Shown piece after piece: positions 1 to 64,000 of a stretch of DNA of 64,000 nucleotides; the stretch's first letter is position 1; each line of letters begins with the position of its first letter. A program made the position numbers and the translations under genes. This stretch comes from Streptomyces sp. G-G2 (GTDB lineage: Bacteria; Actinomycetota; Actinomycetes; Streptomycetales; Streptomycetaceae). The notes beneath the pieces were generated by a model, which was given only the letters and a program-made list of their open reading frames with translations, was not told the origin of the DNA and made no database searches. The stretch lies in assembly GCF_030063135.1 (NCBI RefSeq), contig NZ_JASISO010000022.1, positions 1-64,000 on the forward strand. The letters are read 5' to 3'.

Positions 1-422
1 GAGGGGGCCGGAGTGGCGGCCCGCTCGCCGGGGGTGGGGGACTTGTCGGCGGCCGGGGCCGGGCGGGGGCGGAGGGCGCTCACGCCCCAGTACACCGCGA
101 GCGCGCCCAGCAGCAGCCCCGCCGACGGGATCCCGAAGACCCCGAGGAAGAAGCCCCACATGCCCGCGAGCAGCGCGTACCGCGCCCGGCGCTGGATCGG
201 GTCGGTGGGGTCCCAGCGGGCCGGGCCGCCCCCGAGGCCGCCGGGTCCGTTGTCACCGCCGCCCTCGCGGTCGCGGCGCTCCTGCTCGTCCGCGCCGTCT
301 CTCGGCTGCCAGGGCTGGTCGGGCCGCCCCTCCGGGGGAGCCGCGAAGGGGTTGTCCGTCGGGGGAGTGTTCTCGGGCGCGGACGGCGGAGTGGGAGAGG
401 AGGGCTGACGGCTGTCCGGCAT
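1..422 (-). CDS. Membrane protein, C-terminus cut by window edge
   Basis: About 140 residues of the N-terminal part are visible, starting MPDSRQPSSP at 422 behind an AGGGGAAG ribosome site. Residues 1-75 are hydrophilic and rich in Pro, Gly, Asp and Arg. Residues about 80-115 are hydrophobic and should form two closely spaced membrane segments (AGMWGFFLGVFGIPSAGLLL, then GALAVYWGVSAL). A second Pro/Ala-rich stretch runs off the window. It is transcribed away from purN. A conserved streptomycete membrane protein stands at this place, but no function can be read from the sequence. Confidence 0.75.
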   Translation of the reverse strand, partial: MPDSRQPSSPTPPSAPENTPPTDNPFAAPPEGRPDQPWQPRDGADEQERRDREGGGDNGPGGLGGGPARWDPTDPIQRRARYALLAGMWGFFLGVFGIPSAGLLLGALAVYWGVSALRPRPAPAADKSPTPGERAATPAP

Positions 423-578
423 CGGGTGCGTTTCTTCCCCTGAGTGGTGTGGTGGGTGGTGTGCGAATGGCGGTGAATGGCTTGTATGCCTGACGCTACC
501 TGCCGGTCGTCCCCCCGTCCCTCGGGGGCCGTCCCGTGTGCCGGTATCGTTGCAGGCGGTCGGCGGCTTCGTATGGTC

Positions 579-593
579 CCCCGTATATCGGGG
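579..593. promoter_or_regulatory. Inverted repeat in the purN upstream region
   Basis: CCCCG-tatat-CGGGG is a perfect 5-bp inverted repeat about 80 bp before purN. TTCGTATG occurs on both sides of it (near 568 and 603). The 249-bp gap between the divergent membrane gene and purN holds no other feature I could identify. This could be an operator or a leader hairpin; function is not shown. Confidence 0.25.
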
Positions 594-671
594 TGCCCGG
601 TTTTCGTATGACCGTACAAAGGCACAACGCGGCACGCAGGCCGCACGGATTCCGCTAGAAAGGGCCTCCCC

Positions 672-1271
672 ATGGCCGCCTCCCGCCTGGTCGTGCTGGT
701 TTCCGGCTCCGGCACCAATCTCCAGGCCCTGCTCGACGCCGACGACCTCGGCGCCGAGGTCGTCGCCGTGGGGGCCGACCGCGAGAACATCGTGGGCCTG
801 GAGCGGGCCGAGAAGGCCGGTATCCCCACCTTCGTGTGCCCGGTCAAGGGGTACGCCACGCGTGCGGAGTGGGACGCCGCGCTCACCGGGGCCACCGCCG
901 CCTACGAGCCGGACCTCGTCATCTCCGCCGGGTTCATGAAGATCGTGGGCGAGCGGTTCATCGACCGCTTCGGCGGCCGGTTCATCAACACCCACCCCGC
1001 CCTGCTGCCCGCCTTCCCCGGCGCGCACGGCGTGCGGGACGCCCTCGCGTACGGCGCGAAGGTCACCGGCTGCACGGTCCACTTCGTGGACTCCGGCGTG
1101 GACACCGGCCCGGTCATCGCCCAGGGTGTGGTCGGCATCCGGGACGAGGACGACGAAGCCGCTCTGCACGAGCGCATCAAGGAAGTCGAGCGCACGCTGC
1201 TCGTCGACGTCGTGGGGCGCCTGGCCCGGCACGGCTACCGCATTGAGGGACGAAAGGTAACAATCCAGTGA
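672..1271 (+). CDS. purN: Phosphoribosylglycinamide formyltransferase
   Basis: This is the cytosolic GAR transformylase, which moves a formyl group from 10-formyl-THF to GAR in de novo purine synthesis. The 199 residues match the usual bacterial length. The N-terminus carries the phosphate-binding segment [13 protein letters not shown] (about residues 8-20). The catalytic block [12 protein letters not shown] (about 106-117) and [12 protein letters not shown] follow. The ATG at 672 has AGAAAGG upstream. The stop codon overlaps the GTG start of purH by four bases, so the two are translationally coupled. folD, which makes its cofactor precursor, lies 2.6 kb downstream. Confidence 0.96.
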
Positions 1272-2884
1272 CCGCCGTAGAGACCGCAGACAGCAACGAC
1301 CCCGTGACGCCCGTGACGACCCGGCGGCCGATCCGGCGCGCGCTCGTCAGCGTCTACGACAAGACGGGACTGGAAGAGCTGGCCCGCGGCCTGCACGAGG
1401 CGGGCGTCACGCTCGTCTCCACGGGCTCCACCGCCTCGAAGATCGCCGCGGCCGGTGTGCCCGTCACCAAGGTCGAGGAGCTGACCGGCTTCCCCGAGTG
1501 CCTGGACGGCCGGGTCAAGACCCTGCACCCCCGCGTGCACGCGGGCATCCTCGCCGACCTCCGCCTTGAGGACCACCGGCGCCAGCTGGCCGAGTTGGGC
1601 GTCGAGCCCTTCGACCTGGTGATCGTCAACCTCTATCCCTTCCGCGAGACCGTCGCCTCCGGCGCGAGCCCCGACGAGTGCGTGGAGCAGATCGACATCG
1701 GCGGCCCCTCGATGGTCCGCGCCGCCGCCAAGAACCACCCGTCGGTCTCCGTCGTCACCAGCCCCGCGCGCTACGCCGACGTGCTGGCCGCCGTCCAGGC
1801 GGGCGGTTTCGACCTGACCGCGCGCAAGCGGCTGGCGGCCGAGGCCTTCCAGCACACCGCCGCCTACGACGTCGCCGTGGCCTCCTGGTTCACGAATGCG
1901 TACGCTCCGGAAGAGGGCTCCGTACTCCCCGAGTTCCTGGCCGGCGCCTGGGACCGCAAGGCGAGCCTGCGCTACGGCGAGAACCCGCACCAGGCCGCCG
2001 CGCTCTACACGGACGGCCAGCCGGGCGGACTCGCCAATGCCGAGCAGCTGCACGGCAAGGAGATGTCCTTCAACAACTACGTGGACACCGAGGCCGCCCG
2101 CCGGGCCGCCTTCGACCACGAAGAGCCCTGCGTCGCGATCATCAAGCACGCCAACCCGTGCGGCATCGCGGTCGGCGCGGACGTCGCCGAGGCGCACCGC
2201 AAGGCCCACGCCTGCGACCCGCTGTCGGCCTTCGGCGGGGTCATCGCCGTCAACCGCCCGGTGACCGTCGCGCTCGCCGAGCAGGTCGCGGAGATCTTCA
2301 CCGAGGTCATCGCCGCTCCGGCGTACGAGGACGGCGCGCTGGAGGTCCTCGCCAAGAAGAAGAACATCCGCGTCCTGAAGGTGGACGGCGACCCGCACCA
2401 GCCGGGCGACCTCAAGCCGATCAGCGGCGGCGTGCTGCTCCAGCAGAGCGACACGTTCGGAAAGGGGAGGGGCCAGGCCGAGGGCGACGACCCGGCGAAC
2501 TGGACGCTCGCCACCGGTGACGCCCTCTCGGAGAGCGAGCTGGCGGAGCTGGCCTTCGCGTGGAAGGCCTGCCGGGCCGTCAAGTCCAACGCGATCCTGC
2601 TGGCCAAGGACAGCGCCTCGGTCGGCGTGGGCATGGGTCAGGTCAACCGCGTGGACTCGGCGAAGCTCGCCGTCGAGCGGGCGGGCGCCGAGCGCGCGCG
2701 GGGCTCGTACGCCGCCTCGGACGCGTTCTTCCCGTTCCCGGACGGGCTGGAGATCCTGACCGCCGCGGGCATCAAGGCCGTGGCGCAGCCGGGCGGTTCG
2801 GTCCGTGACGAGCAGGTCGTCGAGGCCGCGCGCGCCGCGGGCGTCACGATGTACTTCACCGGGACCCGCCACTTCTTCCACTGA
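1268..2884 (+). CDS. purH: Bifunctional AICAR transformylase / IMP cyclohydrolase
   Basis: PurH carries out the last two steps to IMP: formylation of AICAR, then cyclisation of FAICAR. The 538 residues include an N-terminal MGS-like IMP cyclohydrolase domain ([34 protein letters not shown]) and a C-terminal transformylase domain with [41 protein letters not shown] and [10 protein letters not shown]. It starts at the GTG that overlaps the purN stop. A strong hairpin follows the stop codon, so purN-purH is likely a complete two-gene operon. Confidence 0.97.
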
Positions 2885-2903
2885 CCGTCCCGGTCCCGCG
2901 TAC

Positions 2904-2948
2904 GGCGAAGGCCGCGTCCCGCAGCGAATGCGGGGCGCGGCCTTCGCC
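2904..2948. terminator. Hairpin terminator between convergent purH and membrane gene
   Basis: GGCGAAGGCCGCGTCCCGCA and its near-perfect complement flank a short loop (gcgaa). The hairpin sits 20 bp after the purH stop and 19 bp before the end of the convergent gene, so it can serve both strands. Confidence 0.75.
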
Positions 2949-2966
2949 GTCGTACGGGGGAACGCG

Positions 2967-3566
2967 TCAGACGTGCTTGGGGCGGTTGAACCAGGCCGCG
3001 CCGTCGGCCTTCGCCACGAAGACGATGATCAGGATCGCCAGGATGGTGTGCACCAGACCGATCAGGATGAACGGGTAGATGCCGAGCAGCGCCGTGATCG
3101 AGCCGAAGACGATCGCGGTGATCCGGACGCCGTTGCCGCCCTTGCCGAACTTCGCGCCGAGGACGATCGCGAAGACGCCCCAGAGCAGGATTGCGACGGC
3201 GAAGCCGTACAGCGCGCCGGTCGGGAAGTCCTTGAGCGCGTCGAACTGGCTGTCGGCCTGCACCGAGGGGTCGTTCTTGGCCTTGTCGATGGCGCCGCCC
3301 GCGATGGCGAAGATGACCGCGCCGATGACCTGGAGCGCGCCGATCACGAACAGCATGACGCGGGCGCCGGAGACACCGCCCGGCATCGTCATCGGGGCGC
3401 CCGAGTAACCACCGGGGTACGCCGGGGCGCCGCCCTGCGGGTAGCCGTAGCCGCCCTGCGGGGGAACGCCCTGCGGGGCCTGCTGCGGGTAGCCGTAGCC
3501 GGGCTGGCCGCCCTGCGGGGCCGGCTGCTGCTGGCCGTAGGGGTTGTTCGGGTCGCCGAAGCTCAT
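2967..3566 (-). CDS. Four-TM membrane protein with Gly/Pro/Tyr-rich N-terminus
   Basis: The product has 199 residues. Residues 1-65 are low complexity, with repeated GYPQ/GGYGYPQ units typical of streptomycete envelope proteins. Four hydrophobic helices follow (about 75-98, 123-146, 153-177 and 178-192), ending AWFNRPKHV. The start at 3566 (MSFGDPNNPYG) is set by GGAGGAAC about 10 bp upstream; a longer in-frame reading to 3707 has neither a ribosome site nor family support. No catalytic motif is visible. It is divergent from folD. Confidence 0.8.
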   Translation of the reverse strand: MSFGDPNNPYGQQQPAPQGGQPGYGYPQQAPQGVPPQGGYGYPQGGAPAYPGGYSGAPMTMPGGVSGARVMLFVIGALQVIGAVIFAIAGGAIDKAKNDPSVQADSQFDALKDFPTGALYGFAVAILLWGVFAIVLGAKFGKGGNGVRITAIVFGSITALLGIYPFILIGLVHTILAILIIVFVAKADGAAWFNRPKHV

Positions 3567-3723
3567 CTTGGGGTGTTCCTCCGTTGGAGTGCGGGGACGC
3601 GTGGTCAGCACGGAGGAACTCTTGCGAATGCGGTCCGCCCCCCCGGCACTGCCCGCGGCACTAGTGCCGTCATCGTGGCTGGATCCGCAGCGGATTGTCC
3701 AGTCCATTGGCCGCGAACAAGGT

Positions 3724-3740
3724 CACTTGTTGTGCAAGTG
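3724..3740. promoter_or_regulatory. Perfect palindrome in folD / membrane-gene intergenic region
   Basis: CACTTG-ttgtg-CAAGTG is a perfect 6-bp inverted repeat with a 5-bp spacer. The right arm begins a short direct repeat (GTGCAAGTGCAA). It lies about 90 bp before folD and 158 bp before the divergent gene, where an operator would be expected. No regulator can be named. Confidence 0.35.
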
Positions 3741-3832
3741 CAATGAACCGCGCGCGTCGGCGGGCGCCTTGGGCTGACCCGCGAGTGGACGCGAGTGGAA
3801 CCGGGGGCGCTCCATCCGGGAGGATGGGCGGC

Positions 3833-4702
3833 ATGACCGCCCAGATTCTCGATGGCAAGGCCACCGCATCCGCGATCAAGTCCGCCCTGACCGCCCGCGT
3901 GGCGGACCTCACCGCGGGGGGTGTCACCCCCGGCCTCGGCACCCTGCTGGTCGGTGACGACCCGGGGAGCCGCTGGTACGTCAACGGCAAGCACAAGGAC
4001 TGCGCCGAGGTCGGCATCGCCTCGATCCAGCGCGAACTGCCCGCGACGGCCTCGCAGGAGGACATCGAAGCGGTGGTCCGCGAACTCAACGACAACCCCG
4101 AGTGCACGGGGTACATCGTCCAACTGCCGCTCCCCAAGGGCATCGACACCAACCGCGTGCTGGAGCTGATGGATCCGGCGAAGGACGCCGACGGGCTGCA
4201 CCCGATGTCGCTCGGGCGGCTGGTGCTGAACGAGCCGGGTCCGCTGCCGTGCACCCCGTACGGGATCGTCGAGCTGCTCCGCCACCACGGGGTCGAGATC
4301 AACGGCGCGCACGTCGTGGTCCTCGGCCGCGGCATCACCGTCGGCCGGTCCATCGGGCTGCTGCTGACCCGCAAGTCGGAGAACGCGACCGTGACGCTGT
4401 GCCACACCGGTACGCGCGACCTCCCGGCCCTGCTGCGGCAGGCGGACATCATCGTGGCCGCGGCGGGTGTGCCGCACCTGGTCAAGCCCGAGGACGTGAA
4501 GCCGGGCGCGGCCGTGCTGGACGTCGGGGTCAGCCGGGACGAGCACGGGAAGATCGTCGGGGACGTGCACCCCGGGGTCGCCGAGGTGGCGGGCTGGCTG
4601 TCGCCGAACCCCGGCGGCGTCGGCCCGATGACGCGGGCGCAGCTGCTGGTGAACGTGGTGGAGGCGGCGGAACGGCTCGCCGCGGCCGCGGATACCCCGT
4701 GA
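3833..4702 (+). CDS. folD: Methylenetetrahydrofolate dehydrogenase / cyclohydrolase
   Basis: FolD oxidises 5,10-methylene-THF to methenyl-THF with NADP and hydrolyses it to 10-formyl-THF, the one-carbon donor used by PurN and PurH. The 289 residues are normal. Visible motifs are the catalytic Y-x3-K (YVNGKHK), the substrate loop [20 protein letters not shown], and the Rossmann segment [11 protein letters not shown]. The ATG at 3833 follows GGGAGG by 9 bp; an in-frame ATG at 3824 is less well spaced. The stop overlaps the next GTG by four bases. Confidence 0.96.
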
Positions 4703-5244
4703 GCGCGCCGGACCCGAAGGCTCCGGCTCCCGGCCCGGACCCGGACCCGAAGGCCGCCGCCCCGGCCCCGAAGGGGGCTCCCGCCCCGGCTCCGGAGAAA
4801 GCCCCGGCCGCGGAGAGGGCCACCGTTGCGGAGAAGGCCCCGGAGAAGGCCAGGGCCGAGGCGTCCCGGCGGCCGCCCACCGTCACCCTGGACACCGCCC
4901 GGCCCGAGGGCGGTGGGCGGGCGGCGCCCGGCGGCGCGCCCGCGCCCGCCCGCCAGTGGCCGATGCTCAGCGTGCTCGGGGCCACCGGCGCCGGGCTGCT
5001 GCTGACCGCCCTCGACTACGCCCGGGTCGGCTGCCTGTTCATGGGGGTGGCCCTGATCGCCGCCGCGGTGATGCGGCGGGTGCTGCCGTCCGTGGGGATG
5101 CTCGCGGTGCGGTCCCGGTTCACGGACATGGTGACCTACGGCCTCCTCGGCGTCGTGATCATCCTGCTGGCCCTGGTCACGGAGCCCAAGCCGTGGCTGG
5201 AGGTCCCGTTCCTGCGGGACGCCGTACGATTCACCGTCCGCTGA
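4699..5244 (+). CDS. DUF3017 membrane protein
   Basis: The product has 181 residues. The first 95 are Pro/Ala/Lys/Glu-rich and look disordered (repeated [13 protein letters not shown]). The rest is a compact three-helix membrane domain ([49 protein letters not shown]) matching the DUF3017 family that accompanies folD in streptomycetes. The GTG start overlaps the folD stop, so it is co-translated. The function is unknown. The end of the gene (TTCACCGTCCGCTGACCCC) is almost repeated at 5258-5276. Confidence 0.82.
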
Positions 5245-5259
5245 CCCCGCGCCTGCGGT

Positions 5260-6165
5260 TCACGGTCCGCTGACCCCGGGGGCGCCGAGCGCCGCCAGTG
5301 CGGCCAGGGTCGCCGCGATGGCGGGCTGGGCCTTGGCGCCCGTACGGACCAGGGCCTCCACGGTGCGGCCGCGGCCCGGCAGCGTGAGGATCACGGTGCC
5401 GGGCGGCGGGCTGCCGCACAGCAGCTTCGGCAGGATCGTCACCGCGTGCCCGGTGGCCACCAGCCACAGCGCCCCGCGCAGGTCCCCGCAGTCGTGCTCG
5501 ATCCGCGGGGTGAACCCGGCGTTGCGGCAGGCGTGCAGCAGCATTTCGCGGCAGCTGCTCGGCGGCGGCGCCGAGATCCAGGCCCGGTCGCGCAGGGCCG
5601 CGAGCCCGTGCCGCTCCACGTCGGCGCGCAGGGCCTCCGGGAAGGCCAGGCACAGCGGGTCGTCGAACAGCGGCACCGAGGTGGTGCCGCTCGCGGGCGG
5701 TTCGCCGAGCAGGTGGTAGTGGTACGAGACGGCCAGGTCCAGCTCCCGGAGCCGCAGGCGCGGTACGGCGTCCTCCGGTTCGGCCTGGATGATCCGGGGC
5801 CGCAGCAGCGGGTGGCGCCGGGCCAGTTCCGCGACGAGCGGGGCCGCGACCGGACCCAGCGCGCTCGGGGCGCAGCCGATGCTCAACTCCCCGCTGAGGT
5901 CGTCGTCGAGCGCCCGTACCGCCCCTTCGGCCCGCTCCAGCGCGGCCAGTACGTGTTCGCACTCGGCCGCGAGGGCCGCTCCGGCGGCGGTGAGCCGCAG
6001 CCCGCGCCCCTCGCGCCGCATGAGGGAGGCGCCCGCCTCGGTCTCCAGGGCGCGCAGTTGCTGCGACACGGCCGACGGGGTGACGCCGTGCAGATCGGCG
6101 ACCGCGGTCACCTTTCCGTGTTGTGCCAGGTCACGAAGGATCACCATGCGCTTCACATCAAGCAT
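5260..6165 (-). CDS. LysR-family transcriptional regulator
   Basis: The 301 residues have a winged helix-turn-helix at the N-terminus (MVILRDLAQHGKVTAVADL; TPSAVSQQLRALETEAGASL; REGRGLRLTAAG) and a C-terminal substrate-binding domain (GELSIGCAPSAL, about residue 92 on). It is divergent from a short dehydrogenase with only 71 bp between them, the usual LysR/target layout. The inducer is unknown. It may also act on the racemase-desaturase operon further on, but nothing in the sequence proves that. Confidence 0.9.
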   Translation of the reverse strand: MLDVKRMVILRDLAQHGKVTAVADLHGVTPSAVSQQLRALETEAGASLMRREGRGLRLTAAGAALAAECEHVLAALERAEGAVRALDDDLSGELSIGCAPSALGPVAAPLVAELARRHPLLRPRIIQAEPEDAVPRLRLRELDLAVSYHYHLLGEPPASGTTSVPLFDDPLCLAFPEALRADVERHGLAALRDRAWISAPPPSSCREMLLHACRNAGFTPRIEHDCGDLRGALWLVATGHAVTILPKLLCGSPPPGTVILTLPGRGRTVEALVRTGAKAQPAIAATLAALAALGAPGVSGP

Positions 6166-6168
6166 GAG

Positions 6169-6189
6169 TTCATCTTAACGATGGTTGAA
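6169..6189. promoter_or_regulatory. LysR-type box between regulator and dehydrogenase
   Basis: TTCA-n13-TGAA (TTCATC...GGTTGAA) is an imperfect inverted repeat with the T-N11-A spacing of LysR sites. It lies directly before the LysR start and 48 bp before the divergent dehydrogenase. Confidence 0.4.
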
Positions 6190-6236
6190 GCCTGAGTAGC
6201 TGGACTTCACGGTATCTCCCGCGCCATCCTCGGACC

Positions 6237-6839
6237 ATGAAGATTCTGCTGATCGGCGCGAACGGAACCCTCGGACGAGCGGTTCACACGGCTCTGCGGG
6301 AGCGCGGCCACGAGGTCGTCACCGCTTCCCGCAAGGACTCGGACCTCTTCGTCGACATCACCGACCCCGAATCGATCCGCTCCCTGTACGAGCAGGCGGG
6401 CCCCGTGGACGCGGTGGCGAGCGCCGCGGGCAGTGTTCCGTGGAAGCCCATCGGCGAGCTGGCCACCCAGGACATCCGCGACGGCCTCGAAGGCAAGGCC
6501 GTCAGCCAGGTCGAGCTGGTCCTCCAGGGCCTGGAGCGGCTGCCCGAGCACGGCTCGTACACCCTGATCACCGGCATCCTGGCCCGCGAGTTCCTGCTCA
6601 CCGGCTCGGTCGCCTCCCTCGCCAACGGCGCCGTCGAGGCCTTCGTCCGCGCGGCCGCGATCGAACTGCCGGGCCGCCAGCGGATCAACGCCGTCAGCCC
6701 GACCGTCTTCGAGGAGTCCCTCGACATCTACGGGGACGCGTTCGCCGGGTTCGACGCCGTACCGGTCGCCCGGGCCGCGGCCGCCTACGTGAAGTCGATC
6801 GAGGGCCACCAGACGGGCCAGGTCTTCCGCGTCGAGTAG
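6237..6839 (+). CDS. Short-chain dehydrogenase/reductase family protein
   Basis: This is a 200-residue Rossmann protein with the nucleotide loop GANGTLGRAV (residues 7-16), AASAAGSVPW and LITGILA. Where classical members carry Tyr-x3-Lys it reads SVASLANGAVEAFVRAAA, so the catalytic Tyr/Lys pair is missing, as in a subset of short SDR-like proteins. It is therefore either an atypical reductase or an NAD(P)-binding sensor. It is the probable target of the divergent LysR protein. The substrate cannot be inferred. Confidence 0.82.
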   Translation: MKILLIGANGTLGRAVHTALRERGHEVVTASRKDSDLFVDITDPESIRSLYEQAGPVDAVASAAGSVPWKPIGELATQDIRDGLEGKAVSQVELVLQGLERLPEHGSYTLITGILAREFLLTGSVASLANGAVEAFVRAAAIELPGRQRINAVSPTVFEESLDIYGDAFAGFDAVPVARAAAAYVKSIEGHQTGQVFRVE

Positions 6840-7011
6840 GCGTCGGGCGACCACGCCGCGCCGCGCCGGTTAACACCGCAAAGCGTACGCATTCGTTACG
6901 TCAATAACCGCACTGCGTAAAGCCGAACCATGACCGTACCTTCCGCGCCCCGCCCGCGGAATGCACAGTCGGTAGGTATCTCTGGAATTTTCCGGATTAC
7001 GGAGGGCAGTA

Positions 7012-7809
7012 ATGAACGCAACGGATGAAGGCTCGGAAAGCAGCACCGCTCCCCGAGTTCTGAAGATCGGACTGGTCGGGGGTCTGAGTTTCCCTTCGAC
7101 GATCACGTACTACTACCGGATCAACCGCGAGATAAACAGCCGCCTCGGCCTCGCGCATTCCCCCCGCATCGCCCTGGAGAGCCTGGATTTCCAGCCGATG
7201 GTGGAGGCGATCGCGGCCCGGGACGGCGACTCGGTCGCCGGTCAGATCGCCGGAGCCGCGCGCCGCCTGGAGGCCGGGGGCGCCGACTTCTTCGCGATCT
7301 GCTGCAACACCGTCCACGAGTACGCCGACCTGGTCACCGCGCAGACCGACCTCCCGCTCATCAACATCTGCAAGGTGACCGCGGCGGAGACCGCCCGCCG
7401 CGGCTTCACCAGGATCGGCCTGCTCGGCTCCGCCTTCTCGATGGAAGAGTCGTTCTACCGCGACGAGTTCACCGCCCGGGGCATCGAGGTCGTCACCCCG
7501 GAGGCGGACGACCGGGCGTTCATGCAGTACTCCATCGAGCGCGAACTGTGCACCGGCACCATCTCGCAGGCCACCCGCGACCGCTTCCTGCGGATCTCCA
7601 ACGACGTCCTCGCCAAGGGCGCGCAGGCGCTCGTCCTGGCCTGCACGGAGGTGCCGCTGGTGGTGCGCCCGGAGGACTTCGACGCCCCGGTCATCGACAC
7701 CGTCCACGTGCACACCGAGGCCATCGTGGAGTACGCCCTCGCCCACGCCGGGGCGGCCCAGCCGGTCCCCGCCGCCGAGGCGGCCACCGCGGGCGCCGGG
7801 CGGTCGTGA
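7012..7809 (+). CDS. Aspartate/glutamate racemase family protein
   Basis: The 265 residues are of the two-cysteine, PLP-independent racemase fold. Both expected cysteines are present: C98 in ICCNT and C211 in LACTE. The N-terminal GLVGGLSFPSTITYYY is the usual start of the family. GGAGGG precedes the ATG. The stop overlaps the EamA start (TGATG). Relatives racemise or isomerise amino acids, hydantoins or maleate, so the substrate is open. As the first gene of a cassette with two diiron oxidases it may set the stereochemistry of an amino-acid precursor. It does not look like murI, which is an essential core gene in another context. Confidence 0.85.
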   Translation: MNATDEGSESSTAPRVLKIGLVGGLSFPSTITYYYRINREINSRLGLAHSPRIALESLDFQPMVEAIAARDGDSVAGQIAGAARRLEAGGADFFAICCNTVHEYADLVTAQTDLPLINICKVTAAETARRGFTRIGLLGSAFSMEESFYRDEFTARGIEVVTPEADDRAFMQYSIERELCTGTISQATRDRFLRISNDVLAKGAQALVLACTEVPLVVRPEDFDAPVIDTVHVHTEAIVEYALAHAGAAQPVPAAEAATAGAGRS

Positions 7810-8855
7810 TGCGCGCCGTCCACGTCAAGATGACGGTCGCGACGGTCCTCCTCGGCTCGTACCTCGTCGCGAGCAAGCTGATCCTGCGCGAGGTGCCGGT
7901 CTTCACCGCCACTTTCGTCCGCCTGGTCAGCGCGGTCCTGGTGCTCGCCGTGTACGTACGGCTGCGGCCCCCGGCGCCGGGCGGCCGGACCCGGCCGGGG
8001 CGCCGCGACAGCGCGGTGCTCTTCGCGCAGACGCTGCTCGGGGTGTTCCTCTTCAGCGTGTTCGCCATGTACGGGGTGAAGTTCACCGGGGCCATCGAGG
8101 CGGGCGTCCTGCTCGGCATGGTGCCGATCTCGATCAGCCTGGTCGCCATCGTCTTCCTCGGCGAACGGCTCGGCGGGCGGCGCGGCCTGGGGATCGCCCT
8201 GGCCGTGCTCGGCGCCGTCAGCATCAACGTGATGAGCGGCGGCGGCCGCACGGCGGGCGCGCACGCGGCGCTCGGCGTGCTGCTGCTGGTCTGCTCGGTG
8301 CTGTGCGAGGCGGTCTTCGTGACCTTCGGCAAGCTCCTCAGAACGCCCATCGCGCCCGCCCGGCTCTCGCTCATCATCTCGACGGCCGGGGCGCTGATGT
8401 TCCTGGTGCCCGCGGGCGTCGAGTCGCACTGGGGGGCGGCCCTGGCCGGGGTCTCCTGGCGGACGTGGGCGCTGATGGTCTACACCGGGGTGGCGATCAA
8501 CGGGATCGCCGTCGTGCTCATGTACGACAGCCTCGACAGTCTGGACACCACCGTGGTGGCGGCCTTCACGGCGCTCACCCCGGTCAGCGGCGCCGTGCTG
8601 TCCGTCCTGCTGCTCGGTGAGCGGCTGCACGCCTATCACCTGGTCGGCATGGCGCTGGTGATCGGCGGGGTCTTCGTCGTGGCGAAGGAGAAACCCGCGG
8701 AAAGCAAAGGATCAGCGGACCCCGGAGATCCTGAAGGGCGCGGAGATCCAAAAGGGCGCGGAGAAACCGGCGAACACGAAGATCCAGAAGGGTCCGGAGA
8801 GCCCGGAGAACCCGTGAGAAGCCATCCCGCGTATTCCGGCAATGCGGTTAGCTGA
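7809..8855 (+). CDS. EamA/DMT-family transporter
   Basis: The 348 residues include about ten hydrophobic helices in two EamA repeats, e.g. VATVLLGSYLVASKLIL, ALTPVSGAVLSVLLLGERL and MALVIGGVFVVAKE. A charged tail of about 50 residues contains short repeats (GDPEGRGDPKGRG, EDPEGSGEPGEP). Family members export amino acids and small metabolites. The ATG overlaps the racemase stop, so the two are translationally coupled and the exporter probably handles the pathway product. Confidence 0.86.
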   Translation: MRAVHVKMTVATVLLGSYLVASKLILREVPVFTATFVRLVSAVLVLAVYVRLRPPAPGGRTRPGRRDSAVLFAQTLLGVFLFSVFAMYGVKFTGAIEAGVLLGMVPISISLVAIVFLGERLGGRRGLGIALAVLGAVSINVMSGGGRTAGAHAALGVLLLVCSVLCEAVFVTFGKLLRTPIAPARLSLIISTAGALMFLVPAGVESHWGAALAGVSWRTWALMVYTGVAINGIAVVLMYDSLDSLDTTVVAAFTALTPVSGAVLSVLLLGERLHAYHLVGMALVIGGVFVVAKEKPAESKGSADPGDPEGRGDPKGRGETGEHEDPEGSGEPGEPVRSHPAYSGNAVS

Positions 8856-8874
8856 ACCTTGAGGCCCCTTCTCC

Positions 8875-8918
8875 GCCGTGTCCCGGACACGGCAGAGTCT
8901 CAGTCAGGACGAGACTCT
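8875..8918. promoter_or_regulatory. Two adjacent perfect inverted repeats before the diiron oxidase
   Basis: GCCGTGTCC-c-GGACACGGC (8875-8893) is followed at once by AGAGTCTC-n9-GAGACTCT (8894-8918). Both are perfect. They fill the only sizeable gap inside the operon and end 20 bp before the oxidase start. They could be an mRNA-stabilising or attenuating structure, or a double operator. Confidence 0.55.
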
Positions 8919-8938
8919 CACGAAGGGAATCGGTACCA

Positions 8939-9919
8939 ATGGCCACTGCCCTTGCTGCCCCTCGCATTACCTCCGCGACCGGATCCGCGCTTTCTTTCGA
9001 CCAGGACCTCGCGACCGACCTGGCGAAGGCGTTCCCGGCATCCGGAACACATGACCGGGAGGTGCGGCTGAAGCTCTTCAAACGACTCCACGCCCATTAC
9101 GTCGCCTACATGGCCGGGCCCGAGGACTTCGCCTCGATCCCCCGGCTGAACGGCGACCCGGGCATCACGGCGATCGAGGACGCCTGGCTGTCCTGGGAGG
9201 ACGGCCAGGTGGACCTCGCCTCGCTGCCGCAGACGGGCCAGGAGTTCCGCAGCTGGTTCCTGACCACCGCGGACCAGCACACCCAGCCCGAGTTCTGCTC
9301 GTACCTCGCCGACGAGGCCGACCTCAACGAGATCGCCCTCTTCTTCATGGGTGAGGAACTCGTCGACAGCAAGTTCGACGACCTGATGGCCATGGTGCAG
9401 ATCGGCACCCAGGGCCCCACCAAGCTCACCATCGCCGAGAACTACTGGGACGAGATGGGCGAGGGGAACATCGAGCACATCCACACCCGGATGTTCGAGC
9501 ACTCCGCCCAGTACATGCGCACCCACCTGGCGAAGTCGGGCGTCGACTACTCCAACCTCCAGTTCCCCGAGGCGTACGAGAACGCCTCGCTGCTCCTCCA
9601 GTACGGCATCCACCGCCACCTCAACCCCCGCGCCCTCGGCGCGATGGGCGTCCTGGAGCAGAGCGCCTCGCCGCGCTTCCAGGCCATGGTCGACGGCTGC
9701 CGCCGCCTGAGCGTCCCCGAGGACGTCATCGACTACCAGCGGATCCACGTCCACGTGGACGCCGATCACGGCGCCGAATGGTTCGAGGGGGTCTTCGTAC
9801 CGCTCGTCGACCGCTCTCCCGGACTCCTGCGGGAGATCTCCCTCGGCGTACTGACGCGGGTGCGGGTGGCCAACGGCTACTACACGCGCATCTGGGACGC
9901 CATGAAGGAACTCCGCTAG
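8939..9919 (+). CDS. Haem-oxygenase-like diiron oxidase (HDO / iron-containing redox enzyme)
   Basis: This 326-residue helical protein belongs to the haem-oxygenase-like diiron oxidase/oxygenase superfamily. The ligand pattern known from members such as SznF is present: Glu139 or 140 (MGEEL), Glu172 and His182 ten residues apart (ENYWDEMGEGNIEHIH), and the H-x3-D-x2-H triad His270, Asp274, His277 (HVHVDADH). Members hydroxylate nitrogen, cleave C-C bonds or desaturate amino- or fatty-acid substrates, so the chemistry here is unpredicted. CGAAGGGA precedes the ATG. It lies 43-52 bp before a membrane desaturase, so one operon holds two different diiron oxidases. Confidence 0.87.
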   Translation: MATALAAPRITSATGSALSFDQDLATDLAKAFPASGTHDREVRLKLFKRLHAHYVAYMAGPEDFASIPRLNGDPGITAIEDAWLSWEDGQVDLASLPQTGQEFRSWFLTTADQHTQPEFCSYLADEADLNEIALFFMGEELVDSKFDDLMAMVQIGTQGPTKLTIAENYWDEMGEGNIEHIHTRMFEHSAQYMRTHLAKSGVDYSNLQFPEAYENASLLLQYGIHRHLNPRALGAMGVLEQSASPRFQAMVDGCRRLSVPEDVIDYQRIHVHVDADHGAEWFEGVFVPLVDRSPGLLREISLGVLTRVRVANGYYTRIWDAMKELR

Positions 9920-9971
9920 CAGCCAGGGCCGGACAGGCCGGACAGGGAAACGCCGAGAACGGGTGGAATCG

Positions 9972-11024
9972 ATGCCGATCGCAGAAATACCCCGGAAGCC
10001 GCAGCTCCTGTACGCGAGGGCCCGCGTGACCGGGCACGACCAGACCATCTTCATCATCAAACTGTGCGTCGCCGCGGCCCTCGTCACGGCCGGGGCGCTG
10101 CTCACCGCGCAGGACGGACTGCTGCCGTCGGCGGCGGGCGTGGTCCTGCTCGCCGCGGTCTACACGCACATGGTGGAACTCCAGCACCAGTCCCTGCACC
10201 ACACCGCCTTCACCTCAGCCAAACCGCACCGGATCACCGGGATCCCGCTCGGGCTGCCGCTGCTCGTGTCGTACACCCACTACCGGGTGCGCCACCTCCA
10301 GCACCACAAGCAGCTCGGTACCCCGCAGGACTCGGAGTTCTTCGGCTTCGACACCAGGGCCCCCCTCACCTGGGGGATGCTGGCGCGCGGCGCCTTCGAC
10401 TACGGTCGGCTGTACCTCATCGGCCGCGAGATCGTCCGCAGCTGCCGGGGCACCTGGGAGTACGACGCCGGGGACATCTCCGACCGCAGGCGCGCCGAGA
10501 TCACCACCGAGTACCGGTGGATGGCGCTGCTGCCCGTCGCCGCGGTCGCCCTGGCGATCGCCGGGTACGGCGGTCCGGTGCTGGAACTGTGGGTGCTGCC
10601 GCTGCTCGTCGCCGCGCCGATGCACTTCCTGCTGGAGCTGCCGGAGCACATCCTGTGCGACACCGAGACCACGGACGTGCTGCGCAACACCCGCTCCATC
10701 ACCGGGAGCTGGTTCAGCACCTGGTACACCAACGGAAACAACCTGCACGTCGAGCACCACGCCGCGATGACCGTGTCCATCAACCGGCTGCGGGCCCGGC
10801 ACGGCGAGGTGACCTCGCTGGCGAAGTACGTCGACCGCAGCTACCCGTCGTTCTTCCTGGCGGTGGCGCGGGAGGCGACCCGCAACTCCCGGCGCTCGCC
10901 GGAGGCGGTGGCCGAGCAGGCCGAGGCGGCCCGGGCGGTCCGTACGCCCGCACCGGTCGCCACGCCCGGCCCGTCCCCGGTGTCCGTCGGGGCCCCGCGC
11001 CGCGACCGGGAGTGGTCGGAGTGA
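9972..11024 (+). CDS. Membrane-bound fatty-acid-desaturase family protein
   Basis: The 350 residues contain all three histidine boxes of membrane desaturases/hydroxylases: HQSLHH (72-77), HLQHH (108-112) and HVEHH (259-263). Helices lie around residues 27-65, 92-100 and 185-222, and a Pro/Ala-rich tail follows. Family members bind two irons and desaturate or hydroxylate acyl chains or related molecules. GTG at 9963 is an alternative start three codons earlier; ATG at 9972 has GGTGGA in front. The stop overlaps the next GTG by four bases. With the HDO gene it suggests a multistep oxidative pathway. Confidence 0.88.
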   Translation: MPIAEIPRKPQLLYARARVTGHDQTIFIIKLCVAAALVTAGALLTAQDGLLPSAAGVVLLAAVYTHMVELQHQSLHHTAFTSAKPHRITGIPLGLPLLVSYTHYRVRHLQHHKQLGTPQDSEFFGFDTRAPLTWGMLARGAFDYGRLYLIGREIVRSCRGTWEYDAGDISDRRRAEITTEYRWMALLPVAAVALAIAGYGGPVLELWVLPLLVAAPMHFLLELPEHILCDTETTDVLRNTRSITGSWFSTWYTNGNNLHVEHHAAMTVSINRLRARHGEVTSLAKYVDRSYPSFFLAVAREATRNSRRSPEAVAEQAEAARAVRTPAPVATPGPSPVSVGAPRRDREWSE

Positions 11025-11446
11025 ACCGGCGGCCCGTCCAGGTGCAGGGTCCCGCGATCCATTTGGCCGCAGCGGTCTCCGCCCAGGGCATCCCCGGTCT
11101 GATCAGCGCTTCCTTCATCGGCAGCCAGATCCGCCTGGAGGTCCCCGAGGCCGAGTTCAGCGTCCGGGTCGGCGCGCCCGGACCGGCCGGGCTGCCGTTG
11201 CGGATCGAAGCGGTGTTCCGGGAGTTGTGCCAGGCCCCGCGGGCGGGCGGCACCTGGTGGGACGCCTGGGACCTCACGGTGGCCTCGCCGGACGGGGACA
11301 CCGCCTGGCCGGGCGGCTGCGGAGCGCGGCGGGCCGCGGCGGCCGAGCGGATCGGGCAGGCGCTCGCGGAGGAGATCGCGGTGGCCCGCGGCAAGTTCGC
11401 GGACCTGCTGGCGGACGCCCGGGCCCAGGGACGGGTCGCCGCCTGA
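11021..11446 (+). CDS. Unrecognised 141-aa protein ending the oxidase operon
   Basis: The GTG start overlaps the desaturase stop (GTGA), which strongly supports translation. The product starts MNRRPVQVQG and has an alternating hydrophobic pattern up to about residue 60. It then shows GGTWWDAWDLTVASPDGDTAW, a two-cysteine stretch, and an Ala-rich amphipathic helix to the end. It has no signal peptide or membrane segment. I do not recognise a family. It could be an accessory or carrier-like partner of the oxidases. Confidence 0.7.
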   Translation: MNRRPVQVQGPAIHLAAAVSAQGIPGLISASFIGSQIRLEVPEAEFSVRVGAPGPAGLPLRIEAVFRELCQAPRAGGTWWDAWDLTVASPDGDTAWPGGCGARRAAAAERIGQALAEEIAVARGKFADLLADARAQGRVAA

Positions 11447-12767
<1,321 letters not shown>

Positions 12768-12771
12768 CAGT

Positions 12772-12806
12772 CGCAGCAGTACGCAGCAGTACGCAGCAGT
12801 ACGCAG
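12772..12806. repeat. 10-bp tandem repeat after mdh
   Basis: CGCAGCAGTA is repeated three times with a partial fourth copy, directly after the mdh stop and before its terminator. Confidence 0.75.
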
Positions 12807-12827
12807 GAGCAGCAGTCAGCACCACCG

Positions 12828-12857
12828 AGCGCCCCGGCCAAACCTGGCCGGGGCGCT
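12828..12857 (+). terminator. mdh terminator
   Basis: AGCGCCCCGGCCA-aacc-TGGCCGGGGCGCT is a perfect 13-bp stem with a 4-nt loop, followed by TT. This is a textbook intrinsic terminator. Confidence 0.88.
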
Positions 12858-12908
12858 TTGGCTTGATTGCCTCTGTCCGGGGATGTCAATGAAATCTAAG
12901 GTCACCCG

Positions 12909-14708
12909 GTGACCGACATTCCCGTGCCCCACCAGCTCACGCCCTCCGACCGCGGCGGCGGGGGTGGTGGCACGGACGACGTCCTCGGTGGACGGCCCCC
13001 AGTGCACCCCGCGCTCAGCGAAGCGGGCCGGATGCTGTGCGCGGGCACCTACCTCGACGCCGCGTACCGCGATCGGGTGATCGATGAGCTGTACGTCCAC
13101 GAGGAGCGCATCGTCGCCCCCTCCTACGGCTTCGACGCCGCCCGCGTCCTCGCCCACGCCCTGCGCGCCCGCCGCGCCGAACTCGGCTGGGCCGCCGGGA
13201 TCATCGGCGCCTGGTTCATCGGCCTGATCCTCACCGGCGGCTTCCTCGCCACCCTGATGCTGCCCTTCCTCCTGCTCAGCGCGTCCCGCTGGCTGCGCTC
13301 GCAGGACAGCCGCCTGGTCCGTCTGCTGGGCGCCGTGCTCCGCGTCTACACCTGGGTGCTCCTGCTCGTCCTGGTGATCGCGATCCTCGGCGTGGCCCTG
13401 GCCGCCGGGAACACCTTCGGACCGCTCGGCTCCGTCGGCGCCGACGTCCTCATGTCCGGTCTCACCAGCTCCTTCGCCAGCTCCGACGACCCCTTCGACT
13501 CCTCCGGCTACGGCTCCTCCAGCTCCTCCGGCACCGCCGCGGTCGTCTGGTGGGTGCCCGCCGTATTCGCCGCCGTCGTCGCCCTCGTCTGGCTCCAGCG
13601 CGGCCAGGCCGCCCGGGCCATCGCCGGGGAACTCTCCCCCCGCCGCTACGCCGACCTCGCGAACGACCCCGCCGAGAACGTCCAGGGCGTCCGCTTCGAC
13701 CGGATCCGCCGCCGGGTGCGGGCCGAGCAGTACAACCCGCTCGTCATGTACGACATCAACGATCCGCTCTGCGGCGCGGGCGAGCCGTACCGCCCCTGGC
13801 ACCTGTCCGTCGAACTCCGCCCGCGCACGGACCTCGGCCCCGACCGCAAGGCCGTCCCCGTCACCAACAGCGACATCGTTCGCCAGATCGTCCCCCTGCT
13901 CCAGGCCCTGCGCGTGCCCTCCCCGCACGGCTCCCCGGAGGCCCAGGCCGCCGTGCTCGACCGGCTGCGCGAACTCGTCATCGACGAATGCGTGTTCCTG
14001 CCCGGCGGCGGACTCCCGCACCGCGACGCCGTCCCGCTCTCCGCCGAGGCCTTCGCCCAGCACCGGGCCGCAGCCATCGAGGAGGGCGGCGAACGCCGCC
14101 GCCACTTCCTGCGCGTCCGGGTCGGCGGCTGGGACGAGAACCTCGTCGTCACCGTCTTCGTCCGCTTCCACACCCAGGGCGCGATGATGATGCTGGAGGT
14201 CGCGCCGCACGTCCTGCTGCCGCTGCGCACCGTCTTCCAGAACGCCGACGCCGACGCCCACCGCTACCTCCACAACAACTGGCTGGGCAAGGCCGCCTGG
14301 GCCCTGCGGCACGCGCCCGGTTCGCTCGCCTCCTCCGTCGTCATCCTGGGCCGCGGCATCGCCAGCTGGTGGCGGATCACCACCGGTGGCCACGGCGGCG
14401 CCCTCCCCGAGGGCCCCGGCCTCTCGGTGCGCGAACTCGCCTCGCAGGACAACGGTTCGCTGTTCCACCTCATGGACCTCGACCGGTATCTGAAAACCAT
14501 TCAGGACCGGGTGGTCAGCGGTGTGACACTGGCCCTGCACGAAGCGGGCTGGCACACCGAGGAGTTCGCCGAGCGCGCGATCGTGGTCGCGGAGGGCGGG
14601 GTGTTCATCCAGTCGGCGAACAACAGCGCCTTCAGTGTCGGCGGCAGCGGACACAGCAACACCACCCACCACTCGGGCAGGAGGAGGAGCAGTGGCCACT
14701 CACGGTGA
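12909..14708 (+). CDS. Large membrane protein with C-terminal FSVGGS...NTTHH motif
   Basis: The product has 599 residues from GTG. Residues 1-90 are soluble. Three hydrophobic regions follow (about 96-126, 143-165 and 215-236), separated by a Ser/Gly/Asp-rich loop. A cytoplasmic domain of about 360 residues includes LRPRTDLGPDRKAVPVTNSD, VRVGGWDENLVVTVFVRFH and FHLMDLDRYLKTIQDRV. It ends in a Ser/His/Arg-rich tail with FSVGGSGHSNTTHHSG, which recurs in the next protein. No enzyme motif is recognised. It is the first gene of a tight three-gene cassette after mdh. Confidence 0.8.
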   Translation: MTDIPVPHQLTPSDRGGGGGGTDDVLGGRPPVHPALSEAGRMLCAGTYLDAAYRDRVIDELYVHEERIVAPSYGFDAARVLAHALRARRAELGWAAGIIGAWFIGLILTGGFLATLMLPFLLLSASRWLRSQDSRLVRLLGAVLRVYTWVLLLVLVIAILGVALAAGNTFGPLGSVGADVLMSGLTSSFASSDDPFDSSGYGSSSSSGTAAVVWWVPAVFAAVVALVWLQRGQAARAIAGELSPRRYADLANDPAENVQGVRFDRIRRRVRAEQYNPLVMYDINDPLCGAGEPYRPWHLSVELRPRTDLGPDRKAVPVTNSDIVRQIVPLLQALRVPSPHGSPEAQAAVLDRLRELVIDECVFLPGGGLPHRDAVPLSAEAFAQHRAAAIEEGGERRRHFLRVRVGGWDENLVVTVFVRFHTQGAMMMLEVAPHVLLPLRTVFQNADADAHRYLHNNWLGKAAWALRHAPGSLASSVVILGRGIASWWRITTGGHGGALPEGPGLSVRELASQDNGSLFHLMDLDRYLKTIQDRVVSGVTLALHEAGWHTEEFAERAIVVAEGGVFIQSANNSAFSVGGSGHSNTTHHSGRRRSSGHSR

Positions 14709-15084
14709 GCGGGGCGGGGCCCCGTACGAGGGACCCTCGGTCCGGATCGGCAACGCCGACGGCAGCAGCTTCAGCATCGGCGGCAGCAACATCACCAACA
14801 CCGTCCACCACGGAGCGGCGACGCCCGCGGCGCCCGGGCCCGAGGAACTCCTCGAAGCGGTACGGGACCTGCGCGCCGCGCTCGTCCGGCTGCCCCGCGG
14901 CGAGGACCGCAACGCGCTCGACGCCGAACTCGACGCCGTCGCCGGTGACCTGGAGGGCGCGACCGCGATCCGGCCCGGCCTGGGGGAGCGGCTGCGGGGC
15001 GCCCTCACCCGCTGGGCCCCGCTGGTCGAACCGCTGAACGCGGCGACCGCGCTCGGCGCCCTGCTCGTGAGCCTGGGAGGCTGA
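14692..15084 (+). CDS. 130-aa protein sharing the GGS...NT.HH motif with its neighbour
   Basis: The GTG at 14692 follows GGAGGAGGAGC and overlaps the previous gene by 17 bp. Residues about 12-40 (VRIGNADGSS, then FSIGGSNITNTVHHG) mirror the C-terminus of the upstream protein. The rest is a helical domain (LLEAVRDLRAALVRLPRG; LDAVAGDLEGATAIRPGLGE; GALTRWAPLVEPL) ending in a hydrophobic helix. It resembles small actinobacterial proteins filed as DUF5955, but that is from memory. An adaptor role within the cassette is inference. Confidence 0.75.
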   Translation: MATHGERGGAPYEGPSVRIGNADGSSFSIGGSNITNTVHHGAATPAAPGPEELLEAVRDLRAALVRLPRGEDRNALDAELDAVAGDLEGATAIRPGLGERLRGALTRWAPLVEPLNAATALGALLVSLGG

Positions 15085-15087
15085 CCG

Positions 15088-16068
15088 GTGCCACCCGAAG
15101 CCCCCGGCACGCCCCGCTGGGACCCGCAGGCGCAGCGCTGGGTCTGGGACGACCCCGGCCCGCCGCCCGGGCAGTCGCCCGCGCCCGCCGCCCCGCCCGC
15201 GCAGGGCGTGTACGGGCCGCCGCCCACCCTGCCGCCGGAGTACCCGCCGACCCGGGCCGAGGACGCGGGTTCCGGGTGGCCGCCGTCCGGGCCCACGCAG
15301 CAGCTCCCGGTCCAGCCGCCGCCGCTGTCCTATCCGCCGCCACCGCCCCCGGAGTTCCAGCCCGGGCCGCCCGGAGCGCCCCCCGGTGGCGGGTCCCGGC
15401 GCTGGCTGACCCCGGCGACGGCGGGCATCGCGGTGGCCGCCGTCGCGATCGGCGCGGCGGCCGTCTGGTTCATGCTGCGCGACTCCGGCGGCGCGGCTCC
15501 GGACCAGGCGCACGGCACGTCCACGCCCAGCGTGTCGACGTCCGGATCACCTGGCCCCCGTACGTCCGGGACCTCCTCCAGCCCCCGTGCGAGCGCCAGT
15601 GACCTCGTGAGTCCCAGCGCCAGTGCGAGCGGACCGGCGGCGGGCTACACCACGCTCACCGACCCGAAGGGCTTCACGATCGCCGTCCCCAAGGGCTGGA
15701 TCCGCGACGATCCCGGCAACGGTGTCTTCTACCGCACCGCCGACCGCTCCTCGCTGCTCCAGATCTTCCGCGTGGTGGAGCCTGAGCTGAGCCCCCTCGA
15801 CGCCGTCCAGGGGGCCTCGGCCGACCTGCGCCAACGCACCACTGGCTACACGGAGATCAGGGTCGGCGCGGTTCCCGGCGGCTCGGGCGCCTGCGAGCTG
15901 GTCTACGAGTACGACAGCGCGGAATCGCACGGCCGCCGACGGGGCGTCGAACGGGTCTTCGTCGCCCAGGACGGCCTGAAGTGGGCGCTGTTGGCGGCCG
16001 GACCGGCCGCCGACGCGGACACCACGCGGGCGAACCTCGCGGCGGCGGTGCAAGCCTTCCACCCGTGA
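15088..16068 (+). CDS. Single-pass membrane protein with Pro-rich N-terminus
   Basis: The product has 326 residues from GTG, 3 bp after the preceding stop. Residues 1-105 are rich in Pro, Gly, Gln and Trp (PPTLPPEYPP; SYPPPPPPEFQPGPPG). One membrane helix lies at about 112-131 (GIAVAAVAIGAAAVWFML). A Ser/Thr/Pro linker then leads to a folded extracellular domain of about 140 residues (YTTLTDPKGFTIAVPKGWIRDD; VYEYDSAESHGRRRGVERVFV) of the kind found on the outside of streptomycete Ser/Thr kinases and lipoproteins. No kinase domain is present. Confidence 0.8.
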   Translation: MPPEAPGTPRWDPQAQRWVWDDPGPPPGQSPAPAAPPAQGVYGPPPTLPPEYPPTRAEDAGSGWPPSGPTQQLPVQPPPLSYPPPPPPEFQPGPPGAPPGGGSRRWLTPATAGIAVAAVAIGAAAVWFMLRDSGGAAPDQAHGTSTPSVSTSGSPGPRTSGTSSSPRASASDLVSPSASASGPAAGYTTLTDPKGFTIAVPKGWIRDDPGNGVFYRTADRSSLLQIFRVVEPELSPLDAVQGASADLRQRTTGYTEIRVGAVPGGSGACELVYEYDSAESHGRRRGVERVFVAQDGLKWALLAAGPAADADTTRANLAAAVQAFHP

Positions 16069-16093
16069 GCCGGCGGAAGGCGGCGGTCCGCGG

Positions 16094-16621
16094 TCAGCTC
16101 TTGTACATGCCCGGGGTGTAGTGGCCCGGAACCATGCGGGTGGTGACACCGAAGCGGTTCCACACGTTGATCGTCGCGATCACGGCGATCAGCTTGGCCA
16201 GCTCGGCCTCCTCGAAGTGCTTCGCCGCCCGCTCGTACACCTCGTCGGGAACGAAGCCGTTCGTCAGGACGGTCACGGCCTCGGTCAGTTCGATCGCGGC
16301 CAGTTCCTTCTCGGTGTAGAAGTGCCGCGACTCCTCCCAGGCGTTCAGCAGCACGATCCGGTCGACGCTCTCGCCCGCCGCGATCGCGTCCTTGGTGTGC
16401 ATGTCCAGACAGAAGGCGCAGTGGTTGAGCTGCGAGGCGCGGATCTTCACCAGCTCGACCAGAGCCGGGTCCAGGCCCTTCTTCGAGGCGATCTCCAGGG
16501 CGAGGACCGCCTTGTAGACCTCGGGGGCGAGCTTGCCGATCTGCATCCGGGGCGTGTGCTCGGGAGCGTGGGCGTGGGTGTGGCCGTCGGTCGGGGCGGG
16601 GGTCTGTGCGTGGGTGGTCAT
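16094..16621 (-). CDS. Carboxymuconolactone decarboxylase / AhpD-like protein
   Basis: The 175-residue product carries the redox motif HCAFCLDMH (Cys-x2-Cys-x3-His) of AhpD-type peroxidase reductases. The family segments LVKIRASQLN and AWEESRHFYTEKELAAIELTE surround it. The N-terminus is His/Thr/Pro-rich (GHTHAHAPEHTP), possibly metal-binding. It is divergent from a MocR regulator with 46 bp between starts and a palindrome in the gap, so it is probably the regulated target. The physiological substrate is unknown. Confidence 0.9.
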   Translation of the reverse strand: MTTHAQTPAPTDGHTHAHAPEHTPRMQIGKLAPEVYKAVLALEIASKKGLDPALVELVKIRASQLNHCAFCLDMHTKDAIAAGESVDRIVLLNAWEESRHFYTEKELAAIELTEAVTVLTNGFVPDEVYERAAKHFEEAELAKLIAVIATINVWNRFGVTTRMVPGHYTPGMYKS

Positions 16622-16652
16622 GAACCCACTCTACGAACCGGGCGGACCGCGT

Positions 16653-16665
16653 ATATGGTCCATAT
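16653..16665. promoter_or_regulatory. Perfect palindromic operator candidate, MocR/AhpD-like gap
   Basis: ATATGG-t-CCATAT ends 2 bp before the mocR-type ATG and lies 31 bp from the divergent start. GGTCC-type cores are common in MocR sites. A protein bound here would cover the translation start region and probably both promoters. Confidence 0.6.
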
Positions 16666-16667
16666 TC

Positions 16668-18065
16668 ATGACGGATTCATGGGCCACTTTCGGCGCTGAC
16701 CTGCACCTCGAACTCGTCGCGGGCCGCGGTCTGCGGGCCGGGCTCACCGAGTCCCTGCGCGAGGCCGCGCGCAGTGGCAGGCTGGCCCCCGGCACCCGGC
16801 TGCCGTCCTCCCGCAGCCTCGCCGCGGACCTCGGCATCGCCCGCAACACCGTCGCCGAAGCCTACGCCGAGCTGGTCGCCGAAGGCTGGCTGACCGCCCG
16901 GCAGGGCTCCGGCACCCGGGTCGCGGAACGGGCCCGCCCGCGCCGGGCCGCGGCCGCCCCGCCGGTACGCCGCCCCGCGCGCCGGGGGCCCGCCTACAGC
17001 CTGATCCCCGGCTCCCCCGACCTCGGCGGCTTTCCCCGCGCGGCCTGGCTGACCGCGGCCCGGCGCGCGCTCACCGAGGCCCCGAACGAGGCCTTCGGCT
17101 ACGGCGGCGACCAGCGCGGCCGGATCGAACTGCGCGAGGCCCTCGCCGGGTACCTGGCCCGGGCCCGCGGCGTGCACGCCGACCCCGAACGCATCGTGCT
17201 GTGCTCCGGCTTCGCGCACGGGCTCCAGCTGATGGCCCGGCTGCTGCGGGCCCGCCGGGTGCGGGAGGTCGGGGTGGAGGCGTACAGCCTCGACGTGCAC
17301 CGGGACCTGCTCACCGACAGCGGGCTGCGGAGCCGGCCGGTCCTGCTGGACGCCTCGGGGGCGCGCACGCGGGACCTGGCCGGGCTGGGGGTCGGGGCCG
17401 TCATGCTCACCCCGGCGCACCAGTTCCCCACCGGGGTGGCGCTGACGCCGGGGCGGCGGGCGGCGGCCGTCGACTGGGCGCGGACCACCGGGGGCCTGAT
17501 CCTGGAGGACGACTACGACGGGGAGTTCCGCTACGACCGCCAGCCGGTCGGCGCCCTCCAGGGCCTGGACCCGGACCGGGTGGTCTACCTCGGCACGGCC
17601 AGCAAGTCCCTGGCGCCGGGGCTGCGGATGGGCTGGATCGTGGCCCCACCGGGCGTGGTCGACGAACTCCTCGCGGTCAGGGGCCGTACCGACTGGAACT
17701 CCAGTGCGCTGGACCAGCTGACGCTGGCGCAGTTCATCACGTCCGGGGCGTACGACCGCCACGTGCGCGGGATGCGCCTGCGGTACCGCAGGCGGCGCGA
17801 CGAACTGGTGGCGGCGGTGGGGGAGCGGGTCGCGGTCTCGGGCATCGCGGCGGGGCTGCACGCCGTGCTGGACCTGCCCGGGGGGACGGAGCGGTCCTAC
17901 GTCCAGTCCGGGGCCTGGCAGGAGCTGGCCCTGGAGGGCCTGGCCCGGTTCCGGCACCCGGAGGCGGACATGCCGATGCGGGACGCGCTGATCGTGGGCT
18001 ACGGCACCCCGTCCGACAGCGCCTGGTCCCCCACCCTCACGGCCCTCCGCGGCACCCTCCCCTAA
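16668..18065 (+). CDS. MocR-type GntR/aminotransferase transcriptional regulator
   Basis: The 465 residues combine an N-terminal GntR winged helix (LRAGLTESLREAARSGRL; LPSSRSLAADLGIARNTVAE) with a fold-type-I aminotransferase-like domain. The PLP lysine region YLGTASKSLAPGLRMGW and the Asp of LEDDYDGEFRYD are present. MocR proteins sense PLP, GABA, taurine or related amines; the ligand here is unknown. No ribosome site stands before the ATG, since the palindrome at 16653-16665 occupies that place, so a leaderless mRNA is possible. Confidence 0.9.
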   Translation: MTDSWATFGADLHLELVAGRGLRAGLTESLREAARSGRLAPGTRLPSSRSLAADLGIARNTVAEAYAELVAEGWLTARQGSGTRVAERARPRRAAAAPPVRRPARRGPAYSLIPGSPDLGGFPRAAWLTAARRALTEAPNEAFGYGGDQRGRIELREALAGYLARARGVHADPERIVLCSGFAHGLQLMARLLRARRVREVGVEAYSLDVHRDLLTDSGLRSRPVLLDASGARTRDLAGLGVGAVMLTPAHQFPTGVALTPGRRAAAVDWARTTGGLILEDDYDGEFRYDRQPVGALQGLDPDRVVYLGTASKSLAPGLRMGWIVAPPGVVDELLAVRGRTDWNSSALDQLTLAQFITSGAYDRHVRGMRLRYRRRRDELVAAVGERVAVSGIAAGLHAVLDLPGGTERSYVQSGAWQELALEGLARFRHPEADMPMRDALIVGYGTPSDSAWSPTLTALRGTLP

Positions 18066-18090
18066 CCCCGGGGCTCCGCCCCGGACCCCG

Positions 18091-18113
18091 CGCCTCAAAC
18101 GCCGGCGGGGCTG
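18091..18113 (+). repeat. Intergenic repeat, copy 1
   Basis: This is the reverse orientation of a core reading CCCCGCCGGCGTTTGAG that occurs five times in the window, always between genes. The surrounding 249-bp gap (18066-18314) also contains GGCTCCGCCCCGG and copies of GCTGCCGGAGGCGACGTC, and no gene. Confidence 0.8.
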
Positions 18114-18173
18114 GGATGTCGCCTCGCTGGAAGGCGGCCGCGCGCGGGCTGGATCGCCGCGCAGCGGCAAGCC

Positions 18174-18196
18174 CAGCCCCGCCGGCGGTTGAGCCG
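18174..18196 (-). repeat. Intergenic repeat, copy 2
   Basis: CCCCGCCGGCGGTTGAG. It lies in inverted orientation to copy 1, 60 bp away, so the two could pair as a long stem after the MocR gene. A degenerate third piece (CCCGGCGATTGAGGG) is at 18290. Confidence 0.75.
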
Positions 18197-18314
18197 CTGC
18201 CGGAGGCGACGTCAGCGAGGTCGGGCGTCCACGCGCTGCCGGAGGCGACGTCGGGCGGGCGCGCGGGCGCCGGAGGCGGGGGGCAGCCGCCCGGCGATTG
18301 AGGGCGGGGCCGGG

Positions 18315-19166
18315 TCAGCCCGCCGGCGGCTCCACCGCAGGGGCCGGTTCGCCGAAGCGGCCGAGCGCAAGGGCACCCGCCACCGCCACCGCGAACCCCA
18401 GCACCGCGAGCCACCCCAGCCCCTCCCGCGTCCGGTCCCCGAGCCACACCACACCCACCACCGCGGGCCCGACCGTCTCGCCCAGCACCAGCCCGGCCGT
18501 GGCCGCCGTCACCGAGCCCCGCTGCAACGCCGAGGTCAGCAGCAGGAACGCCGCGCCGCCCCCCAGCAGCAGCGCGTACGTCGCCGGGTTCGCCACCAGC
18601 GCCCCCGGCGCGAACCCGTCGATCAGCCGGACCGCGACCTCCACCACCCCGAAACCCGTCCCCGCCCCCAGCCCGAGCACCAGCGCCCGCGAGCGGTCCG
18701 GGAGCCGCCCGGCCGCCGTCCCCACCAGCAGGACCGCCGCCGCGGCGCCCAGCATCGTCCACTTGAGCGCCGTGGTCGCCGGCCGGGAACCCTCCTCGCC
18801 GGAGGCGAGGGCCAGCAGGCCGAGGCCCAGGCAGACCACGCCGACCGCGCCCCACTCCGTACCGCTCAGCCGGATCCGCAGCAGCCGCGCCGCGACCACG
18901 GCCGTCACCGCGAGGCTGGCGGCCAGCGCCGCGCCGACCGCGTAGATGGGGATCGAGCGCAGCGCGATGATCTGGAAGACGAAGCCGACGGAGTCGAGCC
19001 CCAGACCGGCGAGGTAGCGCCACTGCCGCAGCGCCCGCACCAGCAGGGCCGGGTCCACCCCCGAGCCCGTACCCGGCTCGGCCGCCCGGGCGGCCACCGC
19101 CTGGAACACGGACGCCGTACCGAAACAGACCGCCGAAGCGAGCGCGCACACCATCCCGAGAAGCAC
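18315..19166 (-). CDS. DMT-like integral membrane protein
   Basis: The product has 283 residues with about ten hydrophobic helices, starting MLLGMVCALASAVCFGTASV. The arrangement resembles DMT/EamA transporters (IYAVGAALAASLAVTAVVAA; TAATAGLVLGETVGPAVVGVVWLG). It is a conserved streptomycete membrane protein whose cargo cannot be inferred. It is monocistronic and divergent from the small lipoprotein gene. Confidence 0.8.
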   Translation of the reverse strand: MLLGMVCALASAVCFGTASVFQAVAARAAEPGTGSGVDPALLVRALRQWRYLAGLGLDSVGFVFQIIALRSIPIYAVGAALAASLAVTAVVAARLLRIRLSGTEWGAVGVVCLGLGLLALASGEEGSRPATTALKWTMLGAAAAVLLVGTAAGRLPDRSRALVLGLGAGTGFGVVEVAVRLIDGFAPGALVANPATYALLLGGGAAFLLLTSALQRGSVTAATAGLVLGETVGPAVVGVVWLGDRTREGLGWLAVLGFAVAVAGALALGRFGEPAPAVEPPAG

Positions 19167-19288
19167 GGACCGACTCTAGTACCGCGTCAGGCACTAGGTG
19201 GTGGGAGGCTCGGGCGGCCGGATTCCATCGGTGGGGCAGCCCGCTCTAGGGTGGGGGCCGGAACGAGCCGCCCAGGGGGAGTACGAAC

Positions 19289-19609
19289 ATGGACGACAAC
19301 GGCAAGACCACCACGAACGGCACCGCACGGCGCCGCATGCGCTCCGGCGCGGTCGCCCTCGGCGGCATGGGACTGCTCGCCGCCTCCCTCGTCGCCTGCG
19401 GTTCCAGCAGCGAGCCGGACAAGCGCTGCGTGTCGAAGACCTCGCTGGACAAGCTCGACAGCAAGGAGTGCCGCAGCGGCGGCCGCGGCACCTACTACTA
19501 CGGCGGCACCACCAGCAACGGCAAGGCCACCGGCGGCAGCTTCGACAAGTCCGCGGTCAGCCGCGGCGGCATCGGTGGCGGCGGCAGCCACAAGTCCAGC
19601 GGCGGCTGA
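19289..19609 (+). CDS. Small secreted lipoprotein
   Basis: The product has 106 residues. The N-terminus has RRRMRS, then a hydrophobic stretch and the lipobox LVAC (Cys at about 37). The mature part is short and Gly/Ser-rich, with two cysteines, YYYGGTTSNGKATGG and a GGGG-rich end. CAGGGGGAG precedes the ATG. It lies 5 bp before the ATP-grasp gene and is probably co-transcribed with it. The function is unknown. Confidence 0.78.
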   Translation: MDDNGKTTTNGTARRRMRSGAVALGGMGLLAASLVACGSSSEPDKRCVSKTSLDKLDSKECRSGGRGTYYYGGTTSNGKATGGSFDKSAVSRGGIGGGGSHKSSGG

Positions 19610-19614
19610 CCGGC

Positions 19615-20898
19615 ATGCGCAGGCACACCATCGAGCCCCGCCCCGACTGGCAGCGCATCGTCGAGGAGCAGGGGCTGATCTACCCGCTCACCCGCTACCC
19701 CGACGACTCCCTGCGCCCCTACTGGGACGAGAGCGCCTACTACTCCTTCACGCTGCCCGAGGTCGAGGCGCTGGAGGACGTGGTCGAGGAACTGCACACG
19801 ATGTGCCTGGCCGCGGCCGCGCACATCGTGGACCGCGCCCGGTTCGCGGACCTCGGGATCACCGACCCCCGGCTGTGCGCGCTGATCACCGAGTCCTGGC
19901 GGCGGCGCGCCGAACAGCCCTCCCTCTACGGCCGGTTCGACCTGCGCTACGACGGCCAGGGCGGCCCGGCGAAGATGCTGGAGTACAACGCGGACACCCC
20001 CACCTCCCTGGTGGAGGCGGCGAGTCCGCAGTGGTTCTGGATGGAGGACCGCTTCCCCGGCGCCGACCAGTGGAACTCGCTGCACGAGCGGCTCGTCGAG
20101 GCCTGGCGCCGCCAGGCCCGGCTGCTGCCGCCCGGTCCCGTGCACTTCGCGCACTCGGAGGCCGACGAGCTGGGCGAGGACCTGATGACGGTCGCCTACC
20201 TCCAGGAGACCGCCGAGCAGGCCGGGCTGGCCACCGAGGCCCTGTCGGTCGAGCGGATCGGCTGGGACGGGCTCTCCGGCCGGTTCGTCGACGAGAAGCT
20301 CCGCTTCATCCGCAGCTGCTTCAAGCTCTACCCGTGGGAATGGCTGGCCGAGGACGAGTTCGGCCCGCAGGTCCTGGACACCATGGACCTCGGCGGAGCC
20401 TGCGGTTCCACGCTCTGGATCGAACCGGTCTGGAAGATGCTGCTCTCGAACAAGGCCCTGCTGGCCGTCCTGTGGGAGCTGTACCCGGACCACCCGAACC
20501 TGCTCCCGGCCTACCTCGACGGCCCGCGCGAGCTGGCGCACACCACGGGGTACGTCGCCAAGCCGCTGCTGGGCCGCGAGGGCGACGGGGTCACCCTGCA
20601 CCCCGCGGGCGGGCCCCCGTACGCGCCCCCGTCGGGCGCCGAGGACGACGAACCGATGTGCTTCCAGGGCCTCGCCCCGCTGCCCGACTTCGACGGCAAC
20701 CGCGTGGTGCTCGGCGCGTGGGTCGTCGAGGACGAGGCGGCGGGGCTCGGCATCCGGGAATCCGCGGGGCCGGTCACGGACGAGTACGCCCGCTTCCTGC
20801 CCCACGTCATACTCCAGGCCGACCAGGCCGACCAGGCCGACCAGGCCGACCAGGCCGACCAGGCCGACCAGGCCGACCAGGCCGACCAGGCCGACTAG
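19615..20898 (+). CDS. Glutathionylspermidine-synthase-like ATP-grasp enzyme with repeat tail
   Basis: The 427 residues match the C-terminal synthetase domain of glutathionylspermidine synthase (YjfC/YgiC-like): LRYDGQGGPAKMLEYNADTP, KLYPWEWLAEDEFG, WIEPVWKMLLSNKALLAVLW and YVAKPLLGREGDGV. These ATP-grasp proteins join a carboxylate to an amine, but the bacterial substrates are mostly unknown. The folded part ends at about residue 400 (FLPHVIL). It is followed by nine copies of Gln-Ala-Asp encoded by a 9-bp minisatellite. The TAG overlaps the convergent rocD stop in CTAG. Confidence 0.85.
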   Translation: MRRHTIEPRPDWQRIVEEQGLIYPLTRYPDDSLRPYWDESAYYSFTLPEVEALEDVVEELHTMCLAAAAHIVDRARFADLGITDPRLCALITESWRRRAEQPSLYGRFDLRYDGQGGPAKMLEYNADTPTSLVEAASPQWFWMEDRFPGADQWNSLHERLVEAWRRQARLLPPGPVHFAHSEADELGEDLMTVAYLQETAEQAGLATEALSVERIGWDGLSGRFVDEKLRFIRSCFKLYPWEWLAEDEFGPQVLDTMDLGGACGSTLWIEPVWKMLLSNKALLAVLWELYPDHPNLLPAYLDGPRELAHTTGYVAKPLLGREGDGVTLHPAGGPPYAPPSGAEDDEPMCFQGLAPLPDFDGNRVVLGAWVVEDEAAGLGIRESAGPVTDEYARFLPHVILQADQADQADQADQADQADQADQADQAD

Positions 20899-20904
20899 GC
20901 CGAC
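20815..20904. repeat. 9-bp minisatellite encoding (Gln-Ala-Asp)9, with the stop codon as a mutated unit
   Basis: CAGGCCGAC is repeated nine times without a change (20815-20895). The tenth unit reads TAGGCCGAC, so a single C-to-T change of CAG supplies the stop. The array extends past the stop into the 3' end of rocD on the other strand. Unit gain or loss would change the tail in steps of three residues. Confidence 0.9.
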
Positions 20905-22127
20905 AGGACCGCGCGCAGCTGGTCGAGCCCCCAGTCGAGGTCCTCCTTGCTGATGACCAGCGGCGGCGCGATCCGGATCGTGGACCCGTGGGTGTCCTTG
21001 ACCAGGACCCCCCGCTCCATCAGCTTCTCGGAGATCTCCCGGCCCGTGCCGAGCGAGGGGTCGATGTCCACCCCGGCCCACAGGCCGCGCCCGCGGACGG
21101 CGGTCACCGCGCCGCCGCCCACCAGCAGGTTCAGCTCCCGGTGCAGGTGGTCGCCCAGTTCGGTGGCGCGCTGCTGGTACTCGCCGGTGCGCAGCATCGC
21201 GATCACCTCCAGGGCGACCGCGCAGGCCAGCGGGTTGCCGCCGAAGGTGGAGCCGTGCTCGCCGGGGTGGAAGACCCCGAGCACGTCACGGTCGGCGACC
21301 ACCGCGGAGACCGGCACCACGCCGCCGCCGAGCGCCTTGCCCAGGATGTACAGGTCCGGTACGACGCCCTCGTGGTCCAGCGCGAAGGTCTTGCCGGTCC
21401 GCCCGAGCCCCGACTGGATCTCGTCGGCCATGAAGAGCACGTTCCGCTCCCGCGTCAGCTCCCGTACGGCCCCCAGATAGCCCGGCGGCGGCACCAGCAC
21501 CCCCGCCTCGCCCTGGATCGGCTCGATCAGCACGGCGACGGTGGTGTCGGTGACGGCGGCCGCGAGGGCGTCGAGGTCGCCGTAGGCAACGATGTCGAAC
21601 CCGGGGGTGTAGGGCCCGTAGTGGTCCCGGGCCTCGGGGTCGGTGGAGAAGGACACGATGGTCGTCGTGCGCCCGTGGAAGTTGTTGGCCGCGACCACGA
21701 TCCTGGCCTGGCCGTCCGGGACGCCCTTGACCTCGTACCCCCACTTGCGGGCGGTCTTCACGGCCGTCTCCACGGCTTCCGCGCCCGTGTTCATGGGCAG
21801 CACCATCTCCTTGCCGCACAGTGCGGCCAGCTCGCCGCAGAAGTCGGCGAACCGGTCGTGGTGGAAGGCGCGGGAGGTGAGCGTGACCCGCTCCAGCTGC
21901 GCCCGGGCGGCGTCGATCAGCCGCCGGTTGCCGTGCCCGAAGTTCAGGGCCGAGTAGCCCGCGAGCATGTCGAGGTAGCGCTTGCCCTCCACGTCGGTCA
22001 TCCACGCGCCCTCCGCCGAGGCGACGACGACGGGAAGCGGATGGTAGTTGTGCGCACTGTGCGCGTCGGCTGCGCTGATGGCGGCCGAGGTGGCGGCAAT
22101 GCTCTGGGCGTCGGTCCGTGTCGACAC
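20895..22127 (-). CDS. rocD: Ornithine aminotransferase
   Basis: RocD converts ornithine and 2-oxoglutarate to glutamate semialdehyde in arginine/ornithine catabolism. The 410 residues are a class-III PLP aminotransferase: ALNFGHGNRRLIDAA, MNTGAEAVETAVKTARKWGY, FMADEIQSGLGRTGK, the PLP lysine in YILGKALGGG, and STFGGNPLA. The GTG at 22127 is chosen because CGGAGACC stands before it and the homologous core begins soon after; an in-frame start at 22199 would add 24 residues without a ribosome site. It converges on the ATP-grasp gene with overlapping stops. Confidence 0.93.
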   Translation of the reverse strand: MSTRTDAQSIAATSAAISAADAHSAHNYHPLPVVVASAEGAWMTDVEGKRYLDMLAGYSALNFGHGNRRLIDAARAQLERVTLTSRAFHHDRFADFCGELAALCGKEMVLPMNTGAEAVETAVKTARKWGYEVKGVPDGQARIVVAANNFHGRTTTIVSFSTDPEARDHYGPYTPGFDIVAYGDLDALAAAVTDTTVAVLIEPIQGEAGVLVPPPGYLGAVRELTRERNVLFMADEIQSGLGRTGKTFALDHEGVVPDLYILGKALGGGVVPVSAVVADRDVLGVFHPGEHGSTFGGNPLACAVALEVIAMLRTGEYQQRATELGDHLHRELNLLVGGGAVTAVRGRGLWAGVDIDPSLGTGREISEKLMERGVLVKDTHGSTIRIAPPLVISKEDLDWGLDQLRAVLSA

Positions 22128-22237
22128 GGGGTCTCCGTTTCGTCCGTGCGGGGCAGTGACGAGGGTGGCGTCATTGTCTATCTCGCTCGTCCCGGGCACG
22201 CGGAAACCTCATCCGTGGCGCGGCCGCTAAGGTGAGC

Positions 22238-22322
22238 GGTACGCACGGCGACTGGCGCACGGAGAACGAACTCCGGGGGAGCCGTGCGCGCAGGACCGCA
22301 TGGAAGGCCGCTCGCCTGGGCC
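22238..22322 (+). ncRNA. ZTP (pfl) riboswitch upstream of glyA
   Basis: All conserved parts of the ZTP/pfl aptamer are present in order. An outer stem CGCACGG (22242-22248) pairs with CCGTGCG (22282-22288). The invariant GCGACTGGCG is at 22248-22257. An inner hairpin CGGAG/CTCCG (22260-22275) is followed by GGGGGAG. The signature 3' segment CGCCTGGGC is at 22313-22321. ZTP/ZMP accumulates when 10-formyl-THF is short, and glyA is a classical target because it feeds one-carbon units. Confidence 0.88.
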
Positions 22323-22358
22323 TCGCGGGGACGAGACCGTACATCGACCCCGGAGGAG
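22321..22358 (+). promoter_or_regulatory. Putative RBS-sequestering expression platform of the glyA riboswitch
   Basis: CCTCGCGGGG (22321-22330), directly after the aptamer's CGCCTGGG, can pair with CCCCGGAGG (22348-22356), which contains the glyA Shine-Dalgarno GGAGGAG. Ligand binding, which uses the adjoining CGCCTGGGC, could free the ribosome site. No T-run follows, so translational control fits better than termination. Confidence 0.55.
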
Positions 22359-22363
22359 CCGCC

Positions 22364-23632
22364 ATGTCCGCGAGCCGCCATCCCGCCCTGTCCGCCACCG
22401 ATCCCGAGCTGGCCGGATTCGTCGCCGCCGAGGAAACGCTCCAGGCGCAGACCCTGCGGCTGATCCCCAGCGAGAACTACGTGTCCGCGGCCGTGCTCGA
22501 AGCGTCCGGCACGGTGCTGCAGAACAAGTACAGCGAGGGCTACCCGGGCCGCCGCTACTACGAGGGCCAGCAGAACATCGACCGGATCGAGGCCCTCGCG
22601 ATCGAGCGGGCCAAGGGCCTCTTCGGCGTGGACCACGCCAACGTCCAGCCCTACTCCGGCTCCCCGGCCAACCTGGCCGTCTACCTCGCCTTCGCGCGGC
22701 CCGGCGACACCGTGATGGGCATGGCCCTGCCGATGGGCGGGCACCTGACGCACGGGTGGGGGGTGTCGGCGACCGGGTCGTGGTTCCGGGGCGTGCGGTA
22801 CGGCGTACGGGCGGACGACGGGCTGATCGACTTCGACGAGGTCCGTGACCTGGCCCTCAAGGAGCGGCCGAAGATCATTTTCTGTGGCGGTACGGCGCTG
22901 CCCCGGACCATCGACTTCGCCGCCTTCGCCGCGATCGCGAAGGAGGCCGGGGCCGTGCTGGTCGCGGACGTCGCGCACATCGCGGGCCTGATCGCGGGCG
23001 GGGCGCACCCGTCGCCGGTCCCGCACGTGGACGTGGTGTCCACCACCACGCACAAGACCCTGCGGGGGCCGCGGGGCGCGATGCTGATGTGCCGCGAGGA
23101 GCACGCGAAGGCCATCGACAAGGCCGTCTTCCCGGGGCTCCAGGGCGGCCCGCACAACCAGACGACGGCCGGGATCGCGGTGGCGCTGCACGAGGCGGCG
23201 CAGCCGTCGTTCGTGACGTACGCGCACGGGGTGGTGGCCAACGCGAAGGCCCTCGCCGAGGCGCTGCTCGCGCGGGGGTTCGACCTGGTCTCGGGCGGTA
23301 CGGACAACCACCTGATCCTGCTGGACCTGACCTCGCGGGGGGTGCCGGGGAAGGTGGCGGCGAAGGCGCTGGACCGGGCGGGGATCGTGGTGAACTACAA
23401 CACGGTGCCGTTCGATCCGCGCAAGCCGTTCGATCCCTCGGGGATCCGGATCGGGACGCCGTCGCTGACGTCGCGGGGGCTGCGGCCGGAGCACATGCCG
23501 GTGGTGGCGGACTGGATCGCGCGGGGCGTCGCGGCGGGGGCCGTCGCCGACGAACCGGCCCTGTCGGCGCTCCGTGCCGAGGTGACGTCCCTGATGTCCA
23601 CCTTCCCGGCCCCGGGCCTCCCCATCGCCTGA
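22364..23632 (+). CDS. glyA: Serine hydroxymethyltransferase
   Basis: GlyA moves the serine hydroxymethyl group to THF, giving glycine and 5,10-methylene-THF, and feeds FolD and the purine formyl donors. The 422 residues show LIPSENYVSAAVLEASGT, NKYSEGYPGRRYYEG, the PLP lysine in STTTHKTLRGPRG, and PGLQGGPHNQTTAGIAVAL. The ATG at 22364 has GGAGGAG 6 bp upstream. A 44-codon upstream extension lies inside the riboswitch and is rejected. Confidence 0.96.
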   Translation: MSASRHPALSATDPELAGFVAAEETLQAQTLRLIPSENYVSAAVLEASGTVLQNKYSEGYPGRRYYEGQQNIDRIEALAIERAKGLFGVDHANVQPYSGSPANLAVYLAFARPGDTVMGMALPMGGHLTHGWGVSATGSWFRGVRYGVRADDGLIDFDEVRDLALKERPKIIFCGGTALPRTIDFAAFAAIAKEAGAVLVADVAHIAGLIAGGAHPSPVPHVDVVSTTTHKTLRGPRGAMLMCREEHAKAIDKAVFPGLQGGPHNQTTAGIAVALHEAAQPSFVTYAHGVVANAKALAEALLARGFDLVSGGTDNHLILLDLTSRGVPGKVAAKALDRAGIVVNYNTVPFDPRKPFDPSGIRIGTPSLTSRGLRPEHMPVVADWIARGVAAGAVADEPALSALRAEVTSLMSTFPAPGLPIA

Positions 23633-23640
23633 CCCCTTCT

Positions 23641-23664
23641 GGGGCCGCCGAGGGGCGGCGCCCC
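23641..23664 (+). terminator. glyA terminator hairpin
   Basis: GGGGCCGCC-gagg-GGCGGCGCCCC folds back 8 bp after the glyA stop, with one bulged base, and is followed by TT. Confidence 0.65.
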
Positions 23665-23666
23665 TT

Positions 23667-23689
23667 CAGCCTCGCCGGCGTTTGAGGCG
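23667..23689 (-). repeat. Intergenic repeat, copy 3
   Basis: CCTCGCCGGCGTTTGAG, one change from the consensus, directly after the glyA terminator. Confidence 0.75.
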
Positions 23690-23769
23690 CCCCCGGAGGG
23701 CATGACCGGATCAGCCGGGGTCCGGGCCGGGCCAGTTCTGTGACGGCGAGGCCGTCGGGCCTCCGGCGG

Positions 23770-23792
23770 CGCCTCAACCGCCGGCGGGGCTG
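23770..23792 (+). repeat. Intergenic repeat, copy 4
   Basis: CTCAACCGCCGGCGGGG, in inverted orientation to copies 3 and 5. Confidence 0.75.
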
Positions 23793-23914
23793 CGTTTCGG
23801 CGGGGCCGGGTCTGCCGGGCGGGGCTGAGTTTCGGCGGGCCGGGTCTGCCGGGCGGAAGTGGGTTTCGGCGGGGCGGGTCTGCCGGGTAAAGCTGGGTTT
23901 CGGCGGGGCCGGGG
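23791..23914. repeat. Degenerate 33-37-bp tandem array
   Basis: A unit of the form GAGTTTCGGCGGGCC followed by GGGTCTGCCGGGCGG is present about 3.5 times, with small indels between copies. It is bounded by inverted copies 4 and 5 of the intergenic repeat. Confidence 0.65.
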
Positions 23915-23925
23915 GTTGGGGCTCT

Positions 23926-23948
23926 CAGCCCCGCCGGCGTTTGAGGCG
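23926..23948 (-). repeat. Intergenic repeat, copy 5
   Basis: This copy carries the exact core CCCCGCCGGCGTTTGAG, identical to copy 1 on the opposite strand, and lies 157 bp before trpS. Confidence 0.8.
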
Positions 23949-24092
23949 GTCGCGGTCGGCGGAAAGCGGTCGCTTGATTCGCGCAAGATCCAGCCGAACG
24001 GTACGCACGGGTGCCCGCCACGACACCGGCCCCCCGCCGGCAGGCGACCCGGTTCCGGCCACTGCGGGGCCGAAGAGCACCCCCGCACCTGA

Positions 24093-25118
<1,026 letters not shown>

Positions 25119-25219
25119 CCTGCGACTCTGGCCGTTTGGATGAGGTGGCCTCACACTGGGGGCTGCGCATCGCGCACAGACGACGCACAGACCGCATCCG
25201 GACGACCGAGGAGACATAC

Positions 25220-25807
25220 GTGGGGACCGTAACGCTCGGCGTTTCGATCGCGGTCCCGGAGCCGTACGGCAGCCAGCTCCAGCAGCGGCGCGCCGGCTTC
25301 GGGGACGTTGCCGCGCACGGCATCCCCACGCATGTCACCCTCGTGCCGCCGACCGAGGCGGACGCGGACCGGCTGCCCGCGATCCGGGCCCACCTGGCCG
25401 AGGTCGCGGCGGCCTTCCGCCCCTTCACGATGCGGCTGTCGGGCACCGGAACCTTCCGCCCGCTCTCGCCCGTGGTCTTCGTCAAGGTCGTCGAGGGCGC
25501 CCTGGGCTGCACCCGGCTCCAGAGCCAGGTGCGCGATCCCGGCGGCCCGGTCAGCCGCGAGCTGGCCTTCCCGTACCACCCGCACGTCACCGTCGCCCAC
25601 GGGATCTCCGAGGAGGCGATGGACCTGGCCTTCGAGTCCCTCGCCGACTACGACGCCGAGTGGACCTGCGAGAGCTTCGCGCTCTACGAGCAGGGCTCCG
25701 ACGGGGTGTGGCGCAAGCTGCGCGAGTACCCGTTCGGCACGGGACCGACGGGCGTCCCGGCGCAGGCCGGATCCCCGGTCGACGAGCCGACCGCGCACCG
25801 GTCCTGA
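25220..25807 (+). CDS. 2'-5' RNA ligase family (2H phosphoesterase) protein
   Basis: The 195 residues have two H-x-T motifs, THVTLVPP (about residue 36) and HPHVTVAHG (about 119), the active-site pair of 2H phosphoesterases. The GTG start at 25220 follows GAGGAG by 7 bp. A Pro/Gly-rich tail ends the protein. Family members cleave or ligate 2',5' or cyclic phosphodiester bonds in RNA; the target is unknown. It lies 100 bp after trpS, possibly with its own promoter. Confidence 0.88.
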   Translation: MGTVTLGVSIAVPEPYGSQLQQRRAGFGDVAAHGIPTHVTLVPPTEADADRLPAIRAHLAEVAAAFRPFTMRLSGTGTFRPLSPVVFVKVVEGALGCTRLQSQVRDPGGPVSRELAFPYHPHVTVAHGISEEAMDLAFESLADYDAEWTCESFALYEQGSDGVWRKLREYPFGTGPTGVPAQAGSPVDEPTAHRS

Positions 25808-26021
25808 ACCTGCCGCGCCCGGACCTGCCGCGCCCGGACCTGCTCCCGGCCGCTCCGGCGCAGCGGCCGCAGGGCCAGCAGCGTGCGGAAACGGAGCTCT
25901 CGCAGGAGCAGGTCATGGAACGGGCGGTCCGCCGCCGCCGTGCGAAAAGTCACAATCGACGACCGTAGCGCCCGAAAGTGGCAATCCCGGCTATTTCCGG
26001 ACGCTGAATTACGGTGATCCC

Positions 26022-27005
26022 ATGGACTGGCTGACGAAACTTCCCCTGATCGGGCCCCTGGTGGCCCGTCTCATGCGGACCCACGCGTGGCGCGCGTACG
26101 AGCGGCTCGACCGCGTCCGCTGGAGCAGGCTCGCCGCCGCCATCACCTTCATCAGCTTCCTGGCGTTGTTCCCGCTGATCACCGTGGCCGCGGCCCTCGG
26201 CGCGGCGCTGCTCACCTCCCAGCAGCTCGCCCGGCTGGAGGCCAACCTCGCCCAGCAGGTGCCCGGGATCTCCGACCAGCTCAACATCGAGGCACTCGTC
26301 GACAACGCGGGCACGGTCGGCCTCGTCGCCGCCGGGATCCTGCTCTTCACCGGCATCGGCTGGGTCGGTTCGATGCGCGGCTGCCTGCGCGCGGTCTGGG
26401 AGAAGGACGACGAGGACGCGGGGAACCCCTTCGTCCGCAAGGGCAAGGACGCCCTGGTCCTGATCGGCCTCGGCGGCGCCGCCCTCGCCTCGGCCGGAGC
26501 CTCGATCATCGGCTCCACCGCCGTCGGCCGCTTCGGCGCCTGGCTGGGCATCCCCGACCACGGGGGCGGCGGCGCGGTGCTGCGCGTCGGCGCCTTCGCC
26601 GCCGGGGTGCTGGCCGCCTTCCTGCTCCTGCTGTACGTACTGACCCTGCTGCCCGGGGTCCAGCCCCCGCGCCGCCGCCTGATCCAGGCTGCCCTCATCG
26701 GCGCGGCGGGCTTCGAACTGCTGAAACTCCTGCTCAGCGGCTATATGCGGGAGGTCGCGGCCAAGAGCATGTACGGGGCTTTCGGCGTCCCCATCGCGCT
26801 GTTGCTCTGGATCAACTTCACCGCGAAACTGCTGCTCTTCTGCGCCGCCTGGACGGCGGCCCGCGATGACCTGGACGGCGACGGCGTGGAGGACCCCGAA
26901 CGCGTGGAGGACCACGAACCCGCGGAGGACCCCGAGCCGTCGCCGCGCGGGGTCAGCTCAGGTCCCCGCCGCGCCCCTGACGGCCCCGCGGCCAGCGCCG
27001 GTTGA
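26022..27005 (+). CDS. YihY/virulence factor BrkB family membrane protein
   Basis: The 327 residues have a soluble N-terminus and about six membrane helices, with family segments WSRLAAAITFISFLALFPLI, TGIGWVGSMRGCLRAVWEKD and KSMYGAFGVPIALLLWIN. A charged Asp/Glu/Pro tail follows. BrkB proteins are often misnamed RNase BN; the cellular role is unresolved. The start at 26022 is the first Met of the conserved region. The last 53 bp overlap the convergent carboxypeptidase gene. Before it, 25808-26021 holds a duplicated CTGCCGCGCCCGGAC and the paired elements GAAAAGTCACAATC and GAAAGTGGCAATC. Confidence 0.87.
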   Translation: MDWLTKLPLIGPLVARLMRTHAWRAYERLDRVRWSRLAAAITFISFLALFPLITVAAALGAALLTSQQLARLEANLAQQVPGISDQLNIEALVDNAGTVGLVAAGILLFTGIGWVGSMRGCLRAVWEKDDEDAGNPFVRKGKDALVLIGLGGAALASAGASIIGSTAVGRFGAWLGIPDHGGGGAVLRVGAFAAGVLAAFLLLLYVLTLLPGVQPPRRRLIQAALIGAAGFELLKLLLSGYMREVAAKSMYGAFGVPIALLLWINFTAKLLLFCAAWTAARDDLDGDGVEDPERVEDHEPAEDPEPSPRGVSSGPRRAPDGPAASAG

Positions 27006-28215
27006 CCAGGAACGCCCCGGCCGCGAGGGCCGCGACCACGCCGCTCGCGATGCCGAACGCCGTACCGATGCCGCCGCCGCTCTCCTCGTCCGCCGCCACC
27101 GTGCCGTTCTCGTGCGACTGGGCGGGGGAGCCGACCCCGGAGGTGTCGGCGCTCTTCGGCGGTACCAGCTCACCGACCGGCTTCACCTTCCCGACCGCCG
27201 CGAAACCCCAGTCGAAGAGGGTCGCGGTCTCCTCGTAGACCGAGTTCACCCCGCCCGCCGCCGGGTTCATCACCGTCACCACGAGCTTCTTGTCGCCGCG
27301 CTGGGCGACGCCCGTGAAGGTGGAGCCGGCCATGGTGGTGTTGCCGTTCTTCACCCCCGCGATGCCCTTGTAGGGGGAGATGCCCCCGGCACCCGTCATC
27401 AGCCGGTTGGTGTTCTGGATCTCGAAGCTGTCGCGCGGCTGGCCGGGCTTCTGCTCGCCGGGGAACTTCGCGCTCGCCGTGGCGGCGTACTCCCGGAAGT
27501 CCTTCTTCTGCAGCCCGGAGCGGGCGATCAGGGTCAGGTCGTACGCGCTGGAGACCTGCTCCGGAGCGTCGTAACCGTCGGGGGAGATCACATGGGTGTC
27601 GAGGGCCTGGAGTTCATCGGCGTGCGCCTGCATGTCCTTGACGGTCTTCTCGACCCCGCCGTTCATGGACGACAGCACGTGCACGGCGTCGTTCCCGGAC
27701 CGCAGGAACACCCCGAGCCACAGGTCGTGGACGGTGTAGTCGAGGTCCTCCTTGACCCCGACCAGGCTGCTGCCCGCGCCGACCCCGGAGAGCTCCTGCT
27801 GACTGACCTTGTGCACCTCGTCCTTGGGGAGCGAGGGCAGCACGGTGTCCGCGAAGAGCATCTTCATGGTGGAGGCCGGGGGCAGTCGCCAGTGCGCGTT
27901 CTCCGCGGCCAGCACCTCGCCGGTCTCCGCGTCGGCCACGATCCAGGACCGGCCCGTCAGGTTCGTGGGCAGCGCGGGCGCGCCGGGCAGCAGATTGACC
28001 TGCGGACCCGGCTTCCCGAGCAGGATCCCGCCGACCGTGGACATCGACGCGGGCGGCGCGGGCGCCTTCGCGGGAGCCTTGCCGCCCTTGGCGTCCGGCG
28101 TCGGAGTGGGGCCTACGGCGTACGCGGGGGCCGCGAGCACAGCGGGCAGCAGCGCGGCGGAAAGGACCGTCAGCGCGGTCTTTTTAGCAGACACGCACGA
28201 GAACGTACATCGCAT
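26953..28215 (-). CDS. D-alanyl-D-alanine carboxypeptidase (low-mass PBP)
   Basis: The 420-residue peptidoglycan enzyme removes the terminal D-Ala of pentapeptides outside the membrane. It has a signal peptide (KKTALTVLSAALLPAVLAAPAYA) and a Pro/Ala linker. The active-site S-x2-K is STMK in LPPASTMKML, and S-G-N is in RSGNDAV. The third box reads KNG (GVKNGNT) instead of KTG. A C-terminal helix (FGIASGVVAALAAGAFLV) plus Arg/Gly residues anchors it. The start is taken at 28215 (MRCTFSC); GTG 21 bp later is possible. A longer reading would run through the divergent gene. Confidence 0.9.
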   Translation of the reverse strand: MRCTFSCVSAKKTALTVLSAALLPAVLAAPAYAVGPTPTPDAKGGKAPAKAPAPPASMSTVGGILLGKPGPQVNLLPGAPALPTNLTGRSWIVADAETGEVLAAENAHWRLPPASTMKMLFADTVLPSLPKDEVHKVSQQELSGVGAGSSLVGVKEDLDYTVHDLWLGVFLRSGNDAVHVLSSMNGGVEKTVKDMQAHADELQALDTHVISPDGYDAPEQVSSAYDLTLIARSGLQKKDFREYAATASAKFPGEQKPGQPRDSFEIQNTNRLMTGAGGISPYKGIAGVKNGNTTMAGSTFTGVAQRGDKKLVVTVMNPAAGGVNSVYEETATLFDWGFAAVGKVKPVGELVPPKSADTSGVGSPAQSHENGTVAADEESGGGIGTAFGIASGVVAALAAGAFLVNRRWPRGRQGRGGDLS

Positions 28216-28315
28216 TGTCGCTTTAACCGCTTCCCTCGGGTCAACCCGCCGCAACCACTGCCGGGACAGCCCACCCCGGCGCGTCCGTTCCGGGGGCGGA
28301 ACCGATACTGGGGGC

Positions 28316-28570
28316 ATGAGACTCAGCCGTGCCACGTCCTGGTTCCTGCTGTCCTTCGGAGTGTGGAGCTGGTTCATCTGGGTGTCTTTCGTCCGGAACC
28401 TGTGGAAGGACGGCAGTGGACTGGCCTTCGACGCCGCCGGAGACCCCACCGCGTACTTCTGGGTGCACCTGTCGCTCGCCATCGCGTCCTTTCTCCTGGG
28501 GACGGGTGTAGGGGTCATCGGGTTGCGTGGGGTCCGGGCGCTGCGGCGTGGATCACGTGACGCGGCATGA
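28316..28570 (+). CDS. SCO4848-family small membrane protein
   Basis: The 84 residues have two membrane helices (WFLLSFGVWSWFIWVSFV and FWVHLSLAIASFLLGTGVGVI) and a basic C-terminus. The sequence, and its place between a D-Ala-D-Ala carboxypeptidase and a metallophosphoesterase, fit the SCO4848 family of streptomycetes. The stop overlaps the next ATG by four bases. The function is unknown. Confidence 0.85.
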   Translation: MRLSRATSWFLLSFGVWSWFIWVSFVRNLWKDGSGLAFDAAGDPTAYFWVHLSLAIASFLLGTGVGVIGLRGVRALRRGSRDAA

Positions 28571-29931
28571 CCGTGCTCCTCTTCTCCCTGGTCGCGCTGG
28601 TGGTGCTGGGCCTGCTGGTGCTGGTGCACCGGTGGGTGTGGGTCCGGCTGGTCCGTGACACGACCGCCCCGGGCGGGTGGACGCGGCGGGTGCTGACCGG
28701 GTGTGTCTTCGCGCTGCCGGTGCTGTCGGTGGCGGCGCTGGTCGCGGGGCGGGCGGGGGCGCCGTTCTGGGTGCAGCGGGTGGTGGCGTGGCCGGGGTTC
28801 ATGTGGCTGGCGGTGCTGCTGTACCTGGCGCTGGCGCTGCTGCTGGCCGAGCCCCTGCGGCTGCTCCTCCGCCGGTCCCCGGCCCCGGCTTCGGCTTCGG
28901 CTTCGGTCCCGGCCCCCGCCTCCGGCGGTGAGGCCGGGAGCGTCCCGCTCGCCTCCGTCCCGGCCTCCGCCGGCGCCTCGCCCGCCGGCGGCGTCGGGAT
29001 CGCCTCAAGCGCCGACGGGGCCGGTCCTGCCTCCGGCGGCGCCGCACCCGCCGACGAGGCCGCATCGCCCGCCCCGCCGGAGCCGAGCACGGCCGGGCAG
29101 GGTGCGACGCGGCGGGTGTTCGTGGCCCGGGTGCTTGCCGGAGCGGCGGTCGCGGCAGCGGGCGGCACCGTCGGGTACGGGACCTACGGCGTCCTCCGCG
29201 GCCCCAGGGTCAAGCGCGTCACCGTCCCCCTCGCCAAACTCCCCCGCCCGGCCCACGGCTTCCGGATCGCCGTCGTCAGCGACGTCCACCTCGGCCCCAT
29301 CCTCGGCCGCGCCCACACCACCCGCATCGTCGACACGGTCAACGCCACCCAGCCCGATCTCATCGCCATCGTCGGCGACCTCGTGGACGGCTCGGTCCAC
29401 GACCTCGGGTCCGCCGCCGAACCGCTCGCCCGGCTCCGGGCCCGGCACGGCAGCTTCTTCGTCACCGGCAACCACGAGTACTTCTCCGGGGCCCAGCAGT
29501 GGGTGGACCACGTCCGCGAGCTGGGCGTGCACCCCCTGGAGAACGCCCGCCAGGAGCTGCCGTACTTCGACCTCGCGGGCGTCAACGACGTCGCGGGCGA
29601 GAGCGAGGGCCACGGCCCGGACTTCGACAAGGCCCTCGGCGGCCGGGACCGCGCGCACCGTACGGCCGTACTCCTCGCCCACCAGCCGATCGTGATCCAC
29701 GACGCGGTCCGCCACGGGGTGGATCTCCAGCTGTCGGGTCATACGCACGGCGGTCAGCTGTGGCCGGGAAACTACCTTGCGGAACTCGCCAACCCGACCG
29801 TCGCGGGTCTGGAAAGATACGGGGACACCCAGCTTTATGTGTCCCGCGGGGCCGGTGCGTGGGGACCGCCCGTGAGGGTCGGTGCACCCTCTGACATCAC
29901 CGTCGTCGAACTCGTCTCATACCAGACATAA
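28567..29931 (+). CDS. Membrane-anchored metallophosphoesterase
   Basis: The 454 residues begin with about four hydrophobic helices (1-100) and an Ala/Pro/Ser-rich linker (105-180). The calcineurin-like phosphoesterase domain shows all metal-binding motifs: SDVHLG, GDLVDG, GNHEY, AHQP and GHTHGGQ. It resembles the YkuE/YaeI type, which acts at the membrane on lipid or nucleotide phosphoesters. It is translationally coupled to the SCO4848-like gene (ATGA overlap). Confidence 0.9.
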   Translation: MTVLLFSLVALVVLGLLVLVHRWVWVRLVRDTTAPGGWTRRVLTGCVFALPVLSVAALVAGRAGAPFWVQRVVAWPGFMWLAVLLYLALALLLAEPLRLLLRRSPAPASASASVPAPASGGEAGSVPLASVPASAGASPAGGVGIASSADGAGPASGGAAPADEAASPAPPEPSTAGQGATRRVFVARVLAGAAVAAAGGTVGYGTYGVLRGPRVKRVTVPLAKLPRPAHGFRIAVVSDVHLGPILGRAHTTRIVDTVNATQPDLIAIVGDLVDGSVHDLGSAAEPLARLRARHGSFFVTGNHEYFSGAQQWVDHVRELGVHPLENARQELPYFDLAGVNDVAGESEGHGPDFDKALGGRDRAHRTAVLLAHQPIVIHDAVRHGVDLQLSGHTHGGQLWPGNYLAELANPTVAGLERYGDTQLYVSRGAGAWGPPVRVGAPSDITVVELVSYQT

Positions 29932-30062
29932 TTCCTCACAACCGGCAGCGAAACGCCCTTCCACCACCGAATTTTCCGTGATTGGGTGACCGGTAATCGG
30001 ATAAACATGCGTCAGCAGCGGACACGCGGCCCGGCGCGGGGTGGGCAATGAGGAGTTCTGGG

Positions 30063-31622
30063 ATGCTGCGGTCTGTCCGCTCCAAGATGATCGCGGCCGG
30101 GGTGGTCCTGGGCGTCGCCGGCGTGGGGGCCTGGGTGCTGCTGCCCACCGATGCGGCGGGCCATGGCGCGATTGCGGTGGGTACGACCGACTCGGTGTCC
30201 TCGCTGGACCCGGCCGGGGCGTACGACGCCGGTTCCTGGGCCCTGTTCAGCAACGTCTACCAGTCGCTCCTGACCATCAAGCCCGGTTCGGACGTGCCGG
30301 TCCCGGACGCGGCGACCTCCTGCAAGTTCATCGGGGCGAAGCTCACCACGTACCAGTGCGAGCTGCGCACCGACGTGAAGTTCTCCAACGGCCGCCAGAT
30401 CACGGCCGAGGACGTGAAGTTCTCGTTCGACCGGATCAAGGCGATCAACTCCGACCAGGGCCCGGCGCCGCTGTTCAACACCCTGGAGTCGGTCAAGGCC
30501 GAGGGCAAGACGGTCACCTTCAACCTCTCCGCACGTGACGCCACCTTCCCCTTCAAGATCGCGACGGGTGCCGCCGCGATCGTCGACAAGGACAAGTACC
30601 CGGCGAAGAAGCTGCGCGAGGGCGCCAGCGTGGACGGCTCCGGCCCGTACACCCTGGGTGCGTACAAGGAGGGGGCGAGCGCCGAGCTGAAGCCGAACGC
30701 CACCTACAAGGGCCAGGGCAAGCCCGCCAAGTCGGCCGTCAACGTCAAGTACTTCAAGGACTCCGAGGCGCTCAACGCGGCCTGGAAGGACCACGGGATC
30801 GAGGTCGCCCACCGCGACATGCCCCCGGAGGTCCTGGCGGGGCTGAACCCGAGCCTCAGTGACACCCGCTACCAGGAGTCCGGCGGCACCGAGACCCGCA
30901 GCATGGTCTTCAACGTCCGCCCGGGCTCCGCGATGGCGCAGCAGCCGGTCCGCCAGGCCGTCGCCGCCCTGCTCGACCGCTCCAAGATCGCGGGGGACAT
31001 CTACAAGGGGACCGTCACCCCGCTGTACTCCATCGTCCCGGCGGGCATCGCGGGTCACGGCACGCCGTTCTTCGACAAGTACCCGGCGCCGAACGCCGCC
31101 ACCGCGAGGAAGATCCTCAAGGACGCCGGGATCACCACCCCGGTCAGCTTCAAGCTGGGCTTCAACGTGCGCGGAGCGAACGTCCCCGAGGCCGCCGAGC
31201 TCAAGCGGCAGCTGGAGGGCTCGGGCCTCTTCCAGGTGCAGACCGAGTCCGTGCCGGTGTGGGACGACTTCCAGAAGGACTACGCGGCGGGCAAGTTCGA
31301 CGCCTACACGATCGGCTGGATCCCCGACTTCCCGGACGCGGACAACTTCAGCGCCCCGCTCGTCGGCGCCGACTCCAGCATGAACAACGGCTTCGCCGAC
31401 AAGACGGTGGGCGACCTGATCACGCGCACCCAGTCCTTCTCGAACCGCGGCGAGGCGGCGAACGACTTCCGCCAGCTCCAGGAAGTGGTGGCCCAGCAGA
31501 TCCCGATCCTGCCGATCTGGCAGAAGAAGGACTACGTGCTCTCGCGCGAGGCCGTCACCGGCGCGCAGTACCTCTCCGACGGCACCGGCGTGTGGCGCCT
31601 GTGGGAGCTGGACTGGCTGTAG
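30063..31622 (+). CDS. ABC-type peptide substrate-binding protein (family 5)
   Basis: The 519 residues belong to the SBP_bac_5 (dipeptide/oligopeptide-binding) family: LDPAGAYDAGSWALFSNVYQ, LRTDVKFSNGRQITAEDVKF, RQAVAALLDRSKIAG and IGWIPDFPDADNF. The N-terminus has one uncleaved-looking membrane helix and no lipobox. The ATG at 30063 is preferred because GAGGAG lies 7-8 bp upstream; an ATG at 30048 is possible. No permease or ATPase genes adjoin it, so it must work with transporter parts encoded elsewhere. Confidence 0.88.
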   Translation: MLRSVRSKMIAAGVVLGVAGVGAWVLLPTDAAGHGAIAVGTTDSVSSLDPAGAYDAGSWALFSNVYQSLLTIKPGSDVPVPDAATSCKFIGAKLTTYQCELRTDVKFSNGRQITAEDVKFSFDRIKAINSDQGPAPLFNTLESVKAEGKTVTFNLSARDATFPFKIATGAAAIVDKDKYPAKKLREGASVDGSGPYTLGAYKEGASAELKPNATYKGQGKPAKSAVNVKYFKDSEALNAAWKDHGIEVAHRDMPPEVLAGLNPSLSDTRYQESGGTETRSMVFNVRPGSAMAQQPVRQAVAALLDRSKIAGDIYKGTVTPLYSIVPAGIAGHGTPFFDKYPAPNAATARKILKDAGITTPVSFKLGFNVRGANVPEAAELKRQLEGSGLFQVQTESVPVWDDFQKDYAAGKFDAYTIGWIPDFPDADNFSAPLVGADSSMNNGFADKTVGDLITRTQSFSNRGEAANDFRQLQEVVAQQIPILPIWQKKDYVLSREAVTGAQYLSDGTGVWRLWELDWL

Positions 31623-31662
31623 TCCGACCGGGTCCCCAGGCCTCAGGTAGCCCGGAAGCCCG

Positions 31663-31695
31663 GAGGCGTCGGACGGCTCAGCCGTCCGACGCCTC
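31663..31695. terminator. Bidirectional terminator overlapping a stop codon
   Basis: GAGGCGTCGGACGGC-tca-GCCGTCCGACGCCTC is a perfect 15-bp stem. The three loop bases are the complement of the TGA stop of the convergent TetR gene, so one arm lies in its coding region. Confidence 0.8.
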
Positions 31696-32433
31696 TTCCG
31701 TACTCGCCTTCCCCTGCTTGGCGGGCCGCGACGCCTTCTTGCGGGAGGCGGCCGCCTGGGCCATGCCGGGCAGGAAGTCCGAGAACAGCTCGTGCACTTC
31801 CCGTACCAGCGGCCGCAGCACGCGGAACCGGGCCAGCACGATGCCGCGCGTGGTCAGCTGCGCGCCCCGCTCGGCCAGCCGCCGGGACTTCTCGCTGTTC
31901 TCCGAGCGGTCGAAGACCCAGTAGAGGACCAGCCCCATCTGCGAGAGCCACATCAGCTCCGGCAGTACGTCCGCCAGCTCGTCCGGCACCTTGGTCTTCG
32001 CCCCCGCCAGGACTTCCCTGTGCATGTCGATCGCCTGGCGCCGGGCGGGTTCCGACTCGGGGGAGAAGGGACTGAGCGGGCTCTCCGGGTCCGCGGCGTT
32101 CTTGAAGAACTGCGCGGCGAACTCGTGGTAGGGCGCGGCGATGTCCAGCCAGCAGGTCAGCACCCCCGCGAGCCGCTTCTGGAGGTCGCTCTCGTGGTCC
32201 AGGATCGGCCGGACGGCAGCCTGGTGCGCGCTGCCGATCCGGTCGTAGAAGCCCTGGACCAGGTGTTCCTTGGACTCGAAGTAGTAGTAGGCGTTGCCTA
32301 CCGAGACTCCGGCCTCCCGGGCGATGCCCCGCATGGTCGTCTTGTCGTAACCGCGCTCCTGGAAGAGCTTGAGGGCGGTTTCGAGGATGAGCGTGCGGGT
32401 CTGTTCGCTCTTCGGAGCCTTCTGATCAGTCAC
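31678..32433 (-). CDS. TetR-family transcriptional regulator
   Basis: The product has 251 residues from the GTG at 32433 (MTDQKAPKSEQTRTLI). The helix-turn-helix is clear: ALKLFQERGYDKTTMRGIAR, EAGVSVGNAYYYFESKEHL. The ligand domain is long and ends in a Lys/Ala/Ser-rich tail (SRKKASRPAKQGKAS). A start at 32463 would overlap the upstream thiol-protein gene and has no ribosome site. It is the last gene of a minus-strand group with the DCC protein and a small membrane protein, and may control them. Confidence 0.88.
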   Translation of the reverse strand: MTDQKAPKSEQTRTLILETALKLFQERGYDKTTMRGIAREAGVSVGNAYYYFESKEHLVQGFYDRIGSAHQAAVRPILDHESDLQKRLAGVLTCWLDIAAPYHEFAAQFFKNAADPESPLSPFSPESEPARRQAIDMHREVLAGAKTKVPDELADVLPELMWLSQMGLVLYWVFDRSENSEKSRRLAERGAQLTTRGIVLARFRVLRPLVREVHELFSDFLPGMAQAAASRKKASRPAKQGKASTEEASDG

Positions 32434-32444
32434 GGTGTCCGACT

Positions 32445-32963
32445 TTATCGGGGTGCCGGGCACTGGTCGTCACAGGCTGCCTTCAGGGCCGGATCCGGGC
32501 CCGATCCCGCGGGCCCGGTCGCCTCGCGCCAGGCGGCGGCGGCGAGCATCGTGGCCCGGGCGAAGGGCCGTCCGGCGGGCGTGGCCAGCCAGTTGGCCTT
32601 CGGCCGGTGCTGGGCCAGGGACCACAGCACCACGATGAAGGCGTCGGTGCCGGTCCACACCTGTCCGCCGTCCCCGACCACGGTGATCTCGCGCAGCGTC
32701 GAGGCGTGGTCGAGCCGGGGGAAGCGGGCGCGGGCGGCCTGTGACCCGGCGGGGATCAGGGACAGTGGCACCAGCCAGTGCTGGCCCATCAGCCAGGTCC
32801 GGATGTGCGCGCAGAGCGGGCACTGGGCGTCGTAGAGGACCACGATCTTGCGTACGGGTACGGGTGCGGGTGCGGGTGCGGGTGCGGGTGTGCCGGCGGG
32901 TCCGGGCGCGAATACCGCCGCGGGCCCGGGCCCGGGTCCGGGCCCGGGGCTTGTGGCGGTCAT
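32445..32963 (-). CDS. DCC-type thiol-disulfide oxidoreductase (DUF393)
   Basis: The 172 residues have the signature YDAQCPLCAHIRTWL (D-x2-C-x2-C) of DCC1-like thioredoxin-fold proteins. The N-terminal 37 residues are low complexity (PGPGPGPG, then APAPAPAPVPV), encoded by a hexanucleotide repeat. It lies 3 bp after the stop of the upstream membrane gene and 11 bp before the TetR GTG. The family is predicted to be redox-active, with unknown partners. Confidence 0.87.
   Translation of the reverse strand: MTATSPGPGPGPGPAAVFAPGPAGTPAPAPAPAPVPVRKIVVLYDAQCPLCAHIRTWLMGQHWLVPLSLIPAGSQAARARFPRLDHASTLREITVVGDGGQVWTGTDAFIVVLWSLAQHRPKANWLATPAGRPFARATMLAAAAWREATGPAGSGPDPALKAACDDQCPAPR
32855..32890. repeat. 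Hexanucleotide repeat in the DCC gene
   Basis: CGGGTG is repeated six times, the first copy as CGGGTA. It encodes part of the Pro-Ala/Pro-Val stretch at the N-terminus of the DCC protein on the minus strand. A neighbouring GGGCCC-rich block encodes PGPGPG. Confidence 0.8.
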
Positions 32964-32966
32964 CGG

Positions 32967-33371
32967 TCAGGCCCTGCCCGGGGCGGTCCACATCTGGGGC
33001 GCGACCGGCGGGGTCTGCTGGCGCTCCATGATGCTCCGGCGGCGGATCTTGGTGAGCACCCACACGTTGCCGAGGTGCATGACACCGAGGACGAGGAGGA
33101 CGACGCCGAGCTTGACCGAGAGGGCCTCGAAGATCCCGCGGGCTTCGGTGACGGCCTGGTCGGCCTGGAGGTAGAGGGCGACGAAGCCGAGGTTGACCAG
33201 GTAGAACCCCACGACCAGCAGGTGGTTGACGGCATCGGCGAGCTTCTCGTTGCCCTGGAGGACGTCCGCGATGAAGATGCGGCCGTTGCGGGTGAGCGTG
33301 CGGGCGACCCAGACGGTCAGCGCGACGCTGACGAGCAGGTAGATGACGTACGTGAGCACGGTGAGGTCCAT
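32967..33371 (-). CDS. Small multi-TM membrane protein
   Basis: The 134 residues have three or four helices (VLTYVIYLLVSVALTVWVA; LLVVGFYLVNLGFVALYL; LSVKLGVVLLVLGVMHLGNVWVL) and a cytoplasmic tail KIRRRSIMERQQTPP. It is the first gene of a group with the DCC and TetR genes. The promoter region shows TTGAACGTGTTCAAATG at 33383-33399 and TTGAACACGTTCAAG at 33426-33440, two related palindromes (GAACGTGTTC and GAACACGTTC) that may be the operator. The function is unknown. Confidence 0.8.
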   Translation of the reverse strand: MDLTVLTYVIYLLVSVALTVWVARTLTRNGRIFIADVLQGNEKLADAVNHLLVVGFYLVNLGFVALYLQADQAVTEARGIFEALSVKLGVVLLVLGVMHLGNVWVLTKIRRRSIMERQQTPPVAPQMWTAPGRA

Positions 33372-33382
33372 TGCCCCGACTC

Positions 33383-33440
33383 CTTGAACGTGTTCAAATG
33401 CTGACGTCGCTGACTGTAGACCTGATTTTGAACACGTTCA
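33383..33440. promoter_or_regulatory. Paired TTGAAC..GTTCAA palindromes
   Basis: TTGAACGTGTTCAA (33383-33396) and TTGAACACGTTCAA (33426-33439) are both palindromes of the form TTGAAC-n2-GTTCAA and lie 43 bp (about four helical turns) apart. They sit 12 and 55 bp upstream of the small membrane gene. The neighbouring TetR protein is a natural candidate to bind them. Confidence 0.65.
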
Positions 33441-33482
33441 AGCCAGTTGGCGTCGCCGAGTGGGCTGACCTACCATCCGGCC

Positions 33483-34537
33483 ATGGGGGACTTGTTCGGG
33501 ACCGGCACGACCGTGGCCCAAGGCCGCTACCGCATCGAGGGATTACTCGGTGGAGGGGGCATGGCGCAGGTCTACCGCGCCCACGACGAACGGCCGAAGC
33601 CCTGGACCTGACCGCGCAGATGCTCGGCGCGCTGGCCGCGGCGCACGCGCGGGGGCTGGTGCACCGGGACATCAAGCCCGCCAACGTCCTGCTCACCGAG
33701 GACGGCACGGCCAAGGTCACCGACTTCGGCATCGCCGCCACCGCCGAGTCGGGCGCGACCGCCCTGACCCGGACCGGCGTCACCATCGGCACCCCGCTCT
33801 ACATGTCCCCCGAGCAGGTCGAGGGCCGCCCCGGCATCGACGGCCGCTCCGACCTCTACTCGCTGGGGATCGTGCTCTTCCAGTTGCTGGCCGGGCAGGT
33901 CCCCTTCGATGCCGCGTCCGGCTACGCCATCGGCTACCTGCACGTCCACGAGCCGCCGCCGACCCTGGCCGCCCTGGGCATCGCCGTACCGGCTCCGGTG
34001 CAGGGGCTCTTGGACACCGCCCTGGCGAAGCTCCCGCAGGACCGCTTCCCGGACGCGCGGACCATGCGTGCGGCGGCCCTGACCGCGACCCCGCGGTACC
34101 CGCCGACGGAGGTCCCGCGGACCCGCGTACCGGCCGCGTTCCCTGTCGCGTTCCCGGCGGAGGCCGCCCAGGACCGCGCGGTGGGGCAGCCGGTCCCGCC
34201 GCGGACCGCGCGGCCCGCACGGCCCCCGGGGCCGTCCGGCGCCCGGCTCACCCTGGGCCGCCCGTCGCGCAAGGCGGCCAAGCTGCTGGTGCTGGCACTC
34301 TCGTACCTGGTCGGCTGGCTGACCGTCAGCCTGATGACGGGCGGCGGCAAGGTGCCCCTGCGGCTGGTGCTGGCCCTGTCCCTCGTGGGCATCTGCTGCG
34401 TCGGCTTCGGCGGGGCCAAGCGGACCCGCCGCGCCCGGGGTCCGGGCGGATACCTGCACGAGCTGTTCACGGCCGTCTCCTGGATGTTCCACGGCACGGC
34501 CGCCCTGATCAGCGCGGTCAGCCTGCTGGCGAAGTAG
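33483..34537 (+). pseudogene. Ser/Thr protein kinase gene broken by an internal deletion
   Basis: The first 39 codons from ATG 33483 (GDLFGTGTTVAQGRYRIEGL, then GGGGMAQVYRAHDE) are the start of a PknB-type kinase with its Gly-rich loop. Near 33590 the sequence jumps to the C-lobe and changes frame; the first frame ends at the TGA at 33609. The downstream frame keeps LVHRDIKPANVLL, VTDFGIAA and TPLYMSPEQ, then a linker and two membrane helices. The Val-Ala-x-Lys lysine and helix-C Glu are gone, about 80 codons in all, so catalysis is impossible. The 5' piece has a TTA codon, rare in this genome type. Confidence 0.85.
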
Positions 34538-34565
34538 CCCGTCCCGCGCCTGACCCCGCCCCCGC

Positions 34566-34652
34566 ACCGCCGCGACGGGCCACCTGCCGTTCGAGGGTGA
34601 CCGGACGCTCGCCGTCATCCTCGGCGAGGCGGTGAGCCGGCGGCCGGGACCA
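34566..34652 (+). pseudogene. Remnant of a second kinase C-lobe
   Basis: One frame reads ATGHLPFEGDRTLAVILGEA, the segment that follows the APE motif in streptomycete Ser/Thr kinases (compare AGQVPFDAASGYAIGYLHV in the pseudogene just upstream). Nothing before or after it belongs to a kinase. It looks like a fragment left by the rearrangement that damaged the neighbour. Confidence 0.5.
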
Positions 34653-34677
34653 CCATCACCGACCCGACGATCACCCG

Positions 34678-35187
34678 TCAGATGCTGAGCGAGCGGGCGT
34701 AGTTGAGCTGGTTCATCACCCAGGGGAAGGTGTTCATGTCGGTGGCCGGGATCATCGTCGCGTGGTGGCGGCCGCCGCTGGTCACCGTCACCTGGATGTA
34801 GCCGGTGGTGACCTTCTCCTTCATCAGGAGGAAGAGCAGACCGAGCAGGCAGAAGACGGCGAAGACGACCGCGAGGACGATGGACGAGGTGGGGATCTTC
34901 TCCTCGGTCCGGGAGAAGTCCGTGGCGTTCCACATCGCGCCCTTGAGGGGCATCGGCCCGCTCGGGGTGATGATCTGGTCCCCGGCGACGGTGATGTCCC
35001 CGAGGGCGAAGGACGCGCCCGGCGCCGCGTACGGAATTCCCTGCCCCCCGACGGTGGGCTGGTAGGGCGGGGCCTGGGGATAGGGCTGGGGATACCCGTA
35101 CCCGGGATGTCCGGTCTCCCACTGGGGCTCGCCCGAACCACCCTGCCCGGGGCCGCTCGCGTACGGGTTCGGCTGCTGATCACTCAT
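34678..35187 (-). CDS. Single-TM protein with Gly/Pro/Tyr-rich N-terminus
   Basis: The 169 residues begin MSDQQPNPYASGPGQGG, with YGYPQPYPQAPPYQP up to about residue 45. A β-rich stretch follows (FALGDITVAGDQIITPSGPM, KGAMWNATDFSRTEEKIPTS), then one membrane helix (IVLAVVFAVFCLLGLLFLL) and a short domain VTTGYIQVTVTSGGRHHATM. It is conserved in streptomycetes, with no known function. It stands alone downstream of sdhCDAB. Confidence 0.78.
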   Translation of the reverse strand: MSDQQPNPYASGPGQGGSGEPQWETGHPGYGYPQPYPQAPPYQPTVGGQGIPYAAPGASFALGDITVAGDQIITPSGPMPLKGAMWNATDFSRTEEKIPTSSIVLAVVFAVFCLLGLLFLLMKEKVTTGYIQVTVTSGGRHHATMIPATDMNTFPWVMNQLNYARSLSI

Positions 35188-35298
35188 ATGGCCGATCTTT
35201 TCACAGCTTGCCCGGCGCCCCCACGGGAATGCGCCCGCGCGCGAGTTCCCCGGCGATCGTCGGCCCCTCGGCGGGGCCGCCGTCCGCCCGGGTGAACG

Positions 35299-35346
35299 CG
35301 CGAGGGCCCCGCCCCCCGGTGGGAACCAGGGGGCGGGGCCCTCGCG
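35299..35346. terminator. Strong hairpin downstream of sdhB
   Basis: CGCGAGGGCCCCGCCCCC and its exact complement flank a 12-nt loop. The hairpin stands 47 bp after the sdhB stop and closes the sdhCDAB operon on the minus strand. Confidence 0.85.
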
Positions 35347-35392
35347 TTCGTACCTCAGCCGACGACGGACGGAGTCCGGCGCGTCAGGAAGA

Positions 35393-36160
35393 TCAGAAGC
35401 GGCGCGTGATCAGGGCGCGCTTGACTTCCTGGATGGCCTTCGTGACCTCGATGCCACGGGGGCACGCGTCGGTGCAGTTGAACGTCGTGCGGCAGCGCCA
35501 CACGCCGTCCTTGTCGTTCAGGATCTCCAGGCGCTGCTCTCCGGCCTCGTCACGCGAGTCGAAGATGAAGCGGTGCGCGTTGACGATCGCCGCCGGGCCG
35601 AAGTACTGGCCGTCGTTCCAGAACACCGGGCACGAGGACGTGCACGCGGCGCACAGGATGCACTTGGTGGTGTCGTCGAAGCGCTCGCGGTCCTCGGCGG
35701 ACTGCAGGCGCTCGCGCGTCGGCTCGTTGCCCTTGGTGACCAGGAACGGCATGACGTCCCGGTACGCCTGGAAGAAGGGCTCCATGTCGACGATGAGGTC
35801 CTTCATCACCGTGAGGCCCTTGATGGCCTCGACGGTGATGGGCTTCTCCGGGTTGATGTCCTTGATCAGCGTCTTGCAGGCGAGCCTGTTCTTGCCGTTG
35901 ATCCGCATCGCGTCGGAGCCGCAGATGCCGTGCGCGCACGAGCGGCGGAAGGTCAGCGTGCCGTCGAGGTCCCACTTGATCTTGTGGAGACCGTCGAGCA
36001 CGCGCTCCTTCGGGTCGATCTCGATCTGGAAGTCCTGCCAGGTCGACTCCTCCGAGATCTCCGGGTTGAACCGGCGGATCCGGAAGGTGACCGTGATGAA
36101 CGGCGAGGCCGCGGCCGCCGCTTCCATCTCGTCCGTCTTGGACATGGTCGGGGTGGCCAT
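35393..36160 (-). CDS. sdhB: Succinate dehydrogenase iron-sulfur subunit
   Basis: SdhB carries electrons from the flavin of SdhA to quinone. The 255 residues hold the [2Fe-2S] ligands in CAHGICGSDAM with a later NRLAC. The [4Fe-4S]/[3Fe-4S] ligands are in CILCAACTSSCPVFWND and CRTTFNCTDACPRGIE. The ATG overlaps the last base of the sdhA stop. It is the last gene of sdhCDAB. Confidence 0.97.
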   Translation of the reverse strand: MATPTMSKTDEMEAAAAASPFITVTFRIRRFNPEISEESTWQDFQIEIDPKERVLDGLHKIKWDLDGTLTFRRSCAHGICGSDAMRINGKNRLACKTLIKDINPEKPITVEAIKGLTVMKDLIVDMEPFFQAYRDVMPFLVTKGNEPTRERLQSAEDRERFDDTTKCILCAACTSSCPVFWNDGQYFGPAAIVNAHRFIFDSRDEAGEQRLEILNDKDGVWRCRTTFNCTDACPRGIEVTKAIQEVKRALITRRF

Positions 36161-37914
36161 CAGTACTTACGCTCCATCGGCTGGTAGCGGGTGACGACGA
36201 CGGGCTTGTAGTCCAGCCGTACGGAGTCCTTGCCATCGGCGCCGACCTCGCGGTACGCCATGGTGTGGCGCATGAAGTTGACGTCGTCGCGGTTCGGGTA
36301 GTCCTCGCGGTAGTGGCCGCCGCGGGACTCCTTGCGCGCCAGGGCCGAGATGGCCATGACCTCGGCCAGGTCGAGCAGGTTGCCCAGCTCGATGGCCTCC
36401 AGCAGGTCCGTGTTGAACCGCTTGCCCTTGTCCTGGACGGACACGTTCAGGTACCGCTCGCGCAGCTCCGCGATCTTCTCGACCGCGGTCTTGATCGTCT
36501 GCTCGGTGCGGAACACCATCACGCAGGCGTCCATCGTCTCCTGGAGCTCCAGGCGCAGGTCGGCGACCCGCTCCTTGCCCGTGGAGTTGCGCAGGCGCTC
36601 GACCTGGTCGATGACCTGCTGCGCCGGGTTCTCGGGCAGCTCGACGTAGTCGTTCTCGGCCGAGTACTTGGCCGCCGCGATGCCCGAGCGCTTGCCGAAG
36701 ACGTTGATGTCCAGCAGCGAGTTGGTGCCCAGGCGGTTGGCGCCGTGCACGGAGACGCAGGCGACCTCGCCGGCCGCGTACAGACCCGGGACGACGGTGG
36801 TGTTGTCCGAGAGGACCTCACCCTCGACGTTGGTCGGGATGCCGCCCATGGCGTAGTGCGCGGTGGGCTGGATCGGGATCGGGTCCGTGTACGGCTCGAT
36901 GCCGAGGTACGTACGCGCGAACTCCGTGATGTCGGGCAGCTTGGCGTCCAGCTGCTCCGGCGGGAGGTGCGTCAGGTCCAGGTACACGTGGTCACCGGCC
37001 GGACCGCAGCCGCGGCCCTCACGGATCTCGGTGTAGATGGAGCGCGAGACGACGTCACGGGACGCGAGGTCCTTCATGACCGGCGCGTACTTCTCCATGA
37101 AGCGCTCGCCGTCCTTGTTGCGGAGGATGCCGCCCTCACCGCGGGCGCCCTCCGTCAGCAGGATGCCCATGCGCCAGATGCCCGTCGGGTGGAACTGGAA
37201 GAACTCCATGTCCTCCAGCGGCAGACCGCGCCGGAAGCAGGCCGCCTGGCCGTCACCGGTGAGGGTGTGCGCGTTGGAGGTCACCTTGAAGAACTTGCCC
37301 GTGCCGCCGGAGGCGTAGATGACGGACTTCGCCTGGAAGATGTGGATCTCGCCGGTGGCCAGCTCGTAGGCGACGACGCCCGCGGACTTCTGGACCCCGT
37401 CCTCCTCCACGAGGAGCTGGTCCAGGACGTAGAACTCGTTGAAGAACTCCACGCCCTCCTTGACGCAGTTCTGGTACAGCGTCTGGAGGATCATGTGACC
37501 GGTGCGGTCCGCGGCGTAGCAGGACCGGCGGACCGGCGCCTCACCGTGGTTGCGCGAGTGGCCGCCGAAGCGGCGCTGGTCGATGGTGCCGTCCGGGGTG
37601 CGGTTGAACGGCAGGCCCATCTTCTCCAGGTCGAGGACCGCGTCGATGGCCTCCTTCGCCAGGATCTCGGCGGCGTCCTGGTCGACCAGGTAGTCACCGC
37701 CCTTGACCGTGTCGAAGGTGTGCCACTCCCAGTTGTCGTCCTCCACGTTGGCGAGCGCGGCGGCCATGCCGCCCTGCGCGGCGCCCGTGTGGGAGCGGGT
37801 CGGGTACAGCTTCGTGAGCACCGCGGTGCGGCTGCGCTTCGTCGACTCGATGGCCGCGCGCATGCCCGCGCCACCGGCGCCGACGATGACGGTGTCGTAC
37901 TTGTGGATCTTCAT
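36160..37914 (-). CDS. sdhA: Succinate dehydrogenase flavoprotein subunit
   Basis: The 584-residue catalytic subunit oxidises succinate to fumarate. The FAD fold is VIVGAGGAGMRAAIE, and the covalent flavin histidine lies in TRSHTGAAQGGMAAAL. Substrate residues are in LLTEGARGEGGIL, HYAMGGIPTN and VHGANRLGTNSLLD. The ATG at 37914 is set by the first conserved residues (MKIHKYDTVIVGAG); a longer in-frame reading runs back through sdhD and is rejected. It lies 11 bp after sdhD. Confidence 0.97.
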   Translation of the reverse strand: MKIHKYDTVIVGAGGAGMRAAIESTKRSRTAVLTKLYPTRSHTGAAQGGMAAALANVEDDNWEWHTFDTVKGGDYLVDQDAAEILAKEAIDAVLDLEKMGLPFNRTPDGTIDQRRFGGHSRNHGEAPVRRSCYAADRTGHMILQTLYQNCVKEGVEFFNEFYVLDQLLVEEDGVQKSAGVVAYELATGEIHIFQAKSVIYASGGTGKFFKVTSNAHTLTGDGQAACFRRGLPLEDMEFFQFHPTGIWRMGILLTEGARGEGGILRNKDGERFMEKYAPVMKDLASRDVVSRSIYTEIREGRGCGPAGDHVYLDLTHLPPEQLDAKLPDITEFARTYLGIEPYTDPIPIQPTAHYAMGGIPTNVEGEVLSDNTTVVPGLYAAGEVACVSVHGANRLGTNSLLDINVFGKRSGIAAAKYSAENDYVELPENPAQQVIDQVERLRNSTGKERVADLRLELQETMDACVMVFRTEQTIKTAVEKIAELRERYLNVSVQDKGKRFNTDLLEAIELGNLLDLAEVMAISALARKESRGGHYREDYPNRDDVNFMRHTMAYREVGADGKDSVRLDYKPVVVTRYQPMERKY

Positions 37915-37925
37915 CAGGATTCGCC

Positions 37926-38417
37926 TCAGCCCATGCCGCGGATGTTCGGGTCGAAGGTGAAGATCACCAGCGTGCCCAGAAGGATGGTGAACACCGTGGC
38001 GGTGTAGAGCAGGCCCTTCAGCCACAGCCGCGTGTTGGCGCGCTCCGCGTAGTCGTTGATGACCGTACGCAGACCGTTGGAGCCGTGCAGCATCGCCAGC
38101 CACAGCATCAGCAGGTCCCAGACCTGCCAGAACGGCGAGGCCCAGCGGCCCGCCACGAAGGCGAAGCCGATCTTGGAAACGCCGCCGTCCAGCACGAGCT
38201 GGATGAGCAGGTGGCCGATGACCAGGACGACCAGCACGATGCCCGAGAGGCGCATGAAGAGCCACGCGATCATCTCGAAGTTCCCGCGGGTCGAGCGCGG
38301 AGTCTTGCTCGTGCGCTTGCGCGGGGCTTCGATGTACGGCGCCGGGTTGTCGACGTCGTAGAGGGGAACGCCCTCCACGTCGCCGATCGTCTGGGCGGAA
38401 GAAGTGTCAGAAGACAT
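37926..38417 (-). CDS. sdhD: Succinate dehydrogenase membrane anchor subunit
   Basis: The 163 residues have a hydrophilic N-terminus of about 50 and three membrane helices: WLFMRLSGIVLVVLVIGHLL, VWDLLMLWLAMLHGSNGL and GLLYTATVFTILLGTLVIF. The His in LAMLHGSNGL is the probable haem ligand. It anchors SdhAB with SdhC and forms the quinone site. It starts 5 bp after sdhC. Confidence 0.93.
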   Translation of the reverse strand: MSSDTSSAQTIGDVEGVPLYDVDNPAPYIEAPRKRTSKTPRSTRGNFEMIAWLFMRLSGIVLVVLVIGHLLIQLVLDGGVSKIGFAFVAGRWASPFWQVWDLLMLWLAMLHGSNGLRTVINDYAERANTRLWLKGLLYTATVFTILLGTLVIFTFDPNIRGMG

Positions 38418-38422
38418 GCGTG

Positions 38423-38803
38423 TCACTTCCCGAACAGTTGCAGGTAGGCGTGGTGCAGCACGGGGTAGATCGCGCCGATCATCAGCACGATCCAGATGCC
38501 GACCACGGACCAGAGCATCTGCTTCTGGTAGCGCGGGCCCTTGGACCAGAAGTCCACGGCGATGACACGGAGACCGTTGAGCGCGTGGAAGAGGATTGCG
38601 GCGACGAGGCCGTACTCCATCAGCGCGACGATCGGGGTCTTGTAGGTAGCGACGACATCGTCGTACGCCTCGGGAGAGACGCGGACGAGTGCGGTGTCGA
38701 GGACGTGTACGAACAGGAAGAAGAAGATGAGGACGCCGGTGACTCGATGAGCCACCCAGGACCACATTCCTTCCCGGCCGCGGTACAACGTTCCAGCCGG
38801 CAC
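38423..38803 (-). CDS. sdhC: Succinate dehydrogenase cytochrome b556 subunit
   Basis: The 126 residues from GTG have GGAGGG 7 bp upstream. The SdhC signature WVAHRVTGVLIFFFLFVHVL is followed by ALMEYGLVAAILFHALNGLR and a third helix. Histidines in these helices bind haem b. It is the first gene of the sdh operon; the promoter should lie in 38804-38950. Confidence 0.94.
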   Translation of the reverse strand: MPAGTLYRGREGMWSWVAHRVTGVLIFFFLFVHVLDTALVRVSPEAYDDVVATYKTPIVALMEYGLVAAILFHALNGLRVIAVDFWSKGPRYQKQMLWSVVGIWIVLMIGAIYPVLHHAYLQLFGK

Positions 38804-38955
38804 GGAAAACCCTCCGGAAGCGGGGCGGGGGCCAGCCGGCTTCTTTGTCGGTCGGGCCCGGCCGGGTACGGTCCTCCGGCCCCGGACATCGTAGCGACGC
38901 TTTGTCGGTTCCCTTGCGCGGGGGCCATCGGTGTGATCAAACAGGCACGGACGGA

Positions 38956-39495
38956 CTATCCCACAGGAGCGAAACGCCCCAATTCAGACGCATCGTCGGC
39001 CGCTCGGCCGACCGCGCCCCCCGGCACGTGGAGAAATCCCACCAGCTGGGCGAGTCGCGAGCGCGCCACCCGGCGCAGCTCGTCGGCCGAGGTGGCCCGC
39101 TCCTCGTCCACCTCGTGGGCCATCCGCCGCCGGATCGCCGCCAGCACCTGGTGCGCGTGCTCCTCGGCCGGGTGCCCGTCGAGGCAGATGACGAAGGCGT
39201 GCCCGAACTTCCGCTCGTACTCCGCGTGCGCGGCGCCGAGGGCGAGGTGGGCGGCGTACGGCGCGTCGTGGGCCAGTCCCGCCGAGAACTCCCCGGTCAG
39301 CGCCTCCGCCAGGTCCGCGTGGCGCAGGTCGTACGACGCCTCGTCGGCGGCGGCGAGCAGCGCGTCCAGATCGGGGTACGGGCGATGCTCGGCCACCCGT
39401 TGCGCCCAGCGGTGGCTGCCGCAGCAGCGCAGCAGGGCCTCCTGGGCGGACTCGGCCGACGCGGCGTTGAACCGCGCCAGGGCGCTGCCGCGCAT
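38956..39495 (-). CDS. OHCU decarboxylase (uric acid catabolism)
   Basis: This is the 2-oxo-4-hydroxy-4-carboxy-5-ureidoimidazoline decarboxylase, which gives S-allantoin in the last step of urate breakdown. From ATG 39495 there are 179 residues: ALARFNAASAESAQEALLRC, HAEYERKFGHAFVICLDGHP and RMAHEVDEERATSADELRRV. The conserved E-x-K/R-F-G-H-x-F motif is present. No ribosome site precedes the ATG, but GAGGAG lies 7 nt before an in-frame CTG at 39519, so a CTG start (187 aa) is possible. No other urate genes adjoin it. Confidence 0.88.
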   Translation of the reverse strand: MRGSALARFNAASAESAQEALLRCCGSHRWAQRVAEHRPYPDLDALLAAADEASYDLRHADLAEALTGEFSAGLAHDAPYAAHLALGAAHAEYERKFGHAFVICLDGHPAEEHAHQVLAAIRRRMAHEVDEERATSADELRRVARSRLAQLVGFLHVPGGAVGRAADDASELGRFAPVG

Positions 39496-39859
39496 CTGCG
39501 CCGGAAGGTGGCTGGACAGCGTGGGGCTCCTCGCGATGCGGGTGGGGTGTGACGCCACGCTATCGACGCGAAGGTCGGAAGAGCGTACGCAACCGCGGAT
39601 TTCACCCGGAAGAGAGCCGAAAGAGCGAGAATGGGACGGCTTGTGAAGGGGAAGGCGACCGAGACCGCCACCCCCCACAGGAGAGGCCCCGGTCGCCAAC
39701 CGTTACGGGCTCGTGCGACAAGCCCGTACCCCTGTCAGCGCCTTGAGTGCGTTTTGTGTCACACCTCGCTTCGCGCACGCTTGGTTGCAGGTTGTACAAC
39801 GCGTGGACGGGAGCCGCCGCAAAGCCGTAACGTGCTGATTTGCGCAGACGTACGGGACA
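39496..39859. other. 364-bp divergent intergenic region before the ECF sigma gene
   Basis: It holds two hairpin-forming repeats, GGCGACCG/CGGTCGCC (39654-39697) and ACGGGCT/AGCCCGT (39705-39727), and the palindrome GTTGTACAAC (39791-39800). The rest shows no gene. The structured part could be a leader of the sigma-factor transcript or the site of its regulator. Confidence 0.45.
39791..39800. promoter_or_regulatory. Palindrome GTTGTACAAC before the ECF sigma gene
   Basis: A perfect 10-bp palindrome, preceded by GGTTGCA, 60 bp upstream of the sigma-factor GTG. The position suits an operator or an ECF-type promoter element. Confidence 0.35.
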
Positions 39860-40672
39860 GTGAACGGGTTGGGGACTTTGCTGGGGGACGACGCGGAGCT
39901 GACCGCCGCGGTGCTCGCGGCGCAGGACGGCGACGAGAACGCGTTCCGTGCTGTGTACCGCGCCGTGCACCCGCGCCTGCTGGGGTACGTCCGCACGCTC
40001 GTCGGCGACGGCGACGCGGAGGACGTCACCTCCGAGGCCTGGCTGCAGATATCCCGCGACCTCGGCTCCTTCACCGGAGACGCCGACCGCTTCCGCGGCT
40101 GGGCCGCGCGAATAGCCCGCAACCGGGCCCTCGACCACATACGCATGCGCGGCCGCCGCCCCGCCATCGGCGGCGACGAGAGCGAACTCACCGAGCACGC
40201 CGCCGACTGCGACACCGCGGGCGAGGCCATCGAGGCCCTCGCCACCGGCCGTGCCATGGCGCTGATCGCCCAGCTCCCGCAGGACCAGGCAGAGGCCGTC
40301 GTCCTGCGCGTGGTCGTCGGCCTCGACGCCAAGACCGCCGCCGAAACCCTGGGCAAACGGCCCGGGGCGGTACGGACGGCGGCGCACCGGGGGCTGAAAC
40401 GGCTCGCCGAACTGATCGCGAACGAAACGGACACCGGGCCGGGAACGCCGGAGGGCATGTCGCCGGGAGCGGGGGTGGGCGCCGCACGCGCCACCGGGCT
40501 CGGGGATAATCGCCCTGGCCACGCCGTCGACGGCGATGGCACCGGAGGCGCCGGGGACACCGGTGACGGGCGGGATCTGGACGCCGTACCCGCCCAACGC
40601 GGCCGGGGCGCAGGACTCGCGGAGCGAACCGGTGTGACGCATTCACGTTGGCGGACGCAGAAGGACATGTGA
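39860..40672 (+). CDS. ECF-type RNA polymerase sigma factor
   Basis: The product has 270 residues from GTG. Region 2 is FRAVYRAVHPRLLGYVRTLV, GDAEDVTSEAWLQISRDL and RFRGWAARIARNRALDHIR. Region 4 is IAQLPQDQAEAVVLRVVVGL, DAKTAAETLGKRPGAVRTAA. A tail of about 75 residues, rich in Gly, Asp and Thr, follows and may be disordered. The stop overlaps the ATG of a single-TM protein gene by one base, the usual layout of an ECF sigma with its membrane anti-sigma. Confidence 0.9.
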   Translation: MNGLGTLLGDDAELTAAVLAAQDGDENAFRAVYRAVHPRLLGYVRTLVGDGDAEDVTSEAWLQISRDLGSFTGDADRFRGWAARIARNRALDHIRMRGRRPAIGGDESELTEHAADCDTAGEAIEALATGRAMALIAQLPQDQAEAVVLRVVVGLDAKTAAETLGKRPGAVRTAAHRGLKRLAELIANETDTGPGTPEGMSPGAGVGAARATGLGDNRPGHAVDGDGTGGAGDTGDGRDLDAVPAQRGRGAGLAERTGVTHSRWRTQKDM

Positions 40673-41700
40673 TGGCCGACGATCGCACCAGGTGGCTGAA
40701 CCGAGCCACGGCGGACCGACTGCTGCGCGGCGAACCCGTGGATCAGCCCGAAGACCCCCGCGCCCGGGTGGACGCCGCCCGGCTGCGCGATGCCCTGGAC
40801 TCCCTGCTGCCGGACGCCGGAGCGTCCCGTACGGCGGAACTGCCCGGCGAGGTCGCGGCCCTGGCCGCCTTCCGCGCGGCGCGGCCGACCGCGGTCGCGG
40901 CTCCGGCTCCGGCTTTCGAGCGGTCCGCCGCCGAACGGGGTACGGACGGATCCCCGGCCGAGGAACCCCTGGTCGCCATAGTCCCCGTACCGGCCACCGC
41001 CGGGGCCGCCGCCCAGGGGCGGGCCCCGCGCCCGGCGGCCCCCTGGCGCTTCGGCCTCGCCGCGGCCATGGCCGCGATCGCCATCGGCGGGGTCGCGGCC
41101 GCCGCGAGCGGTGGCCTGTTCGACCGGGCCCTCCATCTGAACGCGGACCCCGCGCCCACGGCGGAGATCACCGACCGGGTCACGCCGGACCCGGTCGGCG
41201 GCACCGCCGGCCCGAGCACCGGCCCGTCCCGGCGCCCCCCGGCGCAGACCACCGGCGAACCGTTCGGCAGCCCCGGCGCCCGCACCCCGGGCCCGGAGGC
41301 ACACACCCCGCCGGGCGCCACCGGCGCGGCGGCGGGCGGCACGAACAGCGGAGGTTCGGGCGGTACGGGCGCCACGACGGGCCCGGACAAGGACAGCCGG
41401 GAGCACTTCGGCCTCGGCGAGACCCATGACCGGGACGTCCAGCGCGGTGTCGCCGATCTGTGCCACGACTTCCGCTCCGGCAGCCTGAGCGGCGAACGGG
41501 AGAACCGGCTCAACCTGCTGGCCAAGGGCCGCGGGCGGGTCCAGAGCTACTGCGACGAACTGCTGGACGGTGCGAGCGGCACCACGGACTCCCCGCCGAA
41601 GGGGACGACCCCGCCGGTCCCCGGCCCGGGGTCCGGGCCCGGCCCCAGCCCGGCTCCGGGGAGCGTCACCGGCTCCCTCGGTCTGCGCCTGCGGCGCTGA
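40672..41700 (+). CDS. Putative membrane anti-sigma factor
   Basis: The 342 residues start at ATG 40672, sharing one base with the sigma stop. The N-terminal cytoplasmic part is about 120 residues (WLNRATADRLLRGEPVDQPE; ARLRDALDSLLPDAGASRTA). One membrane helix follows (FGLAAAMAAIAIGGVAAAAS), then a long extracellular Pro/Gly/Thr-rich segment and a small domain with two Cys (DLCHDF, SYCDEL). No zinc-type HxxxCxxC motif is visible, so the anti-sigma role rests on gene order. Confidence 0.75.
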   Translation: MADDRTRWLNRATADRLLRGEPVDQPEDPRARVDAARLRDALDSLLPDAGASRTAELPGEVAALAAFRAARPTAVAAPAPAFERSAAERGTDGSPAEEPLVAIVPVPATAGAAAQGRAPRPAAPWRFGLAAAMAAIAIGGVAAAASGGLFDRALHLNADPAPTAEITDRVTPDPVGGTAGPSTGPSRRPPAQTTGEPFGSPGARTPGPEAHTPPGATGAAAGGTNSGGSGGTGATTGPDKDSREHFGLGETHDRDVQRGVADLCHDFRSGSLSGERENRLNLLAKGRGRVQSYCDELLDGASGTTDSPPKGTTPPVPGPGSGPGPSPAPGSVTGSLGLRLRR

Positions 41701-41918
41701 ACCGGCGGTCGCGGCGCGGGCCTCCGCGGAGGGCGCGGGACGGGCTGCCGGACGAGCCGCTGGACGGGCCGTCGTGCGGGCCGTCGAGCGGGCCGGAACA
41801 CCCGCTGACCTCGGCTGTAACACTTTTCGACGCGTCGGCGCAGTACTCAATGAGCCGACTGGTCATCGGCCGCGCATGAGCCGGGGTTCCCCCCGTACCT
41901 CTTGGCTCTGCGCAACCT

Positions 41919-41957
41919 GGCGCGGGCGGGGTTCGTTCCCCCGACCCTGCCCGCGCC
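41919..41957. terminator. Hairpin between the anti-sigma and L,D-transpeptidase genes
   Basis: GGCGCGGGCGGGGTTCG can pair with CGACCCTGCCCGCGCC with two mismatches, followed by CTCTTAAT. It can serve both convergent genes. The remaining part of 41701-41976 has short GGGCCGTCG repeats and no gene. Confidence 0.55.
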
Positions 41958-41976
41958 TCTTAATCCCGCGTCCCGC

Positions 41977-42876
41977 TCACCAGTAGACGACGACCTTGTC
42001 GCCCACCTTCACCTGGTCGAAGAGCGCCGACAGCTTGGCCTTGTCCCGCACGTTCACGCAGCCGTGCGAGGCGCCCGCGTAGCCCCGGGCCGCGAAGTCC
42101 GACGAGTAGTGCACCGCCTGGCCCTCGCTGAAGAACATGGAGTACGGCATCGCCGTGTGGTAGATCGTCGACGTCCACTCCTTGGCCTTCCACTCCACCT
42201 TGAACTCGCCCTCGCGGGTCGGCGTGTTCTCCGAGCCGAAGCGGACGTCCATGGTCGAGACGACCTTGCCGTCGATCATCCAGGCCAGGGTGCGGCTCTC
42301 CTTGCTGATGCACATCGCCCGGCCCGTCATGCAGCGCGGGTCCGGCGCGTCGACCTGGTTCGTCGTCGGCGACAGCTCCTCGGTGGTGGGCTTCTTGCTG
42401 AGGCTCCGCACCTTCTTCCAGGTGGCGTCGTCGACGGAGCCCGAGGCGGTCAGCTGGTGCTTGGTCTGGAAGGCCTTGACCGCGGCGATCGTCTTGGAAC
42501 CGTAGAAACCGGTGGGCGTGGCGCCGAACAGGCCCAGCTGCTTGAGCCGGGCCTGCAGTTCACGGACCTGGTCGTCCTCGGAGCCCTCCGCCATCAGGTA
42601 CTTCACCTGCGGGGACGCGGACGCGGACGCCGTGGGGGAGGGGGAGGGGGACGTGGGGGCGGAGGCCGAGGCCGAGGCGGACGGCGAGGGCGAGGCGTCG
42701 CCCGGCTTGTTGTCCTGGGCCGGGGAGGACGCGGGCAGTGATGCCGGAGCGGAAGCGCCCGGCCCCTTCGGAGCCGCCTTCTGCGGCCCGCAGGCCGTCG
42801 CGGTCGCGCCGAGGACGACCGCGGTGGCCACCCCGAGCGTGCGGATCATGAGTCTCTGACGGTGCAGGCTGAACAT
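41977..42876 (-). CDS. L,D-transpeptidase lipoprotein (YkuD)
   Basis: The 299-residue secreted enzyme makes 3-3 peptidoglycan cross-links or attaches proteins. The N-terminus is a lipoprotein signal with Cys at about 29 (GATATAC). A Ser/Pro/Ala linker follows, then a peptidoglycan-binding domain (VRELQARLKQLGLFGATPTG; FYGSKTIAAVKAFQTKHQL). The YkuD domain carries the catalytic His/Cys block: VHYSSDFAARGYAGASHGCV, NVRD. It is monocistronic. Confidence 0.93.
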   Translation of the reverse strand: MFSLHRQRLMIRTLGVATAVVLGATATACGPQKAAPKGPGASAPASLPASSPAQDNKPGDASPSPSASASASAPTSPSPSPTASASASPQVKYLMAEGSEDDQVRELQARLKQLGLFGATPTGFYGSKTIAAVKAFQTKHQLTASGSVDDATWKKVRSLSKKPTTEELSPTTNQVDAPDPRCMTGRAMCISKESRTLAWMIDGKVVSTMDVRFGSENTPTREGEFKVEWKAKEWTSTIYHTAMPYSMFFSEGQAVHYSSDFAARGYAGASHGCVNVRDKAKLSALFDQVKVGDKVVVYW

Positions 42877-43046
42877 GGCAGTCCCCCGGTCTCTACGACG
42901 TGTAACTAGACGATGCCGCGCGGACGCGGATAGTTGCGGGCGCTCCCGGGATGTTGCGCCATTGTGACCGTGGGCCGATGCGGTGACGTTTCACCAGGCG
43001 TGGGGAGAGCTGGTTTTCCGCCACCTGGTTCTGCGACACTCCGGAC

Positions 43047-43697
43047 ATGTTCGGCGTCATAGACCTCCCCACCTACCTGGCCGGCCTCGTGCTGATCATC
43101 CTGCTGCCGGGTCCCAACTCGCTGTACGTGCTCTCGGTCGCCGCCCGGCGCGGAGTGCGGACCGGATACAAGGCCGCCGCCGGGGTGTGGACCGGCGACA
43201 CCGTGCTGATGACCCTGGCGGCGGTGGGGGCGGCCTCGCTGCTCCAGGCCAGTCCGGTGGTGTTCGGGGTGGTGAAGGTGCTGGGGGCCGGGTACCTGTC
43301 GTGGCTCGCGGTGGGGATGCTGCGGGGGGCGTGGGCGCTGTGGCGTACGCGACGGGAGGCGGAGCCCGTGCCTGCGGCCGGGGCGGTGGCTCCGGAGGGC
43401 GTGGAGCGGCCCTACCGGCGGGCGCTGCTGATCTCGCTGCTCAACCCGAAGGCGATCCTGTTCCTGATGTCGTTCTTCGTGCAGTTCGTGGATCCGGCGT
43501 ATCCGTACCGGGTGCTGTCGTTCCTGCTGCTGGGGTCGCTGCTGCAGCTGGGCAGCTTCCTGTACCTGACGGCGCTGATCTTCGGGGGGACGAGGCTGGC
43601 CACCGCCTTTACGCGGCGGCGGAGGCTGTCGGCCGGGGCCACCTCGATGGCCGGCGTCCTCTTCCTCGGCTTCGCCGCGAAACTCACCCTGAGCTGA
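43047..43697 (+). CDS. LysE/LeuE-family amino-acid exporter
   Basis: The 216 residues have six hydrophobic helices. The family motif LLPGPNSLYVLSVAARRGVR and the second-repeat LLISLLNPKAILFLMSFFVQ are present. The length matches RhtB/LeuE exporters, which release excess amino acids such as leucine. The substrate is not determinable from the sequence. ATG 43047 is the first Met of the conserved region. Confidence 0.9.
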   Translation: MFGVIDLPTYLAGLVLIILLPGPNSLYVLSVAARRGVRTGYKAAAGVWTGDTVLMTLAAVGAASLLQASPVVFGVVKVLGAGYLSWLAVGMLRGAWALWRTRREAEPVPAAGAVAPEGVERPYRRALLISLLNPKAILFLMSFFVQFVDPAYPYRVLSFLLLGSLLQLGSFLYLTALIFGGTRLATAFTRRRRLSAGATSMAGVLFLGFAAKLTLS

Positions 43698-43808
43698 CCC
43701 CACTCGCCGGACCGAATGGGTCGCCCCCGGGGGCAGCTCCAGCCTTGCCGGGCTGAATTTCGCCCCCGGGGGCGGCTCCGGCGGTGCCGGTGGGGCGGGT
43801 GCCTGTCG

Positions 43809-45164
43809 TCAGTGGGGGAGCAGGGGGCGGAGCAGGCGGCGGAGGGTGGGGTTTTTGGTCAGGGGGGTGAGGGGGCGGGGGAGGCCGCCGGGGAGGGCCA
43901 GAGACGTCAGGCGGCGGCGCGGGAAGTAGCGCCGGGTGCGCGCGTTCAGGTGGGCCGCGAGGTACGCCTCCGCCTCGGCCCGCCGCCCCGGCAGCACCTT
44001 CGGCTGCATCGTGAAGCCGACCGCGACCAGGAGGGCGGCGACATCCGGCACCCCGGGACCGGGGCCGGGGCCCGGGTCCGCCAGGTCCGGGACCAGCGCG
44101 TCGACCAGCGTCAGCGGGACCCGGTTGCTGTTGGGATACGGGCTGAGCCGGGCCAGCACCGCCTGCGTCCCGGTCCGGGCCACCGGCAGCCCGTACAGCG
44201 TGGCCGCCGTCAGCAGCCCCGTCGAGAAGCACCCCACGACCAGCGCGGGCCGCACCCGCGCGTAGACCGTCTCGGCGAGCACCGCGGCGGGCAGCACCGT
44301 GAAGCGGGCCCCCAGCTTCGCGGCCTCCTCCGCCGCCGGGCGGGAGTAGTCGTCCGGCGCCCCGGGGTGCGGTTTGAACAGCAGGTCGCGGTGACCGCGC
44401 GCGTACGCGCCGCGGACCATCGAGACGTGCAGTTCCTCCTCCTCCCCGGCGGTGAGCAGGTCCAGCGCCGTCAGGTACTGGCCCAGGAGCAGCGCGGGGG
44501 GTTCCCCGTCGGCCCCCGGCCCGCGGGACGTCCCCGGCCCGCCGGACGCCCCCGCCAGGGCGGGGGCCTCCGCCGCGAGCTCCGCCAGGACCTTCAGGAA
44601 CGCCTCCGCCGGTACGGCCCGCGCGGTGACCCCGAACTCGCTGAGCAGCAGCGGTGCCAGCCCGGGTACCAGGTCCAGGTGCAGCACCCGCCGTATGCGC
44701 GTGCCGAGTTGGGGGTCGAGCCGGAAACGGGTCGGGCCGTAGCTCATCAGCCCGTCGGCGTAGACCTCGATGGCGGCCCCGGGGAACAGCCGGCACAGCG
44801 CCTGGGCGGGGGAGACCTGGAGGGACTCGACGTACAGCTCGATCAGGTCGTCGCCCAGGCCCCACAGGGCGCGCAACTGCCGTTCCCACAGCGGCGCGTC
44901 CTCCGGGCGCGGGGCCCAGACGCCGGGGTGGTAGGGCGCGATGGTCGCGTTCCAGTCGAGCACCTCGTCGAAGCGCCCGCGCAGCGCGGCGAACCCCGGC
45001 GTCGCGGTGAGCCCGGGGGAGACCTCGGGGACGGGGGCGTTGTTGCTGGTGAGCAGGATGCGGCGGGCGGATCCGGGGGGGCCGAGGAGGCCCGCGTCGG
45101 CCGCGGCGGCGAGGGTGGCCGTCCCGTAGGCGGTGGACGCGAGGAAGATCTGGGTGAGGCCCAT
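43809..45164 (-). CDS. Polysialyltransferase-family glycosyltransferase
   Basis: The 451 residues show the marks of bacterial polysialyltransferase-like (GT-B) enzymes: IEVYADGLMSYGPTRF (acidic-Asp-Gly motif), LLFKPHPGAPDDY (His-Pro motif) and VGCFSTGLLTAATLYGLPVA (Ser-Thr motif). They polymerise nonulosonic acids such as sialic acid or Kdn. The ATG shares one base with the stop of the GT2 gene upstream. neuA and neuB stand 3 kb away on the other strand, so it probably builds a wall glycan. Confidence 0.85.
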   Translation of the reverse strand: MGLTQIFLASTAYGTATLAAAADAGLLGPPGSARRILLTSNNAPVPEVSPGLTATPGFAALRGRFDEVLDWNATIAPYHPGVWAPRPEDAPLWERQLRALWGLGDDLIELYVESLQVSPAQALCRLFPGAAIEVYADGLMSYGPTRFRLDPQLGTRIRRVLHLDLVPGLAPLLLSEFGVTARAVPAEAFLKVLAELAAEAPALAGASGGPGTSRGPGADGEPPALLLGQYLTALDLLTAGEEEELHVSMVRGAYARGHRDLLFKPHPGAPDDYSRPAAEEAAKLGARFTVLPAAVLAETVYARVRPALVVGCFSTGLLTAATLYGLPVARTGTQAVLARLSPYPNSNRVPLTLVDALVPDLADPGPGPGPGVPDVAALLVAVGFTMQPKVLPGRRAEAEAYLAAHLNARTRRYFPRRRLTSLALPGGLPRPLTPLTKNPTLRRLLRPLLPH

Positions 45165-46189
45165 CAGGCGGACGCCCCCGGGGCGCTCGCCGCCGCTCCC
45201 GCCGCCGCTCCCGCTCCCGTTCCCGCCGCCGCTCCCGCGCGCCGCCGGAGCCCGCGCAGTACGGACGCCCGTTCGTGGTCCATCGAATTCAGGGCCTGGT
45301 CCAGCAGTTCTCGCGGCATTCGCCCGAGTGCTCGCGCGCTCATCGAACGGAGTTTTCTGGCCACGGCCGGTTCGAACCTTTCGATGGTTCCGATGTGGTG
45401 CGCGATAATCGCGCAATATGTACGAACCGCTTTCGGGAGCAGTTCACCGGCCTGATGATCTTCGGCGGTATCCGACAGCACTTGATCGAATGCGCGAATG
45501 AAATCGAGCTGACGCTCGTCGCCGATCTGCGTCAGTGAGGTGGGGACCCCGCGCCGGTAGAACACCCCGGGCAGGCCCACCGTCGCGAACGACCGCGCCC
45601 CCCGGTGCAGCCGCCAGATCCACGGCCGGTCCTCCGCCGTCCGCAGCCCGTCCGTGAAGCGCAGCAGTCCCCGGTCCAGCAGCCGACGGTGGTACATCCC
45701 GGCCCAGGCGTACGGATAGTCCACCGAGGTGGTCCGGCCCGCGGGCAGGATCGCCGCCCGCGGGTCGGCCACCACGCCCTGCGGGCCGTACGGGACCCGC
45801 TCCACCACCCGCTCGCGGCCCGTCACCCGGACATGGTCCGTGCGGACGAAGTCGCAGTTCAGACCCCGTATGGCGGCCAGGGTCCGAGCGAGGTGGCCGG
45901 GCGCGAGCCAGTCGTCGCCGTCCAGGAAGGCCAGGTATTCTCCGCGCGCCGCGTCCAGACCGGTGTTGCGGGCGGTGGCCAGGCCGCCGTTGCGGCCGTG
46001 GCGCAGGTGCACCGCCCCCGGCAGGTCGCGGGCCGCCCGCTCCAGCAGCTCGGACGTCCCGTCCGTCGAGCAGTCGTCGACGAGGAGGAACTCGACGCCG
46101 TCCCCGGCGTCGGGGCGCAGACTCCGCAGGACATCCGGTGCGTAGGTCCGCACGTTGTAGAACGGCACGACAACAGAGAGCTTCAGCAC
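45164..46189 (-). CDS. Family-2 glycosyltransferase
   Basis: The 341 residues form a GT-A fold: LSVVVPFYNVRTYAPDVLRS, EFLLVDDCSTDGTSELLERA, GGLATARNTGLDAARGEYLA and FLDGDDW (D-x-D). The C-terminus is Ala/Gly-rich, encoded by simple GC repeats. GTG 46189 begins the conserved β-strand; ATG 46225 is possible. Neither has a clear ribosome site. It probably adds a linker or side sugar to the polymer made by the neighbouring polysialyltransferase-like enzymes. Confidence 0.87.
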   Translation of the reverse strand: MLKLSVVVPFYNVRTYAPDVLRSLRPDAGDGVEFLLVDDCSTDGTSELLERAARDLPGAVHLRHGRNGGLATARNTGLDAARGEYLAFLDGDDWLAPGHLARTLAAIRGLNCDFVRTDHVRVTGRERVVERVPYGPQGVVADPRAAILPAGRTTSVDYPYAWAGMYHRRLLDRGLLRFTDGLRTAEDRPWIWRLHRGARSFATVGLPGVFYRRGVPTSLTQIGDERQLDFIRAFDQVLSDTAEDHQAGELLPKAVRTYCAIIAHHIGTIERFEPAVARKLRSMSARALGRMPRELLDQALNSMDHERASVLRGLRRRAGAAAGTGAGAAAGAAASAPGASA

Positions 46190-46418
46190 GCGGGAGACAT
46201 TATGGTGCCGTCCGGCATTCACCATGGACCGGACGAGGAATCCATGTGAATGCCGGACGGCAGCCGAGTTAACCGGCCCGGTCCGGCCCGTTCCGGCCCC
46301 TTCCGGTTCGCCCCCGCCCGCCCTTCCCGACCGGCTTCGCATTTCGCCGACGGGTTGTTAACCAGCTGTTGTGTGCTCGTTGGGCCGGTCGGTGGAATTC
46401 CCGCATAGATTCTCGTTC

Positions 46419-47738
46419 GTGCCAGTAAGCCAGCGGGTCGCCGTACTCGCCGATTCCGATACGCGATGGAAATGGGGCGCGCTCACCGCCCGCCGACTCG
46501 TACCCGGCCCCGGAGGGACCGGTGGCCACCTCACCGGATTCCTGCTGCGCGGCCGGGCCACGCCCACCGCCCGCCAGCTCGGCGAGGTGGGCGTGGACGC
46601 CGACCGGACGACCGAGGTGACCTGCGCCGAGTTCCTCGCCGAACTGCGCCGCGAGCACTACGACGTGGTCGTCCTCGCCCTCGTCGGCGGCGCCGTCCAG
46701 GCCGTCCTGCACGGGGTGCGCGCCCTGTGGCCCGACCCGGCGGCGCGCCCCGTGCTCGTCACCGGGTACGTCGGCGTGGTCTACGAGAAGCTCGCCGACG
46801 GCCTCCTGCTGCGCCACGGCGCCGACCTCGTCCTCGCCAACTCCCGCCACGACGCGGACCGTTTCCGCGCCGCCTACGAGGGGGCGGGCGCCGACGCCCG
46901 CGCCGTCACCGAGACCGCGCTGCCCTTCCTCGGCGGCGCGCCCTACGTCCCGGCGGGCGGCGGCCGCGCCCCCACCGTCGTCTTCGCCGCGCAGCCCTCC
47001 GTCCCCGAGAGCCGCGCCGACCGCACGTACCTGCTCCGGCGGGCCGCCGAGCACGCCCGCGCCCACCCCGGGCGCGAGGTGCTGATCAAGCTGCGCAGCC
47101 GCCCCGGTGAACACACCACGCACCTGGAGGAGTTCCCGTACCAGCGGCTCGCGGAGCGGCTGCCCGGGGGGCTCCCCGCCAACTGCCGCCTCGTCTACGG
47201 GAACATGGGCGAGGTCCTGGACGGCGCCGACCTCCTGGTGACCGTCTCCTCCACCGCCGCCCTCGAAGCCCTGCACCGGTCGGTGCCCACCGCGGTCCTC
47301 ACCGACCTCGGGATCCGCGAGAGCCTCGGCAACCACCACTTCCTCGGCTCCGGCTGCCTCGTCTCCTGGGACGCGCTGGACGCCGGGCTGCTCCCGCGCG
47401 CGGACCCGGGATGGCTCGCCGCCCAGGGCGTACTGCCCGGCCCCGGGGCCTTCGACGCGGCCCGCGCCCGGGTCGCCGAGCTGACCGCGCTGCCGCTGCT
47501 CCCGCCGCCCGCGCCCTACTACACGCCCGCCACCGCGCCCGGCTACCTGCCCGGACTGCTGGCCCGCCACCACCTGGCCCCCGACGGCACCGCGCTGCCC
47601 GGGGCCGCGGGCCCCGCCGACGGGGAGTCCCGGCTGCGCGGCTGGGCGCGCGGACGGCTGCGGGAGGCCGCCCGGGGCGCGTACCGGCACGGGGTGCAGC
47701 GGGTGGCCCCGCTGATCCGCAGGGTGGGGGAGCTGTGA
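46419..47738 (+). CDS. Putative glycosyltransferase (DUF6716 type)
   Basis: The product has 439 residues from GTG (MPVSQRVAVLADSDTRWKWG). It has a GT-B-like layout, with an N-terminal Rossmann part (YDVVVLALVGGAVQAVLHGV), EVLIKLRSRPGEHTTHLEEF and DLLVTVSSTAALEALHRSVP. Ser-Thr and basic motifs resemble the polysialyltransferase-like group. The family name is from memory. The stop overlaps the neuA GTG by four bases, placing it in the nonulosonic acid operon. The start follows an AT-rich divergent promoter region (46190-46418). Confidence 0.8.
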   Translation: MPVSQRVAVLADSDTRWKWGALTARRLVPGPGGTGGHLTGFLLRGRATPTARQLGEVGVDADRTTEVTCAEFLAELRREHYDVVVLALVGGAVQAVLHGVRALWPDPAARPVLVTGYVGVVYEKLADGLLLRHGADLVLANSRHDADRFRAAYEGAGADARAVTETALPFLGGAPYVPAGGGRAPTVVFAAQPSVPESRADRTYLLRRAAEHARAHPGREVLIKLRSRPGEHTTHLEEFPYQRLAERLPGGLPANCRLVYGNMGEVLDGADLLVTVSSTAALEALHRSVPTAVLTDLGIRESLGNHHFLGSGCLVSWDALDAGLLPRADPGWLAAQGVLPGPGAFDAARARVAELTALPLLPPPAPYYTPATAPGYLPGLLARHHLAPDGTALPGAAGPADGESRLRGWARGRLREAARGAYRHGVQRVAPLIRRVGEL

Positions 47739-48478
47739 GGGTCCTCGCGGTGATCCCGGCCCGGGGCGGCTCCAAGGGGGTCCCCGGCAAGAACCTCGCC
47801 GAGGTCGCCGGGGTGCCCCTGGTGGCCCGCGCCGTGCGGGCCGCGCTGGCCGCGCCCACCGTCACCGACGTGCTGGTCTCCACCGACTCCGAGGAGATCG
47901 CGGCCACCGCGCGGGCCGCGGGCGCGGACGCGCTGCGCCGCCCGGCCGCACTCTCCGGGGACACCGCGAGCAGCGAGGCCGCCGTGCTGCACGCCCTGGA
48001 CTCCTTCGAGGAACTGCGTTCGCTCACCGTGGACGTGGTCCTGCTCGTCCAGTGCACCAGCCCCTTCCTGACCCCCGGCGACATCGAGGGGGTCGCCGCC
48101 GCCGTGGCGGGCGGCGCCGCCGACTCGGCGCTCACCGCGGCGCCCTTCCACGGCTTCCTGTGGCGCGCCCCGGCCCCGGACGCGGCCGCCACCGGGGTCA
48201 ACCACGACCCCGCCGTCCGCCCGCGCCGCCAGGACCGGCCCCTGGACCTGCTGGAGACCGGAGCGGCGTACGCGATGGACGCGACCGGTTTCCGGGCCGC
48301 CCGGCACCGCTTCTTCGGCCGGGTCCTGCCGGTGCCCGCCGACCCGGCCCGCGTGCTGGAGGTCGACGATCCGCACGACCTGGCCCGCGCCCGCGCGCTG
48401 GCCCCGCTGTTCGACGTACCGGCACCCCGCACCCGTACCCGTACCCGTATCCGCACCGAAGGGCGTCACCCGTCATGA
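47735..48478 (+). CDS. neuA: CMP-nonulosonate (acylneuraminate) cytidylyltransferase
   Basis: The 247-residue enzyme activates a sialic-acid-like sugar with CTP to the CMP-sugar. The nucleotide motif IPARGGSKGVPGKN (residues 7-20) is exact, followed by LLVQCTSPFLTPGDIEG and LETGAAYAMDATGFR. A short Arg-Thr repeat tail (RTRTRTRIRT) is encoded by a hexanucleotide repeat (CCCGTA). The gene is coupled by 4-bp overlaps to the genes on both sides. Specificity (Neu5Ac, Kdn or other) is not shown; streptomycete walls are known to contain Kdn teichulosonic acid. Confidence 0.92.
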   Translation: MRVLAVIPARGGSKGVPGKNLAEVAGVPLVARAVRAALAAPTVTDVLVSTDSEEIAATARAAGADALRRPAALSGDTASSEAAVLHALDSFEELRSLTVDVVLLVQCTSPFLTPGDIEGVAAAVAGGAADSALTAAPFHGFLWRAPAPDAAATGVNHDPAVRPRRQDRPLDLLETGAAYAMDATGFRAARHRFFGRVLPVPADPARVLEVDDPHDLARARALAPLFDVPAPRTRTRTRIRTEGRHPS

Positions 48479-49383
48479 CCGTCATCCAGAACCCCCGCCT
48501 GCGGCAGCTCGGATCGCGCACCGCGGGTCCCGGCCGCCCCGTCTACGTCGTCGGCGAGATCGGCATCAACCACAACGGCGACCTCGACACCGCCTTCGCG
48601 CTCATAGACGCCGCGGCCGACGCGGGCTGCGACGCGGTCAAGTTCCAGAAGCGGACCCCCGAGATCTGCACCCCGCGCGACCAGTGGGACGTCGAACGCG
48701 ACACCCCCTGGGGCCGGATGACCTACATCGACTACCGCCACCGCGTGGAGTTCGGGGAGGACGACTACCTCGCCATCGACGCGCACTGCGCCGAACGCGG
48801 CATCGACTGGTTCGCCTCCCCGTGGGACACCGAGGCCGTCGACTTCCTGGAGCGCTTCGACGTCCCCGCCCACAAGATCGCCTCGGCCTCGCTCACCGAC
48901 GACGAACTGCTGCGCGCGGTACGCGCCACAGGCAAGACGGTGGTCCTGTCCACGGGCATGTCCACCCCGCGCCAGATCCGGCACGCGGTGGAGGTGCTCG
49001 GCAGCGACACCATCCTGCTGTGCCACGCCACTTCGACCTACCCGGCCAAGGCCGAGGAGCTGAACCTGCGGGTGATCAACACCCTCCAGGAGGAGTACCC
49101 GAACGTCCCGATCGGCTACTCCGGCCACGAGACCGGCCTGCAGACCACGCTCGCCGCCGTCGCCCTCGGCGCGGCCTTCGTCGAGCGGCACATCACCCTC
49201 GACCGCGCGATGTGGGGCTCCGACCAGGCGGCCTCCGTCGAACCCGGCGGGCTGCACCGCCTGGTGCGCGACATCCGCACCATCGAGACCGCCCTCGGGG
49301 ACGGGATCAAGCGCGTGTACGCGTCCGAACTCGCCCCCATGCGCAAGCTCCGCCGCGTCCAGGACGCCCTGGCCGGGGTCTGA
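48475..49383 (+). CDS. neuB: Nonulosonic acid synthase (NeuB type), without SAF domain
   Basis: NeuB condenses phosphoenolpyruvate with a hexose or hexosamine to a nine-carbon acid. The 302 residues form the TIM-barrel part: VVGEIGINHNGDLDTAFALI, DAVKFQKRTPEICTP, WFASPWDTEAVDFLERF, KIASASLTDDELLRAV, STGMSTPRQI, GYSGHETG and ERHITLDRAMWGSDQAAS. Typical NeuB has about 345 residues with a C-terminal SAF (antifreeze-like) domain; here the chain ends after the barrel. The ATG overlaps the neuA stop. Confidence 0.92.
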   Translation: MTVIQNPRLRQLGSRTAGPGRPVYVVGEIGINHNGDLDTAFALIDAAADAGCDAVKFQKRTPEICTPRDQWDVERDTPWGRMTYIDYRHRVEFGEDDYLAIDAHCAERGIDWFASPWDTEAVDFLERFDVPAHKIASASLTDDELLRAVRATGKTVVLSTGMSTPRQIRHAVEVLGSDTILLCHATSTYPAKAEELNLRVINTLQEEYPNVPIGYSGHETGLQTTLAAVALGAAFVERHITLDRAMWGSDQAASVEPGGLHRLVRDIRTIETALGDGIKRVYASELAPMRKLRRVQDALAGV

Positions 49384-49404
49384 CCTCCGACGAAGGAGTA
49401 CGTG

Positions 49405-50592
49405 ATGACCCCTGCCGCCACCCTGGCCCTCATCGAAAGCCCGGTCCAGCTCCTGAACGTGCTGGAGTGGGCCCACGCCCACGCCCCGGCCCCTGCCGCG
49501 GCGGTGGACGGCGCGGCCCGCGCGGGCCGCGGCGGCGCGCTCCTCGGCGCCGTCCCGCGCCAGCCGTCGTACGACGGCGCCCACCGCGCCCCGGACCCGG
49601 CGGCCCCGGTGACGCCCCTGCGGATCGTCGTCCTGCCGCCCACCGACCCCATGTCCCGCGGCCAGCTGCGCCGGATGGCCGGGCTGGCCCGGGACGAGGG
49701 GTACGAAGTGCGCTGGCAGGAGGCCCGCGGCGGCAGGCTCGCCCCGCTCAAGGCGCTCGCCGCGCTGGTCCGCGAGGTCCGGGCGGCCCGCCGGATCGTC
49801 ATCGGCGACCCCTTCTCGCGCTACGTCCAGCTGCTGCTCACCCTGGTCCGGGCGGACGAGCTGGTGGTGGTCGACGACGGCACCGCCACCATGGAGTTCG
49901 TCGCGCAGGCCGGGCGCGGGGAGCGGCTGGTGCGCTGGCACCGGGCGGGCGGCGGCGGGCTGCCCGGCCGGATCCGGGAGCTGGCGTACGCGCCGGTCTC
50001 GGCGGCCGCCCGGCGCCGGTTCACCTCGGCCGCGCGCAAGGGGCGCCGGGTCGAGGTCTTCACGTCCATGCCGGTCACCGCCCCGGCGGGCATGGAACTG
50101 CGGCTGAACGACTACGGATGGGCCCGCTCGCGGTTCGGCCCGCCGCGGCTGACCCGAGGCATCGATCTGGTGGGCACCTCGTTGGTGGAGACCGGGGTGG
50201 TGGACCCGGCCCGGTACCTGGCGGCCGTACGCGCCCTGGTCCGGGAGTACGGCGCCACCCGCTACTTCGCGCACCGCAGGGAGTCCCCGGAGAAGCTGCG
50301 GGCGCTGAGCGAGGCGACCGGGCTGGAGATCGTCCGGCCGGACCTGCCGCTGGAGCTGATCGCGCGGCGGGGCCCGGTCGGGCGGACCGTCGTCAGCTTC
50401 CCCTCGACCGTGGTGCACACCCTGCCGTACGCGCTGGCGGGCACCGGGGTCACGGTGGCGGTCCGGGAGATCGATCCGGCCTGGCTCACCGCGAACGCCT
50501 CCGCGCGGGCCCGCGGCTTCCTCGCCGGGGTCACCGACACCGCCCGTGATGTGCGCAGACTTCCCGCCCGAACCGCCGAGACGGCTCGATGA
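49405..50592 (+). CDS. Second polysialyltransferase-like glycosyltransferase
   Basis: The 395 residues start at ATG 49405 after GAAGGAG (GTG 49402 is adjacent). Motifs parallel the enzyme at 43809-45164: ELVVVDDGTATMEF (acidic-Asp-Gly), ATRYFAHRRESPEKL (His region) and VSFPSTVVHTLPYAL (Ser-Thr). It ends the neuA-neuB operon. A division of labour between the two enzymes (initiation versus extension) is plausible but not shown. Confidence 0.8.
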   Translation: MTPAATLALIESPVQLLNVLEWAHAHAPAPAAAVDGAARAGRGGALLGAVPRQPSYDGAHRAPDPAAPVTPLRIVVLPPTDPMSRGQLRRMAGLARDEGYEVRWQEARGGRLAPLKALAALVREVRAARRIVIGDPFSRYVQLLLTLVRADELVVVDDGTATMEFVAQAGRGERLVRWHRAGGGGLPGRIRELAYAPVSAAARRRFTSAARKGRRVEVFTSMPVTAPAGMELRLNDYGWARSRFGPPRLTRGIDLVGTSLVETGVVDPARYLAAVRALVREYGATRYFAHRRESPEKLRALSEATGLEIVRPDLPLELIARRGPVGRTVVSFPSTVVHTLPYALAGTGVTVAVREIDPAWLTANASARARGFLAGVTDTARDVRRLPARTAETAR

Positions 50593-50717
50593 GCGCCGGA
50601 GTTTACCCTCGTGGGTAGACCGTCATGCGCCCGGAGGCCGGTTTTTCTTCCCCTAACGGGTTGAACTTTTGCTGATCTCCGGCCAGTTGACCCGTCGGTG
50701 CGCCTACCCTTCAACGG

Positions 50718-51974
50718 GTGAACCAGTTGATGTCCCGCGCGTCACAGACCGCCCTGCCCGGCAAGCCCGCCCAGCCCGAGCTGCCCGGTACGCTCCCGGA
50801 CCACCTGCGTGCCGAACTGATCGCGTTCCGCCGGGACTTGCACATGCATCCCGAACTCGGGCACCAGGAGTTCCGTACCACCGCCGCGATCAAGGCGAGG
50901 CTGGAGAAGGCGGGGCTGCGACCACGGGTGCTGTCCTCCGGCACCGGCCTCATCTGTGACGTCGGCACCTGGGACACGGTGGTCCCGATGCTCGCCATCC
51001 GCGCGGACATCGACGCCCTGCCCATCCCGGACGCCAAGACCCACGTGTCCTACCGCTCCACCGTCCCGGACCGCGCCCACGCCTGCGGCCACGACGTGCA
51101 CACCGCCGTCGTGCTCGGCGCCGGCCTGGTGCTGGCCGAGCTGGACCGGCAGGGGCTGCTGCCCCAGCCCGTGCGGCTGCTCTTCCAGCCCGCCGAGGAG
51201 GTGCTGCCGGGCGGCGCGACGGAAGCCATCGACTCCGGCGCGCTGGACGGCGTCGGCAAGATGATCGCCGTGCACTGCGACCCGCGCGTGGACGCGGGGC
51301 GGATCGGACTGCGCGCCGGGGCGATCACCTCGGCCTGCGACCGGCTGGAGATCACCCTCGACGGCGCGGGCGGACACACCGCGCGCCCGCACCTGACCAC
51401 CGACCTGGTGACGGCGGCGGCCCGGGTCGCGCTCGACGTGCCCGCGCTGCTGTCCCGGCGGATGGACGCCCGTAGCGGCATGTCCGTCACCTGGGGCCGG
51501 ATCGAGGCCGGGCACGCGTGCAACGTCATCCCCATGCACGCCGAACTCTCCGGGACCGTTCGCTGCCTGGACCTGGCGGCCTGGCACGAGGCCCCGGACA
51601 TGGTGCACGCGGCGATCGACGAGATCGCCACGATGCACCGGGCCAAGTCGGAGATCACCTACGTCCGGGGCGTCCCGCCCGTCGTCAACGACCCGGCGGT
51701 CACCGAACTGCTCCGGGAGGCGATGGCGGCCCGCCGCGGCGCGGACTCGGTCGAGGACACCGAGCAGAGCCTGGGCGGGGAGGACTTCTCCTGGTACCTG
51801 GAGCACGTCCCGGGGGCGATGGCCCGGCTCGGGGTGCGGACCCCGGGGGACACCGCCAAGCGCGACCTGCACCGCGGTGACTTCGACGTGGACGAGGCCG
51901 CGATCGCCGTCGGCGTCGAGTTCTTCACCGCCGCCGCGCTCCTCGACGGGCGCCGCGCCGGGCCGATCAGGTAA
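50718..51974 (+). CDS. M20-family amidohydrolase
   Basis: The 418-residue metallopeptidase-like hydrolase removes acyl or amide groups from amino acids, as aminoacylase or N-acyl hydrolase. Metal and catalytic segments: HMHPELGHQEFRTT, LAIRADIDALPI, HACGHDVHTAVVLGAG, FQPAEEVLPGGA and LGGEDFSWYLEHV. GTG 50718 and ATG 50730 are both possible starts, neither with a strong ribosome site. A terminator follows, so it is separate from the nucleoside genes downstream. Confidence 0.9.
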   Translation: MNQLMSRASQTALPGKPAQPELPGTLPDHLRAELIAFRRDLHMHPELGHQEFRTTAAIKARLEKAGLRPRVLSSGTGLICDVGTWDTVVPMLAIRADIDALPIPDAKTHVSYRSTVPDRAHACGHDVHTAVVLGAGLVLAELDRQGLLPQPVRLLFQPAEEVLPGGATEAIDSGALDGVGKMIAVHCDPRVDAGRIGLRAGAITSACDRLEITLDGAGGHTARPHLTTDLVTAAARVALDVPALLSRRMDARSGMSVTWGRIEAGHACNVIPMHAELSGTVRCLDLAAWHEAPDMVHAAIDEIATMHRAKSEITYVRGVPPVVNDPAVTELLREAMAARRGADSVEDTEQSLGGEDFSWYLEHVPGAMARLGVRTPGDTAKRDLHRGDFDVDEAAIAVGVEFFTAAALLDGRRAGPIR

Positions 51975-52007
51975 AGCTCCGTACAACACCCGTGGACCTG
52001 CGGATGG

Positions 52008-52044
52008 ACGCGTCCAGCCCTTGATACACAAGGGCTGGACGCGT
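52008..52044. terminator. Terminator after the amidohydrolase gene
   Basis: ACGCGTCCAGCCCTTG-ataca-CAAGGGCTGGACGCGT is a perfect 16-bp stem with a 5-nt loop, 34 bp after the stop. Confidence 0.85.
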
Positions 52045-52118
52045 GACCGGTTACCAGTCGGTCACTGTCCGGTTCACGACGATCCGATAACGACTCATGT
52101 AGGGGTCTTTAACTGACA

Positions 52119-52132
52119 TCTACGCGCGTTAC
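52119..52132. promoter_or_regulatory. Nucleoside regulon palindrome, copy 1
   Basis: TCTACGCGCGTTAC lies 61 bp before the binding-protein start. Ten bases match the perfect palindrome CTACGCGCGTAG found before the ABC ATPase. Confidence 0.55.
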
Positions 52133-52192
52133 GATCGCGGCGAAACCAGCGCCGGTCGTGGCGCTTCGGTCAGGTTTTGAAGGAGCCTCCCC

Positions 52193-53248
52193 TTGCGCCG
52201 GATCACCAGGATCGCCACCGTGGGCATCGCCTCCGCGGCGCTCGCCCTCTCGGCCACCGCCTGTAGCGGTAAGAAGTCCTCGGACACCGGATCTTCCTCG
52301 GGCTCGAAGGAAGCATCCGTCGCCATCGCGTACGACATCGGTGGCCGCGGCGACCAGTCGTTCAACGACGCGGCCTACGCGGGCCTCCAGCAGGCCGAGA
52401 AGGACCTGAAGGTCAAGGGCGCCGAAGCGGAGCCCACCGACGGTGAGGGCGAGGCCGACAAGGTCCAGCGCCTGACCGAGCTGGCCCGCACGGGCAACAA
52501 CCCGGTCATCGGCGTCGGCTTCTCCTACGCCCCGGCCATCAAGAAGGTCGCGGCGAAGTTCCCGAAGACCACCTTCGGCATCATCGACGACACCTCGGTG
52601 ACCGGTCCGAACGTCGCCAACCTGGTCTTCAACGAGGAGCAGGGCTCCTACCTGGCCGGCGTCGCCGCCGCCAAGGTCTCGAAGACCGGCACGGTCGGCT
52701 TCATCGGTGGTGTCGAGGTCCCGCTGATCAAGAAGTTCGAGGCGGGCTTCATCCAGGGCGTCAAGGACACCAACCCCAACACCAAGGTGCTCAGCCAGTA
52801 CCTGACCCAGCCCCCGAACATGGACGGCTTCTCCAAGCCCGACCTGGGCAAGGCCGCGGCCGAGGGGCAGCTCGACAAGGGCGCCGACGTGGTCTACGCC
52901 GCCGCCGGTCTGGCCGGCTCGGGCGCCATCGAGGCCACCGCCGCCAAGGGCAAGTGGGCCATCGGCGTCGACTCCGACCAGTACAACCAGGCGGGTCTGG
53001 TCAAGTACAAGGACCACATCCTCACCTCGGTGACCAAGCAGGTCCAGCTCTCCGTCTTCGACCTGATCAAGTCGGTCCAGGACGGCAAGCCGGAGTCGGG
53101 CGAGGTCCGCTACGGCCTCGACAAGAACGGTGTCGGCCTGGCCGACTCCAACCCCGAGTACAAGAAGATGACCGAGATCATCACCGCGGTCGACAAGGCC
53201 AAGGCCGACATCATCGCGAAGAAGATCACCGTCAAGACCGCCCCGTAA
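52193..53248 (+). CDS. BMP-family nucleoside-binding lipoprotein
   Basis: The product has 351 residues from a TTG start at 52193 with AAGGAG 7 bp upstream. The lipoprotein signal ends ALSATAC, followed by SGKKSSDTGSSSGS. The BMP/PnrA fold shows IAYDIGGRGDQSFNDAAYAG, GVGFSYAPAIKKVAAKFP, VFNEEQGSYLAGVAAAKVS and GVDSDQYNQ. PnrA relatives bind purine or pyrimidine nucleosides outside the membrane and hand them to an ABC permease, which is encoded directly downstream. Confidence 0.93.
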   Translation: MRRITRIATVGIASAALALSATACSGKKSSDTGSSSGSKEASVAIAYDIGGRGDQSFNDAAYAGLQQAEKDLKVKGAEAEPTDGEGEADKVQRLTELARTGNNPVIGVGFSYAPAIKKVAAKFPKTTFGIIDDTSVTGPNVANLVFNEEQGSYLAGVAAAKVSKTGTVGFIGGVEVPLIKKFEAGFIQGVKDTNPNTKVLSQYLTQPPNMDGFSKPDLGKAAAEGQLDKGADVVYAAAGLAGSGAIEATAAKGKWAIGVDSDQYNQAGLVKYKDHILTSVTKQVQLSVFDLIKSVQDGKPESGEVRYGLDKNGVGLADSNPEYKKMTEIITAVDKAKADIIAKKITVKTAP

Positions 53249-53277
53249 GGGCTTGACTGACGGGTAGTCGTGGTCTC

Positions 53278-53315
53278 CGGGGTCCGGGAGTGGTCTCTAC
53301 CGCTCCCGGGCCCCG
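53278..53315 (+). terminator. Hairpin between binding protein and ABC ATPase genes
   Basis: CGGGGTCCGGGAG pairs with CTCCCGGGCCCCG with one G-T pair and a 12-nt loop, 30 bp after the stop. It may give partial termination and favour the abundant binding protein over the membrane parts. Confidence 0.65.
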
Positions 53316-53383
53316 AGCCGTCTGTTTCGGTTCTTGATCGCTATTTTTGGCCAGTTGGCCGCAAGTTTTCACTTCCGACAGTG

Positions 53384-53395
53384 CTACGCGCGTAG
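53384..53395. promoter_or_regulatory. Nucleoside regulon palindrome, copy 2 (perfect)
   Basis: CTACGCGCGTAG is a perfect 12-bp palindrome 112 bp before the ATPase start. GGCCA-gt-TGGCC, another small palindrome, stands at 53349-53360. Confidence 0.65.
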
Positions 53396-53506
53396 AGGCC
53401 TCGTGGACGCGATACCGTCCTTCTCCCTCCCGCCCGCCCGGCCGACCGTCCGTCCCCCTGCCGTCTTTCGGCTTTCCAGCTCCTTCCGCGCCAAGGAGAG
53501 TGCGCC

Positions 53507-55111
53507 ATCAACGCGTCCAGCCCCCCTCTCGCCGTAGAACTGAACGGCATTACCAAGCGCTTCCCCGGCGTCGTCGCCAACAAGGACATCGCGATCACCG
53601 TCCGCAAGGGCACGGTCCACGCCCTCGTCGGTGAGAACGGTGCCGGCAAGTCGACCCTGATGAAGATCCTCTACGGCATGCAGAAGCCGGACGAGGGGAC
53701 CATCGCCATCGACGGGGAGCAGGTCACCTTCTCCAGCCCCGGCGACGCCATCGCCCGCGGCATCGGCATGGTGCACCAGCACTTCATGCTCGCCGACAAC
53801 CTCACCGTCCTGGAGAACGTCGTTCTCGGCGGCGAGAAGCTCTACGGCATCGGCGCCAAGGCCCGTAAGAAGATCAAGGAGATCTCCGACGCGTACGGCC
53901 TGGGCGTGCGCCCGGACGCGCTCGTCGAGGACCTCGGCGTCGCGGACCGCCAGCGCGTGGAGATCCTCAAGGTCCTCTACCGGGGCGCCCGGATCCTCAT
54001 CCTCGACGAGCCGACCGCCGTGCTCGTCCCGCAGGAAGTGGACGCGCTCTTCGACAACCTGCGCGAGCTCAAGGCCGAGGGCCTGACCGTCATCTTCATC
54101 TCGCACAAGCTGGGCGAGGTCCTGAAGGTCGCCGACGACATCACCGTCATCCGGCGCGGCACGACGGTCGGCACCGCCGACCCGCGCAACACCACGACCA
54201 AGCAGCTCGCCGAGCTGATGGTCGGCTCCGAACTCCCCTCGCCCGAGACCCGCGAGTCCACGGTGACCACCACCGCGATGCTCCAGGTCGCGGACCTGCG
54301 GCTGGCCGCCACCGACCCGGACGGGGTCGTGCGCGAGGTGCTCGCGGGCATCGACTTCACCATCCACAAGGGTGAGGTGCTCGGCATCGCCGGGGTCGAG
54401 GGCAACGGCCAGACGGAACTCATCGAAGCCCTGATGGGCATGAGCATCCCCGACGGCGGCACCATCACGCTGGACGGCGCCGACATCTCCACCGTCACGA
54501 CGCGCAAGCGCCGCGAGGGCGGCATCGGCTACATCCCCGAGGACCGGCACCGGCACGGCCTGCTGCTGGAGTCCTCGCTGTGGGAGAACCGCATCCTGGG
54601 CCACGTCACCGAGGCGCCCAACTCCAAGCGCGGGGTCCTGGACCTCAAGGCCGCCCGCAAGGACACCGAGCGGATCGTGCGCGAGTACGACGTCCGCACG
54701 CCCGGCATCGAGGTCACCGCGGCCTCGCTCTCCGGCGGCAACCAGCAGAAGCTGATCGTCGGCCGCGAGATGAGCCACCACCCGAAGTTCCTCATCGCCG
54801 CCCACCCCACCCGTGGTGTGGACGTCGGCGCGCAGGCCCAGATCTGGGACGCGATCCGCGAGGCCCGCCGCGACGGCCTGGCCGTGCTGCTGATCTCGGC
54901 GGACCTGGACGAGCTGATCGGCCTGTCCGACTCCCTGCGCGTGATCTACCGCGGCCGCCTGGTCGCGGACGCCGACCCCGCGACCGTCACCCCGGAGGAA
55001 CTGGGCACCGCCATGACGGGCGCCGCCACCGGGCACCTGGAAGCACCCGACAACCACTCCGCCGCCGGTACCGACGCTGGTACCGCATCCCCGGAGGACG
55101 AGGCCCGATGA
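53507..55111 (+). CDS. Nucleoside ABC transporter ATP-binding protein, probable ATC start
   Basis: The 534 residues hold two ABC domains, as in RbsA and nucleoside transporters. Domain 1: Walker A VGENGAGKSTLMKIL, Walker B ARILILDEPTA. Domain 2: degenerate Walker A VEGNGQTELIEAL, signature LSGGNQQKLIVGRE and AAHPTRGVDVGAQAQIW. The first in-frame ATG, at 53660, would remove Walker A and cannot be the start. Upstream, in frame, the only codon well placed behind AAGGAG (53493-53498) is ATC at 53507, with an 8-nt spacer, giving INASSPPLAVELNGITKRFP. The stop overlaps the permease ATG. Confidence 0.9.
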   Translation: MNASSPPLAVELNGITKRFPGVVANKDIAITVRKGTVHALVGENGAGKSTLMKILYGMQKPDEGTIAIDGEQVTFSSPGDAIARGIGMVHQHFMLADNLTVLENVVLGGEKLYGIGAKARKKIKEISDAYGLGVRPDALVEDLGVADRQRVEILKVLYRGARILILDEPTAVLVPQEVDALFDNLRELKAEGLTVIFISHKLGEVLKVADDITVIRRGTTVGTADPRNTTTKQLAELMVGSELPSPETRESTVTTTAMLQVADLRLAATDPDGVVREVLAGIDFTIHKGEVLGIAGVEGNGQTELIEALMGMSIPDGGTITLDGADISTVTTRKRREGGIGYIPEDRHRHGLLLESSLWENRILGHVTEAPNSKRGVLDLKAARKDTERIVREYDVRTPGIEVTAASLSGGNQQKLIVGREMSHHPKFLIAAHPTRGVDVGAQAQIWDAIREARRDGLAVLLISADLDELIGLSDSLRVIYRGRLVADADPATVTPEELGTAMTGAATGHLEAPDNHSAAGTDAGTASPEDEAR

Positions 55112-56223
55112 AGAAATTCGACAAGGACCGGCTGATCCTCGGCTTCGCCGGGCCCGCGCTCGCGCTGGTCGCCGCCTTCGTGCTGACCGTGATCGTGCTG
55201 GCGGCGACGGGCGTGGACCCGATCGACCCGCTGCGCATCATGGTGGAGAACGCCGGTTACCAGGACATCCAGGTCCTCATCGTCAACCAGGCGGGCACGT
55301 ACTACCTGGCGGCGCTCGCGGTGGCCATCGGCTTCCGGATGAACCTCTTCAACATCGGCGTCGACGGCCAGTACCGCCTCGCCGCGATGATCTCCGCCGT
55401 GGTGGGCACCGCCGTCTCGCTGCCCGGCCCGCTGCACATCCTGCTGATCGTGCTCGTCGCCATGCTGACCGGTGCCTTCTGGGCCGGTATCGCGGGTGTC
55501 CTCAAGGCCAAGCGCGGAGTGAGCGAGGTCGTCTCCACGATCATGCTCAACGCCATCGCGACCAGCCTGATCGCCTGGCTGATCCTGCCGAAGAACCTCG
55601 GCATCCAGCCCGTCGGCTCCAACGACCTGACGACCGGCGACATCGCCGAGTCCGGCTGGTTCCCGGCGCTGACCGTCGGTGACGGCCTGGAGATCTACGG
55701 CTTCACCTTCGTGGCCTTCGCCCTCGGCGTCGTCTACTGGTTCGTCCTCAACCGCACCCGCTTCGGCTTCGACCTGCGCGCCACCGGCGCCAGCGAGTCC
55801 GCCGCCCAGGCTTCCGGCGTCGACGCCAAGAAGATGATCATCACCTCGATGCTCATCTCGGGCGCGGTCGCGGGCCTGTCCGGCATGCCGCAGCTGCTGG
55901 GCGAGACCCACACGTACAACCTGTCCTTCCCGGTCGGTGTCGGGTTCACCGGCATCACCATCGCGCTGCTGGGCCGCAACAGCCCGGTCGGCATCCTCTT
56001 CGCCGCCTTCCTGATGTCCTTCATCGACAAGGCTTCGGCCGGTCTGGACACGGCCGGGTACGCGAAGGAGATCGGCACGATCATGAAGGGCCTGATCGTG
56101 ATCGCCGTCGTCGTCTCGTACGAGCTCGTCCGCCGCTACGGCATCCGCCGCCAGCAGCAGAAGGTCGGCGAGGAACTCGCAGCGGGCGGCGCCCTCAAGA
56201 CCGACAAGGAGGTCGCGGCGTGA
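55108..56223 (+). CDS. Nucleoside ABC transporter permease 1
   Basis: The 371 residues have eight or more membrane helices: LVAAFVLTVIVLAATGVD, YYLAALAVAIGFRMNLFNIG, VDGQYRLAAMISAVVGTAV and VSTIMLNAIATSLIAWLIL. The EAA-like cytoplasmic loop is ASESAAQASGVDAKKMIITS. It has a basic start and charged tail, and 4-bp overlaps with the ATPase and with permease 2. Confidence 0.92.
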   Translation: MKKFDKDRLILGFAGPALALVAAFVLTVIVLAATGVDPIDPLRIMVENAGYQDIQVLIVNQAGTYYLAALAVAIGFRMNLFNIGVDGQYRLAAMISAVVGTAVSLPGPLHILLIVLVAMLTGAFWAGIAGVLKAKRGVSEVVSTIMLNAIATSLIAWLILPKNLGIQPVGSNDLTTGDIAESGWFPALTVGDGLEIYGFTFVAFALGVVYWFVLNRTRFGFDLRATGASESAAQASGVDAKKMIITSMLISGAVAGLSGMPQLLGETHTYNLSFPVGVGFTGITIALLGRNSPVGILFAAFLMSFIDKASAGLDTAGYAKEIGTIMKGLIVIAVVVSYELVRRYGIRRQQQKVGEELAAGGALKTDKEVAA

Positions 56224-57485
56224 GCACCAGCACCGTTTCCGCGACGAGCGCGGCCCCCAAGAAGCAGGCCGGCCGCAAGAAGCTCACCCTGCCCTGGATC
56301 ATGCTGATCATCGCGGGCGGCCTGGCGGTCGTCTCGCTGGTCCGCGTGATCAGCGGGGCGAACGACCTGACCTCCGTGGGCCAGGTCTCCGGCGCCCTCT
56401 CCCTCGCCGTTCCGATCGGCCTCGCCGGCCTCGGCGGTCTGTGGGCCGAACGCGCGGGCGTCGTCAACATCGGCCTCGAAGGCATGATGATCCTGGGCAC
56501 CTGGTTCGGCGCCTGGGCGGGCTACCAGTGGGGCCCCTGGACCGGCGTGCTCGTCGGCATCGCGGGCGGCGCCATCGGCGGCCTGCTGCACGCGGTCATC
56601 ACGGTCACCTTCAACGTGAACCACATCGTCTCCGGTGTGGCCATCAACATCCTGGCCCTCGGCTTCACCCAGTACCTGTCGAACTTCACGTTCTCGGACG
56701 CGCCCGGCGGCTCCTCCAAGCAGTCGCCGCGCGTCGAGCCGATCTACCAGATCACCGTGCCGGGGCTGTCCGACTGGATGGCCACCCTGCAGGGCAAGCA
56801 CTGGTTCTTCGTCTCGGACCTCGCCGGAGTCATCGGCGGTCTGGTGACCAACCTGTCGCTGCTGACCGTCCTGGCCCTGCTGCTGGTCCCCGGCACCTGG
56901 TGGGTGCTGTGGCGCACCACCTTCGGACTGCGGCTGCGCTCCTGCGGCGAGAACCCGGTCGCCGCCGAGTCCCTCGGCGTCAACGTCTACAAGTACAAGT
57001 ACATCGCCGTGATCGTCTCGGGCGGCCTCGCGGGCCTCGGCGGCGTGTTCCTGTCCATCGTCGCCAGCCCGATCTACCAGGAGGGCCAGACCGGCGGCCG
57101 CGGTTACATCGGTCTCGCCGCGATGATCTTCGGCAACTGGATGCCGGGCGGCATGGCGCTGGGCGCGGGCCTCTTCGGCTTCACCGACAGCCTCAAGCTG
57201 CGCGGCGGCGCCGAGAACGTCCACGCGATGCTGCTGCTGATCGCGATCCTCCTCGTCCTGGCCGTCGCCTGGCAGCTGTACAAGAAGAAGTACGTCCCGG
57301 CGGTCGTGTCGGCGGTCTGCGCCGCGGGCCTCTTCCTCTGGTACGTCCTGACCGACGCGGTGCCGAGCCAGTTCGTGGACGCGGCCCCGTACCTGACCAC
57401 CCTGCTGGTGCTCGCCCTCTCGGCGCAGCGCCTGCGGATGCCGAAGGCGGACGGCCTGCCGTACCGCAAGGGGCAGGGCAAGTGA
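56220..57485 (+). CDS. Nucleoside ABC transporter permease 2
   Basis: The 421 residues start at GTG overlapping the previous stop. Segments: LAVPIGLAGLGGLWAERAGV, VNIGLEGMMILGTWFGAWAG, VNHIVSGVAINILALGFTQY and RLRSCGENPVAAESLGVNVY. This is the partner of permease 1 in the heterodimeric channel. Its own stop overlaps the cdd GTG, so uptake and first breakdown step are translated together. Confidence 0.92.
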   Translation: MSTSTVSATSAAPKKQAGRKKLTLPWIMLIIAGGLAVVSLVRVISGANDLTSVGQVSGALSLAVPIGLAGLGGLWAERAGVVNIGLEGMMILGTWFGAWAGYQWGPWTGVLVGIAGGAIGGLLHAVITVTFNVNHIVSGVAINILALGFTQYLSNFTFSDAPGGSSKQSPRVEPIYQITVPGLSDWMATLQGKHWFFVSDLAGVIGGLVTNLSLLTVLALLLVPGTWWVLWRTTFGLRLRSCGENPVAAESLGVNVYKYKYIAVIVSGGLAGLGGVFLSIVASPIYQEGQTGGRGYIGLAAMIFGNWMPGGMALGAGLFGFTDSLKLRGGAENVHAMLLLIAILLVLAVAWQLYKKKYVPAVVSAVCAAGLFLWYVLTDAVPSQFVDAAPYLTTLLVLALSAQRLRMPKADGLPYRKGQGK

Positions 57486-57880
57486 CGACCGCGCTCAGTC
57501 CCGACTGGGAGGCCCTGCGGGTGGCCGCCCGGGACGCCATGTCCCGGGCCTACGCCCCCTACTCCGGCTTCCCGGTCGGCGTCGCCGCCCTGGTCGACGA
57601 CGGCCGCACGATCACCGGGTGCAACGTCGAGAACGCCAGCTACGGGCTCAGCCTGTGCGCCGAGTGCGGGCTACTCTCGGCCCTCCAGGCCACCGGGGGC
57701 GGCCGCCTCACGCACTTCACGTGCGTCGACGGCAAGGGCGAGATCCTCGTCCCGTGCGGCCGCTGCCGACAGCTCCTGTACGAGTTCGGCGGCCCCGAAC
57801 TCCAGGTGGAGACGCCCGAGGGCGTCCTGCCGCTGGCGGCCATGCTGCCGCAGGCCTTCGGGCCCGACCACCTGAGATAG
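57482..57880 (+). CDS. cdd: Cytidine deaminase
   Basis: The 132-residue tetrameric-type enzyme turns cytidine and deoxycytidine into uridine forms. Zinc ligands and the catalytic Glu lie in CNVENASYGLSLCAECG (C-A-E) and VPCGRCRQLL (P-C-x2-C). The substrate segment YAPYSGFPVGVAAL is intact. It is the last gene of the transporter operon, followed by a hairpin. Confidence 0.95.
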   Translation: MTTALSPDWEALRVAARDAMSRAYAPYSGFPVGVAALVDDGRTITGCNVENASYGLSLCAECGLLSALQATGGGRLTHFTCVDGKGEILVPCGRCRQLLYEFGGPELQVETPEGVLPLAAMLPQAFGPDHLR

Positions 57881-57887
57881 CCGTGCG

Positions 57888-57921
57888 GACGGCCCTTCGC
57901 CCCTGGGGGCGGAGGGCCGTC
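57888..57921 (+). terminator. Hairpin after cdd
   Basis: GACGGCCCTTCGCCCC-tg-GGGGCGGAGGGCCGTC folds with one mismatch, 8 bp after the cdd stop and before the deoA promoter region. Confidence 0.75.
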
Positions 57922-57963
57922 GTACGTCCCCCCCTTTGACCACTTCGTTCAACCCCTCATCTC

Positions 57964-57977
57964 TCTATGCGCGTAGA
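57964..57977. promoter_or_regulatory. Nucleoside regulon palindrome, copy 3
   Basis: TCTATGCGCGTAGA differs from a perfect palindrome at one position and from copy 2 by C-to-T. It lies 12 bp before the deoA ATG and touches the ribosome site GAAGGAAG. Confidence 0.6.
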
Positions 57978-57989
57978 AGGAAGTCATCC

Positions 57990-59267
57990 ATGGACGTCAT
58001 CTCCGTCATCCGGACCAAGCGTGACCGCGGCGAGCTGAGCCCGGAGCAGATCGACTGGGTCATCGACGCGTACACGCGCGGTGTCGTCGCCGACGAGCAG
58101 ATGTCGGCGCTGGCGATGGCCATCCTGCTCAACGGCATGAACCGGGCCGAGATCGCCCGCTGGACCGCCGCGATGATCGCGAGCGGCGAGCGCATGAACT
58201 TCGACTCGCTCTCCCGCCCGACCGCCGACAAGCACTCCACCGGCGGCGTCGGCGACAAGATCACCCTGCCGCTGGCCCCGCTCGTCGCCGCCTGCGGCGC
58301 GGCCGTACCGCAGCTGTCGGGCCGCGGGCTCGGCCACACCGGCGGCACCCTCGACAAGCTGGAGTCCATCCCCGGCTGGCGCGCGCTGCTCTCCAACGAG
58401 GAGATGCTGCACGTCCTGGACACCACCGGCGCGGTGATCTGCGCGGCGGGCGACGGGCTGGCTCCGGCGGACAAGAAGCTGTACGCGCTGCGCGACGTGA
58501 CCGGCACGGTCGAGGCCATCCCGCTGATCGCCTCCTCGATCATGTCGAAGAAGATCGCCGAGGGTACGGGCTCCCTGGTGCTGGACGTGAAGGTCGGCTC
58601 CGGCGCCTTCATGAAGAACATCGAGGACGCGCGCGAGCTGGCCCGGACCATGGTGGGTCTGGGCACCGACTCGGGCGTCAAGACGGTCGCGCTGCTGACC
58701 GACATGTCCACCCCCCTCGGCCTGACCGCGGGCAACGCGCTGGAGATCCGCGAGTCGGTGGAGGTGCTCGCCGGCGGCGGCCCGGCCGACGTGGTCGAGC
58801 TGACCCTGGCGCTGGCCCGCGAGATGCTGGAAGCGGCCGGGATCCGGGACGCGGACCCGGCCAGGGCGCTGGCCGACGGCTCGGCCATGGACGTGTGGCG
58901 CCGGATGATCGCGGCCCAGGGCGGCGACCCGGACGCGGCCCTGCCGGTGGCCCGGGAGCAGCACGTGATCACCGCCCCGGCCTCGGGCATGCTGACCCGC
59001 CTGGACGCCTACGCCGTGGGCGTGGGCGCGTGGCGCCTGGGCGCGGGCCGCGCCCGCAAGGAGGACCCGGTGCAGGCGGGCGCGGGCATCGAGCTGCACG
59101 CGAAGCCGGGCGACGCGGTGACGGCGGGGCAGCCGCTGATGACCCTGCACACCGACACCCCGGAGAAGTTCGAGTACGCCGTCGCGGCGCTGGAGGGCTC
59201 CTTCGACATCGCCCCGGCCGGTACGGGCTTCACCGCGACCCCGATCGTGCTGGACCGCATCGCCTAA
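57990..59267 (+). CDS. deoA: Thymidine (pyrimidine-nucleoside) phosphorylase
   Basis: The 425-residue enzyme splits thymidine/deoxyuridine with phosphate to base and deoxyribose-1-phosphate. The family signature SGRGLGHTGGTLDKLESIPG is intact, along with STGGVGDKITLPLAPLVAAC, SKKIAEGTGSLVLDVKVGSG and the C-terminal domain. ATG 57990 follows GAAGGAAG; an upstream in-frame GTG has no support. It is the next step after cdd. Confidence 0.95.
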   Translation: MDVISVIRTKRDRGELSPEQIDWVIDAYTRGVVADEQMSALAMAILLNGMNRAEIARWTAAMIASGERMNFDSLSRPTADKHSTGGVGDKITLPLAPLVAACGAAVPQLSGRGLGHTGGTLDKLESIPGWRALLSNEEMLHVLDTTGAVICAAGDGLAPADKKLYALRDVTGTVEAIPLIASSIMSKKIAEGTGSLVLDVKVGSGAFMKNIEDARELARTMVGLGTDSGVKTVALLTDMSTPLGLTAGNALEIRESVEVLAGGGPADVVELTLALAREMLEAAGIRDADPARALADGSAMDVWRRMIAAQGGDPDAALPVAREQHVITAPASGMLTRLDAYAVGVGAWRLGAGRARKEDPVQAGAGIELHAKPGDAVTAGQPLMTLHTDTPEKFEYAVAALEGSFDIAPAGTGFTATPIVLDRIA

Positions 59268-59323
59268 ACGGGGACCGTACCGCCCGTACCGCCCTTACGG
59301 TCCTGGGGGCCCGCTCAGCCGTC

Positions 59324-59365
59324 GACCCCCGTACCCCGCGATGAGTTTCGCGGGGTGCGGGGGTC
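59324..59365 (+). terminator. deoA terminator
   Basis: GACCCCCGTACCCCGCGA-tgagtt-TCGCGGGGTGCGGGGGTC is an 18-bp stem with a single G-T pair, 56 bp after the deoA stop. Confidence 0.85.
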
Positions 59366-59373
59366 AACCGTTC

Positions 59374-59727
59374 GTGGATACGAAATGGTTCGTGCTGCCC
59401 GGGCCCGGGATGACGCCCGCGGAGACGCGGGAGGCCGCAGCCAGGCTCCGTGGCGGGCTGGGGGTGGTGTGTGACGTCAGCGCCGTCACCGAGCCCGGCC
59501 TGGCGGCCGTGGAGGCCCTCGCGCGGCTCGCGCTGGAGGCCCGCCGGGGCGGGGCGGCGCTGAGCGTCACCGGGGCCGGAGCGGGCCTGCTGGGCCTGCT
59601 CCGGCTGACCGGCATGACCGTCATGGGCGGCTCCGACGGGCTAGCCGAGGTGTTCGGGGAGCCCGAAGAGCGGGAACCACCGCCCGGTGTCGAGGAAGGC
59701 GTTGAGGCCGACGATCCGGCCCTCTGA
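59374..59727 (+). CDS. STAS-domain-like protein
   Basis: The product has 117 residues from GTG 59374 ([20 protein letters not shown]). The layout suits a small STAS/anti-sigma-antagonist fold: [40 protein letters not shown]. No typical phosphorylatable Asp-Ser is seen. An ATG at 59341 is in frame but lies at the foot of the deoA terminator loop, so it is less likely. The last 87 bp overlap the convergent sigma-factor gene, which is unusual. Confidence 0.65.
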
Positions 59728-60618
59728 GACCTCCAGGACCTGGAGCGCCCACGGCGTGTGACCCGGGCCGTCCTGCGCCGGGCGGTACTGGCCGAAGGCG
59801 GGCATGCCGTTGGCGGTGGTCGCCACCAGCCGCGAGCCGCGGCAGCCGATGCCCTGGTTCAGGTGCCAGGCGGCGATGTCCTCGTGCCCCTGGAGCCACA
59901 GGTCGTACGGCGGCATCGACAGCACCGCGTCCTCGTGCAGCAGGGCGGTGAGCCGCGAGATGTCGTACGCCTCGAAGGCGGACAGGTACTGCTCCAGCAG
60001 CTTGGCCTGGTCGGCGTCGAGCGGGTCCGCCGGGTCGCTCGGGCGCGTCCGGGTCGTGGCCATGGTGGCCCGGGCCCGCTGGAGGGCGCTGTTCACCGAG
60101 GCCACGGTGGTGTCCAGCAGGGTGGCGACCTCGTCCGCCTTCCAGGCCAGGACCTCGCGCAGGATCAGTACGGCCCGCTGCTTGGCGGGCAGGTGCTGGA
60201 GGGCGGCCACGAACGCCAGCCGGACCGATTCCTTCGCCAGCGCCAGCTCGGCCGGGTCGGCCGTCTGCGGCAGCACCCGCGCGTCCGGCACCGGCTCCAG
60301 CCAGGTCACCTCGGGGCGTTCGCGCAGGACCGCGGAGGCCTGGTGCTGCGGGGCCGTGAGGTCCATCGGGCGGGCCCGCTTGCTGCCCGCGGCCAGCAGG
60401 TCCAGGCAGACGTTGGTGGCGATGCGGTACAGCCAGGAGCGCAGCGAGGAGCGCCCCTCGAACCGGTCGTAGGCGCGCCAGGCACGGATGTACGTGTCCT
60501 GCACGGCGTCCTCGGCGTCGAAGGCCGAGCCGAGCATCCGGTAGCAGTACCCGGTCAGCTCCCTGCGGTATTCGTCCATCGCGGAGTCCAGCTCCGGCTT
60601 GGTCGCGAGGTCACTCAT
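59641..60618 (-). CDS. ECF sigma factor with C-terminal SnoaL-like domain
   Basis: The 325 residues have region 2 ([40 protein letters not shown]) and region 4 ([40 protein letters not shown]). A NTF2/SnoaL-like domain of about 120 residues follows ([34 protein letters not shown]). Such fused ECF factors (SigG/SigJ-like) lack a classical anti-sigma, and the extra domain controls activity. AGGGGGTTCGA precedes the ATG. It adjoins the gamma-butyrolactone island. Confidence 0.9.
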
Positions 60619-60722
60619 GTCGGTCGAACCCCCTGGTAGATCCCGATACTTCGGAACCTACCCGAGGGGTCCGACAACGGCAGCCCGGCGACGGTTGCGG
60701 CCGCCGGGAGGGGGCAGACGCG

Positions 60723-61784
60723 CTAGGCGGAGATCGCCGGAGCGGCGGCCGGGCGCAGCGCCGCGTGGGTCGCCGCGTGGGTCACCGCGTGGGTCACCGG
60801 CGGGCCGGTGACGGGCCGGCGGGCGGGCAGCGGAGTCGTGCTGACACGCGCGGTGAACAGCTCCTGGCCCTCCTGGTGGATGGAGACCCGCACCCGCCCG
60901 GTGCCCGGTTCCGGCTCCGCTTCGACCCAGCACGGTGCGTCGAGTTCGGCGAAGCGCGTGAATTTGGTGTCCATCGCGGCGGCCATGGCCCGAGCGGGCC
61001 CGGCGACGACGTGGGCGGCCTGCCGGGCGGCCTCCAGCATGAGCGCTCCGGGCACGTGGTCGACGGGGTGGTCGAAGAGCACCGGGTGCTCGGTGTCCAC
61101 GCGCAGCTGCCAGCGGCGCGGCGAGGTGGTGGCGGCCAGGACCACGTTCTCCCGCAGCTCGTGGCCCACCAGCTTCGGGGAGATGGGCAGCGGCACCGGA
61201 ACGGTGGCGGCGGTGTCCACATCGGCGTAACCGGCCCGCAGTCTGCGGTAGATGGCGGGGGCGTGGCTGCTGAAGCGGGTCTGGGCGCTGCCGAGCCAGA
61301 CGCCGTCGCGGCGGGCCTCGACGTGCAGGGAGAGCGCGCCGAGCTTGCCGCGGCGCTGTACGACGTCGTGGCAGTTGACGTACAGGGTGACCTCGGCGGG
61401 CCGCAGGCGGGCCTCCAGCGCGGCGGCGCCGGGGGCTATCGCGTAGCGGAAGTGCTCCCAGATCAGGTGGTGCCCGAAGGGAACGGTGTAGGCGGCGTGC
61501 GAGAGCAGCGGGAAGATCTGGCGGACGGTCTCGGCGAACAGGAGCGGGTCGTGCAGGCCGTTCTGGGAGCGGTAGAAGCAGTGGGCGCGGGGCCACTGGG
61601 CGGTGATGGTGAAGGAGTCCTGGTCGTCGCGGTGCCAGCCGGTCAGGAGCACCTCCGACAGGGCGGACTTGTGCACGTACTCGCGGGGGACGGTGGTGGT
61701 GACGGTGGCGGGCGGTTCGGCCGGCCCGCCGAAGGGGAGCTGCGGGATGGCGCCGGACTCGTAACGGGCGTACTCGAACTCCAT
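60723..61784 (-). CDS. AfsA/ScbA-type gamma-butyrolactone synthase
   Basis: The 353 residues have the two AfsA hot-dog repeats: VPREYVHKSALSEVLLTGWH, FYRSQNGLHDPLLFAETVRQ, then LRVDTEHPVLFDHPVDHVPG and ALMLEAARQAAHVVAG. The enzyme condenses a β-keto acyl group with dihydroxyacetone phosphate to make the autoregulator precursor. A tail with THAVTHAATHAA comes from a simple repeat. AGGGGG precedes the ATG at 61784. The divergent ScbR-like receptor gene 460 bp away is the expected partner. Confidence 0.92.
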   Translation of the reverse strand: MEFEYARYESGAIPQLPFGGPAEPPATVTTTVPREYVHKSALSEVLLTGWHRDDQDSFTITAQWPRAHCFYRSQNGLHDPLLFAETVRQIFPLLSHAAYTVPFGHHLIWEHFRYAIAPGAAALEARLRPAEVTLYVNCHDVVQRRGKLGALSLHVEARRDGVWLGSAQTRFSSHAPAIYRRLRAGYADVDTAATVPVPLPISPKLVGHELRENVVLAATTSPRRWQLRVDTEHPVLFDHPVDHVPGALMLEAARQAAHVVAGPARAMAAAMDTKFTRFAELDAPCWVEAEPEPGTGRVRVSIHQEGQELFTARVSTTPLPARRPVTGPPVTHAVTHAATHAALRPAAAPAISA

Positions 61785-62051
61785 GTGTATCCCCCTGAGA
61801 TGGCCGTGCAGGAACAGGTGTTGAGCAGGCGTGGATCGGGTGTGGGGCTGGGGTGGCGCGGTGGCGGTGCCTGGGCGGTGCCGGGTGGCGCGGTGGCGCT
61901 GGGCGGTGCGGGCGGCGCGGGTGGCGCGGGTGGCACGGAAGTGGTGCAGGTGCGGGGCGCAGTGCCGGGCAGGTGCGGGGTGGTTCCTGAACGGACCGGC
62001 CGGGGATCCCCCGGTGGACGATGTTCCGGGGTGGCCAGCTCGAATTAAACT

Positions 62052-62071
62052 AGAGAGTGCTCGTTTTGTTT
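62052..62071. promoter_or_regulatory. ARE-like box 1
   Basis: AGAGAGTGCTCGTTTTG plus TTT. It is the closest to the other boxes: 18 of 20 bases agree with the inverted box 3. Confidence 0.6.
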
Positions 62072-62180
62072 GTCGAGCGGGAACGGGTGGAAAGTCGAGA
62101 GTGGCTTGAACTGGCTGCCGGAGGATGCGTTCATCGGAGGGGAGGCCCTACCCGGCCGGCCGGGCCCGCTGGCATAACAT

Positions 62181-62199
62181 AGAGGGCGTTCGTTTTTTT
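62181..62199. promoter_or_regulatory. ARE-like box 2
   Basis: AGAGGGCGTTCGTTTTTTT, 46 bp before the ScbR-like GTG and just after TAACAT, a possible -10 element. The place suits autorepression. Confidence 0.6.
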
Positions 62200-62244
62200 C
62201 GAGGGGTGCTCACATCATCCGACCCAGGCGCAAGTGGAGAGACC

Positions 62245-62886
62245 GTGTCGCAGGCCAGGCAAGCCCGAGCCATCCGGACCCGAGAGAAGATCCTCAGGGC
62301 TGCCGCTGAAGTGTTCGACGAACACGGTTTCTCCGGCGCGAGCATGAACAAGATCGTGCGCACCGCCGACACCACCATGGGCGCGATGTACTTCCACTTC
62401 GCTTCCAAGGAGGAGATCGCGAAGGCGGTCATGGCCGAGCAGGCGACCGACCTGTCCTTCACGGACGGTGAGGACGGCCTGCAGCGGCTCGTCTACATCA
62501 ACCTCGAGCTCGCCCACCAGATGCGCACCAATGTGCTGTTCCGGGCCGGTGTGCGGCTCGCCGTGGAGCAGGGCGAGTTCGGTATGCGGGACGCGGCCCC
62601 GTACCGCATCTGGATCGACCTCTTCCGGGGGCAGCTCGAAGCGGCCCGCGCGCGCGGCGAGCTACTGCCCGGGGTGGACGCGGAGGACTTCGCCGAGATC
62701 CTCGTCGGCGCCTACACCGGTACCCAGCTGATGTCGAACATCACCACCGGCCGGGAGAACCTGATAGGGCGGATCTCCGCCCTCTGGGGTTACCTGCTCC
62801 CGTCCATCGCGGCCCCCGGGGTGATCGCCCGGCTCGACCTGACGGGCAAGGCGCGGACCGGTGGACGGGGCGCGGCCCGGCTCTGA
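62245..62886 (+). CDS. Gamma-butyrolactone receptor (ScbR/ArpA-like TetR)
   Basis: The 213 residues from GTG 62245 have GGAGAG just upstream. The helix-turn-helix reads RTREKILRAAAEVFDEHGFS, GASMNKIVRTADTTMGAMYF, HFASKEE, close to autoregulator receptors. The ligand domain has the conserved Trp region YRIWIDLFRGQLEAARARGE and LVGAYTGTQLMSNITTGREN. Receptors of this type repress until a gamma-butyrolactone binds. A start at 62125 would read through box 2 and is rejected. Confidence 0.9.
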   Translation: MSQARQARAIRTREKILRAAAEVFDEHGFSGASMNKIVRTADTTMGAMYFHFASKEEIAKAVMAEQATDLSFTDGEDGLQRLVYINLELAHQMRTNVLFRAGVRLAVEQGEFGMRDAAPYRIWIDLFRGQLEAARARGELLPGVDAEDFAEILVGAYTGTQLMSNITTGRENLIGRISALWGYLLPSIAAPGVIARLDLTGKARTGGRGAARL

Positions 62887-62897
62887 GCGGAGCCGGG
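62876..62897. terminator. Hairpin containing the receptor stop codon
   Basis: CCCGGCTC-tgagcg-GAGCCGGG is a perfect 8-bp stem whose loop contains the TGA of the receptor gene. It lies between convergent regulators. Confidence 0.6.
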
Positions 62898-62964
62898 ATC
62901 CGTTAGTCCGTGGCCGCTCCGGGCGGCCCGGACCGGTGGGGAAACCTGTCGAGCGGGGGCGTTT

Positions 62965-63669
62965 TCAGGCCACCGAGGGGTTCTTGCCGGGTGTCGAGGG
63001 GTCCGCTGCCCGGTCACCAGACCCGGAGGTTGCGGACGTACGGGAGATTCCGGACCACAGGACCTCCCATACTTCGGCCAGTCGGCCACGCACGCTCCAG
63101 CCACTGCCCGAGGCGGACTCGTACTGTCGCTGTACGGACACCTCCAGGTTGGAGACGAGGCAGGCGACGAGCACCCCGACGAGCTCCGGGTCCGCGCCCG
63201 CGCCCGCCCGCCGCTCCAGCTCGCCGCCGCGGTAGGCCCGCGTCAGCAGCGAGCGCACGGCAGGGGTCCACGCGTCGTACCAGTCGGCGGTCACCGGCAG
63301 CTCGCGCGAGAGCCGCGCCGCGGCCCGGACGACCGGCTGCTTCTCCAGCAGCCGGGCCAGGGCCTGGGTCACCTCGGAGAGCGCCTCCAGGGCGGAACCG
63401 CCGGGACCGGTGGACGCCGCGGCCTCCTCGACGGCGTCGGCGGTCAGGTCGTGGCCGCGCTCGCACACCGCCTCCGCGAGGTCGTTCTTCGCGGGGAAGT
63501 GGAAGGTGAGGGCGCCGATGGTGGCCATCGCCGACCTGCTGATCCGGGTGAGCGAGGTGCCCGCGTACCCCCTGCGGGCGAATTCCTCCCCTGCCGCCTC
63601 GATGAGCAGGTTGCGGGTCCGGCCCGCCCGCTCCTGCTTCGTACCTGCACGTTCGTGGTGTGTCGTCAT
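62965..63669 (-). CDS. Second TetR of the GBL island (pseudo-receptor-like)
   Basis: The product has 234 residues from ATG 63669. The helix-turn-helix reads RTRNLLIEAAGEEFARRGYA, GTSLTRISRSAMATIGALTF, HFPAKNDLAEAV. The ligand domain (LEKQPVVRAAARLSRELPVT; VGVLVACLVSNLEVSVQRQY) and the company of an AfsA-like gene suggest the ScbR2/pseudo-receptor class, which often binds antibiotics rather than gamma-butyrolactones. Two ARE-like boxes lie in its promoter. Assignment to receptor versus pseudo-receptor is inference. Confidence 0.85.
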   Translation of the reverse strand: MTTHHERAGTKQERAGRTRNLLIEAAGEEFARRGYAGTSLTRISRSAMATIGALTFHFPAKNDLAEAVCERGHDLTADAVEEAAASTGPGGSALEALSEVTQALARLLEKQPVVRAAARLSRELPVTADWYDAWTPAVRSLLTRAYRGGELERRAGAGADPELVGVLVACLVSNLEVSVQRQYESASGSGWSVRGRLAEVWEVLWSGISRTSATSGSGDRAADPSTPGKNPSVA

Positions 63670-63745
63670 GGCTGGCCCCTTGCTGGACGGTGGTCGGCGT
63701 CGTTCCGGCCCCCCGGCCGTGCGCTGCACTTGTAGCATCCCAGAA

Positions 63746-63765
63746 AAACAAAGCGAGTACTCTCT
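63746..63765. promoter_or_regulatory. ARE-like box 3 (inverted)
   Basis: AAACAAAGCGAGTACTCTCT is the reverse complement of box 1 with two changes. It lies about 77 bp before the second TetR start. Confidence 0.6.
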
Positions 63766-63774
63766 ATGGTGTAG

Positions 63775-63795
63775 AAAAAAGAGCGAGCGTTCTCT
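63775..63795. promoter_or_regulatory. ARE-like box 4 (inverted)
   Basis: AAAAAGAGCGAGCGTTCTCT, related to box 2, lies 33 bp before the XRE-type gene start. Boxes 3 and 4 are 29 bp apart in the same orientation. Confidence 0.6.
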
Positions 63796-63827
63796 ACGCT
63801 TACCGGGGAGTGAGGAGGAGATGCACG

Positions 63828-64000
63828 ATGACTCGTAACGCACCGCGGCTCGTGGACCCGAAACTCGCCGAACTGGGAAACTTCCTCGCCGAGCGCCGGG
63901 CCGACGTCACCCCCCAGCAGGTCGGACTCCCCGGAGGAGCGGCCCGCCGGGTACCGGGACTGCGCCGCGAGGAGGTCGCGATGCTCGCGGGCATCGGGGC
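63828..64000 (+). CDS. XRE/MmyB-like regulator, cut by window edge
   Basis: 57 codons are visible from ATG 63828, with GAGGAGGAG upstream: MTRNAPRLVDPKLAELGNFL, AERRADVTPQQVGLPGGAAR and VPGLRREEVAMLAGIG. This is the start of the helix-turn-helix domain of MmyB-type regulators (G-L-R-R-E-E-V-A-x-L-A-G). An overlapping ATG at 63821 gives only a five-codon frame. It is divergent from the second TetR gene and behind boxes 3 and 4, so probably under autoregulator control. Confidence 0.8.
   Translation, partial: MTRNAPRLVDPKLAELGNFLAERRADVTPQQVGLPGGAARRVPGLRREEVAMLAGIG

Follow-up and report, generated by a model that had tools for sequence, protein, structure and literature searches.

The window considered here is a stretch of 64,000 nucleotides from Streptomyces sp. 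G-G2. Downstream of a malate dehydrogenase gene it carries three genes, called here A, B, and C, of which the first two overlap and share a short motif at their facing ends. The features are these:

11733..12767, + strand: mdh (malate dehydrogenase), named by eye; outside the A/B system
12909..14708, + strand: gene A, a 599-aa membrane protein, the proposed receptor, with a C-terminal motif (open reading frame, orthologues, AlphaFold model)
13176..13601, + strand: membrane region of A, with residues 90-126, 136-174, and 206-231 forming hydrophobic segments
13632..14591, + strand: cytosolic part of A, residues 242-561; in the model, an alpha/beta region at about 278-436 plus long helices
14598..14669, + strand: C-terminal motif of A (GVFIQSANNSAFSVGGSGHSNTTH); profile match E 5.6e-7, conserved in orthologues
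14680..14689, + strand: GGAGGAGGAG, resembling a ribosome-binding site by eye, within the end of A and upstream of the GTG start of B
14692..15084, + strand: gene B, a 130-aa protein, the proposed effector or output partner (open reading frame; 17 nt overlap with A)
14737..14808, + strand: N-terminal motif of B (SVRIGNADGSSFSIGGSNITNTVH); profile match E 2.9e-5
14839..15075, + strand: four-helix domain of B, residues 50-128, remotely DUF5955-like; block pLDDT 81-94
15088..16068, + strand: gene C, a 326-aa protein, accessory (open reading frame)

The end of A reads ...GGVFIQSANNSAFSVGGSGHSNTTHHSGRRRSSGHSR and the start of B ...GPSVRIGNADGSSFSIGGSNITNTVHHG. Among the orthologous loci described below, a homologue of C lies behind B at 76 of the 78 with enough sequence, and mdh lies upstream of A at 93 of the 109 with at least 1 kb upstream, a position unlike that of a mobile defence gene. 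Searches of Pfam and NCBIfam gave no match above a curated cut-off for A, B, or C, and A and B found no match in PADLOC at E<=1. Gene C, whose product by eye starts proline-rich and has a single hydrophobic segment and another domain, matches TIGR03931 weakly, under the cut-off, and its best PADLOC match (E 0.02) is not convincing.

The AlphaFold model of A has a mean pLDDT of 81. Its membrane region may be read as four transmembrane helices with both termini in the cytosol, the count and the orientation being predicted from long helices in the model and from hydropathy, both of A itself and averaged over the family. The loop at residues 168-208 has no K or R. Neither a recognised sensor domain nor a PDB relative was found for A: Foldseek gave no match to the PDB at E<=0.001 for either A or B, and the A profile, searched against PDB sequences, matched nothing at E<=1 (best E with the B profile, 0.033). 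VIA-align likens residues 282-549 of A to KA1/START/Bet v1-like folds (Z about 6), inside the noise stated for the tool and hence a lead only. The same holds for B, where bacteriocin-immunity-type four-helix bundles come out on top, within that noise (2fu2: Z 10.3, rmsd 2.0, 75 aligned; 2ip6: Z 9.4, rmsd 2.9, 84 aligned). The kinship of B to DUF5955 comes from the family: 33 of 55 aligned B members match PF19380 at E<=1 (best 8.1e-5), and the B of the window gives no match at that level. Both copies of the motif fall in stretches of low model confidence, residues 566-599 of A (mostly pLDDT <50) and 14-40 of B (pLDDT <50); in the monomer models the motif is disordered, not beta.

The shared motif in orthologous pairs

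The earlier note on this DNA had claimed that the end of A and the start of B carry the same motif, alignable over about 24 residues, in proteins otherwise unrelated. Both stretches were found where it had placed them, with 12 identities over a 24-residue motif. The window pair (L186), A tail against B start, scores 70, and shuffles that preserve composition score 26 +/- 5, with 0 of 300 reaching 70; plain low complexity is rejected as an explanation, since such shuffles do not reach the scores. Once the motif is removed, the bodies of A and B show no similarity (best E 0.30). Run over the 8.19 Mb genome, the motif profile returns low E-values at A and B only, the next being 1.56 and 2.61.

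Orthologues of A were gathered from the 80 loci of one search and from genomes of the genus Streptomyces. By tblastn, B was recovered at 103 of 110 loci, the seven without a match being L005, L023, L086, L088, L094, L107, and L108. At L023, B sits on another contig, L107 ends inside the A tail, the tail at L108 has no motif, and L005 coincides with L144, where a transposase-like open reading frame stands, by eye, in the position of B. The note had tied its reading to conservation of the motif in orthologues, and conserved it is, in both genes.

Statistics on the pairs refer to 98 distinct orthologous A-B pairs. The G at motif position 15 of B is present in 100% of them, and the two motifs are 47% identical within a pair, compared to 31% across loci. 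The motifs of A and B covary, with a partial correlation of 0.345 after body distances are taken into account; none of 2000 permutations reaches this value (maximum 0.154), and the covariation therefore goes beyond phylogeny. When windows of A are compared, the best five of 145 all overlap the motif. Tracking of the A motif is not confined to the motif of B: a C-terminal window of B (start 136) also correlates with it, at 0.31, where the best motif window reaches 0.36. Motifs come in a short and a long class, and the class agrees in all 98 pairs (42 short/short, 56 long/long).

Coevolution between individual positions peaks where the two motifs are laid side by side in parallel and in register. 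At this offset of 0 it is 0.129, while no other parallel offset exceeds 0.025 and the best antiparallel one gives 0.066. The peak persists without the columns in which the lengths differ (0.110, with 0.022 parallel and 0.056 antiparallel), in the long class alone (0.105, with 0.009 and 0.041), and in the short class alone (0.054, with 0.018 and 0.034). Antiparallel docking was rejected on this ground.

Conversion between neighbouring genes would also yield similarity in register, and the copies in the window start just 139 bp apart. Perhaps, then, gene conversion or recent duplication homogenised two adjacent low-complexity stretches of DNA that have no joint function. Against this, synonymous codons are barely closer within pairs (730 of 944 identical, 77.3%) than between a motif and the partners of its nearest relatives (75.3%). 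The codon comparison covers 84 of the 98 pairs, those in which the codons of the motif were recoverable from the alignment. Given also scores that composition-preserving shuffles do not attain and motif-less paralogues with no matched neighbours (below), we consider homogenisation very improbable.

The earlier note had further suggested that a shared docking or oligomerisation element ties the cassette into one complex. For A and B, conservation, covariation, strict pairing, and specificity across genomes support such an element. The suggestion does not extend to the whole cassette, for the motif profile finds no match in C, and the motif thus joins A to B.

Private matching and exchangeable partners in the wider family

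A profile search for the motif covered 150 Streptomyces genomes and gave 88 matches at E<=0.01. By comparison of positions, 87 of these lie in A or just downstream, where B sits (one B being on another contig). A second class of motif gave 12 profile matches, which are exactly six adjacent pairs. In genome G021, the motif occurs on an unrelated membrane protein with no matched neighbour.

More distant homologues of A end in other motifs, and these are matched at the N-terminus of the next gene. Such a match was found at 44 of 59 further Streptomyces loci, a proportion that is not a population frequency, as the loci were picked by hand from the match list (60 regions, less L182, whose contig runs out). 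Within the set, two loci do not count as distant, L144 for the reason given above and L145 because it is close to L095, and several are near-duplicates (L136/L137, L146/L147/L148, and L141/L142). Downstream genes were chosen by a codon-usage score blind to the motif. An open reading frame was obtained in this way at 46 of the 59 loci, and at 38 of these the match lies at <=1/300 shuffles. This score took the place of a selection based on GC at codon positions, which had put many loci in the wrong frame (15 of 59 at <=1/200 shuffles). Matches at L133, L145, L154, L163, and L179 were confirmed by scanning the next 700 bases in all frames, a procedure whose shuffles are slightly generous since it keeps the best frame, and the match at L166, where the frame of A is broken in the assembly, by adjacent profile matches in genome G051. 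Outside the genus, all eight loci examined, from five other genera, have a matched motif; at one of them, L194, the partner frame has a poor codon score (-0.21) and is missing from the gene scan.

Where the motif is absent, so are matched neighbours. Of the 15 Streptomyces loci left over from the 59, eleven are paralogues of A with tails judged by eye to be motif-less, and these gave no match (best 3/300 shuffles, at L175). This score and the 4/300 at L205, the best reached by chance among motif-less paralogues, come from helical or charged stretches and not from a motif. Two further tails, at L127 and L180, are motif-like and no partner was found for them. The sequence at L129 is interrupted by runs of N, and L144 is the locus with the transposase-like frame.

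Matching is also private. In eight genomes with two pairs each, scores within pairs range from 49 to 127 and cross scores from 20 to 42. Among 56 diverse pairs, the true partner ranks first in 24 and in the top three in 46, the imperfection being taken as cross-matching within motif classes. The matched segments are prion-like in composition: relative to the body of A, N is enriched 9.1-fold and Q, T, G, and S about 2-fold, while L and R are reduced to 0.13 and 0.38.

The partners of distant relatives include enzymes known as effectors, TIR domains and nucleosidases (PNP), as well as DUF5955-like helical proteins. TIR matches to PF10137 have E-values of 3.5e-26 to 1.2e-27, and on the partners at L136, L138, and L152 they reach 92-97 bits, exceeding the cut-off of 24.7. 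PNP_UDP_1 is matched at 1.3e-14 and 1e-15, and the same PNP partners match the PADLOC model 'Effector, PN-superfamily' at 5.7e-23 and 2.3e-22. DUF5955 itself is matched by a distant partner at 2e-11; against a cut-off of 27.1 bits, the B of L134 scores 44.5 and that of L139 26.4, just under. The link to conflict systems that the note had drawn gains support from these members. CAP12/Pycsar effectors are regulated by cyclic nucleotides. The same domains, TIR (PF10137) and PN-superfamily, stand in the position of B in these distant relatives, and they differ in being coupled to a membrane protein via a terminal motif.

A possible amyloid-like switch

Taken together, A and B quite probably constitute a receptor and its partner, wired by a short homotypic motif of the amyloid-signalling kind. 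According to this model, A would be a membrane protein that exposes its disordered C-terminal motif to the cytosol, and B would carry the same motif at a disordered N-terminus, before its helical domain. On sensing a stimulus A would cluster, and the clustered motifs would stack in parallel and in register, forming a cross-beta seed, which would template the motif of B, gather B at the membrane, and switch on its domain. Since a TIR or nucleosidase effector can take the place of the B domain elsewhere in the family, the likely output would be metabolic arrest or the death of a hyphal compartment. In the window, the four-helix DUF5955-like domain might target the membrane or serve as an adaptor.

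Covariation and pairing would suit any specific homotypic contact, however, and the motif might instead be a constitutive element of docking or co-assembly, by beta-strand pairing or as a small oligomer, within a stable A-B complex serving, for example, envelope stress or regulation, with no amyloid templating and no cell death. Overlapping genes, a syntenic core locus, and a conserved third gene do suggest a stable complex, as does a B that is small, helical, and no known enzyme. We nonetheless think this unlikely, because coevolution in parallel register fits signalling amyloids rather than a folded interface, and because one would not expect of it the strong bias towards Asn, Gly, Gln, Ser, and Thr, the radical diversification of motifs that retain their self-similarity, or the TIR and PNP partners elsewhere.

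If A and B are wired as the amyloid-like model proposes, the window pair might be an anti-phage abortive-infection system, a variant in output. Architecture and gene order are the same as in the relatives that carry TIR or PNP, and defence-type effectors are found among those partners. Against this, the locus is stable beside mdh (in the 93 of 109 loci noted above), and A and B lack PADLOC matches. Being a syntenic core locus, it need not have a role in phage defence, and it is just as likely that the wiring serves housekeeping or development there; taken by itself, the anti-phage role is possible, with the chances somewhat against it.

The observations suggest that bacteria may relay an alarm or death signal through prion-like contact, independently of the usual immune receptors. 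Whether there are NLR-independent signalling amyloids in fungi and bacteria is a question raised in a 2021 review on amyloid signalling (PMC7889193). The A/B family is a concrete candidate, offering an undescribed type of membrane receptor, many insulated classes of motif, and known suicide-type enzymes as partners. We would give even odds to the broader proposal that prokaryotes have a large class of amyloid signalling independent of NLRs. In it, actinobacterial membrane receptors with private C-terminal motifs would template the N-terminal motifs of exchangeable effectors, be these TIR, nucleosidase, or four-helix proteins. One branch or more, fixed as a core locus by mdh, would serve normal hyphal life (compartment death or envelope alarm) and not phage defence, and in-register coevolution would give each cell insulated parallel channels. 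If this is true, amyloid signalling would reach beyond NLRs into transmembrane sensing, the motifs would provide a natural collection of orthogonal prion-like switches, and DUF5955, which is named in no paper of the open-licence literature searched, would have its first functional lead. No earlier description of such pairs was found in that literature.

Likenesses to known systems

Dyrka et al. 2020 reportedly dealt with BASS1-10 of NLR/Bell gene pairs. These bacterial amyloid signalling sequences, as presented in four papers (PMC7889193, PMC8086366, PMC9815663, PMC12261475), are motifs of 20-40 residues on two proteins encoded by adjacent or overlapping genes; they form many unrelated families, occur in actinobacteria, and may have Bell, TIR, or other domains as partners. 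The present genes likewise overlap, by 17 nt, and carry a common 24-residue motif, conserved in 98 distinct pairs. The receptor here differs: it is a membrane protein in which no NLR/STAND NTPase is recognised (Pfam scans of A and of nine motif-bearing homologues gave no NTPase family, NB-ARC and NACHT included). Polarity is reversed: the motif lies here at the C-terminus of the receptor and the N-terminus of the effector, whereas there it is N-terminal on the receptor and C-terminal on the effector, following the Bell domain. The helical partner is here DUF5955-like and may or may not be kin to Bell.

The pattern hydrophobic-x-hydrophobic-G-x-x-N fits 69 of 98 A motifs and 76 of 98 B motifs and presumably echoes the residues that follow the RHIM tetrad. 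A RHIM was rejected, as the core tetrad (V/I)Q(V/I/L/C)G is present in none of the 98 A motifs, in one of the 98 B motifs, and in 2 of the 118 segments from the set of 59 pairs. What the RHIM of RIPK1/RIPK3 may share with the present motif is a short homotypic cross-beta element (PMC9444067), cross-beta being here a proposal. Effector-associated domains (EADs) and bacterial Death-like domains resemble the present family (PMC7159879, PMC8195603) in that core components are coupled homotypically to effectors that can be exchanged, including nucleoside phosphorylase and TIR-type domains, and in belonging to multicellular bacteria. EADs are helical domains, however, whereas here a 24-residue segment, predicted disordered, joins dissimilar bodies.

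In fungal HET-S, HELLP, and PUASM signalosomes (PMC9815663, PMC7889193, PMC7885112, PMC12881547), a homotypic motif passes a fold from receptor to effector, and PUASM, being PNP_UDP-associated, shares PNP_UDP partners with the present family. Those signalosomes differ in being NLR-based, with the receptor motif N-terminal, and in that amyloid and prion behaviour, proposed for the present pairs, has been demonstrated for them. One fungal pair has a pattern, NxxxGxQYxxxGxGDQNxVSxxxxQxN (PMC12261475), that resembles GxIGDHNTVT of the present motif. By eye, the B proteins of L189 and L192 apparently carry two copies of their motif, resembling the doubled motif that the same fungal sources describe for HET-s.

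The A/B locus and its two motif copies

Genes A (a 599-aa membrane protein, the proposed receptor) and B (130 aa, the proposed effector or output partner) carry the shared 24-residue motif at their adjoining ends, and gene C follows:

12909-14708, + strand: gene A, overlapping B by 17 nt
14598-14669, + strand: C-terminal motif copy in A (profile match)
immediately 5' of B's GTG start, + strand: the stretch GGAGGAGGAG
14692-15084, + strand: gene B, with a GTG start
14737-14808, + strand: N-terminal motif copy in B (profile match)
15088-16068, + strand: gene C, with one hydrophobic segment and a domain weakly matching TIGR03931 (T7SS-associated)

The earlier note had claimed that the end of A and the start of B are alike over about 24 residues and that the rest of the two proteins is unrelated. 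Both observations hold: the alignment of A's tail with B's start scores 70, a value reached by none of 300 shuffles (26 +/- 5), and outside the motif the bodies of A and B have no similarity. The two copies are the only good matches to the motif profile in the 8.19-Mb genome. Elsewhere in the window (about 20820-20895), a run of QAD repeats arising from a 9-bp tandem repeat ends a 566-aa ORF.

Since a homologue of C lies directly after B in 76 of the 78 loci with room for one, and the malate dehydrogenase gene mdh precedes A in 93 of 109, the window's branch of the family is a core locus. Gene C may be its input sensor.

The predicted structure of A (mean pLDDT 81) has a short helical N-terminus, long helices within residues 77-241, an alpha/beta region (278-436), more long helices as far as residue 561, and, at 566-599, a tail of low confidence. 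Hydropathy marks hydrophobic segments at 90-126, 136-174, and 206-231, and the loop at 168-208 has no K or R, whereas its neighbours do; this pattern suggests four transmembrane helices with both termini in the cytosol. In the model of B, a low-confidence start containing the motif leads to a four-helix domain (residues 50-128), and B is probably a remote relative of DUF5955. The shape of the four-helix domain (14839-15075) resembles that of bacteriocin immunity proteins (2fu2, Z 10.3; 2ip6, Z 9.4), a likeness within helical-bundle noise.

Matching of the A and B motifs across orthologues

Orthologues were gathered from 110 loci, 80 on species contigs (all Streptomyces records) and 30 in genus genomes; tblastn located B in 103, giving 98 distinct A-B pairs. 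The glycine at motif position 15 occurs in 96% of A and 100% of B, and the motif singled out in the earlier note is kept in orthologues of both proteins. Motif identity is 47% within a pair and 31% across loci. The motif distance matrices of A and B remain correlated (0.345) after the distances of both bodies are regressed out; across 2000 permutations the correlation never exceeded 0.154. When a window is slid along A, the top five of its 145 placements all overlap the motif; along B the best placements likewise lie there, but one C-terminal window also reaches 0.31. Also, a one-residue difference in motif length is concordant between A and B in 98 of 98 pairs, and in 76 of 98 a protein's own partner surpasses the partners of its five nearest relatives (restricted to those below 85% body identity), with identities of 47.2% and 42.6%, respectively.

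When coevolution is scored for each pair of motif positions, the maximum falls at register zero (0.129), compared to at most 0.025 at other parallel offsets and 0.066 at the best antiparallel one, and i-to-i pairs make up seven of the twelve top coevolving pairs. The topmost pair reflects length class, but the peak persists when the length-difference columns are removed (0.110 vs 0.022) and within a single class (long, 0.105 vs 0.009, n=56; short, 0.054 vs 0.018, n=42). Synonymous codons (84 pairs) are 77.3% identical between own partners, against 75.3% when the partner is taken from a nearest relative and 71.4% when it is taken from a far one, and so do not follow the motif match. The match is therefore maintained in the protein sequences, like pairing with like in register.

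Motif specificity and the wider family of pairs

Searched against 150 Streptomyces genomes, the motif profile gave 88 matches (E<=0.01), distributed over 49 of them. Checked individually against the positions of A, 87 of these matches lie within A or directly behind it, in B's place (one matched B gene is on a separate contig). Some of these genomes contributed rows to the profile, so their own matches are expected; the point is the absence of others. The exception (L210, on contig G021:C6) places the motif (2781-2849, E 0.0028) at the C-terminus of an unrelated membrane protein (ORF 1797-2873), and no matched motif was seen in the neighbours checked. About 300 bp downstream lies, judged by eye, a putative restriction-endonuclease-like protein. 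A second motif class, A5, gave 12 matches in 6 of the 150 genomes, every one in an adjacent pair (genome G051 did not contribute to the A5 profile).

Distant homologues of A (19-37% identity, where aligned) bear other C-terminal motifs, and the next gene opens with the matching one. Examples, A then B, are GNVQTGDHSRA and GNAQTGDRSSA (locus L134), GNQAIGRGATA and GNQAVGHGAQA (L143), and NNSFVNGNNNTTNSGTQN and NNSFVTGDNNTTNSGTQN (L146). Matched motifs were found at 44 of 59 hand-picked Streptomyces loci, two of which are close relatives and several near-duplicates. Of 118 genomes of the class, 14 had a match to A, eight of them Streptomyces; in the other six (five genera), all eight loci have a matched motif, each equalled by at most 1 of 300 shuffles, although L206 and L209 are one locus and the partner ORF of L194 has a poor codon score. 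Matching is also private. In the eight genomes with two pairs, scores range from 49 to 127 for a motif against its own partner and from 20 to 42 for cross-matches; among 56 diverse pairs the own partner scores 81 on average and others 35, the own partner being the top-ranked match in 24 and among the best three in 46.

Eleven paralogues of A with tails like ..KADVYDA have neither the motif nor a matched neighbour (best 3/300 shuffles), and eight further motif-less paralogues likewise lack a matched neighbour, including one in the window's own genome (L205, 4/300):

G000:C128:188362-189984 (L205 / L213): motif-less paralogue of A, ending ..RKADAYDV

The latter type recurs across many Streptomyces genomes and may be the ancestral, stand-alone form. 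At L144 (genome G012), A retains its motif and a transposase-like ORF (by eye) stands in place of B; the partner appears to have been lost there naturally.

The domains joined to the motif in B vary: a CAP12/Pycsar-family TIR domain (L136, L138, and L152; E 3.5e-26 to 1.2e-27), a nucleoside phosphorylase family (L140, E 1.3e-14; L156, E 1e-15), and DUF5955 (L134, E 2e-11; nearly so in L139, 9.3e-6). The B proteins of L141, L172, and L177 match no family above the cut-off. PADLOC's model 'Effector, PN-superfamily' matches the phosphorylase (PNP) partners and its candidate-defence model PDC-S35 the TIR partners; four distant A proteins gave no PADLOC match. Outside Streptomyces, the partners at L196 and L200 look PNP-like by eye.

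Proposed mechanism and known systems

The pattern appears to be that of amyloid signalling. This reading draws on adjacent genes, a short, disordered, Asn/Gly/Ser/Thr-rich motif at protein ends, in-register self-similarity, many motif classes with private matching, exchangeable suicide-type effectors, and an apparently doubled motif in some partners: the B proteins of L189 and L192 seem, by eye, to carry two copies before the helical domain, as HET-s does. According to this model, clustering of A would nucleate a parallel cross-beta stack, which would recruit and activate B; we infer the A-to-B direction, the cross-beta structure, and the output alike. In the window's branch, a housekeeping or developmental role is as well supported as defence, given the stable place beside mdh.

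In the bacterial amyloid signalling sequences (BASS) of NLR/Bell gene pairs, as described in PMC7889193 and PMC12261475, the NLR N-terminus is coupled to the effector C-terminus. Here the polarity is reversed (receptor C-terminus, effector N-terminus), the receptor is predicted to sit in the membrane, and Pfam scans of A and nine motif-bearing homologues found no NTPase; the A/B pair is for these reasons probably best set apart from BASS, though it is proposed to work like them. Membership in RHIM, the motif of RIPK1/RIPK3, was rejected, as it fails on the core tetrad of the consensus given in PMC9444067. No earlier description of such A/B pairs was found in the open-licence literature. A new fungal motif pair, NxxxGxQYxxxGxGDQNxVSxxxxQxN, reported in PMC12261475, resembles the GxIGDHNTVT core of the window-type motif.
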